This document shows, piece by piece, positions 1 through 64,000 of a DNA stretch of 64,000 nt (position 1 is its first letter; every line of letters begins with the position of its first letter). The notes beneath the pieces were generated by a model. It did not search any database and was not told the origin of the DNA. It was given only the letters and a program-made list of their open reading frames with translations. The stretch covers positions 62,001 through 126,000 of the forward strand of contig WWBZ02000018.1 in the NCBI GenBank assembly GCA_011503125.2. The letters are read 5' to 3'. The translations under genes were made by a program, and so were the position numbers. The DNA comes from Botryosphaeria dothidea. Lineage: Eukaryota > Ascomycota > Dothideomycetes > Botryosphaeriales > Botryosphaeriaceae.

Positions 1-72
1 TATAAAGGTATTTTTTCCATTAATGATATCCATTTATTGTTAACTTGGTAAAATTTAAATTAATATGAGCGG

Positions 73-125
73 TCCACCCCCCCCCTCCGTGGGTGGGGAG
101 GGCCGCTCCGAGGGAGCAGTCTAGT
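73..125. repeat. GC-rich cluster upstream of nad4
   Basis: A run of C and G arms (CCACCCCCC / GGGTGGGGAGGG) in an otherwise AT-rich leader that can fold back on itself. It ends in 'CTAG', as do many other GC clusters in this window. The following bases 'TAGTGGGCATTAAATC' belong to the nad4 leader and recur at about 19550. Confidence 0.7.
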
Positions 126-160
126 GGGCATTAAATCTTTTTTATTTAATAATTAATTAT

Positions 161-3100
161 ATGTTACTATTATCTTTATTAATAATACCTATAATAGGTT
201 TATCTGTAATCTATACAGGGATGTATGATGAACCTTCTAGTTCAAACATAAACCATATTAAAATTATTGGTTTAATAACATCAATTGTTAATTTATTTAT
301 TTCTTTACTTATGTTTATCTTTTTTGATTTCAGTAGTAACAATTTTCAATTTGTTCAAGAATATCATAGCATAAGTAGTTTTGATTTCTATTTAGGTGTT
401 GATGGATTATCTATATATTTTGTTTTATTAACAACTATAATAATGCCAGTGGCACTTTTATCTAATTGAACATCAATATCAGAAAATGTAAGATCTTATG
501 TAATAATAATATTATTACTAGAATCTTTATTATTGGCTAATTTCTTAGTGTTAGATATTTTATTATTCTATATTTTCTTCGAATCAATACTTCCTCCTTT
601 ATTCATTCTCATTGGGCTTTTTGGTTCAAAAAATAGAACAAGAGCTAGTTTCTATTTATTCTTATACACATTGACTTTAATAAGGGGTGTATTAACTCTA
701 CCCTTAAATCAGTGTTCAAGAGCCAAACTCCGGAAAAGCCCTAAAGCTTTAGTAACCAAAGATAATAGGGAAACCTTTTATCCGGCCCCATTAATGCCTG
801 GGGGTATGGTAACATCACTAAAGATTAATTCAATTAAATGGGTGATCGCGGATCTAAATCAGAAATTAAAAAATTATTTTTTAATTTCTGTAAAAGAGCA
901 ACGAGTAGATGGTTCTTCAACTCCTCAACTTATATTAAATTTTCTTTTCTTTCTTTCTGAAATAAAGAAAAGAAAGATCAGTAAAAATACTTATTGTATG
1001 AGACAAGGAGTTGTAAGGTGTACTCTAGTCGCCGGGAAAGCCGGTTTTAGGAAGAAACACTTTTCTTAATAACATTAATGGTATTAAACGAGCCGGATTT
1101 CATTCAACTAATACCCCTTGTAATTCAATTATACAGTCATTAACTTCTATCTCTCCTGTTGTAGATTTAAACCCTTTATTTGTAACGGGATTTATAGATG
1201 CCGAGGGTTGTTTCTCATTAGTTTTAACTTCTAGTAATCGGTATAAACAAGGTTACCTGGTTAATTTGATTTTTTCTATTAGTATGCATTATAAAGATAA
1301 AGATTTATTAACTCAAATTAATAAATATTTTGGTGTAGGTAATATTGCAAAACATGGAGCTTTATCAGTAGAATATCGTGTTACATCTTTTAAAGATATG
1401 GGTGTTATACTTTCTCATTGTGACAACTATCCTTTAATTAGTAAGAAGCGTATAGATTTTGAATACTTTTAAAAAGGCGGCTATTTTAAAAGCCAAAGCT
1501 CACTTAAAAGATGAAGGATTTCAGAAAATACTGAGTATTAAGTCTGCTATGAATCTAGGTTTTTCTAACGCATTATCTTTCCCCAATGTTGTACCCGCGG
1601 ACTAACCAAGTTTTAATGCAAAAGATTTAGTTATTCAAAATTCTTATTAGGTTGCAGGTTTTACTAGTAGAGATGGTTGTTTTTACGATTCAATTAAAAA
1701 GTCTTAGACAACAGTTTCATGATATGCTGTAGAAATTAGGTTAAGAATAGCTCAACACTCTCGTGATATTATACTTATGAAAAGTTTGATTCTGTACTTA
1801 GGATGTGGAAGAGTTGAAGAAGAATCCAAAGCCTCTTTGGTTTATTTTGTAGTTAGTAGGTTTGAGAATATAATAGGAAAGGTCATACCTTTCTTCGATA
1901 CCTATCCTATTTTAGGTGTAAAAGCTTTAGATTATGCCTGTTTTAAGCAAGTGGCTATCCTAATGAAAGATAAAACCCATTTAACTAAATAAGGTTTAGA
2001 TCAAATTCGGCCTATTAAAGCGGAAATTAATAAATTAAGACAGATAGATTAAAATATCTGCTAATTTTTTGTAGTGTAGATCTCCCCCCCCCCTCCCCTC
2101 CTCTTTATCTTTATTTATTACATAAAAAAAGTAATTGCGAAGCGAGGGACAAAATAAACTGGTTGTGTGTTCAGCTCTTCTTTTTTAAAAAAATATCATG
2201 ATTTACTAAGAAAAAAGTAAACCTAAATTAAAGATATAACAACAAATAAACGGTGAAGCCGTTATATTATTTAAAAGTTGTTATTAAAAACGTGTTTGGT
2301 TCATTATTTTTATTATTATCTATTCTTACTATATATTCTATAATGGGAACTACAGATTTTGATGCATTGTTTAAAACTAACTTTTATTATTACACACAAA
2401 TATTTATATTTATAGGTATTTTTATATCAATAGCTGTAAAAACTCCTTTATATTTCTTAAATGTTTGATTATTAAAAGCTCACGTTGAGTCTCCTTTATC
2501 TGGAAGTATAATCCTTGCTGCTATAGTGTTAAAACTTAGTTTGTATGCTGTTATTAGATTAATTTTACCTCTGTTACCTCAAGCTACTTTAGATTTAACT
2601 TATATAGTGTACCTTTTAGGTGTAATTACTATACTATTTGCAAGTTTTAGTACTATAAGAACTACAGATGTTAAAGAATTAATTGCTTATTCTTCTGTAG
2701 CTCATGCTGCTGTTTATTTAATAGGTGTTTTCAGTAATACAATTCAAGGTATTGAAGGATCTATAGTACTAGGATTAGCTCATGGTCTAGTTTCAAGTGG
2801 TTTATTTATTTGTGCAGGTGGAGTACTATATGATAGAACTCACACTAGACTCATTACTTTTTATAGAGGTATAGCTCAAATAATGCCTGTTTTCTCTGTA
2901 ATATTCTTTATTCTTTGCTTAGGTAATGCTGGAACTCCTCTAACTCTTAACTTTGTTGGTGAGTTTATGTCTCTTTACGGTGCATTTGAAAGATTACCAC
3001 TACTAGGAGCTATAGCTAGCTCTTCTATTGTATTCTCTGCCGCATACACTATGTTTATGTTTAATAGAATAGTATTTGGGGGTTCATTATCTAGACATTT

Positions 3101-3245
3101 TAGTTCTAGCATAGCTGATGTTAATAGAAGAGAATTCTTTATTTTATTACCTTTAGTGGTTTTAACTGTATTATTTGGAATTTATCCTAGCCCTATTTTA
3201 GATGGATTACATTACGGTGTATCAACTCTAATTTACTGTTACTAA
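161..3245 (+). CDS. nad4: NADH dehydrogenase subunit 4 (two exons)
   Basis: Core membrane subunit of respiratory complex I, one of the antiporter-like proton-pumping subunits of the inner membrane. Exons 161-671 and 2293-3245 join in frame to 487 residues, the normal fungal length. The junction reads LYTLFGSLFLLLSIL. This junction was chosen because the upstream exon then ends in T and the intron in G, as group I introns do. TGA is read as Trp (for example at 466-468). Conserved stretches include 'KAHVESPLSGSIILAA' just before 2526 and the Lys/His-rich transmembrane core that follows. The ATG at 161 gives a hydrophobic start, MLLLSLLIIPIIG, as in relatives. rps3 lies downstream. A truncated copy of its 5' region lies at about 19.55 kb. 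Confidence 0.95.
672..2292 (+). other. Group I intron in nad4
   Basis: Just after exon 1 lies a conserved core: 'CAAACTCCGGAAAAGCCCTA' (725-744), 'GATCGCGGATCTAAATCAG', 'AAAGAGCAACGAGTAGATGG' and 'AAGGTGTACTCTA'. The same core occurs in rns (about 9.02 kb), rnl (22.19 kb), cox3 (47.29 kb) and nad2 (53.63 kb). I recognise it as a group I core but do not assign a subgroup. The HE gene lies downstream of the core. A poly-C GC cluster with 'GCGAGGGACAAAA' lies at about 2082-2155. Confidence 0.8.
1075..2052 (+). pseudogene. Decayed double-motif LAGLIDADG endonuclease in nad4 intron
   Basis: The first motif reads [15 protein letters not shown] (about 1180-1220), followed by the usual family blocks (YFGVGNI, YPLISKKRIDFEYF). 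The frame breaks at about 1470, where TTTTAA replaces the expected continuation into KKAAILKAKAHL. The second half keeps recognisable blocks (QHSRD, YLGCGRVE, PILGVKALDY) but has stop codons, and its second motif has become VAGFTSRDGCF. A functional gene would be one frame of about 300 residues. This was a homing endonuclease, possibly also a maturase, and now looks dead. Confidence 0.85.
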
Positions 3246-3739
3246 AAGTAATAACACTTTTTTAAAGGATTAAATAATAAAACATATAAAAAAAATTGGC
3301 TACTTTTCAAGATTTAACTTTTAAGTAATATTCTTTTTTTTAATTTTCTTTTAATGAAGGAAGGCTTCCTTTGGTATGCTTATCAAGATATATGGCATAT
3401 TATGAATTAGGATTAACTGTTAGTCCTCCAATATTTATTTAAATAATTGGTAATAAACTGGGTAAATTTCAAGGAATATTCCTTTTTAATATACTTGAAG
3501 CGAAACTTACTATAGCATTAATAAAGGTAGTAAGAACGTTCAACGACTAATGGTGAGTTTTTGCTAACAATAAACCATAATATACTCCCAGCATCTAAAA
3601 AACGTCATTAAATCTAATAAAAGGAGGTGGTTTTATCCACTTTTATAGAAATGTATTATATTTCTAAACATTAATAACTTAAAGTTATAGACTAGATTCA
3701 AATAATGAAAAATTATATAGTCATTATTTTAATATAAAC

Positions 3740-5209
3740 ATGTTAAACATATTTTTAATAAAAAGTAAAAAAAATGATGAATTATTAGATAATAAACAAA
3801 CATCATTGTTAAATGAAATATCTTTCCCTTCGCAGAACAAAGATGTTTCAAGTAAAAAACCCAAAAGAGGTGAAACTAGACATTATTTACCTGCAACTAA
3901 AGAATGGTTAAATAGTATTTATACATATAATGTAAATTATATGAAATCACTGGCTATTACGGATAATGTAGTAAATAAAATAATTAAAAGTTATTTTTTC
4001 TTAAGATTAGTATATATGAAAAATATATTTAAAGGTATGTCTAAAAGACAAAGACTGTTATCAGTAAATAGAATATTTGTAAGTAAAGCTGAAATGAAAC
4101 ATACTAATAATAAAGTCATAATAACATTATATACTTACAATAAAGAAAAAAATTATTTTATACGTAAATTAATAAGTTTACGTTATGTATTAATTTTTAA
4201 AAACAATTATCTAAATTTAATTAATTTAAAAAGAAAGTCAATTCTTAAAAATATACATAAAGTAAGTTTTTTAATGTATAATATATTAAAAAAAAAAGAT
4301 TTGTTAAAAAATTATGAAAGTAATAAACAAGTTTTTAATGCTTTAATAAAAAGAAATGAATTATTAAAAGGTGAAAAACATGAAAAATTATTTGAAAAAT
4401 TTAATGATAATATTCAATGAAAAACCTTTGAAAAACAATTTTTTTCTACTACCCTACTGGCGGAGCAAGAAAAAAAAGAATTTACTGGTAGTCCTGCCCC
4501 CGTGGGGGCGGGACCACGCCTCGGAGAGGCTAGTCCTATAATAATAAATGTCTTACAAAATTATGTAAAGGAACTTTATATATACTATCTTAAAAAATCA
4601 TTAGCTGTAATGTCGAGAAAAGAAATGTTATATTTATATTATAATCAAATATTATCACTTAATAATTATAAATTTAATAAATCATTTATTTCTAATAAAG
4701 GATTAGGTTTAGTCTCTTTAATTAGTAAAATATATAATAAAAAAGTAGAATTTAATATAGTAGATTTAAAATCTTCACATTTAAATAGTGATATTTTTTC
4801 AGATTCTATCTCTACAAAATTGAATGATAGAAAAAAAAGAGTATTAAGAGTATTAAAAAAAGCTTTAAGTTTAGTAAGATTAATGCCAAGTCATTTACTT
4901 CATAAAAATATAAGTAATTCTATAAATGAAGATAATATAGAAAAAATTGGTTTAAGCTTTATTAAAAATAAAACAATTAATGGTGTAAGATTAGAAGCTT
5001 CAGGTAGATTAACAAGACGTTTAACTGCTTCAAGATCTATATCTAAATTAAAATATATAGGTAATCTAAGAAATATTTCTTCTTATAATAATAAAATATC
5101 GTCAGTAATGTTAAGAGGTCATGTAAAATCTAACATACAATATACAAACATAAACTCTAAAACTCCTAATGGAGCTTATGGTCTAAAAGTATGGGTAAGT
5201 AGTTACTAA
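3740..5209 (+). CDS. rps3: Mitochondrial small-subunit ribosomal protein S3
   Basis: Protein of the mitoribosome small subunit, 489 residues in code 4, very rich in Lys, Asn and Ile as is usual for fungal Rps3. Diagnostic blocks are 'YLPATKEWLNSIYTYN' near residue 50, the basic 'EASGRLTRRLTASRSISK' near the C-terminus, and the end 'GAYGLKVWVSSY'. Read with the standard code it appears as two ORFs, because of a TGA (Trp) at 4418. Residues about 250-266 (SPAPVGAGPRLGEAS) come from a GC cluster inserted in frame, unlike the rest of the protein. The gene lies inside a group I intron core that is not in rnl. Confidence 0.93.
4489..4537. repeat. GC cluster inserted in frame in rps3
   Basis: A 42-nt GC-rich block (GCCCCCGTGGGGGCGGGACC and onward) sits between two copies of 'TAGTCCT' (4489-4495 and 4531-4537). 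Block plus one repeat copy is a multiple of three, so the reading frame survives. The paired 7-mers look like a target-site duplication. Confidence 0.8.
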
Positions 5210-5350
5210 TTATATTTATAATAATTTTTATATTTTCGCGTTGCAAATTAGATTTAATGATATAAAGATGAAGAAATAGTCTGAACCGTTTTGTGAAAGA
5301 CGGAATAAAGGAAAAATTTCTTTAATATAACAAGTTTGACACAGTATAAG

Positions 5351-5387
5351 TTAATTATTTTAAATATAAAAAATTTAAAATAATTAA
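5351..5387. terminator. AT hairpin downstream of rps3
   Basis: 'TTAATTATTTTAAAT' and its near-perfect reverse complement 'AATTTAAAATAATTAA' are separated by about six bases. It could be a processing or termination structure between rps3 and rns. The function is inferred only from position. Confidence 0.45.
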
Positions 5388-7084
5388 CTTTTAAGTAATA
5401 TATTTTATTGTAATTTATGATAGTAATGGTAATGGTAACCATTTATATATGAATATAAAAAGTATATTACATATAATATTTAATATAATTTATATTGAGT
5501 TTGATGATGGCTCTGATTGAACGCTATCCAAGTGCTTGACACATGCTAATCGTACGTCTAATTACATTAGAAATAATTTAGTTAGAAGTGGTGTACAGGT
5601 GAGTAAATGATATTATGGCTACCTTGGAGTAAGGGACATTAAAATCCCTTATATTATAAAAAAATTTTTATATTAAAAGAAATTTATTTTCGCTCCTAGA
5701 TGGAAATTAATATCTCGGACAGGTAGTAGTTAAGGTAATGGCTTAACTAGCTTATGTCCGTAGTCGAGACTGAGAGGTCGATCGACCACATTGGGTCTGA
5801 AAAAACCCCAATACGTATAGTACAGCAGTGAGGAATATTGGTCAATGGCCTAACGGCTGAACCAGCAACTTGGGGGAATGTATATATATTAGAGATAATA
5901 TATAGTACCGACTCTGTCGGATAAAGTTCTAGATAGAATAATGATAATGACAATTTTCTATCTATATGTCTTGACCAAATCTTGTGCCAGCAGTCGCGGC
6001 AACACAAGGGAGACTAGTGTTATTCATCTTTATTAGGTTTAAAGGGTACCTAGACGGTATATCAAGCCCCAAAAGGGAACTGATATACTAGAGTTTTATG
6101 TGAGAGGCAAATATAGTACTATTGGTGTAGAGATAAAATTCATTGATACCTCTAGGCACGGGTAACGGCGAAGGCAATCCTCTATGTAAAAACTGACGTT
6201 GAGGGACGAAGGCTTGGGGAGCGAATAGGATTAGATACCCTAGTAGTCCAGGCAGACAATTATGAATGTCATAGATTAGAAATATTTTTTTGATCTATAA
6301 ATGAAAGTGTAAGCATTCCACCTCAAGAGTAATGTGGCAACGCAGGAACTGAAATCATTAGACCGTTTCTGAAACCAGTAGTGAAGTATGTGTGCGACAA
6401 GAAGCAGATATTAGTAATGTGGTGCGATTCCACTAGGTGTTCTCTACCTAACACTACCTATACATGCAGGATAGTAATTGAATGTGTGAAGCTGTAGGAA
6501 CAATGTAGCCTGTCTTAGATGACAATGTAGATATATTATAAAAAGTATAATTATATCTCCAGGAGCTAGTGTAAGTAAGACATGGAGAGCGAAAGTCAAG
6601 ATAGCAATGACGCTTCGATATACTACTCATGAGATTTGTGGAAGGGAATAGATTTTACATACTAATCTATTAGAGAAACCATATTTCCACCGGAGTAAAG
6701 CTATCCTCCTAAATCTTACGTAAATTGTGCTAATATCTGAACTTGGTAACCCCTTTATCTTCAGCTATAAATTAAGCTCTTAAAAGTACTCCGCGGTTCT
6801 TTAAGTTATTACTTATTTATAGAAGAGGCAACATATAAGATTTATCGAAATTGTTGTATCCGGTAAAGGGGAAAGGAGAAGTTAAAAAGCAAATGCCTAG
6901 TATTAGATTTCAATTGAAGTAAATCTATATTACGGATATAGTTAAATATTAATAATTTTTACTTATAAATTTAGTTTATGTTTTTTTATAAATCTCACTT
7001 TTGATGGTTTATTCGTTTATAACACTAGCAGGAATAAATAAATGAGTCAGGATAATTTTATCCGTAAACTCGGCCTTCTTTTAG

Positions 7085-7245
7085 GTTTTATTTCTAGTTA
7101 TAACGAGTTAATCTTTATCTAATTTTTGTATAATGATCTTATTTCTTTTGTATTACTTGATAAGAATCATCTTTCTGTTCATAAAGAAATCGAAGATTTC
7201 TCTAACTTGATTTAACATTGAGTTCATTTGAGATATTTCTAACTA
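7085..7245 (-). pseudogene. Inverted relic of the cox1 5' end inside the rns intron
   Basis: The reverse complement of about 7130-7235 aligns with 63590-63690 (cox1 exon 1 and the bases before it). Shared blocks include 'AATGAACTCA', 'ATCTTCGATTTCT', 'ATGAACAGAAAGATGATT' and 'TTATCAAGTAAT'. In the cox1 frame the relic reads ERWFLSSNTKEIRSLY against [16 protein letters not shown]. It has several substitutions and at least one indel, so it is an old fragment. It lies just 5' of the intron's LAGLIDADG gene. Confidence 0.75.
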
Positions 7246-7276
7246 CTGATATTTAGATAAAAGAAGGTGAGTCTCC

Positions 7277-8188
7277 ATGATGAACAATAGAAAATTTAAT
7301 TTATTAAACCCCTGAGCATTAACAGGTATTATTGATGCTGAAGGAAGTTTTGGAGTGGTTGTTGTAAAAGATAAAACTCGTTCTTCCGGATTTGTTATAA
7401 CAGTTTTCCTAGAAGTTGGCCTTAATGTTGTTGATAAGGATCTATTGGAGCGAATTAAAGCTACTTTAGGTGTTGGTAATATCTATTTTAAATCATCTGA
7501 TAATACATACAGATGAAAAGTTAGTAATATCAATGACTTATTCAATGTGATTATACCACATTTCATTAAATATCCTCTAGTTACACAAAAACGTGCTGAC
7601 TTTGAGTTATTTACTAAAATAGTGGAAATTCTTAAAAACAAAGGCCATATTGAATCTAAAGGTTTACAACAAATTGTAAACTTAAAAGCTTCTTTAAATC
7701 TAGGTCTATCAGATAATCTAAAGAAAGATTTCCCTGATACTGTTATGATTCCTAGATCTCAAATACGTTTTGAGGGGATTCCTGATCCTAATTGATTAGC
7801 TGGTTTTGCCTCAGGTGAAGCTTGTTTCTTTATTAGTATCTATAAATCTTTAAAGTCTAAACTAGGATCCGCTGTTCAATTAGTATTTAAAATTACTCAA
7901 CATTCTCGTGATAGAGAATTACTTAAAGGTATAGTAGTCTATCTTTCTTGCGGTAGAGTTGAAAACCGTAAGGGTGAAGCTTGTGACTTTACAGTTAATT
8001 CTTTCAAGAGCTTTGATGAGATAATTATACCTTTCTTTACAAAGTATCCTATAGAGGGTTCTAAACTTCTTAATTTCCAAGACTTTAAATCAGTAGTAGA
8101 AATTATGAAAGTAAAAGGGCACTTGACTACTGAAGGTATGGAAAAAATAAAACAGTTAAAAGCTAATATGAATCAGGGTAGAAATTAA
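7277..8188 (+). CDS. LAGLIDADG homing endonuclease in the rns group II intron
   Basis: A 303-residue double-motif LAGLIDADG protein with TGA as Trp. The first motif is WALTGIIDAEGSFGVVV (about residues 13-29), the second WLAGFASGEACFFISI (about residues 173-189). The spacer blocks are typical (TLGVGNIYFK, PLVTQKRADFELF, QHSRDRELLK, YLSCGRVENR, SKLLNFQDFKSV). Acidic residues remain in both motifs (D in IIDAEG, E in SGEACF), so an active enzyme that spreads the intron is plausible. The ATG at 7277 is followed at once by a second ATG at 7280. No RT, maturase or HNH domain is present. Confidence 0.88.
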
Positions 8189-8372
8189 TTTAATATTTAA
8201 CTTCTTTTCTCTTACATAGAAAATGTAAGGGTAAATGGCTGACTTAACATGCGGCAGAATCTGACAAATGGACCTCCATTGTATGTTGTCGTAAGAGGTA
8301 CATTTGTTTGCGGCGATGGCTGCTAGGTTATCTATACATAAATATGTAAAATAAAACCGAAGATTTCTGTTT

Positions 8373-8406
8373 GAGCCGTATGCGATGAAAGTCGCACGTA
8401 CGGTTC
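8373..8406 (+). other. Group II intron domain V
   Basis: A 34-nt hairpin beginning 'GAGCCGTATGCGATGAAAGT' with a GAAA tetraloop and closing arm '..CACGTACGGTTC'. This is the catalytic core of group II introns and the most diagnostic element of this intron. Domain VI follows to 8445. Confidence 0.93.
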
Positions 8407-8976
8407 TTGGAGGGGGAAAGCCTGAGAGGGCCTACCTATCTCGACTATTTAATTCGATGATCCTCGAAAAACCTTACCACAGTTTGAATGTTAATTAATA
8501 AATTAACACAGGCGTTGCATGGCTGTCTTCAGTTAATGTCGTGAGATTTGGTTAGATCCAAAAAATTATCGTAAACCCTTGTTCTTTATTTGTTTGAATA
8601 ATGCAGTTAACCGCTATATTGGATTATATAACAGGGACTAAGACAAGTCATCATGGCCTTAACATTGTGGGCTATAGACGTGCCACATATACCTTCACAA
8701 AGGGATGCAAAAGTGTGAACTTGAGCTAATCCCTAAAACAGGATAGAATATTAATTGTAGTCTGAAACTCGACTACATGAAAAAGGAATTACTAGTAATC
8801 GTGTGTAATCACAGCACGGTGAATTTAATCTCAGCTAGGTACTAACCACTCGTCAGGCGCTGAAAGGGGTATGTGCAATAAGTTTGGTTATTGTTAATTT
8901 TTAATATAGGTGATTAGGCTTATATTTATTAACAAATAATCTTCGTATGCGTGACCCTGATTGGTGTTAAGTCGAA

Positions 8977-9476
8977 AAACCAAAAAAGAAATTGAGACCT
9001 TCTTTGCACTTTCAAAAAATACCAAACTCCGGGGACACCCTAAAGCAGTTTTTGCCAAGTATACATATGAAACAATAAAAGTAGATGGCCTTTCGTAATG
9101 GATAAGGGTATGGCAACAAGTTAACTGATTAATCGAAAGGTTGAATGGGCTATCGCGGATCTAAATTGACTCTATTATCGCTATATCATAAAACATAATC
9201 TCAAGTATTATATATATAGTTAGTAGGTAGATCATAAAAGAGCAACGAGCAGATGGTATTTGTAGGTCCACTGGTTACTTATAGTGTAATCGAAAACGGT
9301 AAATAATTAGTTTTGCACTCTTCCGCATAAGTTAATATTAGAGAAGTATTAGACGGTTTAGTCTTGACTTTTATTGCCGAAGTCTAGGATCTGTATAGTT
9401 CCAAGGTGGAATATTAAGGTGTGCTCTATATACAGTAGAAATACTGGTACTTAATTAACTTCGTCTCAGACCTAAA
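8977..9476 (+). other. ORF-less group I intron near the rns 3' end
   Basis: It interrupts rns after 'GTTAAGTCGA' and resumes at '..ACAAGGTGAATGC'. It carries the recurrent core: 'CCAAACTCCGGGGACACCCT' (about 9013), 'TATCGCGGATCTAAATTGAC', 'AAAGAGCAACGAGCAGATGG' and 'AAGGTGTGCTCTA'. At about 500 nt it has no ORF. The exact splice sites are uncertain by several bases. Confidence 0.75.
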
Positions 9477-9841
9477 TACAAGGTGAATGCTTTGTACATG
9501 GTCGAAGAAGGATAAAATGATACGGTTCGAGTAGGGGAACTTGCTCGGGAATAATTAAACATTAACAATACACCCAAAAACATATAAAAAATTCTAAATT
9601 TAAAATAATAAAAATTAAAAGGGGGTAGTCCGTTACTTATATTTCTTATATATATATGAAAACAGATGAGGTTGGTCATAGGGATAGTGTTTTTCAAATA
9701 ATATTTATTTTTTTTTTCAATATACTACTACTTAATATCTTTTCTATATTCGAATACTTCTTTGATATTTTTGATTTTATAATTGATATCCTGATTGGTA
9801 ATACAGATGGTTTTATTTTACTATCAGCTATGCCTGTTTAA

Positions 9842-10895
9842 TTAAAGAAGGTTCTAAGTTACATAATGAATATGTGGTAGGATTATCTGACGCGGAGGCT
9901 ACATTTACTATTTCTGTTACAAAAGATAATAGAATAAGAAAAACTTCACGTCGTTCATCGGATACATATAGAACTATTTATTCTGTTCATCCTTCTTTTG
10001 CTATTTCTTTAAATATTAAAGATTTACATTTAATACAAAGTTTACAATCATTTTTTGGAGTAGCCCCGGGCGTCGCCGCTAGGCGGCGACTGGGGTCATG
10101 GGACCCCTCCCCCCCCTGTGTTGCGTAGTAACACAGGACCCCTCCCCCCCCTGTGTAGCGTAGTAACACAGGAGGGCACCCCATAGGAAAAATTAAACAA
10201 GATTTAAAAAATAATGCTATTACTTTCTATGTTAATTCTGTAGAGGATTTATTAAATATTATAGTTCCTTTCTTTAAAAGTCATCCTTTACTTCTCAAAA
10301 ATGAGGTGATTTCCTTTTATTTGAGAAAGCAGTTAGTTTAATTAAACAAGGTGCTCATCTTACAACATCTGGTCTTACTGAAATTGTAAGCATTAAAGCT
10401 TCAATGAATAAAGGTTTATCTAAAAAATTAGCAGCTCAATTCTCTTATATTTCTTCAGCAGGAATACCTGCAGTGTTAAATCAAAGTATTAGAGACGGTA
10501 ATTGACTGGTAGGGTTTGCAGACGGAGAAGGATCTTTCTTTGTTCGTGTTTTAGTAGCTAGTACTGCAAAAAGCAGTAATCGTGTTTCATTTTTCTTTTC
10601 TATAAATCAGTCAATTAGAGATAGTGATTTAATTTATAAAAGCGCAAAATTTTTAGATTGCGGTGCTATTAGTAGTAATCAAAAATATATTCAATTAAAA
10701 GTATCTAAATTTGAAGATATTGATAAAAAGGTTATATCGTTCTTTAAAAATTATCCTATGCATGGAATTAAAAACCTGAATTATCAAGATTTTTGTCAAA
10801 TTATGGAATTGGTACATTCTAAAGTACATCTTACTTCAGAAGGTATTAATAAAGTTAAAAGTATCAAAGAAGGTATAAACTTTGGTAGAACTTAG
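9842..10895 (+). pseudogene. Broken LAGLIDADG endonuclease between rns 3'-end copies
   Basis: It holds both halves of a double-motif LAGLIDADG gene: YVVGLSDAEATFTISV at the start and WLVGFADGEGSFFVRV at about 10503. A GC cluster (about 10061-10182) is inserted at the conserved FFGVG.IG position and brings a TAG at 10126. A one-base loss near 10293 shifts the frame before 'GDFLLFEKAVSLIKQ'. From there to the TAG at 10895 the second half is open. No start codon is in frame. It is probably a dead endonuclease that came with the rns 3'-end duplication. Confidence 0.85.
10061..10182. repeat. Compound GC cluster in the LAGLIDADG relic
   Basis: The core 'GGCGTCGCCGCTAGGCGGCG' forms a tight hairpin. 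It is followed by a tandem duplication of about 39 nt ('GGACCCCTCCCCCCCCTGTG' then 'TAGTAACACAG', at about 10100-10139 and 10136-10175). The cluster splits the endonuclease gene. Confidence 0.8.
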
Positions 10896-11276
10896 CTTAA
10901 ATTAAAGCTGTTTAAGACACAGTTGTGTCAGTATTTTCTAGTTATTATAGACATTATGACAATATCTACCAGCTGTAGACTGCTCATAATCTTTTTGGAA
11001 AATAATTTCAGTTTATTTACAGATTCTTTATATTTAAGCGACCTATTTTTGATCAGTCTCTCTTGCGCTTTCGTAGCGAGTGGATAGTTTTTATGTTCAA
11101 TATAGGTATCCATATTGTAAATAAATAGATAAAGGTTTTATATACTTTTTGTTCTTTATTGCTCATGAGTACAACTACTCCTTATATCTATACTGCTCTT
11201 CTTCTTTATTAAATAAAGAAGAAGAAAAAAGAAAAGTATGGTAATTTATCTTAAAAGAAGTAAATTACTTTATATT

Positions 11277-11335
11277 CGTTCAGGTAGGGGAACTTGCCTG
11301 GGAATAATTAAATATTAATAATAACCCAATAAATA
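11277..11335 (+). pseudogene. Second copy of the rns 3' end
   Basis: 'GTTCAGGTAGGGGAACTTGC' followed by 'CTGGGAATAATTAAATATTAA' repeats the rns 3' terminal hairpin at about 9523-9575. The stem differs by paired changes (CAGG/CCTG here, CGAG/CTCG in copy 1), so this copy also evolved under RNA structure. Which copy ends the mature rRNA cannot be told from DNA. Confidence 0.75.
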
Positions 11336-11759
11336 TAAAAAAAATATGTAATAATTTTTATTACATATTATATATATCAACTCAAGATATCTTTACTAGG
11401 CATATCCTACTAATATATCTTGGTAATTATTAATATATCTTGATACTAAATAATGTGTTACTATTATTATTAATACTTAATAAACTGTTGATTTTAGTAG
11501 CTTTTTTTCGTGTTGTAAGCTACATGGGTGTATTTTAACCTACAACACTCTCTTTGTTTTATTCAGTAGTAAAACATGAGATGGAATGATTATTTATTTT
11601 TCTATGATGTTAATTAGATTTCTTTTTATGTTTGTATTATCTTTAGCCGTTAGCTTGTTATTTATGTTTAAGCTTATTTTCGATAACTTTGATGATATTA
11701 TTTCTCTTTCTGCTTTCCCGGCTGTGTTTTACTCAGATTGTGGGAAAGATCTGTAGACT

Positions 11760-12420
11760 ATTTATAAAGAGAATATAGGTAAAGCAGGAGTATACCGTTT
11801 TACTAGAAAAATTGCAGGGGATACTTATATAGGTAGTGCTAAAAAATAAAAGTATTATTTACAGAGCTTTATTAAAATATGGTTATATTAATTTTACTTA
11901 TCTAATATACTGATATATCTTCAGTGGTTGAAAGAGAACAATACTATTCGGATAAATTAAATCCTTTCCCGAAGGGACTAGGGGGCGCCGCCCCGTGGTC
12001 CCCACACCCCGCCCTAGGGGCTAGGGACTAGTTATAATATTTGAAAAATAGTTGGTTCTAGTTATGGACGTATTACCAAAGATAATATAATAAACTTATA
12101 TTTGCAATAAAAGTAAGATTATTTCTAAATAATAGTAATGTAATGAGTTTCTCTCCCGTAGAGGAGAGTTTATTTATAATGTCATAGATGAAAAAGTAAG
12201 CATATTCGAATTAGTGATACAAAATACACAGGCATTTTTTGATAAAATTACTATACCGAATGTAAAGAAAATAATAGTTTCTAATGAAACAAGAATGAAG
12301 ATTTTATCTTCTACTGAGATTGTTATGATAAAGATTTAGAAAACTATCTCACTACTTCTTATCCTTCGGCTATAAAAGCTGGTCTTGCTTTAAATGTAAG
12401 TAAATCTAATTTTGTATAAA
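11760..12420 (+). pseudogene. GIY-YIG endonuclease relic
   Basis: 'ENIGKAGVYRFTRKIAGDTY' with 'YIGS' following (about 11770-11840) preserves the GIY (here GVY) and YIG motifs and the linker typical of this genome's GIY-YIG proteins. Downstream, broken frames still read ALLKYGYINF and EREQYYSDKLNP. A GC cluster (about 11954-12030) then interrupts it, followed by '..VGSSYGR'. Many stops are present. Confidence 0.7.
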
Positions 12421-12529
12421 GTTAAAGGTATAAACTCAAGACTTATACGTGGTATATATTTAGTAATTTATAAATAATAAATTCTTATGATTTAATTATT
12501 ATGATTTAATTGTATTTGCTGATTAGTAG

Positions 12530-12585
12530 CAATCCTCCGGAACTAATCCGGTAATAATTAAATATTAACTATACACCCTAATATA
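12530..12585 (+). pseudogene. Third copy of the rns 3' end
   Basis: 'CCGGAACTAATCCGGTAATA' followed by 'ATTAAATATTAACTATACACCC' matches the bases after the terminal hairpin in copy 1 ('ATTAAACATTAACAATACACCC'). The hairpin itself has diverged and lacks the conserved GTAGGGGAAC. It may be the displaced original end. Confidence 0.6.
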
Positions 12586-12590
12586 TAAAA

Positions 12591-12675
12591 AGGAGAGTTC
12601 CTTTATTGGTAAGAAGGGTTGAGCTGTAAACTCAATAGTAATATACTTTTAAGAGTTCGAATCTCTTCTCTCCTA
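12591..12675 (+). tRNA. trnY: tRNA-Tyr (GUA)
   Basis: The acceptor AGGAGAG pairs with CTCTCCT. The anticodon loop CTGTAAA gives GUA, and a long variable arm is present. T-loop TTCGAAT. Confidence 0.93.
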
Positions 12676-13021
12676 GTTTTAGTACTTTTTTTTACTAATA
12701 ACTACAAAAGAAAACTAACCCGCCTCTTAACTTTTATTATTAGTATTTCCTAATTTCTATTGTTTAATCTAATTAAAAAAATTTTCTTGTGTTTTGAAAA
12801 ATACTTTTTTGACGCTAAAAAAAATAAAAAGGAAATAGTAAAAAATATTTAGGGTTTATCTTACTATGAAAGGGCACTAGCTTATTAATATAATATTTTT
12901 CTTAAACATATAAGAAATACTTAATTTAACTATGACGTATCTACACCTTTTCAGTTAAAGGCCCCTCTAAATAGTTCTAGTATTTAATGACTTACTAAAA
13001 AAGTTTTTTTTAAGATTAATA
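12676..13021. other. Non-coding spacer
   Basis: AT-rich spacer between trnY and trnN. I see no ORF, tRNA or clear repeat in it. Confidence 0.6.
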
Positions 13022-13092
13022 GCCTTTATAGCTCAACGGTAGAGCGGAATACTGTTAATATTTTGATAGATGTTCGATTCATCTTAAGGGCT
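13022..13092 (+). tRNA. trnN: tRNA-Asn (GUU)
   Basis: The acceptor GCCTTTA pairs with TAAGGGC. The D-arm is AGCTCAACGGTAGAGC, and the anticodon loop CTGTTAA gives GUU. Confidence 0.92.
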
Positions 13093-13152
13093 TAGTGTAA
13101 TAATTAACAAATATAAAGTAAATAGTGTTAAAAATTTTTATAACCTTAAAAT

Positions 13153-13225
13153 AATACGCGTTAGTTAAATGGTATATTTTTGTGCTAGACGCTATATTAT
13201 AGGTTCGAAATCTATACGCGTATTA
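13153..13225 (+). pseudogene. Degenerate copy of trnR(ACG)
   Basis: The acceptor, D-arm and T-arm match trnR at 15661-15735, but the anticodon stem no longer pairs and the ACG anticodon is lost ('GTGCTAGACGCTATA' here, 'GTGCTACGGACACAA' there). The similarity continues into both flanks ('ATCAGTAGTTAATTATG'), so a segment that ends just before nad6 was copied. Confidence 0.8.
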
Positions 13226-13439
13226 TTACCTTTATTAGCGATTATACTCTTTATTTATCAGTAGTTAATTATGTGATGAGTTATTTATTAGAATATATGA
13301 CCTAAATAAACTTAAAATTTAGTTTAAACAGAATAATCTATTTAAGTCCAGCACCTAGTACTGTTAGAACCTTACATTTGCAAAAATTAGTTATAACTTA
13401 TCCGTAGTAGAGGGTTAGGCTATAAGTGTTTTAATTTAT

Positions 13440-13495
13440 ACTTATTATTTAAATTACATGTGGCAGGTTTGGTGTTCGAATCCCCAATTCCTTAG
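13440..13495 (+). pseudogene. tRNA-like 3' half
   Basis: 'GGTGTTCGAATCCCCAATTCC' looks like a T-arm plus acceptor strand. No matching 5' half could be folded. It is probably a tRNA remnant. Confidence 0.35.
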
Positions 13496-13519
13496 TAATG
13501 ACATTTATATATAGTAATA

Positions 13520-13591
13520 AAGACCTTAGCTTAATGGTAAAGCATGTGCCTTTTAAGCATTGTTATATGGGTTCAAATCCCGTAGGTCTTA
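13520..13591 (+). tRNA. trnK: tRNA-Lys (UUU)
   Basis: The acceptor AAGACCT pairs with AGGTCTT. The anticodon loop CTTTTAA gives UUU, and the T-loop is TTCAAAT. Confidence 0.93.
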
Positions 13592-15045
13592 CTTATTATT
13601 ATTAATTAATAATTAATATTATATCATATTTTTATATTCATTTTTTTTTGTGATTGATTAAAGACAATCGTACATATAAGTAAATTGTATTATAACTTAT
13701 GGACTAAAATCAGATTTAGAATATGGATGATATCATTAATGTTAGGATTAGATTATAATAATTTAAAGTTTATTTCTTAAGTGATAGTGTTAAGGATTAA
13801 GTGTAAACGCTTATCTATAGCTGTAGATAAATTATTGCTTTTAGGCTACCCTAATATAAAAATATGTATAGTTTTTAATATATAATTTATATTAAAGGAG
13901 AGATAGAATATAAGGAGACTTAGGCTGGTATAAAAAAAGGGGGGTGGGGTATTAGGTTAGTAAGTTCTAACTTATATATCTAATGTTTCACAATAGGAAA
14001 TAGGTGCCCAAAATATTTTTTTATGTAGTGAGGGGAGGATATTTACTCTTATATGTGAAAGTAGGAGTGATAAGTTTTAACCTTTACAACCTTTTTTTTT
14101 TAAACTAATTATATTTATTAATGCTTCATTTTAAGCTAAATATATCTATTTATGTTTTACTTATACCTTTACGCGTAGGTAGACGAAGTAAGGGTTTAAA
14201 ATTCTTCATGTGTATTATGGCCGCTCAGATATTCCCTCCCCTACGCCCTGCGGGAGAATAAAAATAATATATTTAAGGGAATATTAATGCCTTTTAAAGT
14301 AGAAAAAAAAGGAGCTAATTAGTATAGATTCTAGCCCTACTATCTTCATACTTAGATCCGATATTTCCTTTATAAAGTTATAGCTTTAATTAATGTTATA
14401 ATTAATAGTTGGTAATAAATTTTCTTTTATTTTATAGAATAAAGAAAGAAGATATAATACTAAAGATAAAAAGTATAAAATAATAAGCTCAAAAGGTAGT
14501 AATAAGTTATTTTATTTACTATTATTGTAGAAAACATTTTTTAATTTTTTTATAGTAATGGTGGTGGTCCACCATTTTTTAATAAGTACGCTTTTTTAAA
14601 TATCTATTTATTTATTTGTACCTGTAACTTTATTTAATATTTTTACTCCCCCTACGGGAAAAAATAAAATTTATATTTATAAATAGTTAACTGGGCTTTT
14701 TTTGCATATAGCTATATTTATTTATTTTTAATATTAACTATTGATAAAGGATATGTTTGTTGTAATTAAATTAGGAGGTGTTTAATTTCCAGTCTGATTT
14801 GTTGTAGTAATAAATAACATATGAATTATAAATCACATGACGAGCGTATATTGACAAAAAAAAATACAGAGAATAGGTTAAGTAATTTCTGTATTTAATT
14901 GAAGCAGCTTGATATTTATATGTTATTAAATCATATATTCCTCAAACAAGATAAGCTTTTTAAACATTATATAGTAACAAAAAAAGTTAATAAATATTTT
15001 TGTAGTTAAGTGATTAATTTGTTATTGAGAAAAGGGGAGAGCAAA
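13592..15045. other. Long non-coding spacer between trnK and trnG
   Basis: About 1.45 kb of AT-rich sequence without a supportable gene. It has small palindromic GC islands ('CCCTGCGGGAG' at about 14246, 'CCCCCTACGGGA' at about 14648), a poly-G run near 13940, and the short palindrome 'GGTGGTCCACC' near 14560. Confidence 0.6.
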
Positions 15046-15117
15046 ACGGTCATATGTTAATTGGTAAACAAATCGTCTTCCAAACGAATATTGTCGATTC
15101 GAGTTCGGCTGACCGTA
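15046..15117 (+). tRNA. trnG: tRNA-Gly (UCC)
   Basis: The acceptor ACGGTCA pairs with TGACCGT. The anticodon stem TCGT/ACGA holds the loop CTTCCAA (UCC). Confidence 0.92.
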
Positions 15118-15205
15118 TTTATACATATATTTTTTGTATATATAAAAAGCCAAAAGATGTGTATCGATTCGAATATAGTTGGCCTTATATATTTGTTAAT
15201 AACAA

Positions 15206-15278
15206 GGGTTAGTTTCTTAATAGGTAAAGAGCTTTCTTGTCGAGAAAGATTATGCCGGATCGAGGCCGGCCTAACCCG
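15206..15278 (+). tRNA. trnD: tRNA-Asp (GUC)
   Basis: The acceptor GGGTTAG pairs with CTAACCC. The stem CTTTC/GAAAG closes the loop TTGTCGA (GUC). Confidence 0.93.
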
Positions 15279-15327
15279 ATTTACTCTTTTCATTAATAAA
15301 TAAGGTAAAAAAAAAAAGTAGGGGGGG

Positions 15328-15450
15328 GGTATCGTGAAGGAGATGAGGGCCCCTATAATTTCTTTCTTTTATATATAAAAGAAAGAAGATCAGGAGTAAA
15401 GAACTCTTTAATTAAAGATTCTTTACGACAGTTAGAATAAGGAGACCGGT
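15328..15450 (+). repeat. Left arm of an inverted repeat around trnV-trnR-nad6
   Basis: The reverse complement of about 18475-18592 matches this stretch: 'TTTCTTTCTTTTATATATAA', 'GATCAGGAGTAAAGAACTCT', 'AAAGATTCTTTAC' and 'AAGGAGACC' occur in the same order. The arm itself contains the nested palindrome TTTCTTTTATATATAAAAGAAA. Confidence 0.75.
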
Positions 15451-15526
15451 CACCCCCCCCCTTATTATTTAATTTTATTTAGGTTTATTTAGTTTATTAT
15501 TTATTTAAAGAAGATTACATATATAA

Positions 15527-15599
15527 AAGGAATTAGCTCAATTGGTAGAGCGTCTATCTTACACATAGACGGTTAAAGGTTCGAACCCTTTATTCCTTA
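15527..15599 (+). tRNA. trnV: tRNA-Val (UAC)
   Basis: The acceptor AAGGAAT pairs with ATTCCTT. The stem TCTAT/ATAGA closes the loop CTTACAC (UAC). Confidence 0.94.
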
Positions 15600-15660
15600 T
15601 CGTGTAATAATTAATTAATATATAGTTAATAACGTTATAATTTTTATATAACCTTAAAAT

Positions 15661-15735
15661 AATACGCGTTAGTTAAATGGTATAATTCTGTGCTACGGAC
15701 ACAAAGTTATAGGTTCGAATCCTATACGCGTATTA
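15661..15735 (+). tRNA. trnR: tRNA-Arg (ACG)
   Basis: The acceptor AATACGC pairs with GCGTATT. The anticodon loop CTACGGA gives ACG. nad6 starts 88 nt downstream. A degenerate copy lies at 13153. Confidence 0.92.
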
Positions 15736-15822
15736 TTATCTTTATATCTTCCTTAATTATTATACTCTCTTTAATTTTTATCAGTAGTTAATTATGAGAT
15801 GGGTATATATTGTAGAAAAAAA

Positions 15823-18066
15823 ATGAACAGCTTATTTGTTTTTAATGAAAGTTTTACTAATGGTTATAGAGGTGAACTTTTAGATTTTATAGCTTTAACT
15901 GCTATTTTATGTGGTATTTTAGTTATTATTACTAAAAATCCTGTTGTGTCTGTTTTATTTTTAATTGGTTTATTCTTAAGTATAAGTGGTTATTTAATCA
16001 TGTTAGGTATAAATTTTATAGGTTTATCTTATTTATTAGTATATGTTGGTGCCGTATCTATACTATTTCTTTTCATTTTAATGTTAATTAATGTTAGAAT
16101 ATCTGAGTTAGTTAGTGATACTAGTAATAGTATACCATTAGCTATAATAATTGGTATCTTATTTAACTATGTTGTTTATGAAATTTTACCTTATAGTATC
16201 GTAGCTTTCAACAGTTATACTGTTAATTTAAATAACTCTTTAAAAGATCTTCTGTCTAATAGCTATAGTAGCGATTATATTAAAAAAGTATTTAATTTTG
16301 CTAACGATAGTAGTGATATTGCCTTTGTAACATCTAAAATTTGAGATGGGAACTTGGCAGAAACAAGTCATATAACTAATATTGGTAATATTATGTATAC
16401 TAGTTATTCTATATGACTTATTATTACTTCTGTTATTTTATTATTAGCCATGATCGGGGCAATAGTAATTACTATTAAACAAAAAAAAGATGATACATAT
16501 AAAAAAGATTCTGAATATCTAATAGATAAAAATATTAAAGATGTAACACTAAATTCTCATAATAAAAGTATAAAAAGTATACTATTTAATAAACGTAGTT
16601 TCCATACTAAATCTTCATGTCGTAATAGTTTAGATACCTCAAGTGATAGTGGTAATGATATTACTATTAGTGATAAAAAATGGTGATTGGTTTTAGATAA
16701 GCCTATGCAAAATAGTCAAAACATAGCGACTAAACACATAAGAAGCGGTGAAGCCATTACAGCTAATATAATAAATAGAATTTTATCTATTTATAATTTA
16801 CATGTCACAGATGAAGCATTAAAAGCATTAGTTAATACACCTAAGTTAAAATTCAATAATCTAAATAAATCTTTATATAAAGATTCCAGTTTCATAGAGA
16901 AACTGGGAAAAATGAATGGTAAAGAAGTAGCAGGAGTATATATCTTTACTCATAAAGAGACTGGTGATAAATATGTAGGTTCTTCTGTACAATTGGCTAC
17001 TAGACTACAAAGATATTTAAGTGGTACTTATAAAGAATATGGTAAATTTTTACCTTTATTAAGTAAAGAAGGTTTAGATAAATTTAGCTTAGAAGTTATG
17101 CCTATATATTCTGTTATGGTCTTAAAGCCTGAACTTATATTAGAACAATATTATCTATTAGATCCTTCATTTAATTTAAATGTATCTAGAGTAGCTAATG
17201 TTCCTGGATTTAAATCTAAAGAAATCTTTATGTATAATAAAGATAAAACTACTTTAATATACCATTCGGATTCTATTAAGGATTTCTATGTTAAATTTGG
17301 TATTTGACATGCTGTTATTGTAAATAACATTGAAACAGGTTCGTATTATTTAGGTAAATATGTTTTCTCTTCCGTACCTATTCTTACAGCTGAAGAAGGA
17401 AAATATAGTGAGGAAGAAGTTAAAGGAATGTTAACTGAAGATAGATTAGTTACTACTTTGTTTATGTATAATAAAGATAAATCTATTTTATATTTTTCAG
17501 GATTAAAAAGTGAATTTGCTCAGTTAGGAATACATACTTGAAACTTAAATGTCTCAAAATATATTAATACGGGTTCTCTTTATTTGGATAAATATATTTT
17601 AACTACTGCTGAGGTATTAACTGCTAATCCTTCTGGTATGTCTGTATCTGAAATAATGGAAATGTTGAATAAGGATAAAGAGAATTTGAATGTTATTTCA
17701 GGTAAAGGTAAAAAAGTAGTTTTATTGGATGTTAAAGACAATAAAACTTTAAGCTTTAAAAGTTTATCTGCTTGTGCTGAATATTTTAGAGGTTTGGGTC
17801 TTAAAACTACAGGTAATACCTTGAAGTCTCGTTTAGATTCTGGAATTGAATATAATGGATATATAGTAAAGTGAGATGAGGATCAAACATCTGTGCACAA
17901 TAGAGCTAAATACATATCTATTACTAATCAGGAAACTGGCTTAACTCACACTTATTCTTCTCTTCGTGATGCAGAGCGTAATACTAAAATATGGCGTGAA
18001 ACTATTAAAAAGTATGCTAATACTAATGAGCCTTATAATGGTTTAATTATATCTTTTGTTGAATAA
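15823..18066 (+). CDS. nad6: nad6 fused in frame to a GIY-YIG endonuclease
   Basis: One open frame of 747 codons in code 4, with Trp TGA at several sites. Residues 1 to about 220 are a complete Nad6, a complex I membrane subunit: MNSLFVFNESFTNGYRGELL, NFIGLSYLLVYVGAVSILFL, then '..AMIGAIVITIKQKK'. Instead of a stop the frame runs on through a hydrophilic linker (residues about 225-360) into a GIY-YIG domain near residue 366 (AGVYIFTHKETGDKYVGSS) and DNA-binding-like repeats (FMYNKDKTTLIYHSDSIKDF). No intron boundary or 3' nad6 exon is needed. The ATG at 15823 was preferred to 15799 because it matches family N-termini. How a functional Nad6 is released, by processing or by tolerating the fusion, is unknown. 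Confidence 0.9.
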
Positions 18067-18100
18067 CTTTTTTTATATATTTAGATATTTTTAGGTATTT

Positions 18101-18157
18101 CTCCCCTCTGCGATTTTCTTCATATGTATATGAAGAAAGATCAGCGAGGGACAAAAA
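18101..18157. repeat. 57-nt palindromic element, copy A
   Basis: This stretch is identical over 57 nt to 51543-51599. It has an imperfect inverted repeat (TCCCCTCTGCGATTTTCTTC against the complement of GAAGAAAGATCAGCGAGGGA) around CATATGTATATG. Copy B sits inside the DNA polymerase relic, which shows that the element moved. Confidence 0.9.
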
Positions 18158-18177
18158 AATAATATAAAAATTATTAA

Positions 18178-18213
18178 ACATATAAATTAATTATAACTAT
18201 TAAACAAAAAAAT
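18178..18213 (+). pseudogene. Displaced native nad6 3' end
   Basis: 'ATAACTATTAAACAAAAAAAT' then TAA reads ITIKQKN-stop, matching nad6 codons at about 16462-16482 (VITIKQKK) and a normal Nad6 C-terminus. It fits a leftover end, displaced when the nad6-end::GIY-YIG cassette inserted. It is short and AT-rich, so chance similarity is possible. Confidence 0.5.
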
Positions 18214-18474
18214 TAATATATAAAATATATATTTATTTTATATTATTTATTTTATATTATTTTATGCTAAAGAGCCACGGCTACTCTTTAACTTTATCAT
18301 TTTTTTTTTACAAGGTGTAGGTTTTTTTATACTTTTATACTTTTTGTTAATTTAAAAATTAGTATACTCTTTTTAAATTAGTATACTCTTTGTTGATCAT
18401 CCCTTACTCTGATCCTTTTTATTTATTTTATTATATTATATTTTATTATATTTTTATTTCATTATATTTTTATT

Positions 18475-18592
18475 AGGGGTCTCCTTCCCTCTCTCTATAT
18501 GTTGTAAAGAATCTTTCAGGGTACTGAAAGAGTTCTTTACTTCTGATCTTCTTTTATATATAAAAGAAAGAAATTTTGGGGAGGGGTACCTT
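18475..18592 (-). repeat. Right arm of the inverted repeat around nad6
   Basis: Counterpart of 15328-15450 in inverted orientation. The blocks include 'GGTCTCCTT', 'GTAAAGAATCTTT', 'AAGAGTTCTTTACTTCTGAT' and 'TTATATATAAAAGAAAGAAA'. Together the arms bracket trnV, trnR and nad6::GIY-YIG. Confidence 0.75.
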
Positions 18593-18619
18593 TTCAAGTT
18601 TAAATTACCCCCCTTATTC

Positions 18620-18672
18620 TTGACTGGCAAGATACAATGAGCATTGAAGGTTTGAATCCTTCTCCGCCACCC
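18620..18672 (+). pseudogene. tRNA-like 3' half
   Basis: 'GAAGGTTTGAATCCTTC' is a good T-arm followed by 'TCCGCCACCC'. No 5' half or anticodon arm could be matched upstream. It is probably a tRNA remnant. Confidence 0.35.
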
Positions 18673-18816
18673 AAATTATTTAGGACGCCTTTTCGTGGCA
18701 CTCCTGATAAGTAGTTCACTTTTTTTTTAATTGTGGATGAAACTAAGTGCCTTTTTTAATAGTTCCTTCTGTCCCTTATTTAATAGGGCTATTTGTAAAT
18801 ATATAGATACTTTGAA

Positions 18817-18897
18817 GGAAAAGTTGCCATAGGTAAGGCAAGATATTTGCTAAATATTGTGTTATTACACCTGAAGGTTCAAATCCTTCCTTTTCCG
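18817..18897 (+). tRNA. trnS: tRNA-Ser (GCU)
   Basis: The acceptor GGAAAAG pairs with CTTTTCC. The anticodon loop TTGCTAA gives GCU. Variable arm and T-arm GAAGG-TTCAAAT-CCTTC. Confidence 0.9.
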
Positions 18898-19545
18898 TAT
18901 ATTAATTTATAATTGTATCATCTTTTTACATTAATTTGTAATCTATGGTATAGTATACTTTAATATACTTTTTATTGGAGTCATTGGTGGATATAAATTA
19001 TATTCCTAATATTAATTGTAATGGTGTGTATTACTCTACATGATATTATTCTTAACTAATCTATCTTCAATATGATATATTTTTTTTCTAATAATATTAG
19101 AAAAGTTTGGTTGTAAGGTTCAAATTTAAACTATTGGCTTATGACTGTTTTTTAATTTAAGTGTGAGCCACTTAATATTTTAATATTGCTTTTTAGTTAT
19201 GTTCTCTGCATACTGGTAGGTTTAGCGAGTATTTGTTCCTTATTCTTGCCAAATATTATATCTCTTTATAGTTATATACTATGTAATATAGTTTTTATTT
19301 ATATAGTTAAATATATTTATAATTTATAAATATATAAGGAGTATTGATCAGCTATCTAACTTAATATTGATAAGATTATACCCTTTTTTGTATTATGTAT
19401 ACATATTCACTGATTCCTGATTTAGAGAGTATTCTTAAGGTATATTAAAATAGTTTTGTGTTCATCGTGTTTAAATCTTTTGTACAATTAATACTTAAAT
19501 TGTTTAAGATATTTTAACAATACTCCTTTTTTTTAGTAATATGAA
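18898..19545. other. Non-coding spacer after trnS(GCU)
   Basis: AT-rich sequence with no open frame in code 4 that resembles a known protein and no foldable tRNA. Confidence 0.55.
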
Positions 19546-19745
19546 CAATCTAGTGGGCATTAAATCATTTATCATGATTATAAAATATGTTCTTGGTATA
19601 TCTATCTAATTGAAGATTATTATTATTCACAAGATTCTATGTAGTAAATATATTACTATTAGAGTCTCTATTTTTAACTAATTTCTTAGTATTAGGATTT
19701 TTATTATGCTATGTTTTTTTTTAAGCATACTTTATGAATCTTATT
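19546..19745 (+). pseudogene. Truncated, internally deleted copy of nad4
   Basis: 'TCTAGTGGGCATTAAATC' matches the nad4 leader (121-138). After a deletion the sequence resumes with TCTAATTGAA.., 'TTACTATTAGAGTCT' and 'CTAATTTCTTAGTATTAG', matching nad4 457-570 (SNW..LLLESL.LANFLVLDIL). It has frameshifts and early stops. Confidence 0.8.
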
Positions 19746-19819
19746 GCGAATTATTAGTATTAAACAATTTATCTATATGAAGTCTATCTATTGTTCGTTT
19801 TTATTCTAATAAAAAAATA

Positions 19820-20060
19820 CAATAAATATAGCATTTAAACCTGTTGTTGTTTATTTAAATTCTCTTGCTTGTAAAAAGGTTATCTTAAAGGATAACTATG
19901 GTAAAGAGGTTAAGAATAAGGGACATTAACTTTTGTACCTCCCCGGGTTTAAATGAGGGCGAGGTATACATCAAGCACCGATCTTCCTTTTTAAAGTTTA
20001 ACCTGCCTTTCCGGTAAAGGATGATATATATGTTTATCTGTTCTTTCTTTTATTTATTAA
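19820..20060 (+). pseudogene. Possible GIY-YIG linker relic and GC debris
   Basis: The translation 'KKVILKDNYGKEVKNKG' resembles the linker that precedes GIY in other proteins here ('KDRILRENKGKSGIYRW'). No GIY or YIG motif remains. A GC-rich piece ('CCTCCCCGGG') lies at about 19940. This call is weak. Confidence 0.3.
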
Positions 20061-20125
20061 ATAAATAGAATTTTATAGAGAGCCCTTGTTGGTTTATATA
20101 GAGGTTTGAGTTAAATATATTTCAT

Positions 20126-20205
20126 AAGATATCTGAGGAGGAGTATTTAGTAAGGTACACCAGTTAGTCTTGCTAAATATGGTAGGTTCAAAACCTACTA
20201 TCTTC
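20126..20205 (+). tRNA. tRNA-like element, identity unresolved
   Basis: A clean T-arm (GTAGG-TTCAAAA-CCTAC) is followed by TATCTT, which can pair with AAGATA at 20126-20131. The middle folds as an 8-bp stem (TTAGTAAG/CTTGCTAA) rather than a normal anticodon arm. It is either a degenerate tRNA or one I cannot fold. The window already has tRNAs for all amino acids. Confidence 0.35.
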
Positions 20206-20408
20206 AAAACCTATTGTTTATTTTTAAAAAGAAATTATAAACATATGTTAAGTATATTACCTCTATTATAAAATATAATAATCTTATAATTTATTATTTG
20301 TAATATTTAATTTAATTAATTTATTTTATATAGGATGAATCTGTAGGATTCATCTCTTTTCCGGATTAAAATTTTTATTATTTATAAGTTTTAATTTTAT
20401 ATGTGATA

Positions 20409-20480
20409 AAGAGTATAGTTTAATTGGTAAAATAGGAAGCTTCAAACTTCAAATTTTCAGTTCAAGTCTGGATGCTCTTG
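20409..20480 (+). tRNA. trnW: tRNA-Trp (UCA)
   Basis: The acceptor AAGAGTA pairs with TGCTCTT. The stem GAAG/CTTC closes the loop CTTCAAA (UCA), which reads both UGA and UGG. This supports genetic code 4. Confidence 0.93.
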
Positions 20481-20684
20481 TGTAAAAAAAACTAAAAATA
20501 ATTTAAACTTAACTGATATAGTATCTTTGATAAGTATTCTTCGTTATTTTAATGTTTTACATATTATACTCAAATACGGTGGTTATTTATTATGTGATTT
20601 TTCTTATATAGTATATTTAAACTTTTTCTTATAATTTGTACATAATAATTTTATAAAATTTAGTACATATTTATTTAGCATTAA

Positions 20685-20756
20685 GGTTCCTTAGCTTAAT
20701 AGGTAAAGCGCATTTTTGATAAGGATGTGATCGACGTTCAATTCGTCGAGGAATCA
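20685..20756 (+). tRNA. trnI: tRNA-Ile (GAU)
   Basis: The acceptor GGTTCCT pairs with AGGAATC. The anticodon loop TTGATAA gives GAU. Confidence 0.92.
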
Positions 20757-20784
20757 AAAATTATAAATATTTATAATAAGTATA

Positions 20785-20872
20785 AGAGAATTGACCGAGT
20801 GGTTTAAGGTGATAAGCTTGAAACTTATTTTAGTATAGCCTACTAACATCCGTTCGAATCGGATATTCTCTG
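20785..20872 (+). tRNA. trnS: tRNA-Ser (UGA)
   Basis: The acceptor AGAGAAT pairs with ATTCTCT. The stem ATAAG/CTTAT closes the loop CTTGAAA (UGA), and a long variable arm is present. Confidence 0.93.
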
Positions 20873-20898
20873 AACATAAACATATATATATCCATACA

Positions 20899-20971
20899 CG
20901 GGTTAGAGCCGGGTTGGTTAGGCGTCTCATTTGGGTTGAGGAGTAGTTATGTTCGAATCATAATGACCCGA
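20899..20971 (+). tRNA. trnP: tRNA-Pro (UGG)
   Basis: The acceptor CGGGTTA pairs with TGACCCG. The loop TTTGGGT gives UGG. It lies directly upstream of rnl. Confidence 0.92.
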
Positions 20972-22138
20972 AAGAAAAATATGTATATGATATATTGTAA
21001 AAATAATATTGAAATTTTATTTAGTAATGATGATGATCATCATCTCAGGAATGAATGATATGTAATGTGATATTTCATTATAACACTAAAAAGTGTTATG
21101 ATGGCAAGTATATAAAGAAACTATTATGGATGATAAAAGCTATATATCAAAGAGTCTAATGTGTTGATTGTTCTGTAGACTTATTCTTTTAGAATATAGT
21201 CTATTTACTCAACTGCGTAAAGGAAGACCCTGAAGATATAGTGCACTTCTAGGTGATAATCTTCACAGAACCTCCTTGGTTCTAACCAAGGTAGTAGGAT
21301 CCACTAAACTCTTAGAGAAATTATATTAATAAACGAAGTGAATTGAAATATCTTAGTAACTTCAGGAAAAGAAATCAAACGAGATTCTATGATTAGTGTG
21401 AACGAAAGTAGAAAAGCCTAAATATTAAGCAAGTAAAATGGATTAATCTGTTTGAATATAGGGGAACCTTCCTCTAAGGCTAAATATGATATATAAGCGA
21501 TAGTGAATGAGTACCGTGAGGGAAATATCTTGAAATAGTAGTTTTATAAGCAGCTCAAGTTAAGTTTAAGTAAAAAACGAGAGCGTACCTTTTGTATAAT
21601 GGGTCAGCAAGTTAATATTAGATGCGAGCATAGCACTATGCCTAGATAAACCGATTATGAAATAATGAATAAGTATCTAGTATTAGACCCGAAGCCTAGT
21701 GATCTTACCATAATCAGGATTATAAAAGTCCGAACGGGTTATCGTTGTAAAGATATCCGAAGAATTGTGGTAAGTTAGTGAAAGACAAAACTGACTAGGA
21801 TAGCTGGTTTTCCGCGAAACCTATATAAGTAGGTAATTCAAGTAACATCTTAGCAGGTACAGAACTGTGATCTCAGGCAAAATTTATTATCTTAGGTTAT
21901 TAAGATAATAGTTTTGCATACATCGGGGGATCGTGAAGATTTTATCGGTGAGTATTTGCTCTCGGAAGGGCAAAGATGAATATTGAATAATCAGACATAG
22001 TACGATAAGGTTGTATGTCTAAAGGGAAACAGCCCAGAACAAGTGTTTAAGGTTCCAAAATTATTGTTAAGTGAAATTAAGGAAGTATTTTTCAAATACA
22101 ACCAGGAAATAGGCTTAGAAGCGGCCATTTTTTGAAGA

Positions 22139-23718
22139 CCTACCGGATGATGTGGGATATCATCTATGTGGGAGAAACTATCAAACTCCGGGGAATTCCT
22201 AAAGCTTCTGATACCAAGCTATATTCGAAAGAATATAAGTGGCTGAACTAATTACTCAGGTATGGTAACAAGTCAGAAGATATCTGAAAAGATTATGGAA
22301 AATCGCGGATCTAAGTCAGATTTTAAATCCAAACCTTTGATTAATCGAAGTTTAAGATCTGTAAAAGAGCAACGAGTAGACGGTAGTTGATACAAGATAA
22401 TGTTAAATTATTTTGTATTTAAGGTGTACTCTAATGAGTTTAGAAATAAACTATCGAGTCAGAATCCCTTCTTAGCAAATAATAAACATGTAGGAAACAC
22501 CGGATACAAAGGAGGTGCTCCTTTTTATTTAACAAGAAAACTAAAATTAGTTAATAAATTATCTAATAAAAGTTTAAACTTTACTAACGTTTTAAATTTT
22601 AGTACTGCATCACAGATAACAAAATTACCTGGTTGATGAGTAACTGGGTTTGTGGATGCTGAAGGTTGTTTCCGTATTTCTATTATTAAAAATAAGAATT
22701 ACAAGGGCAATCCTTGATCTCCATCTCTTTATAGTGAAAATAATGGGTTAGGTAATTCTATGCCTTTATCTGTTAGACTTTATTTCCAAATAGGGTTGCA
22801 CTTAAAAGATGAAAAGATTCTAAAATTAATTCAATCCACATTAGGGGTTGGAAAAATTTATAGATCTAAGACTCGGTTAGATTATGTTGAATTACAGGTA
22901 TCCTCTTTTAAGGATATGTCTGCTATTATAAAATTTTTTGGTAAATATCCTCTAATTACTCAAAAATGGGCTGATTATTTACTTTTCAAAAAAGCCTATG
23001 AATTGATTCTGAATAAACAGCATCTTACTATTGAAGGTTTAAATAAATTAGTGGAAATTAAAGCTTTAATTAATAAAGGTCTTCCTGATCAATTAAAAGA
23101 AGCATTCCCTAAATTTGAACTTGTTAATATACAGAGATGTAAAGTTAATAAAGAAATACCTGATCCTAACTGAATTGCAGGATTTGTAAGTGGTGAGGGT
23201 AGTTTCATGGTTAGAATGTTTAAATCAGCTAGCCATGCAATAGGTTATCAGGTACAATTAAGATTTCAAATAACTCAACAATCTCGAGATAAATTTTTAA
23301 TGGAGAGATTTGTTAGTTATTTAGGTTGCGGATATATCTCTGAACGTGGAGATATTGTAGATTTTCAAGTAACAAATCTTATGGATATAGTTGATAAAAT
23401 AATACCGTTTTTTGAAAAGTACCCTATAATTGGAGTTAAATTGGATAATTACAATGATTTTTGTAAAGCAGCTCAACTTGTTAAGGATAAAGAGCACTTA
23501 ACTGTCGAAGGCTTAGAAAAAATTAGACTATTAAAATCTAATATGAACACACTTAGAGATATTAACTAATGTTAATATTCTTTTGCATAGCCTTGTAGAC
23601 ATTTAAAGGTCATACCTCTCCTCGAAATAAAGTGTGCAAATTATTAGATATTAGTAGATCATTATCTAATTATTTGTAAGAACTATTTGTTTATTGTTTG
23701 TATGATGAATCTGATGGT
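22139..23718 (+). other. rnl intron 1 (group I)
   Basis: It lies in the LSU region at about E. coli 1090 ('TTTTTTGAAG' before, 'TGCGTAACAGAGC' after). The recurrent core 'CAAACTCCGGGGAATTCCTA', 'ATCGCGGATCTAAGTCAG', 'AAAGAGCAACGAGTAGACGG' and 'AAGGTGTACTCTA' lies 5' of the HE gene. Splice sites are approximate. Confidence 0.8.
22400..23569 (+). CDS. LAGLIDADG homing endonuclease in rnl intron 1
   Basis: Open frame of 389 residues in code 4. Motif 1 is WVTGFVDAEGCFRISI (about residues 80-95) and motif 2 WIAGFVSGEGSFMVRM (about residues 258-273). The standard blocks are present (QSTLGVGKIYRS, YPLITQKWADYLLFKKA, EIKALINKGLPDQLKEAFP, QQSRDKFLMERF, SYLGCGYISE). Both motifs keep their acidic residues and no frame break is seen, so it may be active. 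It is related to the nad4, rns, cox3 intron 2 and 4, and nad2 intron proteins. It may start further downstream, since the first 60 residues are poorly conserved. Confidence 0.88.
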
Positions 23719-25862
23719 TATGCGTAACAGAGCACTGGTTCAATTATAAATTAATGTATATTAATTTATATAAGTTAAAAGCACCGAAAATATAACGGAT
23801 CTAAAACAATATACCGACACCTTGTCCATATTTATTAGTATTTGATAATAAAAACCGGATAAATACTTAAAATTTTTAGTAGATTCCTCTGGTTTTAAAA
23901 ATATTGTATTTACGGGGTAGCGGAACGTTGGGGAAATTTTGGATTTTTACTTTTTAAGTAAAAAAATTAGATAACCCAAGTGAGAATGCTGACATGAGTA
24001 ACGAAAAAGGGGAATACCCTCGCCTTAAGCTTATGGGATTTCTTTAAAGTAACGGCCTCTAAGTTTACAGACCTGCCCTAAAGGATTAAACGATGAGAAA
24101 ATCTTCCTTATGTATGACAACCTTAGAAAAAAGTTAATCTGTTTAATAGATAAGAAGATTTTGTATTAACACTGTTAATGCATTTGATAGCCATGTTAAA
24201 TGTGCTGTGGTATATCGAGTCTATATACTAAACCAGTAAAGCTGGATACTCTGTCACTGCTTGTCACAGGTCCTATGATCGTTGCAGGCCTACTGGTTCT
24301 TATTTTTTTGTATTGAATTATATGGCAAGTATTTTCAGTACATCCTTAAGGAAATAAACTGTATAGTAACAAAGGATGCTAGACAGATATTAAATAGATT
24401 AATCAATCTTTGAGAGTACTAAGCGTTCTGGAAAAAGACATAAGGTGTCAAATACAATGTTTACATTATATTATGACCAAACCGTACCTAGAAACTACCA
24501 CCAGTAAGCAAGTAGAGAATACGAAGGCGTTTGAGCTAACAATCATTAAGGAACTCGGCAAATTGACTCCGTAACTGCGGGATAAGGAGTGCCATTCTAA
24601 CTGATTAATATCAGGTTTAGAAGAGGAGGCACAGAATGGTGTTGTACGACTGTTTAATTAAAACACAGCACTTTGCGTAAGATGGCAAATCGAAGTATAA
24701 AGTGTGCCGTCTGCCCGATGATGGATGGTTAACGAATTTATTTAGCTGACTAAAATAGGCTAGGTTTTGAAGGAACCCCCATTCAATGGCGGCCTTATCT
24801 ATAAGGGTCCTAAGGTAGCGGAATACCTTGGCCGTTAAATGCGGTCTTTGCATGAATGATAAAACGATACAACAGCTGTCTCAATGATTGGCTCAGTGAA
24901 ATTGAAATAGCAGTGAAGATGCTGCTTACCTCTAGTTAGACGAGAAGACCCTATGCAGCTTTACTGTTGCTAGTTACTGGATATGATTTAACAAGTTGTA
25001 GTGTATAAGGTAATTGTTGAAATAAAATTGAAACACCTTTACTTTGTTTGTCATATCAGTAGAATACGCCTATCTAATAGTGACTCATTAATAGGCTAAG
25101 TTTACAAAGCTTATCCACAAAGGAAAAGGGGATATTTAATATAATAGCCCGGGAAACAGTTGCTAGTGGACGGTTTATGCGGGGCACAGATCCCATAAAA
25201 AGTACCTGGGTATATCCAAAGTTAATTTTGTAAAATTGCAAATTGCAATTGAATGTATATTGTCTTGTTTTCTTTGAAAACAAGATATATATATTCTATA
25301 TTTATTTTGTTATTAGTTATATATATAACTAATTCAGTTATTTTTCTATTGAGTTAGAGCTATATTTTTTAATCTAAGTAAGATTTTAACTATATGGGAA
25401 ATAGATGTAAAAAAAACATTAATTAAAATTATTAGTAATGTTTTTAGTTGTTATATTTGTATGCTTTGGTTTATTGCCAAAGATATTCTTATAATGATTT
25501 TGATATTTACTTCAAAAGTTTAATGGCTTAATCTTGCTTTACTGTTTGACCTACACGTCTTTCAGTCGCATAAGCGGGGCATAAGATCGCAAGACGCAGA
25601 AAGGAAAGGTCTTGTATTATTGAAAAAGCTACGCTAGGGATAACAGGCTAATTGCGCCAGAGAGTACAAATTGAGTGCGCAGTTTGGCACCTTGAAAAAA
25701 AAAATTATTTTTTTTCACAATATATAGTGTATTTTAAAAATTTCTTTAGTAGCTACTTACCTCCCCAGCACCGAGAGTGCGAGACCACACGAAGTGGGGG
25801 GGGACTAGTATGTTTTTATCAAAAGGTAATAAAATATTACCTTTAGGTTTACAATAATACTT

Positions 25863-26204
25863 AACTCCGGGAGCATTAGCTTTCTGGATTTGTGATGGCG
25901 GTCAATTAGTTAAAAGAGGAGGTATTACTCTATGTACTGATAACTATACTTTAGCTGAAGTTGAATTATTAATTCAAATATTGGCTAATATTTATAATGC
26001 TAAATGTTCTATCCATTATAAAAAGGGTAGAGCTGATAGATTATATCATAGAACCTAGCCCCCCCTTTTGGGGGGCGTTAATTCCTCCTCCTCCTCCTCC
26101 TCCTGAATAATCTACACAGGTAAAAACTCTTTTGATAACATTAAGCCGTTAATTACACAATATGTTCATCCATCTTTTCTTTATAAATTACACAAAAACA
26201 TGTA
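25863..26204 (+). pseudogene. Truncated LAGLIDADG relic in rnl intron 2
   Basis: Only the second half remains: LTPGALAFWICDGGQLVKRG, then ITLCTDNYTLAEVELLIQIL, interrupted by a GC cluster and a CTC trinucleotide run (26053-26106) with a TAG, and ending 'YVHPSFLYKLHKNM'. The intact neighbour in intron 3 shows the same layout ([14 protein letters not shown] .. MHPSMYYKLG). The motif residues GDG have become CDG. Confidence 0.8.
26053..26106. repeat. GC cluster plus CTC microsatellite
   Basis: 'CCTAGCCCCCCCTTTTGGGG' followed by about seven CTC repeats. It splits the LAGLIDADG relic of the mL2500 intron. The cluster again begins near a CTAG. Confidence 0.75.
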
Positions 26205-26541
26205 AATTAACAGACATCTTATATATATAACTAAATATTGTGACATCGGGGATTTCTTATAGTAATATAAGATTAGAAGTAGGCTATATGCTGGAACTTA
26301 CCATGACTAAGTCATGGTGACAATCAGCAGGGAAGTTTAAGTTTTATAAACACCCTCAACGACTAAACGCCTACATCCAGAATAATATTCTTCTCTCGAA
26401 TACTGGATGAAGATATAGTCTAAACCTTAGGGCTACTTAAGGATTAATAAATTAGCGATGTCGGCTTAGCTCATCCACATGAATGCAGGAATCATGAAGG
26501 GTACGACTGTTCGTCGATTAAAGAGCTACACGAGCTGGGTT

Positions 26542-27849
26542 ATTTTTAGCCCACAATTTCTACTTTTTATTAGTAGTCATTTAAATCGGGTGAATTGCAA
26601 GGACAACGTATAGTATGTACGCCTACTTGCAGCGAAGATTACTTAGGTATTTAAGTATATATCGTTCAACGACTAAAGGTTTAACCTTATTTAGTGCCCG
26701 ATACAATCATTAATATATTATTTAGCTTAAAATTTAAATTTTTCGCGTTGCGTTAATATTTAACTCAGGTATGTTTATATACTTGTTAGAGTGATGGAGT
26801 GCTTTTAAAGAGCGATAGTCACTACTTTACAATATAATTATTAAATAGTATTTAATATTATATAGACTAGATTCACAATATATGAAAATATATTATAGTC
26901 ACTGATGATTAAAATACATGACAAGAACAACAATTATTAGATTTTTAAATTCACTTAACAAATTAGCAGATTATGTTAGAAGTTATCGTAGTAAAACTAC
27001 ATTGCCTAAATATTTACATGAGGTACTCATTGGATTACTTTTAAGTGATGGTAGTCTGGAAAGATCTAGTATAACAAGTGCAGCACGTCTGTCTGTTATA
27101 TTTGGACTTAAACATGCATCTTATTTTTTCCACTTATATAATCTATTTGAGCCTTATGTAGGTACTAGTCCTGATGTGACTACGGTTTATAATAAAAAAA
27201 CTAAAAGTGATAATATGATTATTAAATTTAAAACACAAAGTTTACCTTTATTTGTGTATTATTATAATATGTTTTATAAATTAAACTCCTCTACGGGAGG
27301 ATTTGTTAAATGTATACCTGCCAACATAGAAGAGTTAATGACTCCAGTAGTTTTAGCTCATCTTATTATGGGGGATGGTAATATTAAACTTCCAGACCAT
27401 ATTATTAGAATTTATACTAATAGTTTCACTAAAGAAGAGGTAGAAAGACTAGCCTCAGCTATTAATTCTAAATTAAATATCTTGATTCGTGCTGTACATG
27501 ACAGAAACGGGCAATATATACTAGTAATAAGTAAAGATCAACTTACGAAAGTAAGAGATCTTGTTTTACCTTATATGCACCCTTCTATGTACTACAAATT
27601 AGGTATAGTGCAATCTGATATAGATTCTTTTTATTATTCTAAAATAAAAGGTTTAGTTTAATATATGCTTATAGAAAAGTATTTCGTTAACACACTGTTA
27701 TTCGTACACTATTCTATGGTAATATATTATCTTTTGTTTCTCTTTATTAAATTCTAATAGCTAAATAATAATATAGATTGTAAGACATAGTCTGAACAAC
27801 AGCGAAATCTGTTGAAGATTAGCCTAAATCTAATCATATAACAAGTTTG
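26542..27849 (+). other. rnl intron 3 (mL2585), group IA-type
   Basis: It lies between 'GAGCTGGGTT' and 'TAAATACGTCGTGAGACAG', equivalent to E. coli about 2585. The core has 'GGGTGAATTGCAAGGACA', 'CTTGCAGCGAAGATT', 'CGTTCAACGACTAAAGG' and 'ACATAGTCTGAAC', and the 3' end is 'ATAACAAGTTTG'. Its core resembles the one that hosts rps3. Confidence 0.88.
26918..27661 (+). CDS. LAGLIDADG homing endonuclease in rnl intron 3
   Basis: 247 residues of the LAGLIDADG subfamily seen in LSU rRNA introns. The first motif is VLIGLLLSDGSLERSS (about residues 36-52) and the second [16 protein letters not shown] (about residues 146-161), with the typical end LPYMHPSMYYKLGI. The frame is intact from ATG 26918 to TAA 27661. 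A small GC palindrome ('CTCCTCTACGGGAGGA') has entered in frame near residue 126 (SSTGGF). It is probably active, but activity cannot be judged from sequence alone. Confidence 0.9.
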   Translation: MTRTTIIRFLNSLNKLADYVRSYRSKTTLPKYLHEVLIGLLLSDGSLERSSITSAARLSVIFGLKHASYFFHLYNLFEPYVGTSPDVTTVYNKKTKSDNMIIKFKTQSLPLFVYYYNMFYKLNSSTGGFVKCIPANIEELMTPVVLAHLIMGDGNIKLPDHIIRIYTNSFTKEEVERLASAINSKLNILIRAVHDRNGQYILVISKDQLTKVRDLVLPYMHPSMYYKLGIVQSDIDSFYYSKIKGLV

Positions 27850-28284
27850 TAAATACGTCGTGAGACAGTATGGTTTCTATCTTCTAGAGGAAATTAGAGT
27901 AAAATAAGGATAGCCCCTTCGTACGAAAGGAGTTGGGTATGTTAACCTCTGGTTTACCTGTTGTTTATACGCTTAATATTAGCCATTGGCTTTGCCTTTG
28001 AAACAAAATAGTCTGATTTATCAGATTATGGGTATTGCTTTTACTCAAGTAAATATATATAGTATAGGCATGGCAGGAAAGCTAAGTTAGTTAAAGATAA
28101 GTGCTGAATGCATATAGGCACGAAACTTATCTTAGGATACTCTTAAATATATGTAGTAGAATACTACGAATATTACTTTTTAAAGTATTTATAGGCTTTA
28201 GCTGAAAGAGTTTTAATTCTTTTAGGTATAAAGTACTAATATTATTATTAACTAAATATCATACTTATCTAAAATATCTTTTTA

Positions 28285-28355
28285 TGCGGATTGATGTAAT
28301 AGTAACATAACTGGCTCATGCCCAGTATATATAGGTGCAAATCCTTTGTCCGCAT
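28285..28355 (+). tRNA. trnM: tRNA-Met (CAU)
   Basis: The acceptor TGCGGAT pairs with GTCCGCA. The stem ACTGG/CCAGT closes the loop CTCATGC (CAU). It is one of three intact CAU tRNAs; their initiator and elongator roles are not resolved. Confidence 0.9.
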
Positions 28356-28394
28356 TATTTATATGGGGTGATATAATATGGGAAATTTAAATAT

Positions 28395-28465
28395 GCCTGG
28401 TTTGCATAATAGTAATGCACCCGTTTTGTAATCGGAAGATATGAGTGCAAATCTCGTACTGGGCT
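28395..28465 (+). tRNA. trnT: tRNA-Thr (UGU)
   Basis: The acceptor GCCTGGT pairs with ACTGGGC. The loop TTTGTAA gives UGU. The anticodon stem has mismatches at its ends. Confidence 0.8.
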
Positions 28466-28517
28466 TATACATAATATTTGCATAATCTAATTAAAAAAAA
28501 TATCTGGATTATGTTTT

Positions 28518-28590
28518 AAGGCTATAGCTTAATAGGTAAAGCAAGCTGCTCATGATAGCTCAGATAAGTGTTCAACTCACTTTGGCCTTA
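28518..28590 (+). tRNA. trnM: tRNA-Met (CAU)
   Basis: The acceptor AAGGCTA pairs with TGGCCTT. The stem AGCTG/TAGCT closes the loop CTCATGA (CAU). Confidence 0.9.
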
Positions 28591-29229
28591 CATTAGTATG
28601 GTTTTTTATTTTTTTATGAAAAAAAAATAAAAGTTAACGGAGTATCCCATTGACCCTTCCCGTTGGTATCTCATCTTTATAATTTAGTGTAATCATCCTA
28701 TAAAGGGTGGTAAATATATTGTAAAGGATATACAACTGTAACTGGATAATATTTGTTTTTTCAGGATTAATTTTTTTATAGTTGTAAGGTAGTGCTTACT
28801 GATTTCCTTTTTTTTTTCAAATTACTAGTATTCTTACTCCCCCTACGGGTTAACAGATTAAAGAGAGGGATTATATTTTGTTCCGTAAGGGAAGGGAGGG
28901 ATGTATATAAATAAAAAAATTAGATATTGGAGCAAAAATCTAAATTTTTTACCTTATTATTTGTAATAAATATAGTTTAAACCTTCGTGCATATACATCT
29001 AGTAAAACTTAAAAATGTTTACTCTCCTCCTTTGTCTTTTTTTTTTGCTAAAAAATAAAACAGAAATTATTATACATAATTATAAATATTTATAGTTATA
29101 TATTAATCGGAGTGCTGGAATTGGTAGACTCTATTACTCATAATAAATAAACAAATAATTACATTTTTGTATCTATTAACTAATTATCTTTTTTTAAATC
29201 TAATATATTTTTAATATATCTAATTTATA
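28591..29229. other. Spacer with a trnL 5'-half remnant
   Basis: At about 29109-29130 'GAGTGCTGGAATTGGTAGAC' repeats the 5' half of trnL(UAA) at 29230 ('AAGTGCTGGAAGTGGTAGAC'), then diverges. The rest is AT-rich with one GC palindrome ('CCCCCTACGGGTT', about 28843) and no ORF. Confidence 0.65.
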
Positions 29230-29312
29230 ATCCAAGTGCTGGAAGTGGTAGACAGGGAAAATTTAAGCTTTTCTGAGATATTCTCGTGAACGTTCAAGTC
29301 GTTCTTTGGATA
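29230..29312 (+). tRNA. trnL: tRNA-Leu (UAA)
   Basis: The acceptor ATCCAAG pairs with TTTGGAT. The stem GAAAA/TTTTC closes the loop TTTAAGC (UAA), and a variable arm is present. Confidence 0.88.
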
Positions 29313-29484
29313 ATATAATTTATTCTATGTTGTATAAACTATGTAGTATTAATGTACTATTTTTGTAAAAATCCTTATATCTTTTTTTATTAATTAATAA
29401 TAATTAATCAATATTAATTATCATATTAATTTAGCTTTTAAATTTTTTATTCTAACCCCCCCCCCTTTATTAGTTATAGTAATA

Positions 29485-29514
29485 TAATCCAAGTTCGATT
29501 CTTGGCTGATATAA
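29485..29514 (+). pseudogene. 3' half of a trnR(UCU)-like tRNA
   Basis: 'AATCCAAGTTCGATTCTTGG' directly precedes the copied nad2 start. It corresponds to the T-arm of the trnR(UCU)-like tRNA in front of the real nad2 (52718-52786). The 5' half is absent. Confidence 0.7.
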
Positions 29515-30826
29515 TGTTACTTATTTCTTTAATTTTATTATTAATGTCTAATGCCGTTACTACTAGACGTGATAAATCTATATTATATTCTCGTGTTGTT
29601 ATTATAATATTATTATCTCTTATAATTATTTTATTTGTTAGTATTTTATACACTTTTTATGGATTCTATTCATATTTCTTATTAGGTTTAAAATACAGCT
29701 TATCTTTCTTATCTTACTTAATATCAAATAGTGATATGTTTTTTGGTTCATTAATTGAGTTAGTGCAGAACTCAGATATTGTAATACTTAGTACTCCAAT
29801 TGTTTTATACTATAAAGCTGATACTTTAAAATCATCGGAATTAAAAGATAATAAAGGAAAAACTGATATTTATAAGTGAACACAGATAGCATCGGGAAAA
29901 AGTTACGCAGGGTCTGCTATTGATTTATCTAAAAGATTTAGAAACTATTATAATATCTCGTACTTAGAAAGAGAAAGCAAGAAAAACAATAGTATGATTT
30001 ACAAAGCGTTGATTAAATATGGGTATAATAGTTTTGAGTTAAAAATATTAGAATATTATGATCCTGTCGTTCTGCTCTCTCTTATTTCTTATAGAAATAA
30101 GAGAGAAAACTAAGAGTAATATTATCTTTACTTAATTCTGAATATAATATTTTAAAAAAAGCAGGATCATTAGTAGGATTTAAACATTCAGAAGCTTCAA
30201 AAGAACTTATGAAAAAAAAGTCATATGAGACGTGTAATCTTAGAAGAAACTATATTAGCTAGATCAAGTTTGAAAGCCCAAGCTACAATTGTAATTAATG
30301 AAGCTACAGGTGAAGTTTTAACATTTACATCTGTCAGAAAGGCTGCAGAGTACATTGGTATATATTAGTTATATTTCTAAATCCTTAGAGGAGGTTAAAT
30401 TTTATTTAGGTAAAGGGTTCATTGTACATAAAATTAATGTTTCATATTCAGATATATTCAGCAGTACGGCTTATGCAGAAGCCCTCTACTCCAGAGAATA
30501 TAGTATAAATCACAGTGAGGCTTCAAAAGAGCTTCTTAGAAAAGCTAATTTGGTCCGTAAACATTCTACGGAAACTTTACAAAAATTATCGACTAATAGT
30601 ACTAATTCAAAAGCTGTCCTTGTAATTAATAATTTGAATATGGAAACTAAATAGTTTTCTTTAATATCATCTTCCGCTTTCCAGGGGGACCGTAAAGGTC
30701 CCACCTGGACAGGCCCCCTTTGGAGGAGGGACTAGATATTTAAGCGTGGATGAGTCATATGTACGTAGTTGTATTAAAAACAATAAACCATATAAAGGAC
30801 CTACAATATTTAGAAAAAGTGCATAA
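29511..30826 (+). pseudogene. nad2 5' end fused to a decayed GIY-YIG endonuclease
   Basis: The first about 31 codons are an almost exact copy of the nad2 start at 52788 ([20 protein letters not shown], a few differences in 100 nt). The frame then diverges and enters a GIY-YIG module at about 29840: 'LKDNKGKTDIYKW', 'KSYAGSAIDLSKRF' and 'ALIKYGYNSFELKILEYY'. GIY has become DIY and YIG has become YAG. A palindrome ('CTCTCTTATTTCTTATAGAA', about 30074) breaks the frame, and the C-terminal repeats follow in fragments (NHSEASKELLRKANLVRKHS), split by a GC cluster at about 30680. The end 'FRKSA' stops at 30826. It is probably non-functional. Confidence 0.8.
30685..30740. repeat. GC cluster in the GIY-YIG relic
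   Basis: 'GGGGGACCGTAAAGGTCCCA' and 'GGAGGAGGGACTAG' flank a hairpin. It ends in ACTAG and interrupts the C-terminal repeat region of the relic. Confidence 0.75.
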
Positions 30827-30896
30827 CTTTTTCTAAATATAGAATATTAAATATTAGTATAGTAAGGAAGGTAAATATATCTATTTCTTGCCTTTA

Positions 30897-30955
30897 CCGG
30901 GGGGAAGGTCCCCTTTAGGGGCCTGACCGGAGGGACAGTCCCCCTCGGGGACTAG
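30897..30955. repeat. GC cluster, 'AAGGTCCCC..GGGGACTAGG' family, copy 1
   Basis: It shares 'GGGGCCTGACCGGAGGGACA' and 'GTCCCCCTCGGGGACTAGG' with 32212-32262 and 50680-50738. The near-identity of three scattered copies shows recent movement. Confidence 0.88.
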
Positions 30956-31232
30956 GTTATTACCCACTGCTTTTCGCGTATATTTATAAAGGGGCGGGAA
31001 TAAAAAGGTTTAAAGCCCTTTATGTAATACATCAAGATATTATATATAAAAAAGTTATTTTTTTTTTATTAAGATTCGCTGATTTATCATCGTAAACGTT
31101 CAAGTCATATTTCGGATGTGAATTGTATATAATTTAACATTTTTATATTATCTTTATAATAGACCCAATCGTCAATAGGTTACGGGGTTTATTATCTAAT
31201 TCAATATATTTAAATATATAGTATTATAATAA
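30956..31232. other. Spacer before trnE
   Basis: AT-rich, with no gene. 'CGTAAACGTTCAAGTCATAT' at about 31093 resembles part of the trnL(UAA) T-arm ('GTGAACGTTCAAGTCGTTCT') and may be a fragment. Confidence 0.5.
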
Positions 31233-31306
31233 GACCCTGTCGACAAGTCTGGTTAAGTCATAACTCTTTCACTGTTAGATCCAGGGTTCGAACCCCTGCA
31301 GGGTTA
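31233..31306 (+). tRNA. trnE: tRNA-Glu (UUC)
   Basis: The acceptor GACCCTG pairs with CAGGGTT. The loop CTTTCAC gives UUC. A 3' half of this tRNA recurs at 32716-32763. Confidence 0.85.
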
Positions 31307-31409
31307 ATATACGTTGAATTATTATTTTAAAGTTAAGTATTAGTTTGAAAGCTAGTTATAGTATATTGACTTTTTAAATATGATAGTTTTTTTCGTAAAT
31401 AATTTATAA

Positions 31410-31515
31410 TATTTATTAATGATGAATCCCGCCGGGGGGGGGGGGGGGGAGCCCGACTTTGTCGGGCGACGGGTCCCCCGGAGGTTTGGGTCCCCTCGCT
31501 ACGTGAGGTGGGGGC
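31410..31515. repeat. GC cluster
   Basis: A run of about 17 G followed by 'CCCGACTTTGTCGGGCGACG' and 'CTCGCTACGTGAGG' hairpins, between trnE and trnH. It has no coding content. Confidence 0.7.
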
Positions 31516-31675
31516 CAAACTAAAAATTTTTAATTTGTATAATTATTAATAATTTATAGGTTATGTTACAGGTATTAATTAAGTAATTAATACTTTATGT
31601 TTCAAATTTATAATATTTTATGTGTATTTTTGAATCATGTATATTTTTATTGTGTAGCGAATAAAAAAATATATA

Positions 31676-31750
31676 GGAGGATGTAGTTCAATAGGTAGAA
31701 CAACTGTATGTGGCACAGTAAGTTCCCTGTTCAAGTCAGGGCGTCCTCCC
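31676..31750 (+). tRNA. trnH: tRNA-His (GUG), copy 1
   Basis: The acceptor GGAGGAT pairs with GTCCTCC. The stem ACTGT/ACAGT closes the loop ATGTGGC (GUG). It is identical to the copy at 36117 except for about one base in the D-loop. Confidence 0.92.
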
Positions 31751-31787
31751 CTTTTTATCTCAAAGAGCCCTATTCTCACATTATAGT

Positions 31788-31860
31788 ACCAGAATAGTTC
31801 AATTGGTTAGAACGTTAATTTCATGCATTAAGAATGAGAATTCGAGTTTCTCTTTAGGTT
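31788..31860 (+). pseudogene. trnM(CAU) copy with damaged acceptor
   Basis: From the D-arm to the T-arm it is identical to trnM at 36209, but the acceptor arms (ACCAGAA and TTTAGGT) pair poorly, whereas the other copy has perfect GCCAGGA/TCCTGGC. It is likely an inactive duplicate. Confidence 0.7.
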
Positions 31861-32057
31861 AATACTTTTTGTGTATATACATTTTGTCTTGCTTTTTTAA
31901 GCTTAAAAAAGTAAACTATTCATAAGGAGGGGATATGAATAATAACTATCTTATACTATAATATATAGTATTTAATTGTTAATCCTGTTTCTTCTACTCC
32001 TTTTTATTGCACAATATATTGTGCAATAAAAGAAAAACATAAGAATTATATTGAGAT

Positions 32058-32420
32058 GAAAAATTTATTTACCCCTGTAAAATGTTATTCTAATGCAGAT
32101 ATCAACAAACAAGTTATACTTAGCGATAATAAAGGTAAACTTACCCGAAGGGTAGGTCCATTAGGGCCTGCCCGAGGGTCAGTCCCCCCCCCCGGGACTT
32201 ACCCGGAGGGAAGGTCCCCTTCAGGGGCCTGACCGGAGGGACAGTCCCCCTCGGGGACTAGGTATATATAAGTGTAAATCTAGAAATAGTGGTAAAATTT
32301 ACATATTTATCAAACACAAGCTATCTTTTCTCCTATAAAATAAGCTGCTGAATACATAGAATCTGATTATTCTTATGTTGCTAAATGTATAATAAATAAT
32401 ATACCTTGTAAAGGTATATA
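32058..32420 (+). pseudogene. GIY-YIG endonuclease relic with two GC clusters
   Basis: The linker 'KQVILSDNKGKLT' (about 32110-32148) precedes a block of GC clusters (32150-32264) where the GIY-YIG core should be. Downstream 'AAEYIESDYSYVAKCIINN' with 'IPCKGIY' matches the C-terminal repeat of the family. The nuclease core is gone. Confidence 0.65.
32212..32262. repeat. GC cluster, 'AAGGTCCCC..GGGGACTAGG' family, copy 2
   Basis: A near-identical copy of 30897-30955 and 50680-50738. It lies directly after another GC cluster ('CCCGAGGGTCAGTCCCCCCC'). Confidence 0.88.
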
Positions 32421-32715
32421 TACAATTTACCCCTGGTAAATTATTTAAGGGTTTTCTTCTCCCGTACGGGAGGGGTAGTTCCATCAGTAATAGTAAAAAG
32501 AGATTAATTTTCTATATAGTGTTTTCCTAATTCCCTTCTTTTTTTAGTAATTATTTTAATTTAATTATTATTATTTAAAATGAAGCAGAGGGGATATGTG
32601 GAAAAGGAGTATAAATATTAATGGACGTTATTATCTATCGCGGGGAGGGGTGGGTATAAGTGGACGATAATACAATATTTTTAGTTTTAGAGTATGTTTA
32701 TAAAAAAATTTTTTT

Positions 32716-32763
32716 TAATTCTTTCACTGTTACAACTAGGGTTCGAATCCCTGTAGGGTTACT
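32716..32763 (+). pseudogene. 3' half of trnE
   Basis: 'TTCTTTCACTGTTA' and 'TAGGGTTCGAATCCCTGTAG' repeat the anticodon and T-arm part of trnE (31233-31306). The 5' half is missing. Confidence 0.75.
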
Positions 32764-32791
32764 TTAATTCAATATATTATACAAAGGTGAA

Positions 32792-32863
32792 GGGGGTATA
32801 GTCTAATTGGTAAGACAGCGATCTTGCTCATCGTTATTTTAGGTTCGAGTCCTGATATCTCCA
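32792..32863 (+). tRNA. trnA: tRNA-Ala (UGC)
   Basis: The acceptor GGGGGTA pairs with TATCTCC. The stem GCGAT/ATCGT closes the loop CTTGCTC (UGC). Confidence 0.9.
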
Positions 32864-33472
32864 GTAGTGTTATTTATGGTGTTTAATTTTATTTACAGAA
32901 TAGCAATATCCTTTTTGTTTTTTTTTAATAAAGTGCTTAAGTTATCGATACATCTTATATGTTTTAGTGTATTTTTTTTAGCGTTAAAAAAAGTATTTTT
33001 TAGCTAAAAAATAAAAAACATAAGAAGTATAGCGTATTAATAGGATGTTGAGGTTTATAATATCTAAATAATAATGTATATGTATAAATTTAAGTAGCTA
33101 AATTTTTTAGTGTACTACTTTAAGTATAATATATCATTTTAATGATAAATACAAAATTATTAAACAACTTTTTTTACATTTTTTATTATAAATGTATAGG
33201 GACGGTCTTAATAACCAGTCCCTTCCCTTCCTTTCCCCCCCCATTCTTTTACATCGGGCCAGACCCGTTCTGGATCTTACCGATCTCCTTATTTTTTTTT
33301 TTTCGTTATGTAATTTCTTGCGTAGTAATAATTTACTAGTACCGTCGGTATCTTGCCTTCTCCATCGAGGAATAAACATAAATTAGGGGGGTGGGAAAAG
33401 GTATTTATATTAAATCTAAAACTAATAATTAATTTATTTATGTAATATAATTAAAAAGCCCCCCCCCTACGG
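32864..33472. other. Spacer with palindromes
   Basis: No supportable gene. A C-rich stretch (33225-33275) and 'TTTTTTTCGTTATGTAATTT' (about 33293) are debris of the palindrome family found at 34283 and 35206. Short ORFs on both strands here are chance. Confidence 0.55.
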
Positions 33473-33507
33473 GAGAAGAAGCTCAATTGGTAGAGCGGAA
33501 CTCTTTT
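33473..33507 (+). pseudogene. 5' half of trnF
   Basis: 'GAAGCTCAATTGGTAGAGC' matches the D-arm of trnF at 34671, then the sequence diverges before the anticodon. Confidence 0.6.
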
Positions 33508-33601
33508 ACATCGGTATTTTTGTTTTGATTTAAAGGCTTAATTAGGTAAATTTATATTTATTATAATCTAAATAATAGTGTGCAAATCTTTCTTAGGCTA
33601 A

Positions 33602-34635
33602 ATGAAATACAACAATACAAAACATAGAATATATTATGGATTTAAAGCTTTTTACCTTATAAATAAAAGTTATAGTTCAAGCACATTACAAAATGTCACA
33701 GCAGGTTCAAAAGTACAAGAGAAGTTAGAATTAGGATTAAAAGAAATTTTACAACAAGATGTTACAATATTGCCAGAAACATCGGAAAGGAATACATTGC
33801 ATAAATTAAATATTGTACCTATAAAATATTATCATAACGCAGAATTATCTAAATATATAGCATATAAAGATAATAAAAATAAATCAGGTATATACCGTTG
33901 AACTAATTTAATTAACGGTAAATATTATATTGGATCTTCACTAAATTTAAGCAAAAGATTAAAAACATACTATAGTATAGTTCACATGAAGAACAAGCTA
34001 GAAATATCGAATAGTATTATATACCTATCATTACTTAAAAATGAATTTAGAAATTTTAGTTTAGAGATATTAGAATATTGTGATGAAAACGAATTAATTT
34101 CCTCCTGTAGGGGAGAGAACAATATTATATTGATAATTTAGAGCCTGAGTATAACATTTTAAAGATAGCTGCTTCGCGTAAAGGATTTAAATTATCCGCA
34201 GAAACTAAAACTATGATAAGTAATGCTTTAAAGGGAAGAGTTTTTTGAGAAGATTCGTCTTTCCTCCGGAGGGAGGAATCCACGCCCGCCTAATTTTTTT
34301 TTTCGTTACGTAATTTCGAAAATGTATTTTCGAAATTACTAGAAAAAAAATAAAGGCGGCTAGATTCTATAGAAAGAATGAAAACAGCAGCTGTAGGTAA
34401 AAAAGGTATTAATACATCATTTTATGGTAAAAACACACTGATGAAAGTAAAGCTAAAATGGCTTCAAAGATGCATATCTCTGTTAAAATTACAAATATAC
34501 AAACAAATGAAACTTTATCATTTAAAGGAAATGAAGAAGCCTCTAAATATTTAAACATAGGAGAATCTACATTACGTAGATACAAAAAAAGTAGGGCATT
34601 ATATTTAGATAAATATTTAATAGAAAATAGTTAGA
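33602..34635 (+). pseudogene. Decayed GIY-YIG endonuclease gene
   Basis: It starts with an open frame (ATG 33602) whose N-terminal about 90 residues are unrecognised. The GIY-YIG module 'KDNKNKSGIYRWTNLINGKY' and 'YIGSSLNLSKRLKTYY' (about 33868-33970) follows. Its nuclease motifs look intact, but the frame breaks at about 34102, where a GC palindrome ('CTCCTGTAGGGGAG') is inserted, and again at 34240-34365, where a larger palindromic element sits. C-terminal repeats (GFKLSAETKTMISNALKGRV, and SKYLNIGESTLRRYKK near the end) survive in pieces. It lies between the trnF half and intact trnF, like other cassettes that sit beside half-tRNAs. Confidence 0.8.
34283..34364. repeat. Palindromic element 'CGTTACGTAATTTCGAAAA', copy A
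   Basis: The inverted halves 'TTTCGTTACGTAATTTCGAA' and 'TTTTCGAAATTACTAGAAAA' are flanked by GCCGCC-like GC ends (GCCCGCC..GGCGGC). It matches 35206-35293 almost base for base and is inserted in the GIY-YIG gene. Confidence 0.85.
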
Positions 34636-34670
34636 TATTCTATATAGGCTTTTATTACAAAGAAAAAAAA

Positions 34671-34743
34671 GCTCGAGAAGCTCAATTGGTAGAGCATGGT
34701 CCTGAAGAGACTGGGGTTATAAGTTCGAATCTTATCTTGGGCA
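34671..34743 (+). tRNA. trnF: tRNA-Phe (GAA)
   Basis: The acceptor GCTCGAG pairs with CTTGGGC. The stem TGGTC/GACTG closes the loop CTGAAGA (GAA). Confidence 0.88.
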
Positions 34744-34861
34744 TGTATATAAGGGGGAAATTAGGTATAATAGATTTATTCTTGATCTTTATTATCCTCT
34801 CCGCTTTTAGGATTAATACTTTTTTACATAAACTTTAAATTTTGCCCATATAACTAAATCA

Positions 34862-34945
34862 ATGGGTATGCTGAAATCTGGTAGACAGGTCCCGCTTAGG
34901 ACGGGATGATATTAACTCATGTAAGTTCAAGTCTTACTACCCATA
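34862..34945 (+). tRNA. trnL: tRNA-Leu (UAG)
   Basis: The acceptor ATGGGTA pairs with TACCCAT. The stem TCCCG/CGGGA closes the loop CTTAGGA (UAG), and a variable arm is present. Confidence 0.92.
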
Positions 34946-35848
34946 TATCCTACTTTTCCTATATACGGTGTAAAAGTATAATATCATAATTTATGCTTAT
35001 AGTTTTTTTATCTGTAAGTATAATTTATTTATTTATATATAGCGAATACTATATCTAGAGTTATTAAATAAAAAAAATTATTATATTTAAGATTAATATC
35101 AATCTATAACTCTATTAATGTTACAGTTATATTATTATCTAAATATTTTTAATTCTTAGCACTTCCCGCTTTATTTTTTTTTTAATATATAGCGCGGGAG
35201 GTGCCACGCCCCCCCCCCTAATTTTTTTTTTCGTTACGTAATTTCGAAAATGTATTTTCGAAAATACTAGAAAAAAAAATAAAGGGGCTAGCACTTAAAT
35301 AATAAAGAATTTACAGCTATAGTGTTTTAATAAAGTACTACTCTCCCTCCCCTTTTTTTAATGAGTATTTTTAAGTATAAATATGAAAAAAATTAAAAAG
35401 ATTTTTAATTTTTTTTTGCTTTAGGAGGAGTTAGTACTTATTATTGCGTAATAATATACATAACAAAATAATTCTTTTTAATTACATAAAAGATTTAAAA
35501 AAAAGAGTTATTAATATAAAATCATATAAACCGTCAAACTATTAGTAAATTTTTATCTCTTTAGGTTATATATCAAATATATAATTTAAACGCTGTTTTT
35601 ATTAACATTACTTGTATTAAATATATTTATTTAATAGGAGTACAATAAAGTTATTTTTTTATTAAAATATATAATTTTTTTTGTTATATAGGTAATCCTT
35701 TATATATTTTTTTATCTTTTAAAAGTATATGATTATGTTGTTTATATCGTGGGCATTAAATTAATACTTTTATCTTTTAATGTTATATTATGTAATATAT
35801 TCTGTATTTGCTTTTTTATAAACATCCTGTATTAAATTATAAACAGCA
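34946..35848. other. Spacer between trnL(UAG) and trnQ
   Basis: About 0.9 kb of AT-rich sequence with no ORF of interest. It contains palindrome copy B (35206-35293) and 'CGTGGGCATTAAATTAATAC' (about 35749), which resembles the nad4 leader. Confidence 0.55.
35206..35293. repeat. Palindromic element 'CGTTACGTAATTTCGAAAA', copy B
   Basis: A second, intergenic copy of 34283-34364, with GC ends CGCCCCCCC..GGGGCTAG. Looser relatives lie at about 33293, 36563-36610 and 48529-48580. Confidence 0.85.
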
Positions 35849-35922
35849 TCCGGGGTAGACGAATAGGTAAAGTCATGATTTTTTGGTAGTCATATTTGGG
35901 TGTTCGACTCACCCCTCCGGAA
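35849..35922 (+). tRNA. trnQ: tRNA-Gln (UUG)
   Basis: The acceptor TCCGGGG pairs with CTCCGGA. The stem TGATT/AGTCA closes the loop TTTTGGT (UUG). Confidence 0.88.
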
Positions 35923-36116
35923 TTTATTAACCGTAAATAGTATTTTCAATATTTATTAATGAGGATCCCCTTTTTTTAATTTTTTTAATTACTTTCCTTA
36001 CACCTTACTACTTATAATTTTATAATAAAAAAAATAAAATTAAATAAGGAAGGGATAAATAATATAGAAAAATTATTATATGGACTGTATTCGTGTTCCG
36101 TTGAATAAAGTATATA

Positions 36117-36191
36117 GGAGGATGTAGTTCAATAGGCAGAACAACTGTATGTGGCACAGTAAGTTCCCTGTTCAAGTCAGGGCGTCCTCCC
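36117..36191 (+). tRNA. trnH: tRNA-His (GUG), copy 2
   Basis: Same cloverleaf as 31676-31750 (loop ATGTGGC). The trnH-trnM pair and the following about 200 nt are duplicated from or to 31.7-32.05 kb. Confidence 0.92.
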
Positions 36192-36208
36192 CTCTTTTAT
36201 AATTTTAA

Positions 36209-36281
36209 GCCAGGATAGTTCAATTGGTTAGAACGTTAATTTCATGCATTAAGAATGAGAATTCGAGTTTCTCTCCTGGCT
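36209..36281 (+). tRNA. trnM: tRNA-Met (CAU)
   Basis: Perfect acceptor GCCAGGA/TCCTGGC. The stem TTAAT/ATTAA closes the loop TTCATGC (CAU). It is the intact member of the duplicated pair. Confidence 0.9.
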
Positions 36282-36655
36282 TATAGTTACAAAATAAAAC
36301 ATATTTAATCTTTATAATTGTTTTATTAAGTAAAGCCTTGAAAGGGGTGGGCTAAGAAGAATAACAGATAATCTTATTATAAACCATTTAATGTTAATTA
36401 TCTTGTTAACCGTGTTTCTTTACTCCTCATTTATTTCACAATAATTTATCATGATTTCACCCTTTCAATCTATGGAAGCGGTAGGTCTATCTAGTCTCCT
36501 ACGACCTGTCTTACCAGCATACATGCAATAGGGAGGAGGGGAGGCGGAGTCCTGACCGACAGGAAAAGTATTTTATTGTATTGCAATAAAATATGTAACG
36601 AAAAAAAAATTAAAGTGAAAAAGTAAAAGAAAAACATGTGTCTTAAAAATTTTAA
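36282..36655. other. cox3 leader and spacer
   Basis: It includes a segment similar to 31.9-32.0 kb (the duplicated trnM flank), a GC island ('GGGAGGAGGGGAGGCGG', about 36531) and an AT palindrome ('TATTTTATTGTATTGCAATA', about 36568). Confidence 0.5.
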
Positions 36656-39600
36656 ATGTCTAACATTCAAAGAAGTAATTTCCAAGCACATCCGTTTCAT
36701 TTAGTGTCACCATCACCTTGACCATTATATTCAAGTATAAGCTTATTAACTCTTACTACTTCAGCTGCTTCAACTTTCCACGGGTTTTCTAATGCAGGAT
36801 ACGTATTAGGTATAGCACTTGTTACATTAGTTTATACTATGTCATTATGATTCCGTGATATAATATCAGAGGGTAGAGTATGATTAAAACGTACTATACT
36901 GTCTATTTATAATTTAAATATTGCTAAAGCTATCCATAGTAAATAAGTAGAAAAAGCTCTAGATAATTATAGAGCTAATAATAAACATTATAAATTATAT
37001 GCTAATAATAATAATTTAGGTTATTATATAGCAGGTTTATTAGAAGGTGATGGTCATATATCTCTTCCTGCTTTAGGTACTACTACTTTAAACCGAGTAC
37101 TTAATCCTAGAATAGTCTTTACTTCACATATTAGTAATTTAGGTTTATATGCTTTGATACAATCTAAATAGGGTAATATAGGTCGTTTTCAAATGATAGG
37201 AAATAATACTATTCGTTATATTATTGGAGATAAAAATGGTATTATATCTTTTATTAATTTGATACACGGTAAACTTAGAACACCTAAAAATATAAGATTT
37301 AATGACTTAATTAATTTCATTAATATCAAATATTCTACTAATATATCAGAAAGTTTATTAGATAGTTCACATTTTTCAAATAATAGTTGGTTTCCAGGCT
37401 TTACCCCCTTTTTTTTTTCAGCAAGATTAAAAGGGGTAAATTTATAATGTAATACTAGCAGCTTACCTTAAATTATTAATAATTTAGCAATATTTAAATT
37501 ATAAATATTCAGAACAAGTTTGAAAAAAAAAGAAAAAAAAGTATGTATGACAATAAGTACCAGTCTGTTTAAAAGTTTTATAATTTTAAATTTTATTGCT
37601 TCCGAATTAAGATTTAATTGTAATGCAAATAACTCATTACAAAAGAATTTATCTGCAAGATCGTCAAATAGAAAGAATTAAAATAATTCCTGTACTGCTT
37701 TAGTAGTCTGAGGAACTAATTTAGGATCTACCACTAAATATGGTAGATTTACTAAGCTAGTAAGAGAAATGATAGTTTTACCTTTTTATCATGAAAGTAT
37801 AGTAGTTGGTTTATTACTATCGGATGGTTGATTATCTCTTTCCCAATCTAATACTGTTAAAAATGCTAGATTAGGATTTAAAGTCCTTAGATAAATTTGA
37901 GTATGTTTGATTCGTTTTTAATGTGTTAAGTCATTATTGCGAAAGATATCCTTATACATATTCTAATATTAGATGGGGTAAAATTCACCCTAGTATAACT
38001 ATAACTACTAGAGCTTTACCTTGTTTTACTTTACTTTATAATATTTTTTATATTGACAATAAAAAGGTAATTCCTTCTAATATTTATGATATATTAACAC
38101 CTGTGGCCTTAGCTCATCTAATAATGGGTGACGGGATATATCAAGGTGGAGGTATAATACTATGTACTGACTCTTATTCATTAGAGGGTGTAGTAAGATT
38201 AATTAACGTATTAATTATACGTTACAGACTGAATCCTACTGTGCATACAGACAGAGGTAGATATATAATTTATATCCCTAAAAACTCTATGCTTATGTTG
38301 ATACCTGTGATAAAACCACATATGGTACCTAGTATGCTTTATAAGTTAGGTATTTAATTCGGTATTTTACTTTATTAATTTTATATTCTTTATTATTTTT
38401 AAAAAATATATATAAATAAATGTAATCGGATAATATAATAAATTGTTTATCTTTGTTTGTATTAAACTTTAATTTTGGGATTAAATACATTGAAAGTAAA
38501 GCTAAATCAGATGCTCGTAAGAGATCTGTTAGTGAAAATGTAAGTCTCAAATTTAGATTGGATCAGCGTTCATTTGATAAATCTACATCTTCTTCCATGA
38601 GACCTTTTATGGAAAAATTGGCTTTATTTTTATCTTGTAATCTTAAAAGTTATACCAATAATATGGGCTCAGAAATACTATCTGTAGGCGTATCATCTAT
38701 AAATAGTATAACATTTCTTGTAGATTATTTTAATGAATATCCTTTATTAGGTGATAAGTTAAAAGCTTATAAGAAATGAGAGGTAGTTTATGGTATGATT
38801 TTATCTAAAGAACATATTACTGATGAAGGAAGATTAAAAATTAGATCTTTAATAGGAAAAATATAAATAAATTATAAAAAAAAATTAGATCTTTAATAGG
38901 AAAAATATAAATAAATTATAAAAAAAAATTAAATATAAATATTAATTTTAGACAGTTTTGGTATTTTATGTGCCCTTTTTAAATTTAACTAATTGCTGAA
39001 AATTCTTATTATAAAAAGACAATCAGCAGGAAACGAACGGATGGATAAATATCCTAGTAGAGTCTTCAGAGACTATATGTTAAAATTTAATACCTTAAAA
39101 GTAGTATATTTAACCTATTAAGTAAGAGATAGTCCAAAAAATATAGAAATATATTTTTTTTTGATATATTTAGGTAACCATACGAAAAATAAATGTGGAT
39201 TAAAGCTAATTTCTTTTAAAGCTCCTTTAAAAGAAAGACTGGTTAAATTAACAGTTAGAAATATTCACACAGGTAGAACTAACCAATTAGGTTATTATCT
39301 TGCAGGATTAATTGAAGGAGACGTATCTATCATACTTAGACAGGGTAAAAGATAAAATATTTCACCTAAAAGTTTTTACTTTTGGTAAAAATGAAATTCC
39401 TATGTATGAAAGATTACAGAAAATTTTAAACACAGGGGTTATATACTCAGAAAACAGAGGAGTATGTAGATATAGTATTACTAACGCCGATGAGGTTATT
39501 AATGTTATTAACCATGTTAATGGTAAGTTCCGTACACCTAAGATTCTAGCTTTATATAAAGCTATAGACAATCTTAATAAGTGGCGAAACGTTAATATAA

Positions 39601-42600
39601 TTAAATTGCCTTTAGATACTAGTAGTCTAGATTCTAATGCTTGGTTAGCTGGTTTCATTGATACAGATGGCCATTTCTCTAAAAAATTAACTGGTTATTA
39701 CGGATCGTATGATTCCGTAACCCGAGGAAGGGTACAATGTGTGTTCACTATAAATCAAAGTGAATTATATAGAGTAACAGTGGAATCCTATGTTACTTTT
39801 ATGACACAATTGGCAAATTTTTTTCAAGTTAATTTAAATTATAAAGTGGAAAATTCTCCACTTTTTAAAGAACCAGCCAAGAAAGTTGTGTTTTTTGCTC
39901 AATCTGACAGAAAACATTACATAATAACTTCCTATTTAACTAAATTTCCTTTAATGTCTAGCAAGTATCTTAATTATTTATCTTTTTTCGAAGGATTAAA
40001 CTATTTAGGTAAAAGGTTAACAAGGGAAGAAATACTTAAAATAAGAGCTATTAAAAGTTCTATGAATAAGAGTCGTACTTATTATAATTGAGATCATCTT
40101 AATGATTTTTATTCTTAGTATTCTTTCCCTCCTTTTTATCTGTTTAATATTCATTTTACTTAATTTATTATACAAATATAATATTAAGTGAACCAAGGTA
40201 TAAGATAAAACCTGTTTATGCTTTTTTTTCTAGATTGGTTCCCGCTAGTATTTCCCGTATTCCTTTATCATAAGATAAAAATATTTTACTTTTTATGTAT
40301 ATAGGTACTTACCCGATTTATTTAATATATTAAATAAAGATTAGGGACCGATAAGGTCCCGACAGGGCAAGCCCGCCGGTACTAGTGTATACAACGTCAT
40401 AATTAAAAAATGACATATTTAGGTAACCATATGAAAAAAATTTTTTTCACACTTCATAGATACATACGGCCTTCATGATTCTATAAGTGCTCTCTTTAAT
40501 TTTGACTAATTGCTGGAAACTCCTAAATATTAGGGAAATCAGCAGGAAACTTCTAGATGTATTTGTGTTTAATCAAATATTATCTGTAGTATCTTCAGAG
40601 ACTATACGTCAAAAGCTAATAGATTATAATGAATGTAGTTAAGCTATTAGTTAAAATATAGTCCGATCAAGATAGTAATATCTTTAATTATCAAATAATT
40701 GATAATTAATGACTTATTTAGGCAATCATACGAAAAATAAACTAGATTTAAAGTTAATTTCAAGTAAAAGACTTTATAACAGATCTCTTTTGATAAATAA
40801 AAGTTTGGTTAAATTTATTGTTAGAAAACATCATACAATAACTACTAATCAATTAGGTTATTATCTTGCTGGTTTAATTGAAGGAGATGGTTCTATTATA
40901 CTTAGAAAAGGTGAAAGAGAAAAAATTTCACCTAAGATTGTTTTTACTTTTGCTAAGAGTGAGATCCCTATGTATGAAAAATTACAGAAAATTCTTAACA
41001 CAGGGGCTATCTACGCAGAAAAAACAGGAGTATGTAGATATAGCATTACTAATGCAGATGCTGTAATAAAAGTAATTAACCTTGTTAATGGTAAATTCCG
41101 TACACCTAAAATTCATGCATTGCATAAAGCAATAGATAATCTTAATAAATGGCGGAATGCGAATATAATTAGCTTACCTTTAGATATTAGTAGTTTAGAC
41201 TCTAATGCTTGGTTAGCTGGATTTATTGATACAGATGGCCATTTTTCTATAAAATTAACAGGTAGTTACAGTTCAGATAACTCTGAACTACGAGGAAGAG
41301 TTCGTTGTGTATTCACTATAAATCAAAGTGAACTATATAGAGTAACAGGGGAATCCAATGTTACTTTTATGACACAATTGGCAGAATTCTTTCAAGTTAA
41401 TTTATTACATAAAATAGAGAAATCTTCAGCTTCAAGAGGGTCCGCTAATACAATTAGTTTTTTTGCCCAATCGGATAGTAAGCATTATGTTATAACTGCT
41501 TATTTAGCTAAATTTCCTTTAATGTCCAGTAAGCATCTTAATTATTTATCTTTTTTCAAAGGATTAAGTTATTTAGGTAAAAAATTAACAAGGGAAGAGG
41601 TACTTGAGATTAGAGCTATTAAAAGTTCTATGAACAAGAGTCGTACTGAGTATAATTGAGATCATCTTAATAATTTTTATTCTTAGTTATATTTTCCATT
41701 TTTAATTGTTATATTTTATTTTTTATCTCGAATTTTATTTTTCTAGGCTGATTCCCCTATGCCTCTATGTAGCTGTCTTATTAAAGGTATTTATATTTGT
41801 TTATCTATGTAAATAGATACTAATATGTTAACTATAAACCTTAAGATTAGTTTATAGATTATCGGTTTTCTATTAGATGCCTTGGAATAATCTATATTTT
41901 AATATAATCTGAGAGACAGACCCTAGAGAGGCTAGTGCTACAACGTCATAAATCTTTTGACTTATTTAGGAAACCATACTATGGCCGTCCAAAGAGGTCT
42001 AAACTTAGGTGTAGCTTTATTCATCGTATCTGAAGGATTATTCTTCCTTGCTATTTTCTGAGCTTTCTTTCATAGTGCATTATCACCAACAGTAGAATTA
42101 GGAGCTATGTGACCTCCATTAGGGATTGAGGCAATCAATCCTTTCGAGCTGCCTTTACTGAACACAGTTTTATTATTATCATCTGGTATCACGGTGACAT
42201 ATGCTCACCATTCTTTAATACAAGGAAATAGAAGTGGAGCTTTATATGGTTTAGTATTTACTATTATTTTAGCTGTTATCTTCACCGGCTTAACGATTAT
42301 TTTTGTGCTTTTTTTTATTGTTGGTTTTATTAAGTGATCCTTATATAATTATTATAATTCAGCTACGGTAGCTAAACGAACCTGTCCAAGAGTCTGTTCT
42401 ACTCTAAGAGCTTTTCCAGCTTCGCAACCTTTAGTGTTGTCTATGGGACAGTGTACCAAAACCGGGAAGCTTACGCTTCCGCTTCGTGTCAAAAGACTTT
42501 ACACAACCGCAGTAGTTGAACCAAAGCTTTCTCCATACTGAGTTACAGGGTTTTGTGATGCGGAGTCAAGTTTTAGTCTTAAAGTATCTAAAAGTAGTAC

Positions 42601-45600
42601 CACTCGTACAGGGTGAAATGTTGTACCAGAGTTTCAAATAACATTACATAGCAGAGACTTACTATTATTAAGAAAAATACATTCCTTTCTCGGTATAGGT
42701 GTAGTTAGAGAACGTGAAGACATAAATCAGGCATATTATAGTGTCCAGTCTGCACGTGCTATAGCTAATGTTATTATACCTCATTTTGATAAATATCCTT
42801 TAATAACTCAAAAAAAGGCAGATTACCTTTTATTTAAACAAGCTGTAAACTTATTATTAGAAGGCCAAGCACGTTCTAGTATTGAAGGATTACACAAGAT
42901 TCTAAGTATTAAGGGTTCCATGAATATTGGATTATCTGACAAATTAAAATTGAACTTCCCTACTGTTCTACCTCTTCCTCGTCCAATAGTGAGTGGGCAA
43001 TATATTCCACATCCTAATTGATTAATAGGTTTTATAGATGGAGAAGGATTTTTTTATGTTAAATCGTTAAAAAATCAAAATTATTCAACAGGCTTTAATG
43101 TTACAATGGTTTTCTCTATTTATCAACATGTAAGAGATGAGTCTTTATTAACGAAATTTATAGAATACTTAGGATGTGGTAGAATTGAAAAGGCTTCAAC
43201 CAGACCTAATGAAATTAAATTTTCCGTAAGTAAATTTAAGGATATTAAGGAAAAGATTATTCCTTTTTTCTATAGTTATTCCCTACAAGGAATAAAGTAT
43301 ATGGACTATTTAGATTTTGTTAAGGTAGCTAAAATTATAGAAGATAAAGGTCATTTAAGTCTGGAAGGTATTAATAAGATAAATTCTTTAAAATCTGGTA
43401 TGAATAGCGGTAGAACATATAATTAATTAGGAGGCGTTTTGGTAAGCCAGCACCAACAAAAAAAAGTATATTTTTTAGGCCTTTGCTTAAAGTTCTGCAT
43501 TAATATATTAATAATCTATTAATTTAATGCATGATGTTAAGCAAATAAACAAAGTTAATTGCATGAAAATCTTGTAACCCCTTTTTTATTAAGCGCTGAA
43601 CTAATACACTTTTAGTGTAAAGTGTTAATTAATATAGTAACAAGACAATATGCAGCCAATCCTTTTTATATATTACAAATAATATTTAATAGGCCGGTTC
43701 AACGACTAATATATGTGATAAGATAATACAATTTAGCATTCGGTACAATTATTTTATCTGTTACAGTTTTTTACTCAGAACATTGACCCTTTTTCCGATC
43801 TTCTGATCTTTCTGATCAGAAGATCCGAAATACATAAGAAAGAAAATTTCTTAGCTTAAGCATAGCTTATACAGCATAAATTGACCAGGTGCTTTTATCT
43901 TATCATATTTTTTTAAACTTTGGTGTACACATAGCGATATTATTGTATACATAATATAGTCTGAACAATAATGAGAATTATTGAAATAAGGTTTAAATGC
44001 CTTATGATAACAAAATTGTTCAAGGTGTTGAATACTCAGTTTCTTCTTTCACTATTTCTGATGGAGCTTTCGGGTCTTGTTTCTATTTCGGAACTGGTTT
44101 AACACTAAGCCACTTTTTTATTGAAAAATAATTTTGTCTACCAGGTGAATTGCAAGAACATTTTTCTGTCTTTTAAAAACGTTAAACTCGTTTTTATTAA
44201 AATAACTTGCAGCGAAGCTTATATATAAGAACGTTCAACGACTAAAAGAGATATAAATCTTTCTCGAGTGCCTGGGTTTTCATTTATAAATAAATCTATA
44301 TCTATAATACTATTGATCTAGTACATCCTCTTATCTTCCGATCTTCCCTTTCCTTCAGAAAGGAAAGGAAAGCCCCGGACGGTGCCGTAGGCGGCGCCTG
44401 GGGCCACGGTAACTCCTCCCCGCCATTTGTTGCACAAATGGTGGGGTATCCCGTAGGGAAATTTATAAAAAAAAATAAATTAGGGATAGATATATGATAT
44501 TAAATTTAATTGAAATGAATACAAAACATAGTCTGAACAACAGAGTAATCTGTTGAAGTAGAGTTAAATAGCTTTACGATAACAATATTTGTTCCATGGG
44601 TTAATAACAGAAACCGAAACTATGTCTAAACCAATTTCTTATACCATATCTAATAGTAAATTATGCCCTTATTGAGTTACTGGGTTTTGTGACGCTGAAT
44701 CTAGTTTTAGTTTAATAATTGCAAAAAACAGTTCGAGAAAATCCGGGTGAAGAGTATTACCTATTTTCATTATTGAATTAGATAGTAAAGATATTATCTT
44801 ATTAAAGCGTATGCAAGAATTTTTTGGTGTAGGTATTGTTAGTATTCGTAAGAATGGAATGGCTGTATATTATGTACAATCTTTTTCTGATCTTACACAT
44901 GTAATAATACCTCATTTTAAAAATTATCCTTTATTAACTCAAAAGAAAGCAGATTTCATTTTATTTAGTGACGCTGTTCAATTTCTAAATGAAAAAGTAC
45001 AATCTTCATCAGAAGGGTTACAAAAAATTATTAACATAAGAGCTTCGATGAACAAAGGTTTATCTGAGCTATTAAAAAAATCTTTTCCTAATACTATTCC
45101 AGTAACTAGACCATTAGTTAATACCGAATCAATTATTCATCCTAATTGATTAGTAGGATTTGTCGATGGGGAAGGGTGTTTCTATGTGAAAATTACAAAT
45201 AACTCATCTAAATTAGGTGGTCGAGTTACCCTTGTTTTCTCCTTAACACAACACTCGCGGGATGAAATATTATTTAATATGATTCTTAAATATTTAGGTT
45301 GTGGAATTATTGAAAAGGTTATTACAAGACCTAATGAAGTAAAATATGTTATATATAAATTTGGTGATATCTGTAATAATTTGATTCCTTTATTTCTAAA
45401 ATATCCTCTACAAGGTGTAAAATCATTAAATTTTTCTGACTTTTGTAAAGTTGCTAACTTAATAATAAACAAAGTACACTTAACTAAAGAGGGTATAGAA
45501 GAAATAAAATTAATTAAGTCTCAAATGAATACAGGTAGATCTAGGGGCCTCCGGCCCCTTGGATCCACCCCCTTAGGGGGGTAGATCTAATAAATAGATT

Positions 45601-47854
45601 AGATGTAGTGAACAAAAAAAAAGCCCCTCCCCTGATTTTTTTCTGATCTTCTTTATTTAATAAAGAAGAAGATAAAAAAAGAAAAATCAGGGTATGATTA
45701 ACAGAGTCAATTGCATGAAAATCCTAAAATTTATATCGTTTTAGGTAAATTTGCAGCCAAACTTATATTAATTGTTAGTATAAGCAGGTTCAACGACCAA
45801 TTACCCCCTTAAAGGGAGAATTCTGAGGCAATCGCCTTGTTAAAGGTGATTGTTAAATACATGGTCTGAACAATAATGTAAATTATTGAGATAAGGTTTA
45901 AATGCCTTATGTTAACAATATTGTACATTCATCCTCCGAGTAGGACCGGAGTCGTAGTGTAAAAAGGTATAGAGGTTCTAAACTTTTTTATACTGTTACT
46001 TTGTCTAATATTAATAAAAGAATGCTATCTTTAAACCAAAGATCTACACTTATCAATCCTTGGTTTATTACGGGTTTCATAGATGCAGAAGGTTGTTTTT
46101 CTGTAAGAGTTAGAAAAACAACGAAGACTCGTATTGGCTGACACGTAGAAGCTATTTTTTCAATCAATCTTCATTCGCGAGATTTGCCACTTTTTAAAGA
46201 AATTAAAGCTTATTTTGGTAACATAGGAAGAATAGTAATAGGAAAAAAACTGTGCGTACTATGTATCTTCTATCGAAGATTTAATTGTAATTATACCTCA
46301 CTTAATTAAATATCCTTTAATTATTCAAAAGCTTGGATATTTTCTTCTTTTTAAATCCGCTGTAGGTATTATTAATTCTAAGGAACATTTAACAATGAAA
46401 GGAATACAGAAAATTGTATCTCTTAAAGCTTCTCTTAATCTCGGTTTAACCGATGAACTAAAGACTGCTTTTCCTAATATTGTACCATACTTAAGGTATT
46501 TAGCTAAAAGTACGTAAATTCTTACGAAAGCTAAGTCTTCAGGTGGCTCCGTATTGATTAAAGTCGGACAGTGGATGGCAGGATTTTATCCGGGGACGGT
46601 TGTTTTGCGATTACTGAAAACAAATCTTCTTCTAAAATTTATGTAAGATTAGTATTTTAACTCAACATAGTAGAGATGAATCACTAATTAGATGTATGGT
46701 TGATTTCTTTGGTTGTGGTGTATATCGTACATCTTCTGCAAACCGAACTACGGTAAATTTTGAATGTATTAGTTTTTCAGATAATTCTGAAAAGATCATG
46801 CCGTTTTTACGTGAATACAATATAATAGGTGAAAAATCGAAAGATTTCGAAGATTGATGTAAAGTAGCTGAAATCATAAAAGCTAAAGATCATTTAACTA
46901 AAGAAGGATTTGATTTGATTTGTCAAATCAAATCAGGTATGAATAAAGGGAGATAAGCCTACATTTTAGGCATGATTCTGCATACCTTTAGAATAACGGA
47001 CTCCTTCCTAATTTTGTACCAATCATTTAATAGATACAGAAAAAAAAATAAGCCTCACCGTCTAGCCCCTTAGGGGGCGGGTCTCACCCCGCTCCCTAAG
47101 GGGCAAGGCCCCTCGGAGAGGGGGCTAGTTTTAAAAAATAGCGACTCGGTCGAGGTATTATTTAGGTTTTTTAAGAATAAAAAGGAGATAAAAAAAGTAT
47201 AATTACACTCTCTTGTACTGTGCTTTTTAAACGTTTACATTAGAAAAAGTAAAAGTTTAATTTAATTAAAGAACTCGTACTAAACTGCCAAATTCCGGGG
47301 AAACCCTAAAGACAATAATACCACCTTATATATAGTGAAAAGTCTAATAATAAGTACCATTACTAATCATAATGGGTGAGGTAATAAGTTATTGTATTAA
47401 GGAAACTTAAATGGGTAATCGCGGAACTAACTTATATTAATATTTAATATGGAAAAGCGCATCGAGTAGATGGTAGTTGTTATAGAACAAGGAGAGATCT
47501 TAAATATATCGACTCTCACTTTTACTCTATAATTAAGGTGTACTCAGTCTTCCTTAGAAATAAGGAAATAACTTTACGTCCTAGCTAAGTCAGACTTATA
47601 TGGTTTATGTGCTTATACATATTTATGTAATAACTATAAAAGTTAAACATGCCTAAATCATTCGATACGCTAAAGTAAAGATAGACACGGTTATGATAGG
47701 AACAGCCTTTTTAGCTGTAGGTTTATGACGTGTATTAGCATACCATCAAACAGATAACCACCATCTAGGGTTAGAAGCTGGTATTCTGTACTGACACTTT
47801 GTTGACGTAGTGTGATTATTTTTATTCATATCTATTTATTACTGAGGATCATAA
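36656..47854 (+). CDS. cox3: Cytochrome c oxidase subunit 3 (six exons)
   Basis: Inner-membrane subunit of complex IV. Exons: 36656-36874, 41960-42290, 44019-44098, 44592-44601, 45923-45927 and 47690-47854. They sum to 810 nt, 269 residues plus stop, the usual Cox3 length. Every junction has exon-final T and intron-final G, and restores '..[18 protein letters not shown]', 'VIFTGFQGVEY' and '[20 protein letters not shown]'. The end is '[18 protein letters not shown]'. TGA encodes Trp. Exons 4 and 5 are only 10 and 5 nt (FHG and LH). The start of exon 2 is present in three further near-copies inside the first intron zone. Confidence 0.92.
36960..38865 (+). pseudogene. LAGLIDADG gene split by an insertion, cox3 intron 1
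   Basis: The N-terminal half, '[20 protein letters not shown]' then '[19 protein letters not shown]' and 'SNNSWFPGF' (to about 37447), and the C-terminal half, '[30 protein letters not shown]' and '[20 protein letters not shown]' (38530-38865), belong to the same kind of protein as the HE at 40709. The second motif is lost where about 1 kb with a different LAGLIDADG relic intervenes. An internal TAG occurs near 37170. Confidence 0.75.
37690..38357 (+). pseudogene. Different LAGLIDADG relic nested in the first
   Basis: '[19 protein letters not shown]' (about 37799) and '[20 protein letters not shown]' (about 38094), with the end '[13 protein letters not shown]', place it with the mL2585 rnl intron protein (26918), not with its host gene. 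Stop codons and a shift occur at about 37892-37922. It lies inside the split gene 36960-38865. Confidence 0.75.
38838..38925 (+). repeat. 44-bp tandem duplication
   Basis: 'TTAGATCTTTAATAGGAAAA' and the following bases to 'AATTATAAAAA' occur twice in a row with period 44 (38841 and 38885). It covers the last codons of the LAGLIDADG relic. Confidence 0.9.
39185..40118 (+). pseudogene. LAGLIDADG gene copy 1 after a TYLGNHT copy
   Basis: It is similar along its whole length to the gene at 40709. It is inactivated by motif 1 change GDG to GDV ([10 protein letters not shown]), a TAA near 39353 and a 2-nt loss near 39370. The second half is open, with [16 protein letters not shown]. Confidence 0.88.
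40709..41686 (+). CDS. LAGLIDADG endonuclease (copy 2) in cox3 intron zone
   Basis: 325 residues in code 4, with motifs [18 protein letters not shown] (about residues 51-68) and [17 protein letters not shown] (about residues 169-185), both with acidic residues. Other blocks are [37 protein letters not shown] and [19 protein letters not shown]. The first codons (MTYLGNHT) are an exon-like copy of the start of cox3 exon 2, so translation could begin at the ATG formed across the core's 3' end or by read-through from an upstream exon. It is the only intact HE in this zone and a candidate for driving the local duplications. Confidence 0.88.
42291..43426 (+). CDS. LAGLIDADG endonuclease in cox3 intron 2, in frame with exon 2
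   Basis: About 378 codons continue the exon 2 frame. An internal ATG at 42441 could also serve. Motif 1 is [17 protein letters not shown] (about 42537), where AEG has become AES. Motif 2 is [17 protein letters not shown] (about 43019). Spacer blocks are [47 protein letters not shown] and [12 protein letters not shown]. The frame is intact to TAA 43426. Its closest relative in the window is the cox3 intron 4 protein, and both share the rare CDAESSFSL motif. Confidence 0.87.
42291..44018 (+). other. cox3 intron 2 (group IA-type)
   Basis: Between 'TTCACCGGCT' and 'TTCAAGGTGTTG'. The 3' core has 'GCATGAAAATCTTGTAACC', 'GCAGCCAATCC', 'GGTTCAACGACTAAT' and 'ATATAGTCTGAAC', and the end 'AACAAAATTG'. 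The HE frame continues directly from exon 2. Confidence 0.88.
44099..44591 (+). other. cox3 intron 3 (ORF-less group IA-type)
   Basis: 493 nt between 'GGAACTGGT' and the 10-nt exon 'TTCCATGGGT'. Core: 'GTGAATTGCAAGAACA', 'CTTGCAGCGAAGCTT', 'ACGTTCAACGACTAAAAG' and 'ACATAGTCTGAAC', ending 'AACAATATTTG'. A GC cluster (about 44371-44455) is its only cargo. Confidence 0.85.
44371..44455. repeat. GC cluster in cox3 intron 3
   Basis: 'GCCGTAGGCGGCGCCTGGGG' and 'ACTCCTCCCCGCC' followed by 'ATTTGTTGCACAAAT'. It resembles the compound cluster at 10061-10182 ('GCCGCTAGGCGGCGACTGGG' with a following CCTCC and a small palindrome). Confidence 0.7.
44622..45584 (+). CDS. LAGLIDADG endonuclease in cox3 intron 4
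   Basis: 320 residues from ATG 44622, in frame with exon 4. Motif 1 is [17 protein letters not shown] (about residues 19-35) and motif 2 [16 protein letters not shown] (about residues 176-191). The second half carries [20 protein letters not shown] and [12 protein letters not shown]. The natural end 'MNTGRS' is extended by about 14 residues ([13 protein letters not shown]) encoded by a GC cluster, the only visible damage. It is probably a fairly recent insertion that was tolerated because it adds a harmless tail. Confidence 0.87.
45537..45588. repeat. GC cluster at the end of the intron 4 HE gene
   Basis: 'CTAGGGGCCTCCGGCCCCTT' then 'GGATCCACCC' and 'GGGGGGTAGATCT', bracketed by AGATCT on both sides. 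It is the same family as 57385-57452 in the displaced nad3 end. Confidence 0.85.
46020..46956 (+). pseudogene. Decayed LAGLIDADG gene in cox3 intron 5
   Basis: '[19 protein letters not shown]' (about 46071) is a good first motif. The frame is then lost at about 46240 ('[19 protein letters not shown]'), 46515 and in the second half, where '..[19 protein letters not shown]' and 'IKSGMNKGR' remain readable in pieces. Confidence 0.83.
47055..47128. repeat. GC cluster
   Basis: 'CTAGCCCCTTAGGGGGCGGG' and 'CTCCCTAAGGGGCAAGGCCC', ending '..GGGGGCTAG'. It is bounded by CTAG on both sides. Confidence 0.8.
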
Positions 47855-47960
47855 TGTATCTACTTGCATAATTTATGTTAATACCTCTACTAATACTCAT
47901 TCTGATATAGTATTTAAAACCGAATCTAGTAATAATGATAGTGATAAGGATGATGAAGCC

Positions 47961-48398
47961 ATGCAAGAGGAAAGTTTTGAAATAGAAGAAGAATTAGAAG
48001 ATATTGAAAGATTAATAGAACTTTCAAATAAAGCTATGGCTTTAGATGAACATCTTCCTGATTCTGAAAAAGAGAAAAATTCACACTTAAATGATCTAAG
48101 AAAAGATCCCAATGTTAAAGAATTTTTTGACGGGGAAATTCCTAACACAAGCGATTTACCAGAACTTAATAAAGCTCTTGTAGAAAGTAGGGAAGAAAAA
48201 ATAAAAGAATTATTTGAAGCTCAAAATAATGCTAATAATGACTCATTTACTAATTCTCTAAGGGTTCGATCTGATTCAAGTTCGTATGAATCTAATAATA
48301 CTTTTAAGAAGGAAGATTATCATAACTATTCGGATTATAAATTAGATAATAGTTTATTAGATTCTGTAATAGAATTTTTTAAAGATATTTTTTTTTAG
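47961..48398 (+). CDS. Hypothetical acidic protein
   Basis: 145 residues from ATG 47961. The frame is open further upstream (to about 47875) without an ATG. It is very acidic at the N-terminus (EESFEIEEELEDIERLIELS) with a heptad-like pattern, and Ser/Asn-rich later (RVRSDSSSYESNN). It has no membrane segment and resembles no mitochondrial core protein I know. It lies 107 nt after cox3. It may be a remnant of plasmid or intron origin or an unassigned ORF; the length of the open frame in this AT-rich DNA suggests it is or was coding. Confidence 0.5.
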   Translation: MQEESFEIEEELEDIERLIELSNKAMALDEHLPDSEKEKNSHLNDLRKDPNVKEFFDGEIPNTSDLPELNKALVESREEKIKELFEAQNNANNDSFTNSLRVRSDSSSYESNNTFKKEDYHNYSDYKLDNSLLDSVIEFFKDIFF

Positions 48399-48752
48399 AA
48401 CTTTTTTTTCTATGGTTTTTCTTTTGTCATTATCATCTGTAAAAAATATAAAAAATATATTTAATTATATATTTACTCATTCGGAAACAAATATATAAAA
48501 CCTAAAGGTTTAGCCTTTACCTAATTTTTTTTCATTACATAATTTATTGCATTACAATAAAATACTCGTAAAAAAAAAGAGGAGAGGTCCCATCTCCTAC
48601 TTAAAACTCTAGTTAAATTACAATTATAACTTATTTTTTTTTATAAATGATATAAATTTTATATCTCATAATTAATTAATTATAGATAATAAATAGTATA
48701 TTAAGGTAGTTGCTTAAGATGTTTTTTACATAATATACTATTTATGTTATTA
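48399..48752. other. Spacer before trnC
   Basis: AT-rich. It contains a relaxed copy of the palindrome family ('TTTTTTTTCATTACATAATT', 'AATACTCGTAAAAAAAAGA') and no gene. Confidence 0.5.
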
Positions 48753-48827
48753 AGAGACATGTATACAGAAGGTTCTGTAATCTGATTGCAGATCAGACAT
48801 ATGAGGTTCAATTCCTCCTTGTCTCTC
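48753..48827 (+). tRNA. trnC: tRNA-Cys (GCA)
   Basis: The acceptor AGAGACA pairs with TGTCTCT. The stem TCTGA/TCAGA closes the loop TTGCAGA (GCA). Confidence 0.92.
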
Positions 48828-49434
48828 TCTGTCTTTAAGTTATATATATAGACCTTCCCCCCCCCCCCCCGGCGAAGCGGGGGGGGGAGGGTCCACGCCC
48901 CCCCCCCGGGTCAGGGTCCCTAATTATTATTCTACCATTCAATAATCTCCTATATTTATAAATAACTAACAAATGAATGAAAATCAAATATAGCCGGGTA
49001 CTCTACAGTAGTACTGCAGAGTACGGATAAAAATAAAAGGTAAAGCCAAAAGCTTGAACTGATAAATTAAAAATAATTATTTTACTCCATAAGCTTATAT
49101 GGAGGTATTACATTTTTTAAAATGTATTTTAAAGAATATTTATTCTTTTTATAGAGCTTAAGATTAGACCTATAATTATTTTAGATAACACATTAAACTA
49201 AACTATAAACAAAATAGTCGAATATGTTTTACTTGGTATACCCGAAGAGTTAAAGAACAGGAGTTACTAGCCCCACAGGGGCGTGGTAATCACGGGGCTC
49301 CGCGTAGGGCCCCCTAGTTACTTATTGGAATATTAGAATATATTTAACTATTTAGAATATTGGCTTAGGTAAGTAAAATATAAGCTTTATCGTGAAGTGA
49401 GATATTTTATCAAGTTCGATTCTTGACTAATATT
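48828..49434. other. Spacer with GC clusters and a half tRNA
   Basis: A poly-C/poly-G hairpin lies at 48856-48922 ('CGGCGAAGCGGGGGGGG'), and a GC cluster '..TAGCCCCACAGGGGCGTGG' to 'GGGCCCCCTAGTTA' at 49267-49321. At about 49403-49434 'TCAAGTTCGATTCTTGACTA' is the 3' half of the trnR(UCU)-like tRNA that precedes nad2 starts. Confidence 0.65.
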
Positions 49435-50142
49435 ATGATATTACTTAAATCAATATTATTATTTTTTATGTCTAATGCCGTTAAATCCTTACTTCTGATC
49501 TTTATTTATTTATTTATAAATAAAGATTTTGGGGTAGGTAGACGTGATAAATCTATATTATATTCTCGTGTTGCTATTATAATATTATATACAAAAATAA
49601 TCAAGTTATCAAAGAAATTAGGTAAAGTTCAGTTATCTAATTTAACACTATTTAGTAGTGTACTAAAAATATCGCCAATGTTTATTTGGTTTAATTGCGG
49701 TAGTTATATATTTAACTACTTAACTCTTTTTCTAGTAATTGTGTTTATTTTAACGAATCTTTATAATCGTGCAGGATTATTAACATTATTGGATATATTT
49801 ATTAATAAACGTGAAGGTTTATTGCTTCTTTTTAATACAATGTGATTTTTACCACACAAAACTTTATTAAAGATTACTTTAATAGGTATTCTCTCTGTTG
49901 CTGTTTTCTACCTAGTAATCGTAAAACAAATTTTTTATAAATTGGACTCAGAGTTGAATGATTTAAATCATACTGGACATATTTTTAATCGTGCAGGGTT
50001 AATACGTAATTTTACAATTAGTAATTATAATGTAAAATTATCCAGTTCTAACATTATATTAACATTATTTATATTTATACCTCAGGAATGATTAAGTATG
50101 GCTAATATATTAGCCCCAATTAAGACAAAAAATTATTCTTAA
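49435..50142 (+). CDS. nad2-like chimera with internal replacement
   Basis: 235 residues in one frame. The N-terminus copies nad2 (MSNAV, then [16 protein letters not shown]) but is interrupted after MSNAV by about 19 residues from an AT palindrome (TTTATAAATAAAGAT). The middle (about residues 50-135) is hydrophobic and unrecognised. The C-terminal about 90 residues match the Nad2 end ([36 protein letters not shown]) and finish KTKNYS. Most Nad2 transmembrane helices are missing, so it can hardly replace the full nad2 at 52788. The frame has nevertheless stayed open with Trp TGA. Expression is unknown. Confidence 0.65.
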
Positions 50143-50679
50143 TAACAATTTATTAAATAATGCTCGTACACCGAGTTTAAACAGTGTAAATAGTAATATA
50201 ACTTCTCAAGAAGTGATTCAAACTATTAAAACTTCTATTAATTCTACTAAAAATATACGAAGATATAGTAATAAGGTAGAAAATAGATTATGAAATAAAC
50301 CATCTAAGGTTATACCTGCTCCAAGTACTCTTAGATATTTACATCTAAGTAAATTAGCTACTAATTCAACTGCACAAGGATACGAAGCTAGACAAATGCT
50401 TAACTTTATTAATACTATGAATAAAGCTAAAGCAAATCAAAAGAAATTTTACTCTTCTTTTTCTTATGGGTATTTTCCATTACTTAATGAAACTAAGAGT
50501 TTGTTATATTCTAATAAGATAAATAAAAGTTTATACTCTACAAGTAGTGTATATACAGCATCAAGATTATTCTATATTACAAAAATTAGGATTTGATCCT
50601 AAATATATAATCATCCATAAGGAAGTAGCGGATAAACCTATTTCATGGAAGTATGGACCTTTTGATTATATTTCCTTTC

Positions 50680-50738
50680 CCGGAGGGAAGGTCCCCTTCA
50701 GGGGCCTGACCGGAGGGACAGTCCCCCTCGGGGACTTG
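50680..50738. repeat. GC cluster, 'AAGGTCCCC..GGGGACTTGG' family, copy 3
   Basis: Nearly identical to 32212-32262 and 30897-30955. It is inserted in the polymerase relic after 'FDYISF' and shifts its frame. Confidence 0.9.
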
Positions 50739-51542
50739 GTAATATACAAAATATTTCATATAAAGTTTGTGCAGATTTTATGAATGAATATATTAACAAT
50801 GTTGGTATTACTTATACTGTTTTAGCTGTTTTAGTGGATGAAGAAAAAACATTAAATAGGGAGGTTGTAGCTCTTAGTGGTCAAATGATTATAACTAATT
50901 TAATTAATCCACAGGAAGTTTTAAATAGAATAGAATCTTCTCGTAAAAAAATTGCATCTAAATATGGAGTGGATGAAGTTGATGGAGAAATAATTATTAA
51001 ATTAAGAGTTATATCTTATGATGATAAAGTTTATAAAAATGTTTTAAACATACCTCAGATTGAAGAAGTATATCAACAAAAATCCTTAGATGTGTTTAAA
51101 TTTAATGATGATTCTATGCCTTTAACTACAGATCTTGATAAATATGGGGAAATTGTTAATAAAGATTATGTAGTTAACGGTGTTAAATTGTCAGGTGTAC
51201 ATTATCAATATAAAGATAATATAATAATATTTGTTCATGATATTGTTAATCAGGGTGAAAGAAGATTAACAGTGTTTAAAAATTATGCTAAATATGATGA
51301 ATGTGTTGATATTATAGATGAAAATAAAGATATATTTATTATAAAATATATGAATGGTTTTAGTATATATATTGATAATTTAACCAATAAAATATTGTAT
51401 ACTGAAAGTGTTATAGAGTGTAAACCTTTAGGAAAAGGTCGTATAGATCTTATAAAGGATAATAAAATATCGGCTTTTGATATTGAAGCTTATGAAGGGG
51501 ATGGAAGAATATTTATTCCCTATGCATGTGGATTTGTTACGC

Positions 51543-51599
51543 CTCCCCTCTGCGATTTTCTTCATATGTATATGAAGAAAGATCAGCGAGGGACAAAAA
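51543..51599. repeat. 57-nt palindromic element, copy B
   Basis: Identical to 18101-18157. It is inserted in the exonuclease region of the polymerase relic between 'ACGFVT' and 'YKLYYLTDF' and breaks the frame. Confidence 0.92.
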
Positions 51600-52619
51600 T
51601 AATTATAAATTATATTATTTAACAGATTTTAATAATTCAAGAGATATGCTTAAACAATGTATTATAGATATGTTAAATTCTGATTTAGGAACTGTACATG
51701 TCCATAATTTATCAAAATTTGATATATTTTTTATAAATAATATATTAAAAGAAGATGAGGATATAGTAAGTGATTATAAATTGAATAAAGATGGGAAAAT
51801 ACTTAGTGTAGGTGTTAAATTTAAAGATAAAAAAATGAAAGGTAAGTTTAGAGATAGTTTATTACTGATACAAGGTAGTTTAAAAGATATAACAGAAAGT
51901 TTTAATACAAAAAATGGTAAACTAACTTTTCCACATAAATTTGTTAAAGCTGATAATTTAAATTATGTAGGAGATAAACCTGATTTTAATTTTTATACTG
52001 ATATTGATGAATTAGATTATGAAAGTATACCTCCTAAAAACTGATGTTTAAAGGGTGAAGCTTAAAAATATTTAAAATATGATCTTATTAGTTTACAGGA
52101 AGTTGTTGTTAAATTCTCTAATGATATATATGTCTTGGAATAATTAAATATAACTAAAACACCTACTACTAGTTCTATAGCATTTAAAGCACTTACAACT
52201 AATTATCTTAAAAGCGGATTGTTGTTCCAAGTTAAAGGTAGAGCTCATGATTAAATGATACAGGTATATTACGGGGGGGGAATAACAGAGGTATATAACT
52301 TAAAAGCTGATAAAAAAAATTAATATATATGATATTAATTCATCATATCCTGCTTCTATGACACAAGCTATGCCTATAGGAAAACCTGTATTTAGTACGG
52401 ATCAAGGAGGATTAGATAAATATTTTGGTATTGTATATGCCGAAATAGAAACCCCTAAAAACCCTAAAGGAGATTTTATTGATTATCCTCCTTTACCTTT
52501 TAGATTATCAGATGGGATTATTATAAATCCTATTGGTAGATGAAAGGGAATGTATTGTAGTGAATTATTAAAATATGTAAGAGAATAAAATTTATTCTCT
52601 ATAAGTACCCTAATCATAA

Positions 52620-52651
52620 ATCGCTCTACCTATATATATAGGTAGAGCGAT
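52620..52651. terminator. Perfect 32-nt palindrome
   Basis: 'ATCGCTCTACCTATAT' and its exact reverse complement 'ATATAGGTAGAGCGAT' lie between the polymerase relic and the tRNA in front of nad2. It is a strong hairpin and may be a processing or termination signal, or another mobile palindrome. Confidence 0.7.
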
Positions 52652-52717
52652 CTCTTATTTCTTATTTTTTTTTTTACACAAAAAGACAAAAGCAAGGTAT
52701 TACCTTTAATGATAAAC

Positions 52718-52786
52718 TCTTATTGGCTTAATGGTAAAGCAGGATGCTATTAGTATCTAGATCCAGGTTCGAGTCTTGGATAAGAA
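52718..52786 (+). tRNA. trnR(UCU)-derived tRNA with altered anticodon
   Basis: It matches trnR(UCU) at 63221-63289 nearly throughout (acceptor TCTTATT/GATAAGA), but the anticodon loop is CTATTAG, giving AUU instead of UCU. It ends one base before the nad2 ATG, so it may persist as an RNA-processing signal even if it no longer decodes. Confidence 0.65.
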
Positions 52787-52787
52787 T

Positions 52788-55700
52788 ATGTTACTTACTT
52801 CTTTAATTTTATTATTAATGTCTAATGCCGTTACTACTAGACGTGATAAATCTATATTATATTCTCGTGTTGCTATTATAATATTATTATATTCAAGTTT
52901 CTTATGTTACAGTGGTCTAAATATATCATTTTTAGAAAAAGGAATTGGTTTATACGGGGGCTTATTTTATGTTAACAGTACTACACAAATTTTCCATCTA
53001 TTTGTACTATTATTAAGTGCATCAATATTAAGTTTAACTGCTTTCTATCCTAGAAAAATTTGATTAGAAAACTACTCTAGCTTTAATCACTTAATCTTTT
53101 CTAAGTTCTTAAACTATAAAACAAAAATAATAAATAAAATGGGTGAACAATTTAGAATTATAGAATATCCACTTATAATTTTATTTATAGTAAGTGGAGC
53201 TTTATTTTTAATGTCAAGTAGTGATATAGTTTCAATATTTTTATCTATAGAATTACAAAGTTATGGTTTATATTTATTAAGTACCATATATAGAAACTCG
53301 GAATTAGCTACTAGTGGAGGTCTTACATATTTCTTATTAGGGGGTCTATCTTCTTGTTTTATATTATTATCAACTAGTTTATTATATGCTAATTCTGGTA
53401 CTACTAGTCTAGATAGTTTATATGTAATAACTAGCATATCAGAAACATCTCTTGATAATACAAATATACTATATTGATATAAACCATATTATATACATCT
53501 TTCATTACTTATTATGTCAGTAGGATTTTTATTCAAAGTGAGTGCAGCACCTTTCCATTTCTGAAGTCCTGAATTATGATCTGGGAAATCATTAAAGTCA
53601 CTATCATCGTGATTACGGGACCAATTGCCAAATTCCGGAGACGCCCTAGAACTTAAGGTACCAAGCTATGGTCTAATGTCCATGTGTGGATGAACTAATC
53701 ACTCATGTAAGGTAACAAGCCTTAAGACTTCTGAAAAGAGAGTGGGTTATCGCGGATCTAACTCAGTCACTGGTTTATCTCTAAATAAACTACAAACTGT
53801 AAAAGAACAACGAGTATACGGTAATTGATACGATTTATCGTATTTAAGATGTACTCTATTAGGTTTCGAGAGAAATCGTTCAGTAAAAATCCCTTATAAC
53901 CAAATTATGCTAAAACGACTTTTTACAAATACCCCGGGGGGGTTGCCCCAGCAAGCCTACGGGGGAGACCCTCACAGGGGGGCTAGTAATAATATTAACA
54001 CTAAGTCCCGAAGGGGACTTCCCCTTAAGAAGGCCCCTGGAGGGACCTTACCGCAGGGTAAGACTTCTTCTATTAATTTACTTATTTTACCTTGATTTGT
54101 TACAGGGTTCACAGATGCCGAAGGATGTTTCACTATTATATTGCGTAAATCACCTTTCTCTTCGAGAAGGTCCCTTAAGGGGCCTGACCGTGAGACAGGC
54201 CCCTTTGGGACTAGAAGCAACACAGGTTGAAAAATCGAAGCTAATTTTATTATTAATCTTCATAAAAAAGATGTTGAACTCTTAAAACGTATTCAAGAAT
54301 TTTTTTGTGGTTTTGGGCGTATAAGTAAAGAGAGAAAAGGTTGTCGTGATTTTACGGTCAGTTCTTTAGATCAAATTATCACAGTAATTATTCCTCACTT
54401 TGACAAATATCCATTAATCACTCAGAAGCTTGGGGATTATCTTCTATTTAGAGAGGTTGTTATGATGATGAAGCAAGGTAAACATTTAACATCTGAAGGT
54501 TTAAAAGGAATTATTAATATTAGAGCTTCTATGGATAGAGGGTTAACTCCTGCATTGAAAGAAGCTTTCCCTGATTATGTTTCTGTGTCTAGACCTTTAG
54601 TTGACATTCACAAATTACTTCCTATTCATCCTTATTGAATTGCAGGTTTTGTCTCGGGTGATGGTTCTTTTATGGTTAAATTGAGAGTTAATAATGTTTA
54701 TAGTGCAGGTGGCCGTATTGAGTTGGCCTTTGTTTTAACTCAACACTCTCGTGATCTGACACTTATTAAATGTTTAGCTGATTTATTCGCATGTGGGCAG
54801 GCTTATGCTTATAAGGATTATGCGGAATTTAAATGTCGTACTTTCAAGGATATCTATGAAAAGATCTTGCCTTTTTTCCTTAAATATCCTATCCTTGGTA
54901 TTAAATCAAAAGATTTCGAAGATTGATCCAAGGTTGCGGAGATTATTAATTCGAAGGCTCATCTTACTAAGGAAGGATTTGAACAAATTCAAGAGATTAA
55001 GGCTGGAATGAATAGAGGTAGAGAAAATGTTTAATACTTTTTATATTACTTATATTACATCCGATTTTTACATTATATAATGTCTTATTTTGTTATATAT
55101 TATCTTTGTATAAAGTTGTTAAGCTAATTTGTACGATAAATTTTACTACCAAGGATGTCTATGACGCTATACCTACTATAGTTACAACATTTGTAGCTAT
55201 TGTAGCTAAAGTATCTATATTTATTTTCTTCTTAGGGTTAGTGCATTACACTAGCAAATCTTTATTCTCTTTCAACTATTCATGAACTACTAGTTTATTG
55301 TTGAGTTCGTTATTATCATTAATAGTGGGGTCAGTACTTGGTTTAACTCAATTTAGAATAAAAAGATTATATGCTTATAGTACAATTTCACATGTAGGTT
55401 TTATACTATTAGCTTTAAGTGTGTACAGTATAGAATCAGTACAAGCATTTATTTTCTATTTAATGCAATATTCAGTCTCTAATTTAAATTCATTTATAAT
55501 TTTAGTTACTATGGGGTATTCATTATATCTTTATACAAATGATGATGCAAATTATAAAGATCTTCAAGATAAAAATAATTCACCTATACAACTTATTAGT
55601 CAAATAAAAGGATACTTTTATATAAATCCACTTTTAGCATTGAGTTTATCTATAAGTCTTTTCTCTTTTGCCGGTATTCCCCCTTTAATGGGATTCTTTG

Positions 55701-56059
55701 CTAAACAGATGGTATTTAGTGCTGCACTAGATAATGGTTATGTTTTCATTACATTAGTTGCAATATTAACAAGTGTAGTAAGTGCAGTTTACTACTTAGC
55801 AGTTATAAAACAAGTTTTCTTTGAAAAACCTGATTATAAGTTAAATTCAGAATTAAATGATTTAGTACTTACAGGTAATATTATTAATCGTGCAGGGTTA
55901 ATACACAAATTTACATATAATGCTGGAAATATAAAATTATCAGGACATCAAACTATTACAATTTCTATATTAACTCTTGTTATTTTACTATTTATATTTA
56001 TACCTCAGGAATGATTAAGCATGGCTAATATATTAGCCCTTATTATGTTTAACCCTTAA
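52788..56059 (+). CDS. nad2: NADH dehydrogenase subunit 2 (two exons)
   Basis: Antiporter-like membrane subunit of complex I. Exons 52788-53570 and 55154-56059 join in frame to 562 residues, typical for fungi. The junction [19 protein letters not shown] is conserved. Other landmarks are [40 protein letters not shown] and [16 protein letters not shown]. The start ATG follows a tRNA with one base between. The stop TAA is followed after two bases by the nad3 ATG, a close nad2-nad3 arrangement. Near-copies of the first about 30 codons stand at 29511 and 49435, and the last about 90 codons have a diverged copy at 49870-50142. Confidence 0.95.
53907..55034 (+). CDS. LAGLIDADG endonuclease in nad2 intron, with in-frame GC clusters
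   Basis: 375 residues in code 4. Motif 1 is [17 protein letters not shown] (about residues 63-79) and motif 2 [16 protein letters not shown] (about residues 243-258). The usual blocks are present ([35 protein letters not shown]). Two GC clusters contribute coding sequence without breaking the frame: one in the N-terminus ([17 protein letters not shown] and [17 protein letters not shown]), one between motif 1 and the first helix ([20 protein letters not shown]). The ATG at 53907 lies just before the first cluster; the true start may differ. The protein may still fold, since the insertions fall at a terminus and a loop. Confidence 0.85.
53930..54062. repeat. GC clusters in the N-terminus of the nad2 intron HE
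   Basis: 'CCCCGGGGGGGTTGCCCC' to 'CAGGGGGGCTAG' and 'CCCGAAGGGGACTTCCCC' to 'CCGCAGGGTAAG', separated by an AT stretch. A third cluster is at 54163-54214 ('GAAGGTCCCTTAAGGGGCCT' .. 'TTTGGGACTAG'). Confidence 0.8.
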
Positions 56060-56061
56060 AT

Positions 56062-57348
56062 ATGACTAGTACTACATTCTTTCTTGTATTTATACCTATA
56101 TTAGCTGTTATTCTTTTAGCAGTAAATTTAATTTTAGCTCCACATACTCCTTATGAAGAAAAAGGTTCGGCGTTCGAGTGTGGTTTTCATTCTTTCCAGC
56201 AAACTAGAAGTCCTTTTAATATTTCATTCTTTATATTTGCCTTGTTATTTCTTCTTTTTGATTTAGAGATATTATTAGTATATCCTTATGTTGTTAGTGC
56301 CTATACAAACGGTGCTTATGGTTTAATAGTAATGCTTATTTTCTTTGTCATGTTAACTTTAGGTTTCGTATTTGAATTAGGGAAAGGAGCCCTAAAAATC
56401 GATAGTAGACAATACAATAATATAAGCGATAATGTTGTTAAAAATAACCTCATTATACATATAAAAAATTTAAGAGGTAATTCTCAAACTCGGTCTTTTT
56501 ATCAAAAGAGGTATTATTCCACAGGCCCGTCTAATAATGTGCCTATTGCTGTATATGATAATGCATATGATGATAAAGATAGAATATTAAGAGAAAATAA
56601 AGGTAAATCTGGTATTTATCGTTGAATTAACCTCAATAATGGTAAAAGTTATGTAGGTTCTTCTGTGCACCTAAAAGAAAGATTTATTAGTTACTATAAT
56701 ATAAATCATCTTAGAGATAACTATAGTATGTTAATCTGTCGTGCTTTAATTAAGTACGGTTATTCTAGTTTCAAATTGGAGATTTTAGAGTATTGCACTC
56801 TTGAAGATCTTGTAGCTAAAGAAAATTATTATATAGACCTTCTAAACCCTAAGTATAACATAGTTCAGGAATCTAGCACTATGCCTTCTAGATTAGGGTT
56901 TACTCATAGTAAGACTACTATAGTTAAAATAGCTAAAGCTCAACCTAGTAGAGTAACAGTTTCAGTAAAAGATCTTTTGACTAATACTGAAAAAATATAT
57001 CACTCTATAAGAGAAGCAGAGAAAGATTTAAACCTAGCTCACGGTCGAATTGTAAAATATTTTAATAGTAATCAGATCAAACCTATGAATAAAAGATATA
57101 TTATAACTAAATTAGAAACAACTTATGTAAAAACAACTAAAGTTGTAGAGTCTTGACGTACAGGTATAAGAATAGAGGTATTAGATTTAGATACTGGTGT
57201 TACAACAATTTATTCTACTATCCGTAGTGCAGCCAAAGAATTAGGCATAGCACGTTCCACTATTAGTAATTATCTACAGTCAGGTGAGCCTTATATGAAT
57301 AAGTATAAGTTTTCTTATTTTAAGTCTAGTTCACCTGATAATGAGTAA
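56062..57348 (+). CDS. nad3: nad3 fused in frame to a GIY-YIG endonuclease
   Basis: A single frame of 428 residues. Residues 1 to about 118 are a full Nad3, a small complex I membrane subunit: MTSTTFFLVFIPILAV, YEEKGSAFECGFHSFQQTRS, LVYPYVVSAYTNGAYGL, and GKGALKIDSRQ. A linker of about 60 residues leads to 'ENKGKSGIYRWINLNNGKSY' and 'VGSSVHLKERFISYY' (GIY at about residue 179), then ALIKYGYSSFKLEILEYC, EN in KENYYIDLLNP, and two C-terminal repeats (STIRSAAKELGIARSTIS). All key motifs look intact. No intron core lies between the parts. A redundant nad3 3' end remains downstream. Confidence 0.92.
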
Positions 57349-57360
57349 ATCTCATAAACT

Positions 57361-57710
57361 GGCTTTCATTCTTTCCAACAAACTAGATCTAGGGGCCCCC
57401 CCGCCCCGTGGATCCACCCCCCCCCCTCTAAAGGGGGGGGGGGGGTAGATCTCCTTTCAATATATCTTTCTTCATTTTCGCTCTTTTATTTTTACTATTC
57501 GATTTAGAAATTCTTTTAGTTTATCCTTACGTAGTTAGTGCTTATACTAACGGTTCTTACGGTTTAATTATTATGTTAATATTCTTTGTCATGTTAACTT
57601 TAGGTTTCGTATTTGAATTAGGTAAAGGAGCTTTAAAAATTGACAGTAGACAAAATGAATCTTTATTTAATAAAGGTAATAATTATTACCATTTTAATAT
57701 AAAAAAATAA
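57361..57710 (+). pseudogene. Displaced original 3' end of nad3
   Basis: It repeats nad3 from about codon 41 to the end ('FHSFQQTR', then FNISFFIFALLFLLFDLEIL and GKGALKIDSRQNESLFNK) with mainly silent differences from the fused copy and its own stop. It has no start, and a GC cluster (57385-57452) splits it. This is what remains if a cassette of 'nad3 3' part + GIY-YIG' inserted into nad3 near codon 41. Confidence 0.9.
57385..57452. repeat. GC cluster in the displaced nad3 end
   Basis: 'CTAGGGGCCCCCCCGCCCCG' then 'GGATCCACCC' and '..GGGGTAGATCT', bounded by AGATCT. It is related to 45537-45588. The native bases are 'ACTAGAAGTCC'; here 'ACTAGATCT' precedes and 'AGATCTCC' follows the insert. 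Confidence 0.88.
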
Positions 57711-58223
57711 TAATACATATAAAAAAGCTTTTTATATTCTACTAGTAGCCTAAATTTTTTCCCTAGAGACTAGCCCCCTGCGGGGGCGTGGTCTCCTCCC
57801 CTTCCTCCCCCTCCCCTCCGGGGGGGGGGGGGAAGAGACTAGTGTATATTTAAATATATATTTTTTATAGCTAAAAAATACGAAAAATTTGTTTTTCCGA
57901 ATGGTACCTCCTGCCTACTGCTGGCGAAGCAAGTGTCGGTCGCCCTTAGGTATAATTAATCAGGTAAAATTTAATCAGATACATACTACAGTAAGAGTAA
58001 ATAATAATAATATTTATATGATTTTTAAATTTATACAAAATTTGTTAAATTTAATATTCTCTTTTATTTTATATAGAGAGAAGAAAAGTACGTTACGTAA
58101 AAAGTTTTTTTCTAGATTATTGTTTTTTAGAATCTAAAAGGTGTAATTATTTTTATTAATTAAAATTCCTTTAGGTATATAATATATAATATAACATATG
58201 CAAGTAAAAATATAATATAATAA
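57711..58223. other. Spacer with GC cluster before atp9
   Basis: A GC cluster at about 57768-57842 ('ACTAGCCCCCTGCGGGGGCG' .. 'GAAGAGACTAGT') is bounded by ACTAG at both ends. A second GC-rich piece lies at about 57898-57950. The rest is AT-rich leader with no supportable gene. Confidence 0.6.
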
Positions 58224-58448
<225 letters not shown>

Positions 58449-58797
58449 TATTTTTTTTGGATAGAGCCTTATGCATTGAAAGGTGTACGTAGAGTTCGTC
58501 GGGATCGGTCAAATATATATAAAAAAAATTGCACAATATTGTGCAATTTTTATTTAATTTTTTAAAGATTATAAAGTACAAATTTTATAATTTTTTTTAA
58601 CTGCATATTTCTTTATGCAATCATGTGATAATGTTTATATCACTAGGAGAAGGGTAAAATTTTTTATCTAAAGCCTAGTATAATTAGTCAAATATATATA
58701 AATAAAAATATTACCTATGATAAGGTAACTAGAGTAAACTTTTTAATAAAAAAAAAGATTTCTAGAAAGAAAATTAGATTATTTATTAAAAATAAAA
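58449..58797. other. Spacer between atp9 and cob
   Basis: AT-rich. It contains the palindrome 'AAAAATTGCACAATATTGTG' continuing to 'CAATTTTT' (about 58525-58553), which shares 'TTGCACAATATATTGTGCAA'-like sequence with about 32008. No gene. Confidence 0.55.
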
Positions 58798-61700
58798 ATG
58801 AGAATTTTAAAAAGTCATCCTCTTTTAAAACTGGTTAATTCATATGTGATTGATTCACCTCAACCTTCTAATATTAGTTATTTATGAAATTTTGGTTCTT
58901 TATTAGGTGTATGTTTAGTTATTCAGATTGTGACTGGAGTAACATTAGCGATGCATTACAATCCTAGTGTTTTAGAAGCATTTAACTCAGTTGAGCATAT
59001 TCCTGCAATCTCATAATGTGTTCATTAAACCAAGCTAATTGCTGAAATATCCTTCATTTTATAAAGGATAATTAGCAGGAAAATTTATAATTTATTATAA
59101 AGTTCTTCAGAGACTACACGCTTGGCATCTATATAGGAATAGAATATAGATGATGATATAGTCCAAAAACAGCTGAAAAGTTGTTTATTAATGTTTATTA
59201 ATATAGATTGTTCATTAGATATATCTGTATTATTTACCGCATGTATTGTAAAGAATCAAGAAGTTTATACTAAACCAAAAGAATTAAATTTTTTAGAAAG
59301 AGTATCAAAAGATTTCTTGTATTGATTTTCAGGTTTTACTGATGCAGAGGGAAATTTTTTAATTTCTTTTGATCATGGATATGTTAGATTTAGATTTAAA
59401 ATATGTTTACATATCGATGACATAGGAGTTTTATATACTATTAAAAATAATTTAGGTTTTGGTAGAGTAACCGTAGAAGGAAAAGCTTCTTGTTCTTTTG
59501 TGGTAGACAAGTTTGAAGATATTAAATTATTATTAGTTCTCTTTAAAGCTTTCCCATTATTAACTATCAAAAGATTGGATTATGAAAGTTTTTCTAAAGC
59601 TGTTCATGTGAAAATTGATAGTAAAAAATTATCTGAATCTGAAAATAAAAAGATTCTTGCTATTAAAAAAGGTATGAACAGAAAAAGAGTAATATCTTCA
59701 AACTTAAATATGACCAATATTACAAGTATTAATCCTAACTGATTAATAGGGTTTATAGAAGGAGAAGGAACTTTTGGTATTAAAAATTGATCTTCCTTAT
59801 ATATGCAGGTAGCTCAAAAAAATACTAGCAAAGAAGTATTAAATGCTATAGCTAATTTTTTATCTAGCTTACCTTCTAGTAATGAATTTGCAAGTAATTG
59901 TAAAATATTACCTTTAAATGTACTAAGTTTCGAAAACAAAAGAACAAAGGTAATATCTTTAGTAATTAATAGCACAGATAGTTTATATTATTATATACTA
60001 CCTTACATAGAATCTCATACTATGTATACTCGTAAATATATAGACTATAAACTATGAAAAGCAGCTTTACTACTAAAAATACATGGTTACTTTCTTTTAC
60101 CTGAAGGTAAAGCATTGTTTATGGATATTGCTAATATTCTTAATAAAAGATATAGTACAAAATCTTCTTTTGTTCTGCAAAAAACAGAGGAAGTAATTTA
60201 CAATATCTTTGTAAGATTAGAGGCAATCTTATTAACAACTTCTCCTTTTAAAGTAGAGGATAATATACCACATATTGTAAATGTAAGAGCATTTAATACA
60301 GCGAATAGATCTAAACAGCAAACGACTGTTTATGTCTATAACAATGGTAAATTAATTCCAGGGTCTCCTTTTTCTACTTATAGTAAAGCACATTTAGCTT
60401 TAGGATTAAGAAGTAGTAGTAATATGTGTGGTCGTTATATTGACACAGGTAAATTATACAAGGGAATATATCTAATATCTTCTATACCTAAAGATTAGCC
60501 ATCTTTAGGTGTACATTTTGATTATGAGGGATGTAAATAATGGATGATTAATTCGTTATTTACACGCTAACACTGCTTCTGCTTTCTTCTTCTTAGTTTA
60601 TTTACATATAGGAAGAGGTTTATACTATGGGTCTTACAGAGCACCAAGAACTCTAGTATGAGCTATAGGTACTGTAATATTAATACTAATGATGGCTACT
60701 GCTTTCCTGGGTTATGAACATAGCCCAAAATGGTTTAATATAAGTATTTTCTATGCAATTATTTTAATTATTGTATATTATACTATACAAAATTTAGTTA
60801 AAAGAAATAAGGTTTTAATATACCCAGTAGGAAATATTGTGAAAAATACAAAGTATAATAAATTAAATAATAAGTCAACATACTTTTTAAATAAAAGAAG
60901 ATATAGTACAATTCCTTGTTCAAATAATAGTATTAAATTTAGTTCTGAAAGATTAAATTCAATAATTAAAGAATTAGGATTAAATCCTGTGTATATTTTT
61001 GAAAACCTAGATTCAGAAAATATTAGAAAACAAATATTAAATGAGACTAAAGGTTTAAGTGGTATATACATGATAGTTAATAAAATAACTAAAGATTACT
61101 ATATTGGTTCTGCGGCAACTAATAAATTTTATGCTAGATTCAGCAATCATCTAATTTATTTCAGAGGTAGCAAAATAGTTAAATCTGCAGTAAAAAAATA
61201 TGAATTAGAGAATTTTGCTTTTATAATATTAGAATTATATCCTAATATTGTTACTAAAGAAAATAATAAAGAATTGTTGAATTTAGAAGATAAATATTTA
61301 AAATTGTTATTGCCTAATTATAATATTTTAACTGAGGCAGGTTCCAGTTTTGGTTATAAACATACTGAAGTTGACCGTCAAAAAATGAAAGACATATATA
61401 GCGAAGCAAGACGGGAAAAGATAGGTAGTTTAAATAGAGGTAAAAGACTTTCTCCTGAAACAATAGAAAAAATTAGAGAGAAAGCATTAAATAGACCACC
61501 TATGTCTGATGAGACTAAAAAAAAATGTATTAAACATACAAGACCTGTAGTCTTATATAATCTGAATGGAACTGTTTACGGTGAATATTCTACTATCTTA
61601 GATGCAGCTAATTCTATAAACTGTGGCGAAAAAACTATTAGAAGAGCACTAAAAACAGAAAAAGGATTAGTAAAAAGACAATGAATAGTAAAAGATTTGT

Positions 61701-62833
61701 TTAGTAAATAGTTATCTTATTATCAATATTTATTATATATTTTTTTTATATTAAACCATAGTCCCGCGAGTAACAATCTTTCTGCAATCTTTATAGAAAA
61801 AGAAGGATTAAAGTGGTATAACCCGACGGCGTTATAGAATAGTCTTTAAGATTATTTGGCGATGTTAGTGAAAACGATCAAAGAAGTTTTACAAGCTTTA
61901 AGATCGTCGGTCATATAAATGATCGCGACAGACTGGGTCACTAATGGGTGGCTGAAATGCTGCTTAATGCACAGTCGGAACTTTTAGTTAGATAAAAAGT
62001 ATTTAACTAATAGAATATACAAATTCAAAGTTATTCTAGCTTATTATACTTTTTAATAAGTAAGTTTGTATGTCTTGCCATACGGTCAAATGAGTTTATG
62101 GGGTGCAACAGTTATTACTAACTTAATGAGTGCTATACCTTGAGTTGGACAAGATATAGTCGAGTTTATTTGAGGGGGATTCTCCGTTAACAATGCCACT
62201 TTAAATAGATTCTTCTCATTACATTTTGTATTACCATTTGTCTTAGCTGCATTAGCATTAATGCACCTAATTGCATTACATGATACTGCAGGGTCAGGTA
62301 ACCCTTTAGGTGTTTCAGGTAACTATGATAGATTACCTTTTGCTCCTTACTTTATATTTAAAGATTTAATTACAATATTCTTATTTATTATAGTATTATC
62401 TGTATTTGTTTTCTTTATGCCTAATGTTTTAGGTGATAGTGAAAATTATGTAATGGCTAATCCTATGCAAACTCCACCTGCTATAGTACCTGAATGGTAC
62501 CTTCTTCCATTCTATGCTATATTAAGATCTATCCCTAACAAATTATTAGGGGTTATAGCTATGTTTAGTGCTATCTTAATATTATTAGTTATGCCATTCA
62601 CTGATTTAGGTAGATCAAGAGGTATACAATTTAGACCTTTAAGTAAAATAGCCTTTTTTGTATTCGTTGCTGACTTCTTAATGTTAATGGTTATAGGAGC
62701 TAAACACGTTGAATCACCATTTATAGAACTAGGTCAAGCATGTACTGCATATTATTTTGCCCATTTCTTAATAATAGTTCCATTAGTAAGTCTATTAGAA
62801 AATAGTTTAGTTGAGTTATCCTTTAGAAAATAA
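58798..62833 (+). CDS. cob: Cytochrome b (three exons)
   Basis: Membrane subunit of complex III, carrying two b haems. Exons 58798-58998, 60521-60712 and 62069-62833 join in frame to 385 residues, the usual length. The junctions read [15 protein letters not shown] and [16 protein letters not shown], and each exon ends in T with the intron ending in G. Landmarks are the haem ligands in '[13 protein letters not shown]' and '[12 protein letters not shown]', '[20 protein letters not shown]' and the Qo motif '[12 protein letters not shown]'. TGA is Trp in 'NGW' and 'EFIW'. Confidence 0.96.
58999..60520 (+). other. cob intron 1 (group I)
   Basis: The core precedes the ORF: 'CTAATTGCTGAAATATCC', 'ATAATTAGCAGGAAAA', 'TTCTTCAGAGACTACACG' and 'GATGATATAGTCCAAAAAC' (59035-59170). 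It has the same layout of P, Q, R and S elements as the two cores in cox3 zone 1. Confidence 0.88.
59191..60498 (+). CDS. LAGLIDADG endonuclease in cob intron 1
   Basis: 435 residues with motifs [17 protein letters not shown] (about residues 44-60) and [17 protein letters not shown] (about residues 184-200). Between them lie [11 protein letters not shown] and [18 protein letters not shown]. After the second domain a C-terminal extension, '[20 protein letters not shown]' then '[11 protein letters not shown]', resembles the short repeats found at GIY-YIG C-termini. The frame is intact to the TAG at 60496-60498. Motif acidic residues are conserved, so it may be active. Confidence 0.88.
60713..61711 (+). 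CDS. GIY-YIG endonuclease in cob intron 2, in frame with exon 2
   Basis: 332 codons follow exon 2 without a stop, with a hydrophobic stretch near the start ([16 protein letters not shown]). The GIY-YIG module is '[20 protein letters not shown]' and '[16 protein letters not shown]' (about 61044-61150), then ALL-type helix '[20 protein letters not shown]' and '[20 protein letters not shown]', and a basic C-terminal DNA-binding part ([39 protein letters not shown]). TGA at 61682 is Trp and the frame ends at TAG 61711. Unlike the nad6 and nad3 fusions, this one lies in a true intron and is removed by splicing. Confidence 0.9.
60713..62068 (+). other. cob intron 2 (group I)
   Basis: It starts right after '..CTTTCCTGGGT' and ends '..TAAGTTTG'. 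The 3' part (61750-62000) holds a core with 'AGACTGGGTCACTAATGGGT' and 'GATCGTCGGTCATATAAATG'. The subgroup was not assigned. Confidence 0.8.
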
Positions 62834-63220
62834 ATAAATGTTTATATTAATATTTAATATAGCGATTTTGTTTTCTATTTTGTAGAGAACAAAATTTATA
62901 TAAAAAATATATAAAAAGTATAAGATTAGTTATTAATCTTCTTATTGGTACTCAATATATATTATATACAGAATATTCTTATTATACTATTCCTCTCTGT
63001 TAACCCGTAGGGGTTAACAGTTAACAGAGAGGATTTCTTCTCCCGTAGGGGAGAGGATTCCCTCCCACCTCCCATAGGGAGGTATATAAATTTAAAGGTG
63101 ATAATATAACTAAATCAATAGATAATGATTTTATTGAACTTAAATTTTTTTTTACTATATTTGTTAAATAATACAAACAAATTTTTTTTTTATTAAATAA
63201 AATTTAAAATATTAATAAAC
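62834..63220. other. Spacer between cob and trnR(UCU)
   Basis: Nested palindromes lie at 62993-63090: 'TCCTCTCTGTTAACCCGTAG' against 'TTAACAGTTAACAGAGAGGA', 'TTCTCCCGTAGGGGAGAGGA' and 'CCTCCCATAGGGAGG'. No gene. Confidence 0.65.
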
Positions 63221-63289
63221 TCTTATTAGCTTAATGGTAAAGCAGGATACTTCTAATATCTAGATCCAAGTTCGAGTCTTGGATAAGAA
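63221..63289 (+). tRNA. trnR: tRNA-Arg (UCU)
   Basis: The acceptor TCTTATT pairs with GATAAGA. The stem GGATA/TATCT closes the loop CTTCTAA (UCU). It is the parent of the altered copy at 52718 and of 3' halves at 29485 and 49403. Confidence 0.88.
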
Positions 63290-63542
63290 TATTATATATT
63301 AAATTTTTAATTCAATATATATATGAATAATAGGGTAGTTATTATTTATATTTGTGAGCGAATACAAAGTATTCAAATTAATACATTTAGTTATAATTCT
63401 GCATACAAAAACATTTATACTAGTCCCTCCTCCAAAAGAGGAAAAGAGGGGGGGCCTGTCCCGGTGGGACCTTTCTGGTCCCACCGGAAAAGTTTTGTTA
63501 TAAGACATTAAAGTATATATCAATATATGTAGTTTTTATATT
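63290..63542. other. Spacer upstream of cox1
   Basis: AT-rich. A GC hairpin lies at about 63450-63495 ('CCTGTCCCGGTGGGACC' / 'GGTCCCACCGG'). Confidence 0.6.
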
Positions 63543-63850
63543 ATCTTGCCTTCTTTTAATTCAAATATTAGAGTTTGAGATAATGTCTCTGCTAATGAAC
63601 TCAGTGATGAGCCAGGTAAGAGAAAATCTTCGATTTCTCTATGAACAGAAAGATGATTTTTATCAAGTAATGCAAAGGATATTGGAACGTTGTATTTAAT
63701 CTTTGCATTATTCTCAGGATTAATAGGAACAGCTTTTTCTGTTCTAATCAGATTAGAATTATCAGGTCCAGGTGTACAATATATTGCAGACAACCAGTTA
63801 TATAATGCTATAATAACTGCTCATGCGATCCTGATGATTTTCTTCATGGT
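63543..63850 (+). CDS. cox1: Cytochrome c oxidase subunit 1, first exon
   Basis: Catalytic subunit of complex IV. '[20 protein letters not shown]', '[20 protein letters not shown]', '[20 protein letters not shown]' and 'ILMIFFMV' are unmistakable Cox1. The conserved part begins at 63648. The same frame is open further upstream ([20 protein letters not shown], then [11 protein letters not shown]) to a TAA at 63501 without any ATG. Hence the start is uncertain: a non-AUG codon or a longer N-terminus. The exon ends at '..TTCATGGT' (63850), where an intron begins. The rest of the gene lies beyond the window. Confidence 0.85.
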
Positions 63851-64000
63851 CGAAAAAAAAATTTAATATATTTAATTTTAAATCGCAACCTTCTCTGAAA
63901 ACAGAGAAGGTAAATAACGATAATAACAATCTTCCAACAGGTAACAATAATAATAATGACGGTAATAACAATTCTAATAATCCTAAATATAAGTATGTTA
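63851..64000 (+). other. Start of the first cox1 intron (incomplete)
   Basis: Non-Cox1, AT-rich sequence follows the exon. 'CAACCTTCTCTGAAAACAGA' then 'GAAGG' forms a hairpin, and an Asn-rich open stretch ('GNNNNNDGNNN') reaches the window end. The intron type cannot be judged. Confidence 0.6.

Follow-up and report, generated by a model that had tools for sequence, protein, structure and literature searches.

Insertions that bring a foreign C-terminus together with an endonuclease gene into a mitochondrial gene were first described for atp6 of Allomyces macrogynus (cited in the available parts of PMC3630166 and PMC4019555), for which the second source, in the part available, favours an alternative in which the homing endonuclease (HE) relocated to a position past the stop codon. 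In Glomus sp. DAOM-229456, gene hybrids are described in atp6, atp9, cox2 and nad3, with an inserted C-terminus and a mobile endonuclease ORF followed downstream by the native C-terminus; the nad3 insert and its ORF are in phase, and the native ends are closer to a relative than the inserted ends are (PMC3630166, available part). The D-type genes of Tremella fuciformis, nad3-D included, come with a mobile insert that carries duplicates of host genes; isolates with and without the insert occur, the model put forward is partial foreign gene replacement, and nad3-i1 proved by cDNA to be downstream sequence and not a spliced intron (PMC7315562, available sections). In Chrysoporthe austroafricana and Cryphonectria parasitica, a nad3-like 5' region is joined to GIY-YIG and a second nad3 lies nearby (PMC4894602, in its available part; P0023), and HE ORFs of Endoconidiophora resinifera have duplicated C-termini of atp6 and cob in their vicinity (PMC6279837, accessible part). 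For nad3 of Coniothyrium glycines, the annotated length is 418 aa (PMC6221350, accessible part), a value that the 418-aa fusion P0003 matches in length alone, which suggests that NAD3–HE fusions may be annotated elsewhere as long nad3. The available parts of other reports yielded no nad3 case of the layout described below (PMC5626475, PMC7999263, PMC4162613, PMC8260586, PMC6506933, PMC10234125, PMC10815617 and PMC8451660).

The nad3 locus analysed here lies in the window, the whole 64,000-nt stretch under study, and shares with Glomus and Tremella a second nad3 end downstream (PMC3630166 and PMC7315562, available parts). Judging from the same sources, it differs from Glomus in that the nad3 HE of the latter is a LAGLIDADG enzyme (GIY-YIG occurring in atp9 only) whereas here it is GIY-YIG, in that the inserted nad3 end starts there at nt 194 (codon ~65) and here at codon 40/41, and in that the native nad3 end is still part of the mRNA there but is broken by a GC cluster here; it differs from Tremella, a basidiomycete, in that the duplicated part is called N-terminal there and the model starts from an intron. 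The Allomyces hybrid affects another gene in another phylum, and the Cryphonectriaceae copies are called partial nad3 duplications, 2,061 and 98 bp from the endogenous nad3, not a cassette (PMC4894602, available part). This type of event is already known from Allomyces, Glomus, Tremella and the Cryphonectriaceae, and the layout of the present copy is unusually clear: a selfish gene rewrote, apparently by homing, most of an essential respiratory gene, the empty-site, occupied and displaced ends are all in hand, and the cost to the protein is two residues before a variable tail. An old question, how a host protein functions with an endonuclease welded to its end, becomes testable, and one concrete candidate answer is the conserved motif of the linker, which resembles a processing-peptidase site.

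Layout of the nad3 locus

The window belongs to contig C14 (145,619 bp) of a 51.7-Mb, 78-contig assembly. Since C14 1–16945 repeats 118040–134982 at 99.86%, we read the contig as a circular mitogenome of ~118 kb. The RPB2 protein of the host, compared over 922 aa, shares 96% identity with that of Neofusicoccum parvum, 90% with that of Phyllosticta citricarpa and 86% with that of Aplosporella prunicola, which makes a member of the Botryosphaeriaceae the most likely host. Under genetic code 4, the gene order is nad2, nad3, atp9 and cob (nad3 and cob by Pfam, nad2 and atp9 by eye). The features of the locus, in window coordinates and named according to the reading argued for below, are:

56062–57348, + strand: fused ORF, NAD3 plus linker plus GIY-YIG/NUMOD1 HE (428 aa, table 4)
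56062–56181, + strand: resident nad3 5' part, codons 1–40, the last residue being the Cys of FECGF (38/40 identical to HE-free P0121)
56181–57359, + strand: inserted cassette, 1,179 bp (repeat 56181–56208 / 57360–57387, spacing 1179)
56182–56412, + strand: cassette-borne nad3 3' part, codons 41–117, in frame with the resident 5' part
56413–56607, + strand: NAD3–HE linker, residues 118–182
56509–56523, + strand: RYYST, residues 150–154, candidate site matching the Icp55/MPP consensus
56608–56859, + strand: GIY-YIG catalytic domain, residues 183–266 (Pfam, alignment, Foldseek)
56956–57318, + strand: two C-terminal modules (AF2), residues 299–351 and 371–419
57346–57348, + strand: stop of the fused ORF, then an 11-nt spacer to 57359
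57360–57387, + strand: displaced native nad3 3' end, first piece, from codon 40/41 (sequence repeat)
57388–57449, + strand: 62-nt GC cluster, frameshifting, with TAGATCT direct repeats at both edges
57450–57710, + strand: displaced native nad3 3' end, second piece (TAA stop 57708–57710)

In the 428-aa ORF, Pfam recognizes Oxidored_q4 at residues 16–112 (100 bits), GIY-YIG at residues 183–266 (37.1 bits for a cut-off of 22.6) and NUMOD1 (62.1 bits in 2 stretches, the best at 369–405). Across 22 aligned proteins there is no variation at Y186, Y197, G199, R207 and N266, and at least 90% share E254; we take the conserved Y, Y, R, E and N to be the catalytic residues of I-TevI. The top PDB match of the predicted structure in Foldseek is the I-TevI catalytic domain (1ln0, E 6e-4, TM 0.74 by target length), which phmmer matched again (E 9e-4). 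The Pfam score, the catalytic residues and the predicted I-TevI fold all identify the fused protein as a putative GIY-YIG HE. The AlphaFold2 model of the whole fusion is weak overall (mean pLDDT 68.6, pTM 0.33), with pLDDT below 50 at residues 111–157 and block values of 37–73 in NAD3, 83–93 at residues 161–260 of the GIY-YIG part and 79–89 in the C-terminal modules.

The repetition of nad3 within the locus comprises 245 nt at 78% identity and 28 nt at 93%, spaced by 1,241 and 1,179 nt, which excludes chance. A TGG direct repeat at 56181 and 57360 bounds the 1,179-bp unit, so the edges of the cassette are ambiguous by up to 3 nt. The displaced end is interrupted by the GC cluster between 7-nt TAGATCT repeats at 57384–57390 and 57446–57452 (read by eye, then checked), and the cluster shifts the frame since 62 mod 3 is 2. 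The mitogenome holds 25 GC-rich stretches of at least 24 nt, 10 of them of at least 35 nt, so an insert of 62 nt is ordinary there; a second GC cluster lies just past the displaced nad3 end, at 57765–57842, between 9-nt repeats AGAGACTAG. The first-pass annotation had described nad3 as fused in frame to an intact-looking GIY-YIG protein and followed 13 nt later by a second copy, running from about codon 41 to the stop, whose old end a GC cluster had broken. The fusion, the presence of the second copy, its extent (from 57360/57361 to 57708–57710) and its loss of frame all agree with our data; the spacing is corrected to 11 nt (57349–57359).

A search of the 51.7-Mb assembly for nad3, in which scores cover the best candidates only, gave 4 matches at E ≤ 0.001, two at this locus and two in the circular overlap of the contig, and among these best candidates there was neither a second intact nad3 nor a nuclear match. 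The copy of the cassette at the contig head (C14 1–1618, compared with 118040–119656) has several small indels in the ORF, which are probably end-of-contig sequencing errors and may alternatively reflect heteroplasmy.

The same layout is found in nad1, just outside the window (C14 57474–61369, window −4526 to −631). The NAD1 C-terminus is in frame with GIY-YIG, NUMOD3 and NUMOD1 (C14 58520–60856, window −3480 to −1144; the Pfam scan covered the first 493 aa), and a second nad1 3' end follows 4 nt past the stop of the fused ORF (C14 60861–61369). The two nad1 ends compare over 71 codons in a part A (33 same, 17 silent, 21 replacement) and over 39 in a part B (23 same, 11 silent, 5 replacement); judged from these codons, the nad1 case is older or more decayed than that of nad3. 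The view that nad3 is the clearest case in the window thus holds, with a second, more decayed one sitting just beyond its edge. We also observed nad6 fused in frame to GIY-YIG/NUMOD1 (window 15799–18066, 755 aa, NUMOD1 being just below the Pfam cut-off); no displaced nad6 end was found by self-BLAST (E 1e-8) or by a looser search with the NAD6 part, which gave only short AT-rich matches.

Partial extra 5' and 3' ends of nad2 occur at window positions 29487–29616, 49935–50116, 52761–52890 and 55834–56039, one 5' copy running into an ORF (29502–30113) that is GIY-YIG-like by eye and has no Pfam match. A repeated ORF, recognized by eye by LVEYL.SL..QIDIS, is present at C14 51220–52917 and at 59517–60853, the latter inside the nad1 cassette, and by eye also in P0007, where it replaces the enzyme in the C-terminal region. 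A fragment of a type B DNA polymerase, organellar or viral (DNA_pol_B_2, Pfam), lies at window 51526–52062.

Origin of the two nad3 ends

Over codons 41–118, the two ends have 44 of 78 codons identical, 31 differing synonymously and 3 by a replacement, the last of which falls in the variable tail; the differences, earlier described as silent, are mostly so but not wholly. Identity at codon positions 1, 2 and 3 is 69, 77 and 47 of 78. Restricting the comparison to codons 41–117 (77 codons), 39 of 231 nucleotides and 2 residues differ, and the NG86 estimates are dS 1.21 and dN 0.046. The resulting dN/dS of ~0.04 indicates that both ends diverged as working genes, unlike a decaying local copy. 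When 39 changes were placed at random on the fused end, none of 5,000 runs yielded fewer than 16 residue changes, and with 19 changes none of 3,000 runs yielded fewer than 7, against the 2 observed. A stretch of 13 codons in which all third positions agree (shuffle p 0.023) could point to a limited amount of gene conversion between the two ends. In codon usage, the ends are indistinguishable (sign-flip p 0.44).

The protein database contains an HE-free NAD3 of 135 aa, P0121, and the resident 5' part plus the displaced end also amount to 135 aa. P0121 matches resident codons 1–40 at 38 of 40 residues and the displaced end at 94 of 95, i.e. 132 of 135 in total, and the 18-aa variable tail of the displaced end, NESLFNKGNNYYHFNIKK, is identical in it at all 18 positions. 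We scored tails against the 211 obtained from 240 listed proteins, leaving out those of at most 5 residues, with 30 shuffled queries. The displaced tail scores 102 with P0121 and 31 with the next protein, the best of 30 shuffles reaching 38; the fused tail scores 125 with P0001, 93 with P0007 and 39 with P0122, the best shuffle reaching 43. P0001 is a 428-aa fusion like the window ORF and is 90% identical throughout. Over residues 41–117, the fused end has 3 differences from P0121 and the displaced end 1, a small contrast, and residues 1–40 are uninformative here, agreeing with the fused P0001 at 39/40 and with the empty P0121 at 38/40. The alignment of both ends to relatives that had been proposed as a check therefore comes out, at the protein level, with the displaced end beside the HE-free P0121 and the fused tail beside NAD3–HE fusions; the displaced end matches the HE-free relative and the inserted end does not.

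On these protein comparisons, occupied and empty alleles both exist among apparent close relatives, P0121 and P0001 being presumably kin of the host. The fused end would come from a donor of another lineage, as the dS of this one pair and the protein tails suggest. A search of viral contigs for relatives' nad3 DNA found none. Prokaryote assemblies gave seven nad3 loci, two of which were read; at 59–75% identity they are too distant for silent-site tests. We regard the presence of such fungal-type mitochondrial nad3 contigs in seven records of prokaryotes (with titles such as Fictibacillus barbaricus and Tolypothrix) as contamination.

Probable cassette insertion and its alternatives

Since P0121 corresponds to the 5' part plus the displaced end, we conclude that a 1,179-bp unit, nad3 3' end plus HE gene, entered nad3 at codon 40/41. 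The TGG-bounded unit, the match to P0121 and the dN/dS of ~0.04 bear out the insertion at about codon 41 proposed in the first-pass annotation: the new end is in phase with the resident 5' part, the HE ORF comes next and the resident end lies downstream, where it is identified as the displaced one by its lack of codons 1–40. This mode of insertion is well supported.

The sequence of events would be as follows. A mobile cassette, consisting of the 3' end of nad3 and an in-frame GIY-YIG HE gene, would enter a resident, HE-free nad3 at codon 40/41, the HE most likely cutting the empty allele nearby and the break being repaired from the mitochondrial DNA of a donor in which the cassette was already present. 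Host NAD3 would then consist of its own first 40 codons and the remaining codons of the donor, read through into the HE, and the old 3' end would be left 11 nt past the HE stop, its frame being lost later to the GC-cluster insertion. Release of NAD3 would follow, perhaps through cutting of the linker at RYYST by the matrix processing peptidase. We infer cleavage by the HE at this site and repair from a donor. Enzymes of the GIY-YIG family, I-TevI among them, cleave DNA away from the insertion point itself, and the cut may thus fall to either side of GGCTTTCATTCTTTCCA. Taken as a whole, from entry at codon 40/41 through cutting and donor repair to the displacement and later breakage of the old end, we hold this explanation to be very probable.

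Recombination between mitotypes occurs in fungi, and the hybrid could also be the product of two diverged mitochondrial genomes that shared a cell and recombined in the ordinary way, with the HE as a passenger that did not cut nad3. We regard this as very unlikely, given that the end of the unit, 11 nt beyond the HE stop, and the start of the displaced end, at the point where the nad3 part of the cassette begins, are what homing leaves, and that NAD3–GIY fusions make up, by pattern, 21 of the 240 listed proteins, with a second GIY-YIG cassette in nad1 of this mitogenome.

A group I or II intron with an ORF, whose exons would be codons 1–40 and the downstream copy and whose fused nad3 part would be an intron-borne duplicate, is less probable again. 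In-frame extension of the 5' exon into the HE is typical of intron ORFs, and nad4-i2 of Tremella fuciformis is a true intron by cDNA that carries a host-gene duplication (PMC7315562, available part). Against an intron here, no Rfam intron family is matched in 56050–57760 up to E 5, while a like search of similar length at nad1 yields group I matches (E 0.0031 and 0.0073, both below the gathering score). Many real fungal introns escape the Rfam models, so the missing match alone is weak; but 11 nt alone separate the ORF stop from the second end, and 62 nt put the supposed second exon out of frame. Group I introns follow a U and end in G, and group II introns start with GUGYG and end in AY; none of the 4 registers allowed by TGG fits either rule. 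The displaced end was also considered as an alternative exon and rejected, being frameshifted, devoid of an intron match and without a legal junction register.

Least probable of all is a tandem duplication in situ of the host nad3 end, in which the downstream copy would have drifted as a pseudogene and the HE gene come in independently. Fungal mitogenomes with truncated tandem copies have been described (PMC4162613 and PMC6506933, available parts), but the excess of silent over replacement codon differences (31 to 3, dN/dS ~0.04), the agreement of the displaced tail (18/18) with an independent HE-free NAD3 and of the fused tail with other HE fusions, and the start of the displaced end 11 nt past the HE stop all speak against it.

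A processing-peptidase-like motif in the linker

Returning to the fusion produced by the proposed insertion, we found R-x-[YF]-[ST]-[ST] in the linker of 20 of the 21 NAD3–GIY-YIG fusions recognized by pattern among the 240 listed proteins, and in the window ORF as RYYST. It occurs after residue 60 in 0 of 120 short proteins without a GIY pattern and is absent from the 8,054 residues that follow the GIY motif in 35 proteins. Reducing the 21 linkers to 18 by removal of near-identical ones leaves 17 of 18 positive, for a shuffled mean of ~0.3 and a maximum of 3 of 18; note that the pattern was chosen after viewing the alignment and that the 18 linkers are homologous. Other GIY proteins of the set carry the motif ahead of the domain in 7 or 8 of 14 cases. 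The published consensus for Icp55 and the processing peptidase, RX(F/Y/I/L)↓(S/A)(S/T) (PMC8847149, available part), to which our pattern is close, is present in 14 of the 18 linkers (shuffle mean 0.64, maximum 4). The stretch of up to 25 residues that precedes the motif, its R included, has a net charge of +1 to +7 in the 17 positive linkers and of +6 in the window ORF.

The motif is not confined to NAD3 fusions. Among the 31 HE ORFs recognized by pattern in this mitogenome, window ORF included, the motif precedes the domain by at most 110 residues in 7 (2 GIY-YIG and 5 LAGLIDADG), for a shuffle mean of ~0.3 and a maximum of 4; the published consensus also gives 7 (mean 0.66, maximum 5). Downstream of the HE domain start, these ORFs contain 1 motif in 7,699 residues, and non-HE ORFs contain 3 in 10,550; one of the 8 matches in the 7 motif-bearing ORFs falls in a core-gene part. 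The codons differ between motif copies, which shows that the protein is what is kept. The motif is missing from 24 of the 31 ORFs, the nad1 and nad6 fusions included, and from both outside LAGLIDADG ORFs that were recovered by pattern from three loci.

Such a site could explain how NAD3 is freed from the HE. In its full form, the proposal is that such fusions contain a built-in site for the matrix processing peptidase, the basic linker and R-x-Y↓S-T mimicking an import presequence so that the peptidase frees NAD3, a device of both GIY-YIG and LAGLIDADG enzymes that would make in-frame insertion into essential genes harmless; we give it about even chances of being right. For the motif in host nuclear matrix proteins, 4 families were searched and 12 loci read, from which N-terminal exons were not recovered with confidence. 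A link between HE fusions and a peptidase site was not found in the titles and abstract starts of the open-licence papers listed, and the linker motif in NAD3–HE fusions is possibly new. Further motifs stand shortly before LAGLIDADG or GIY-YIG domains at C14 28744, 29797, 32749, 36019, 104494 (window 42494) and 4857.
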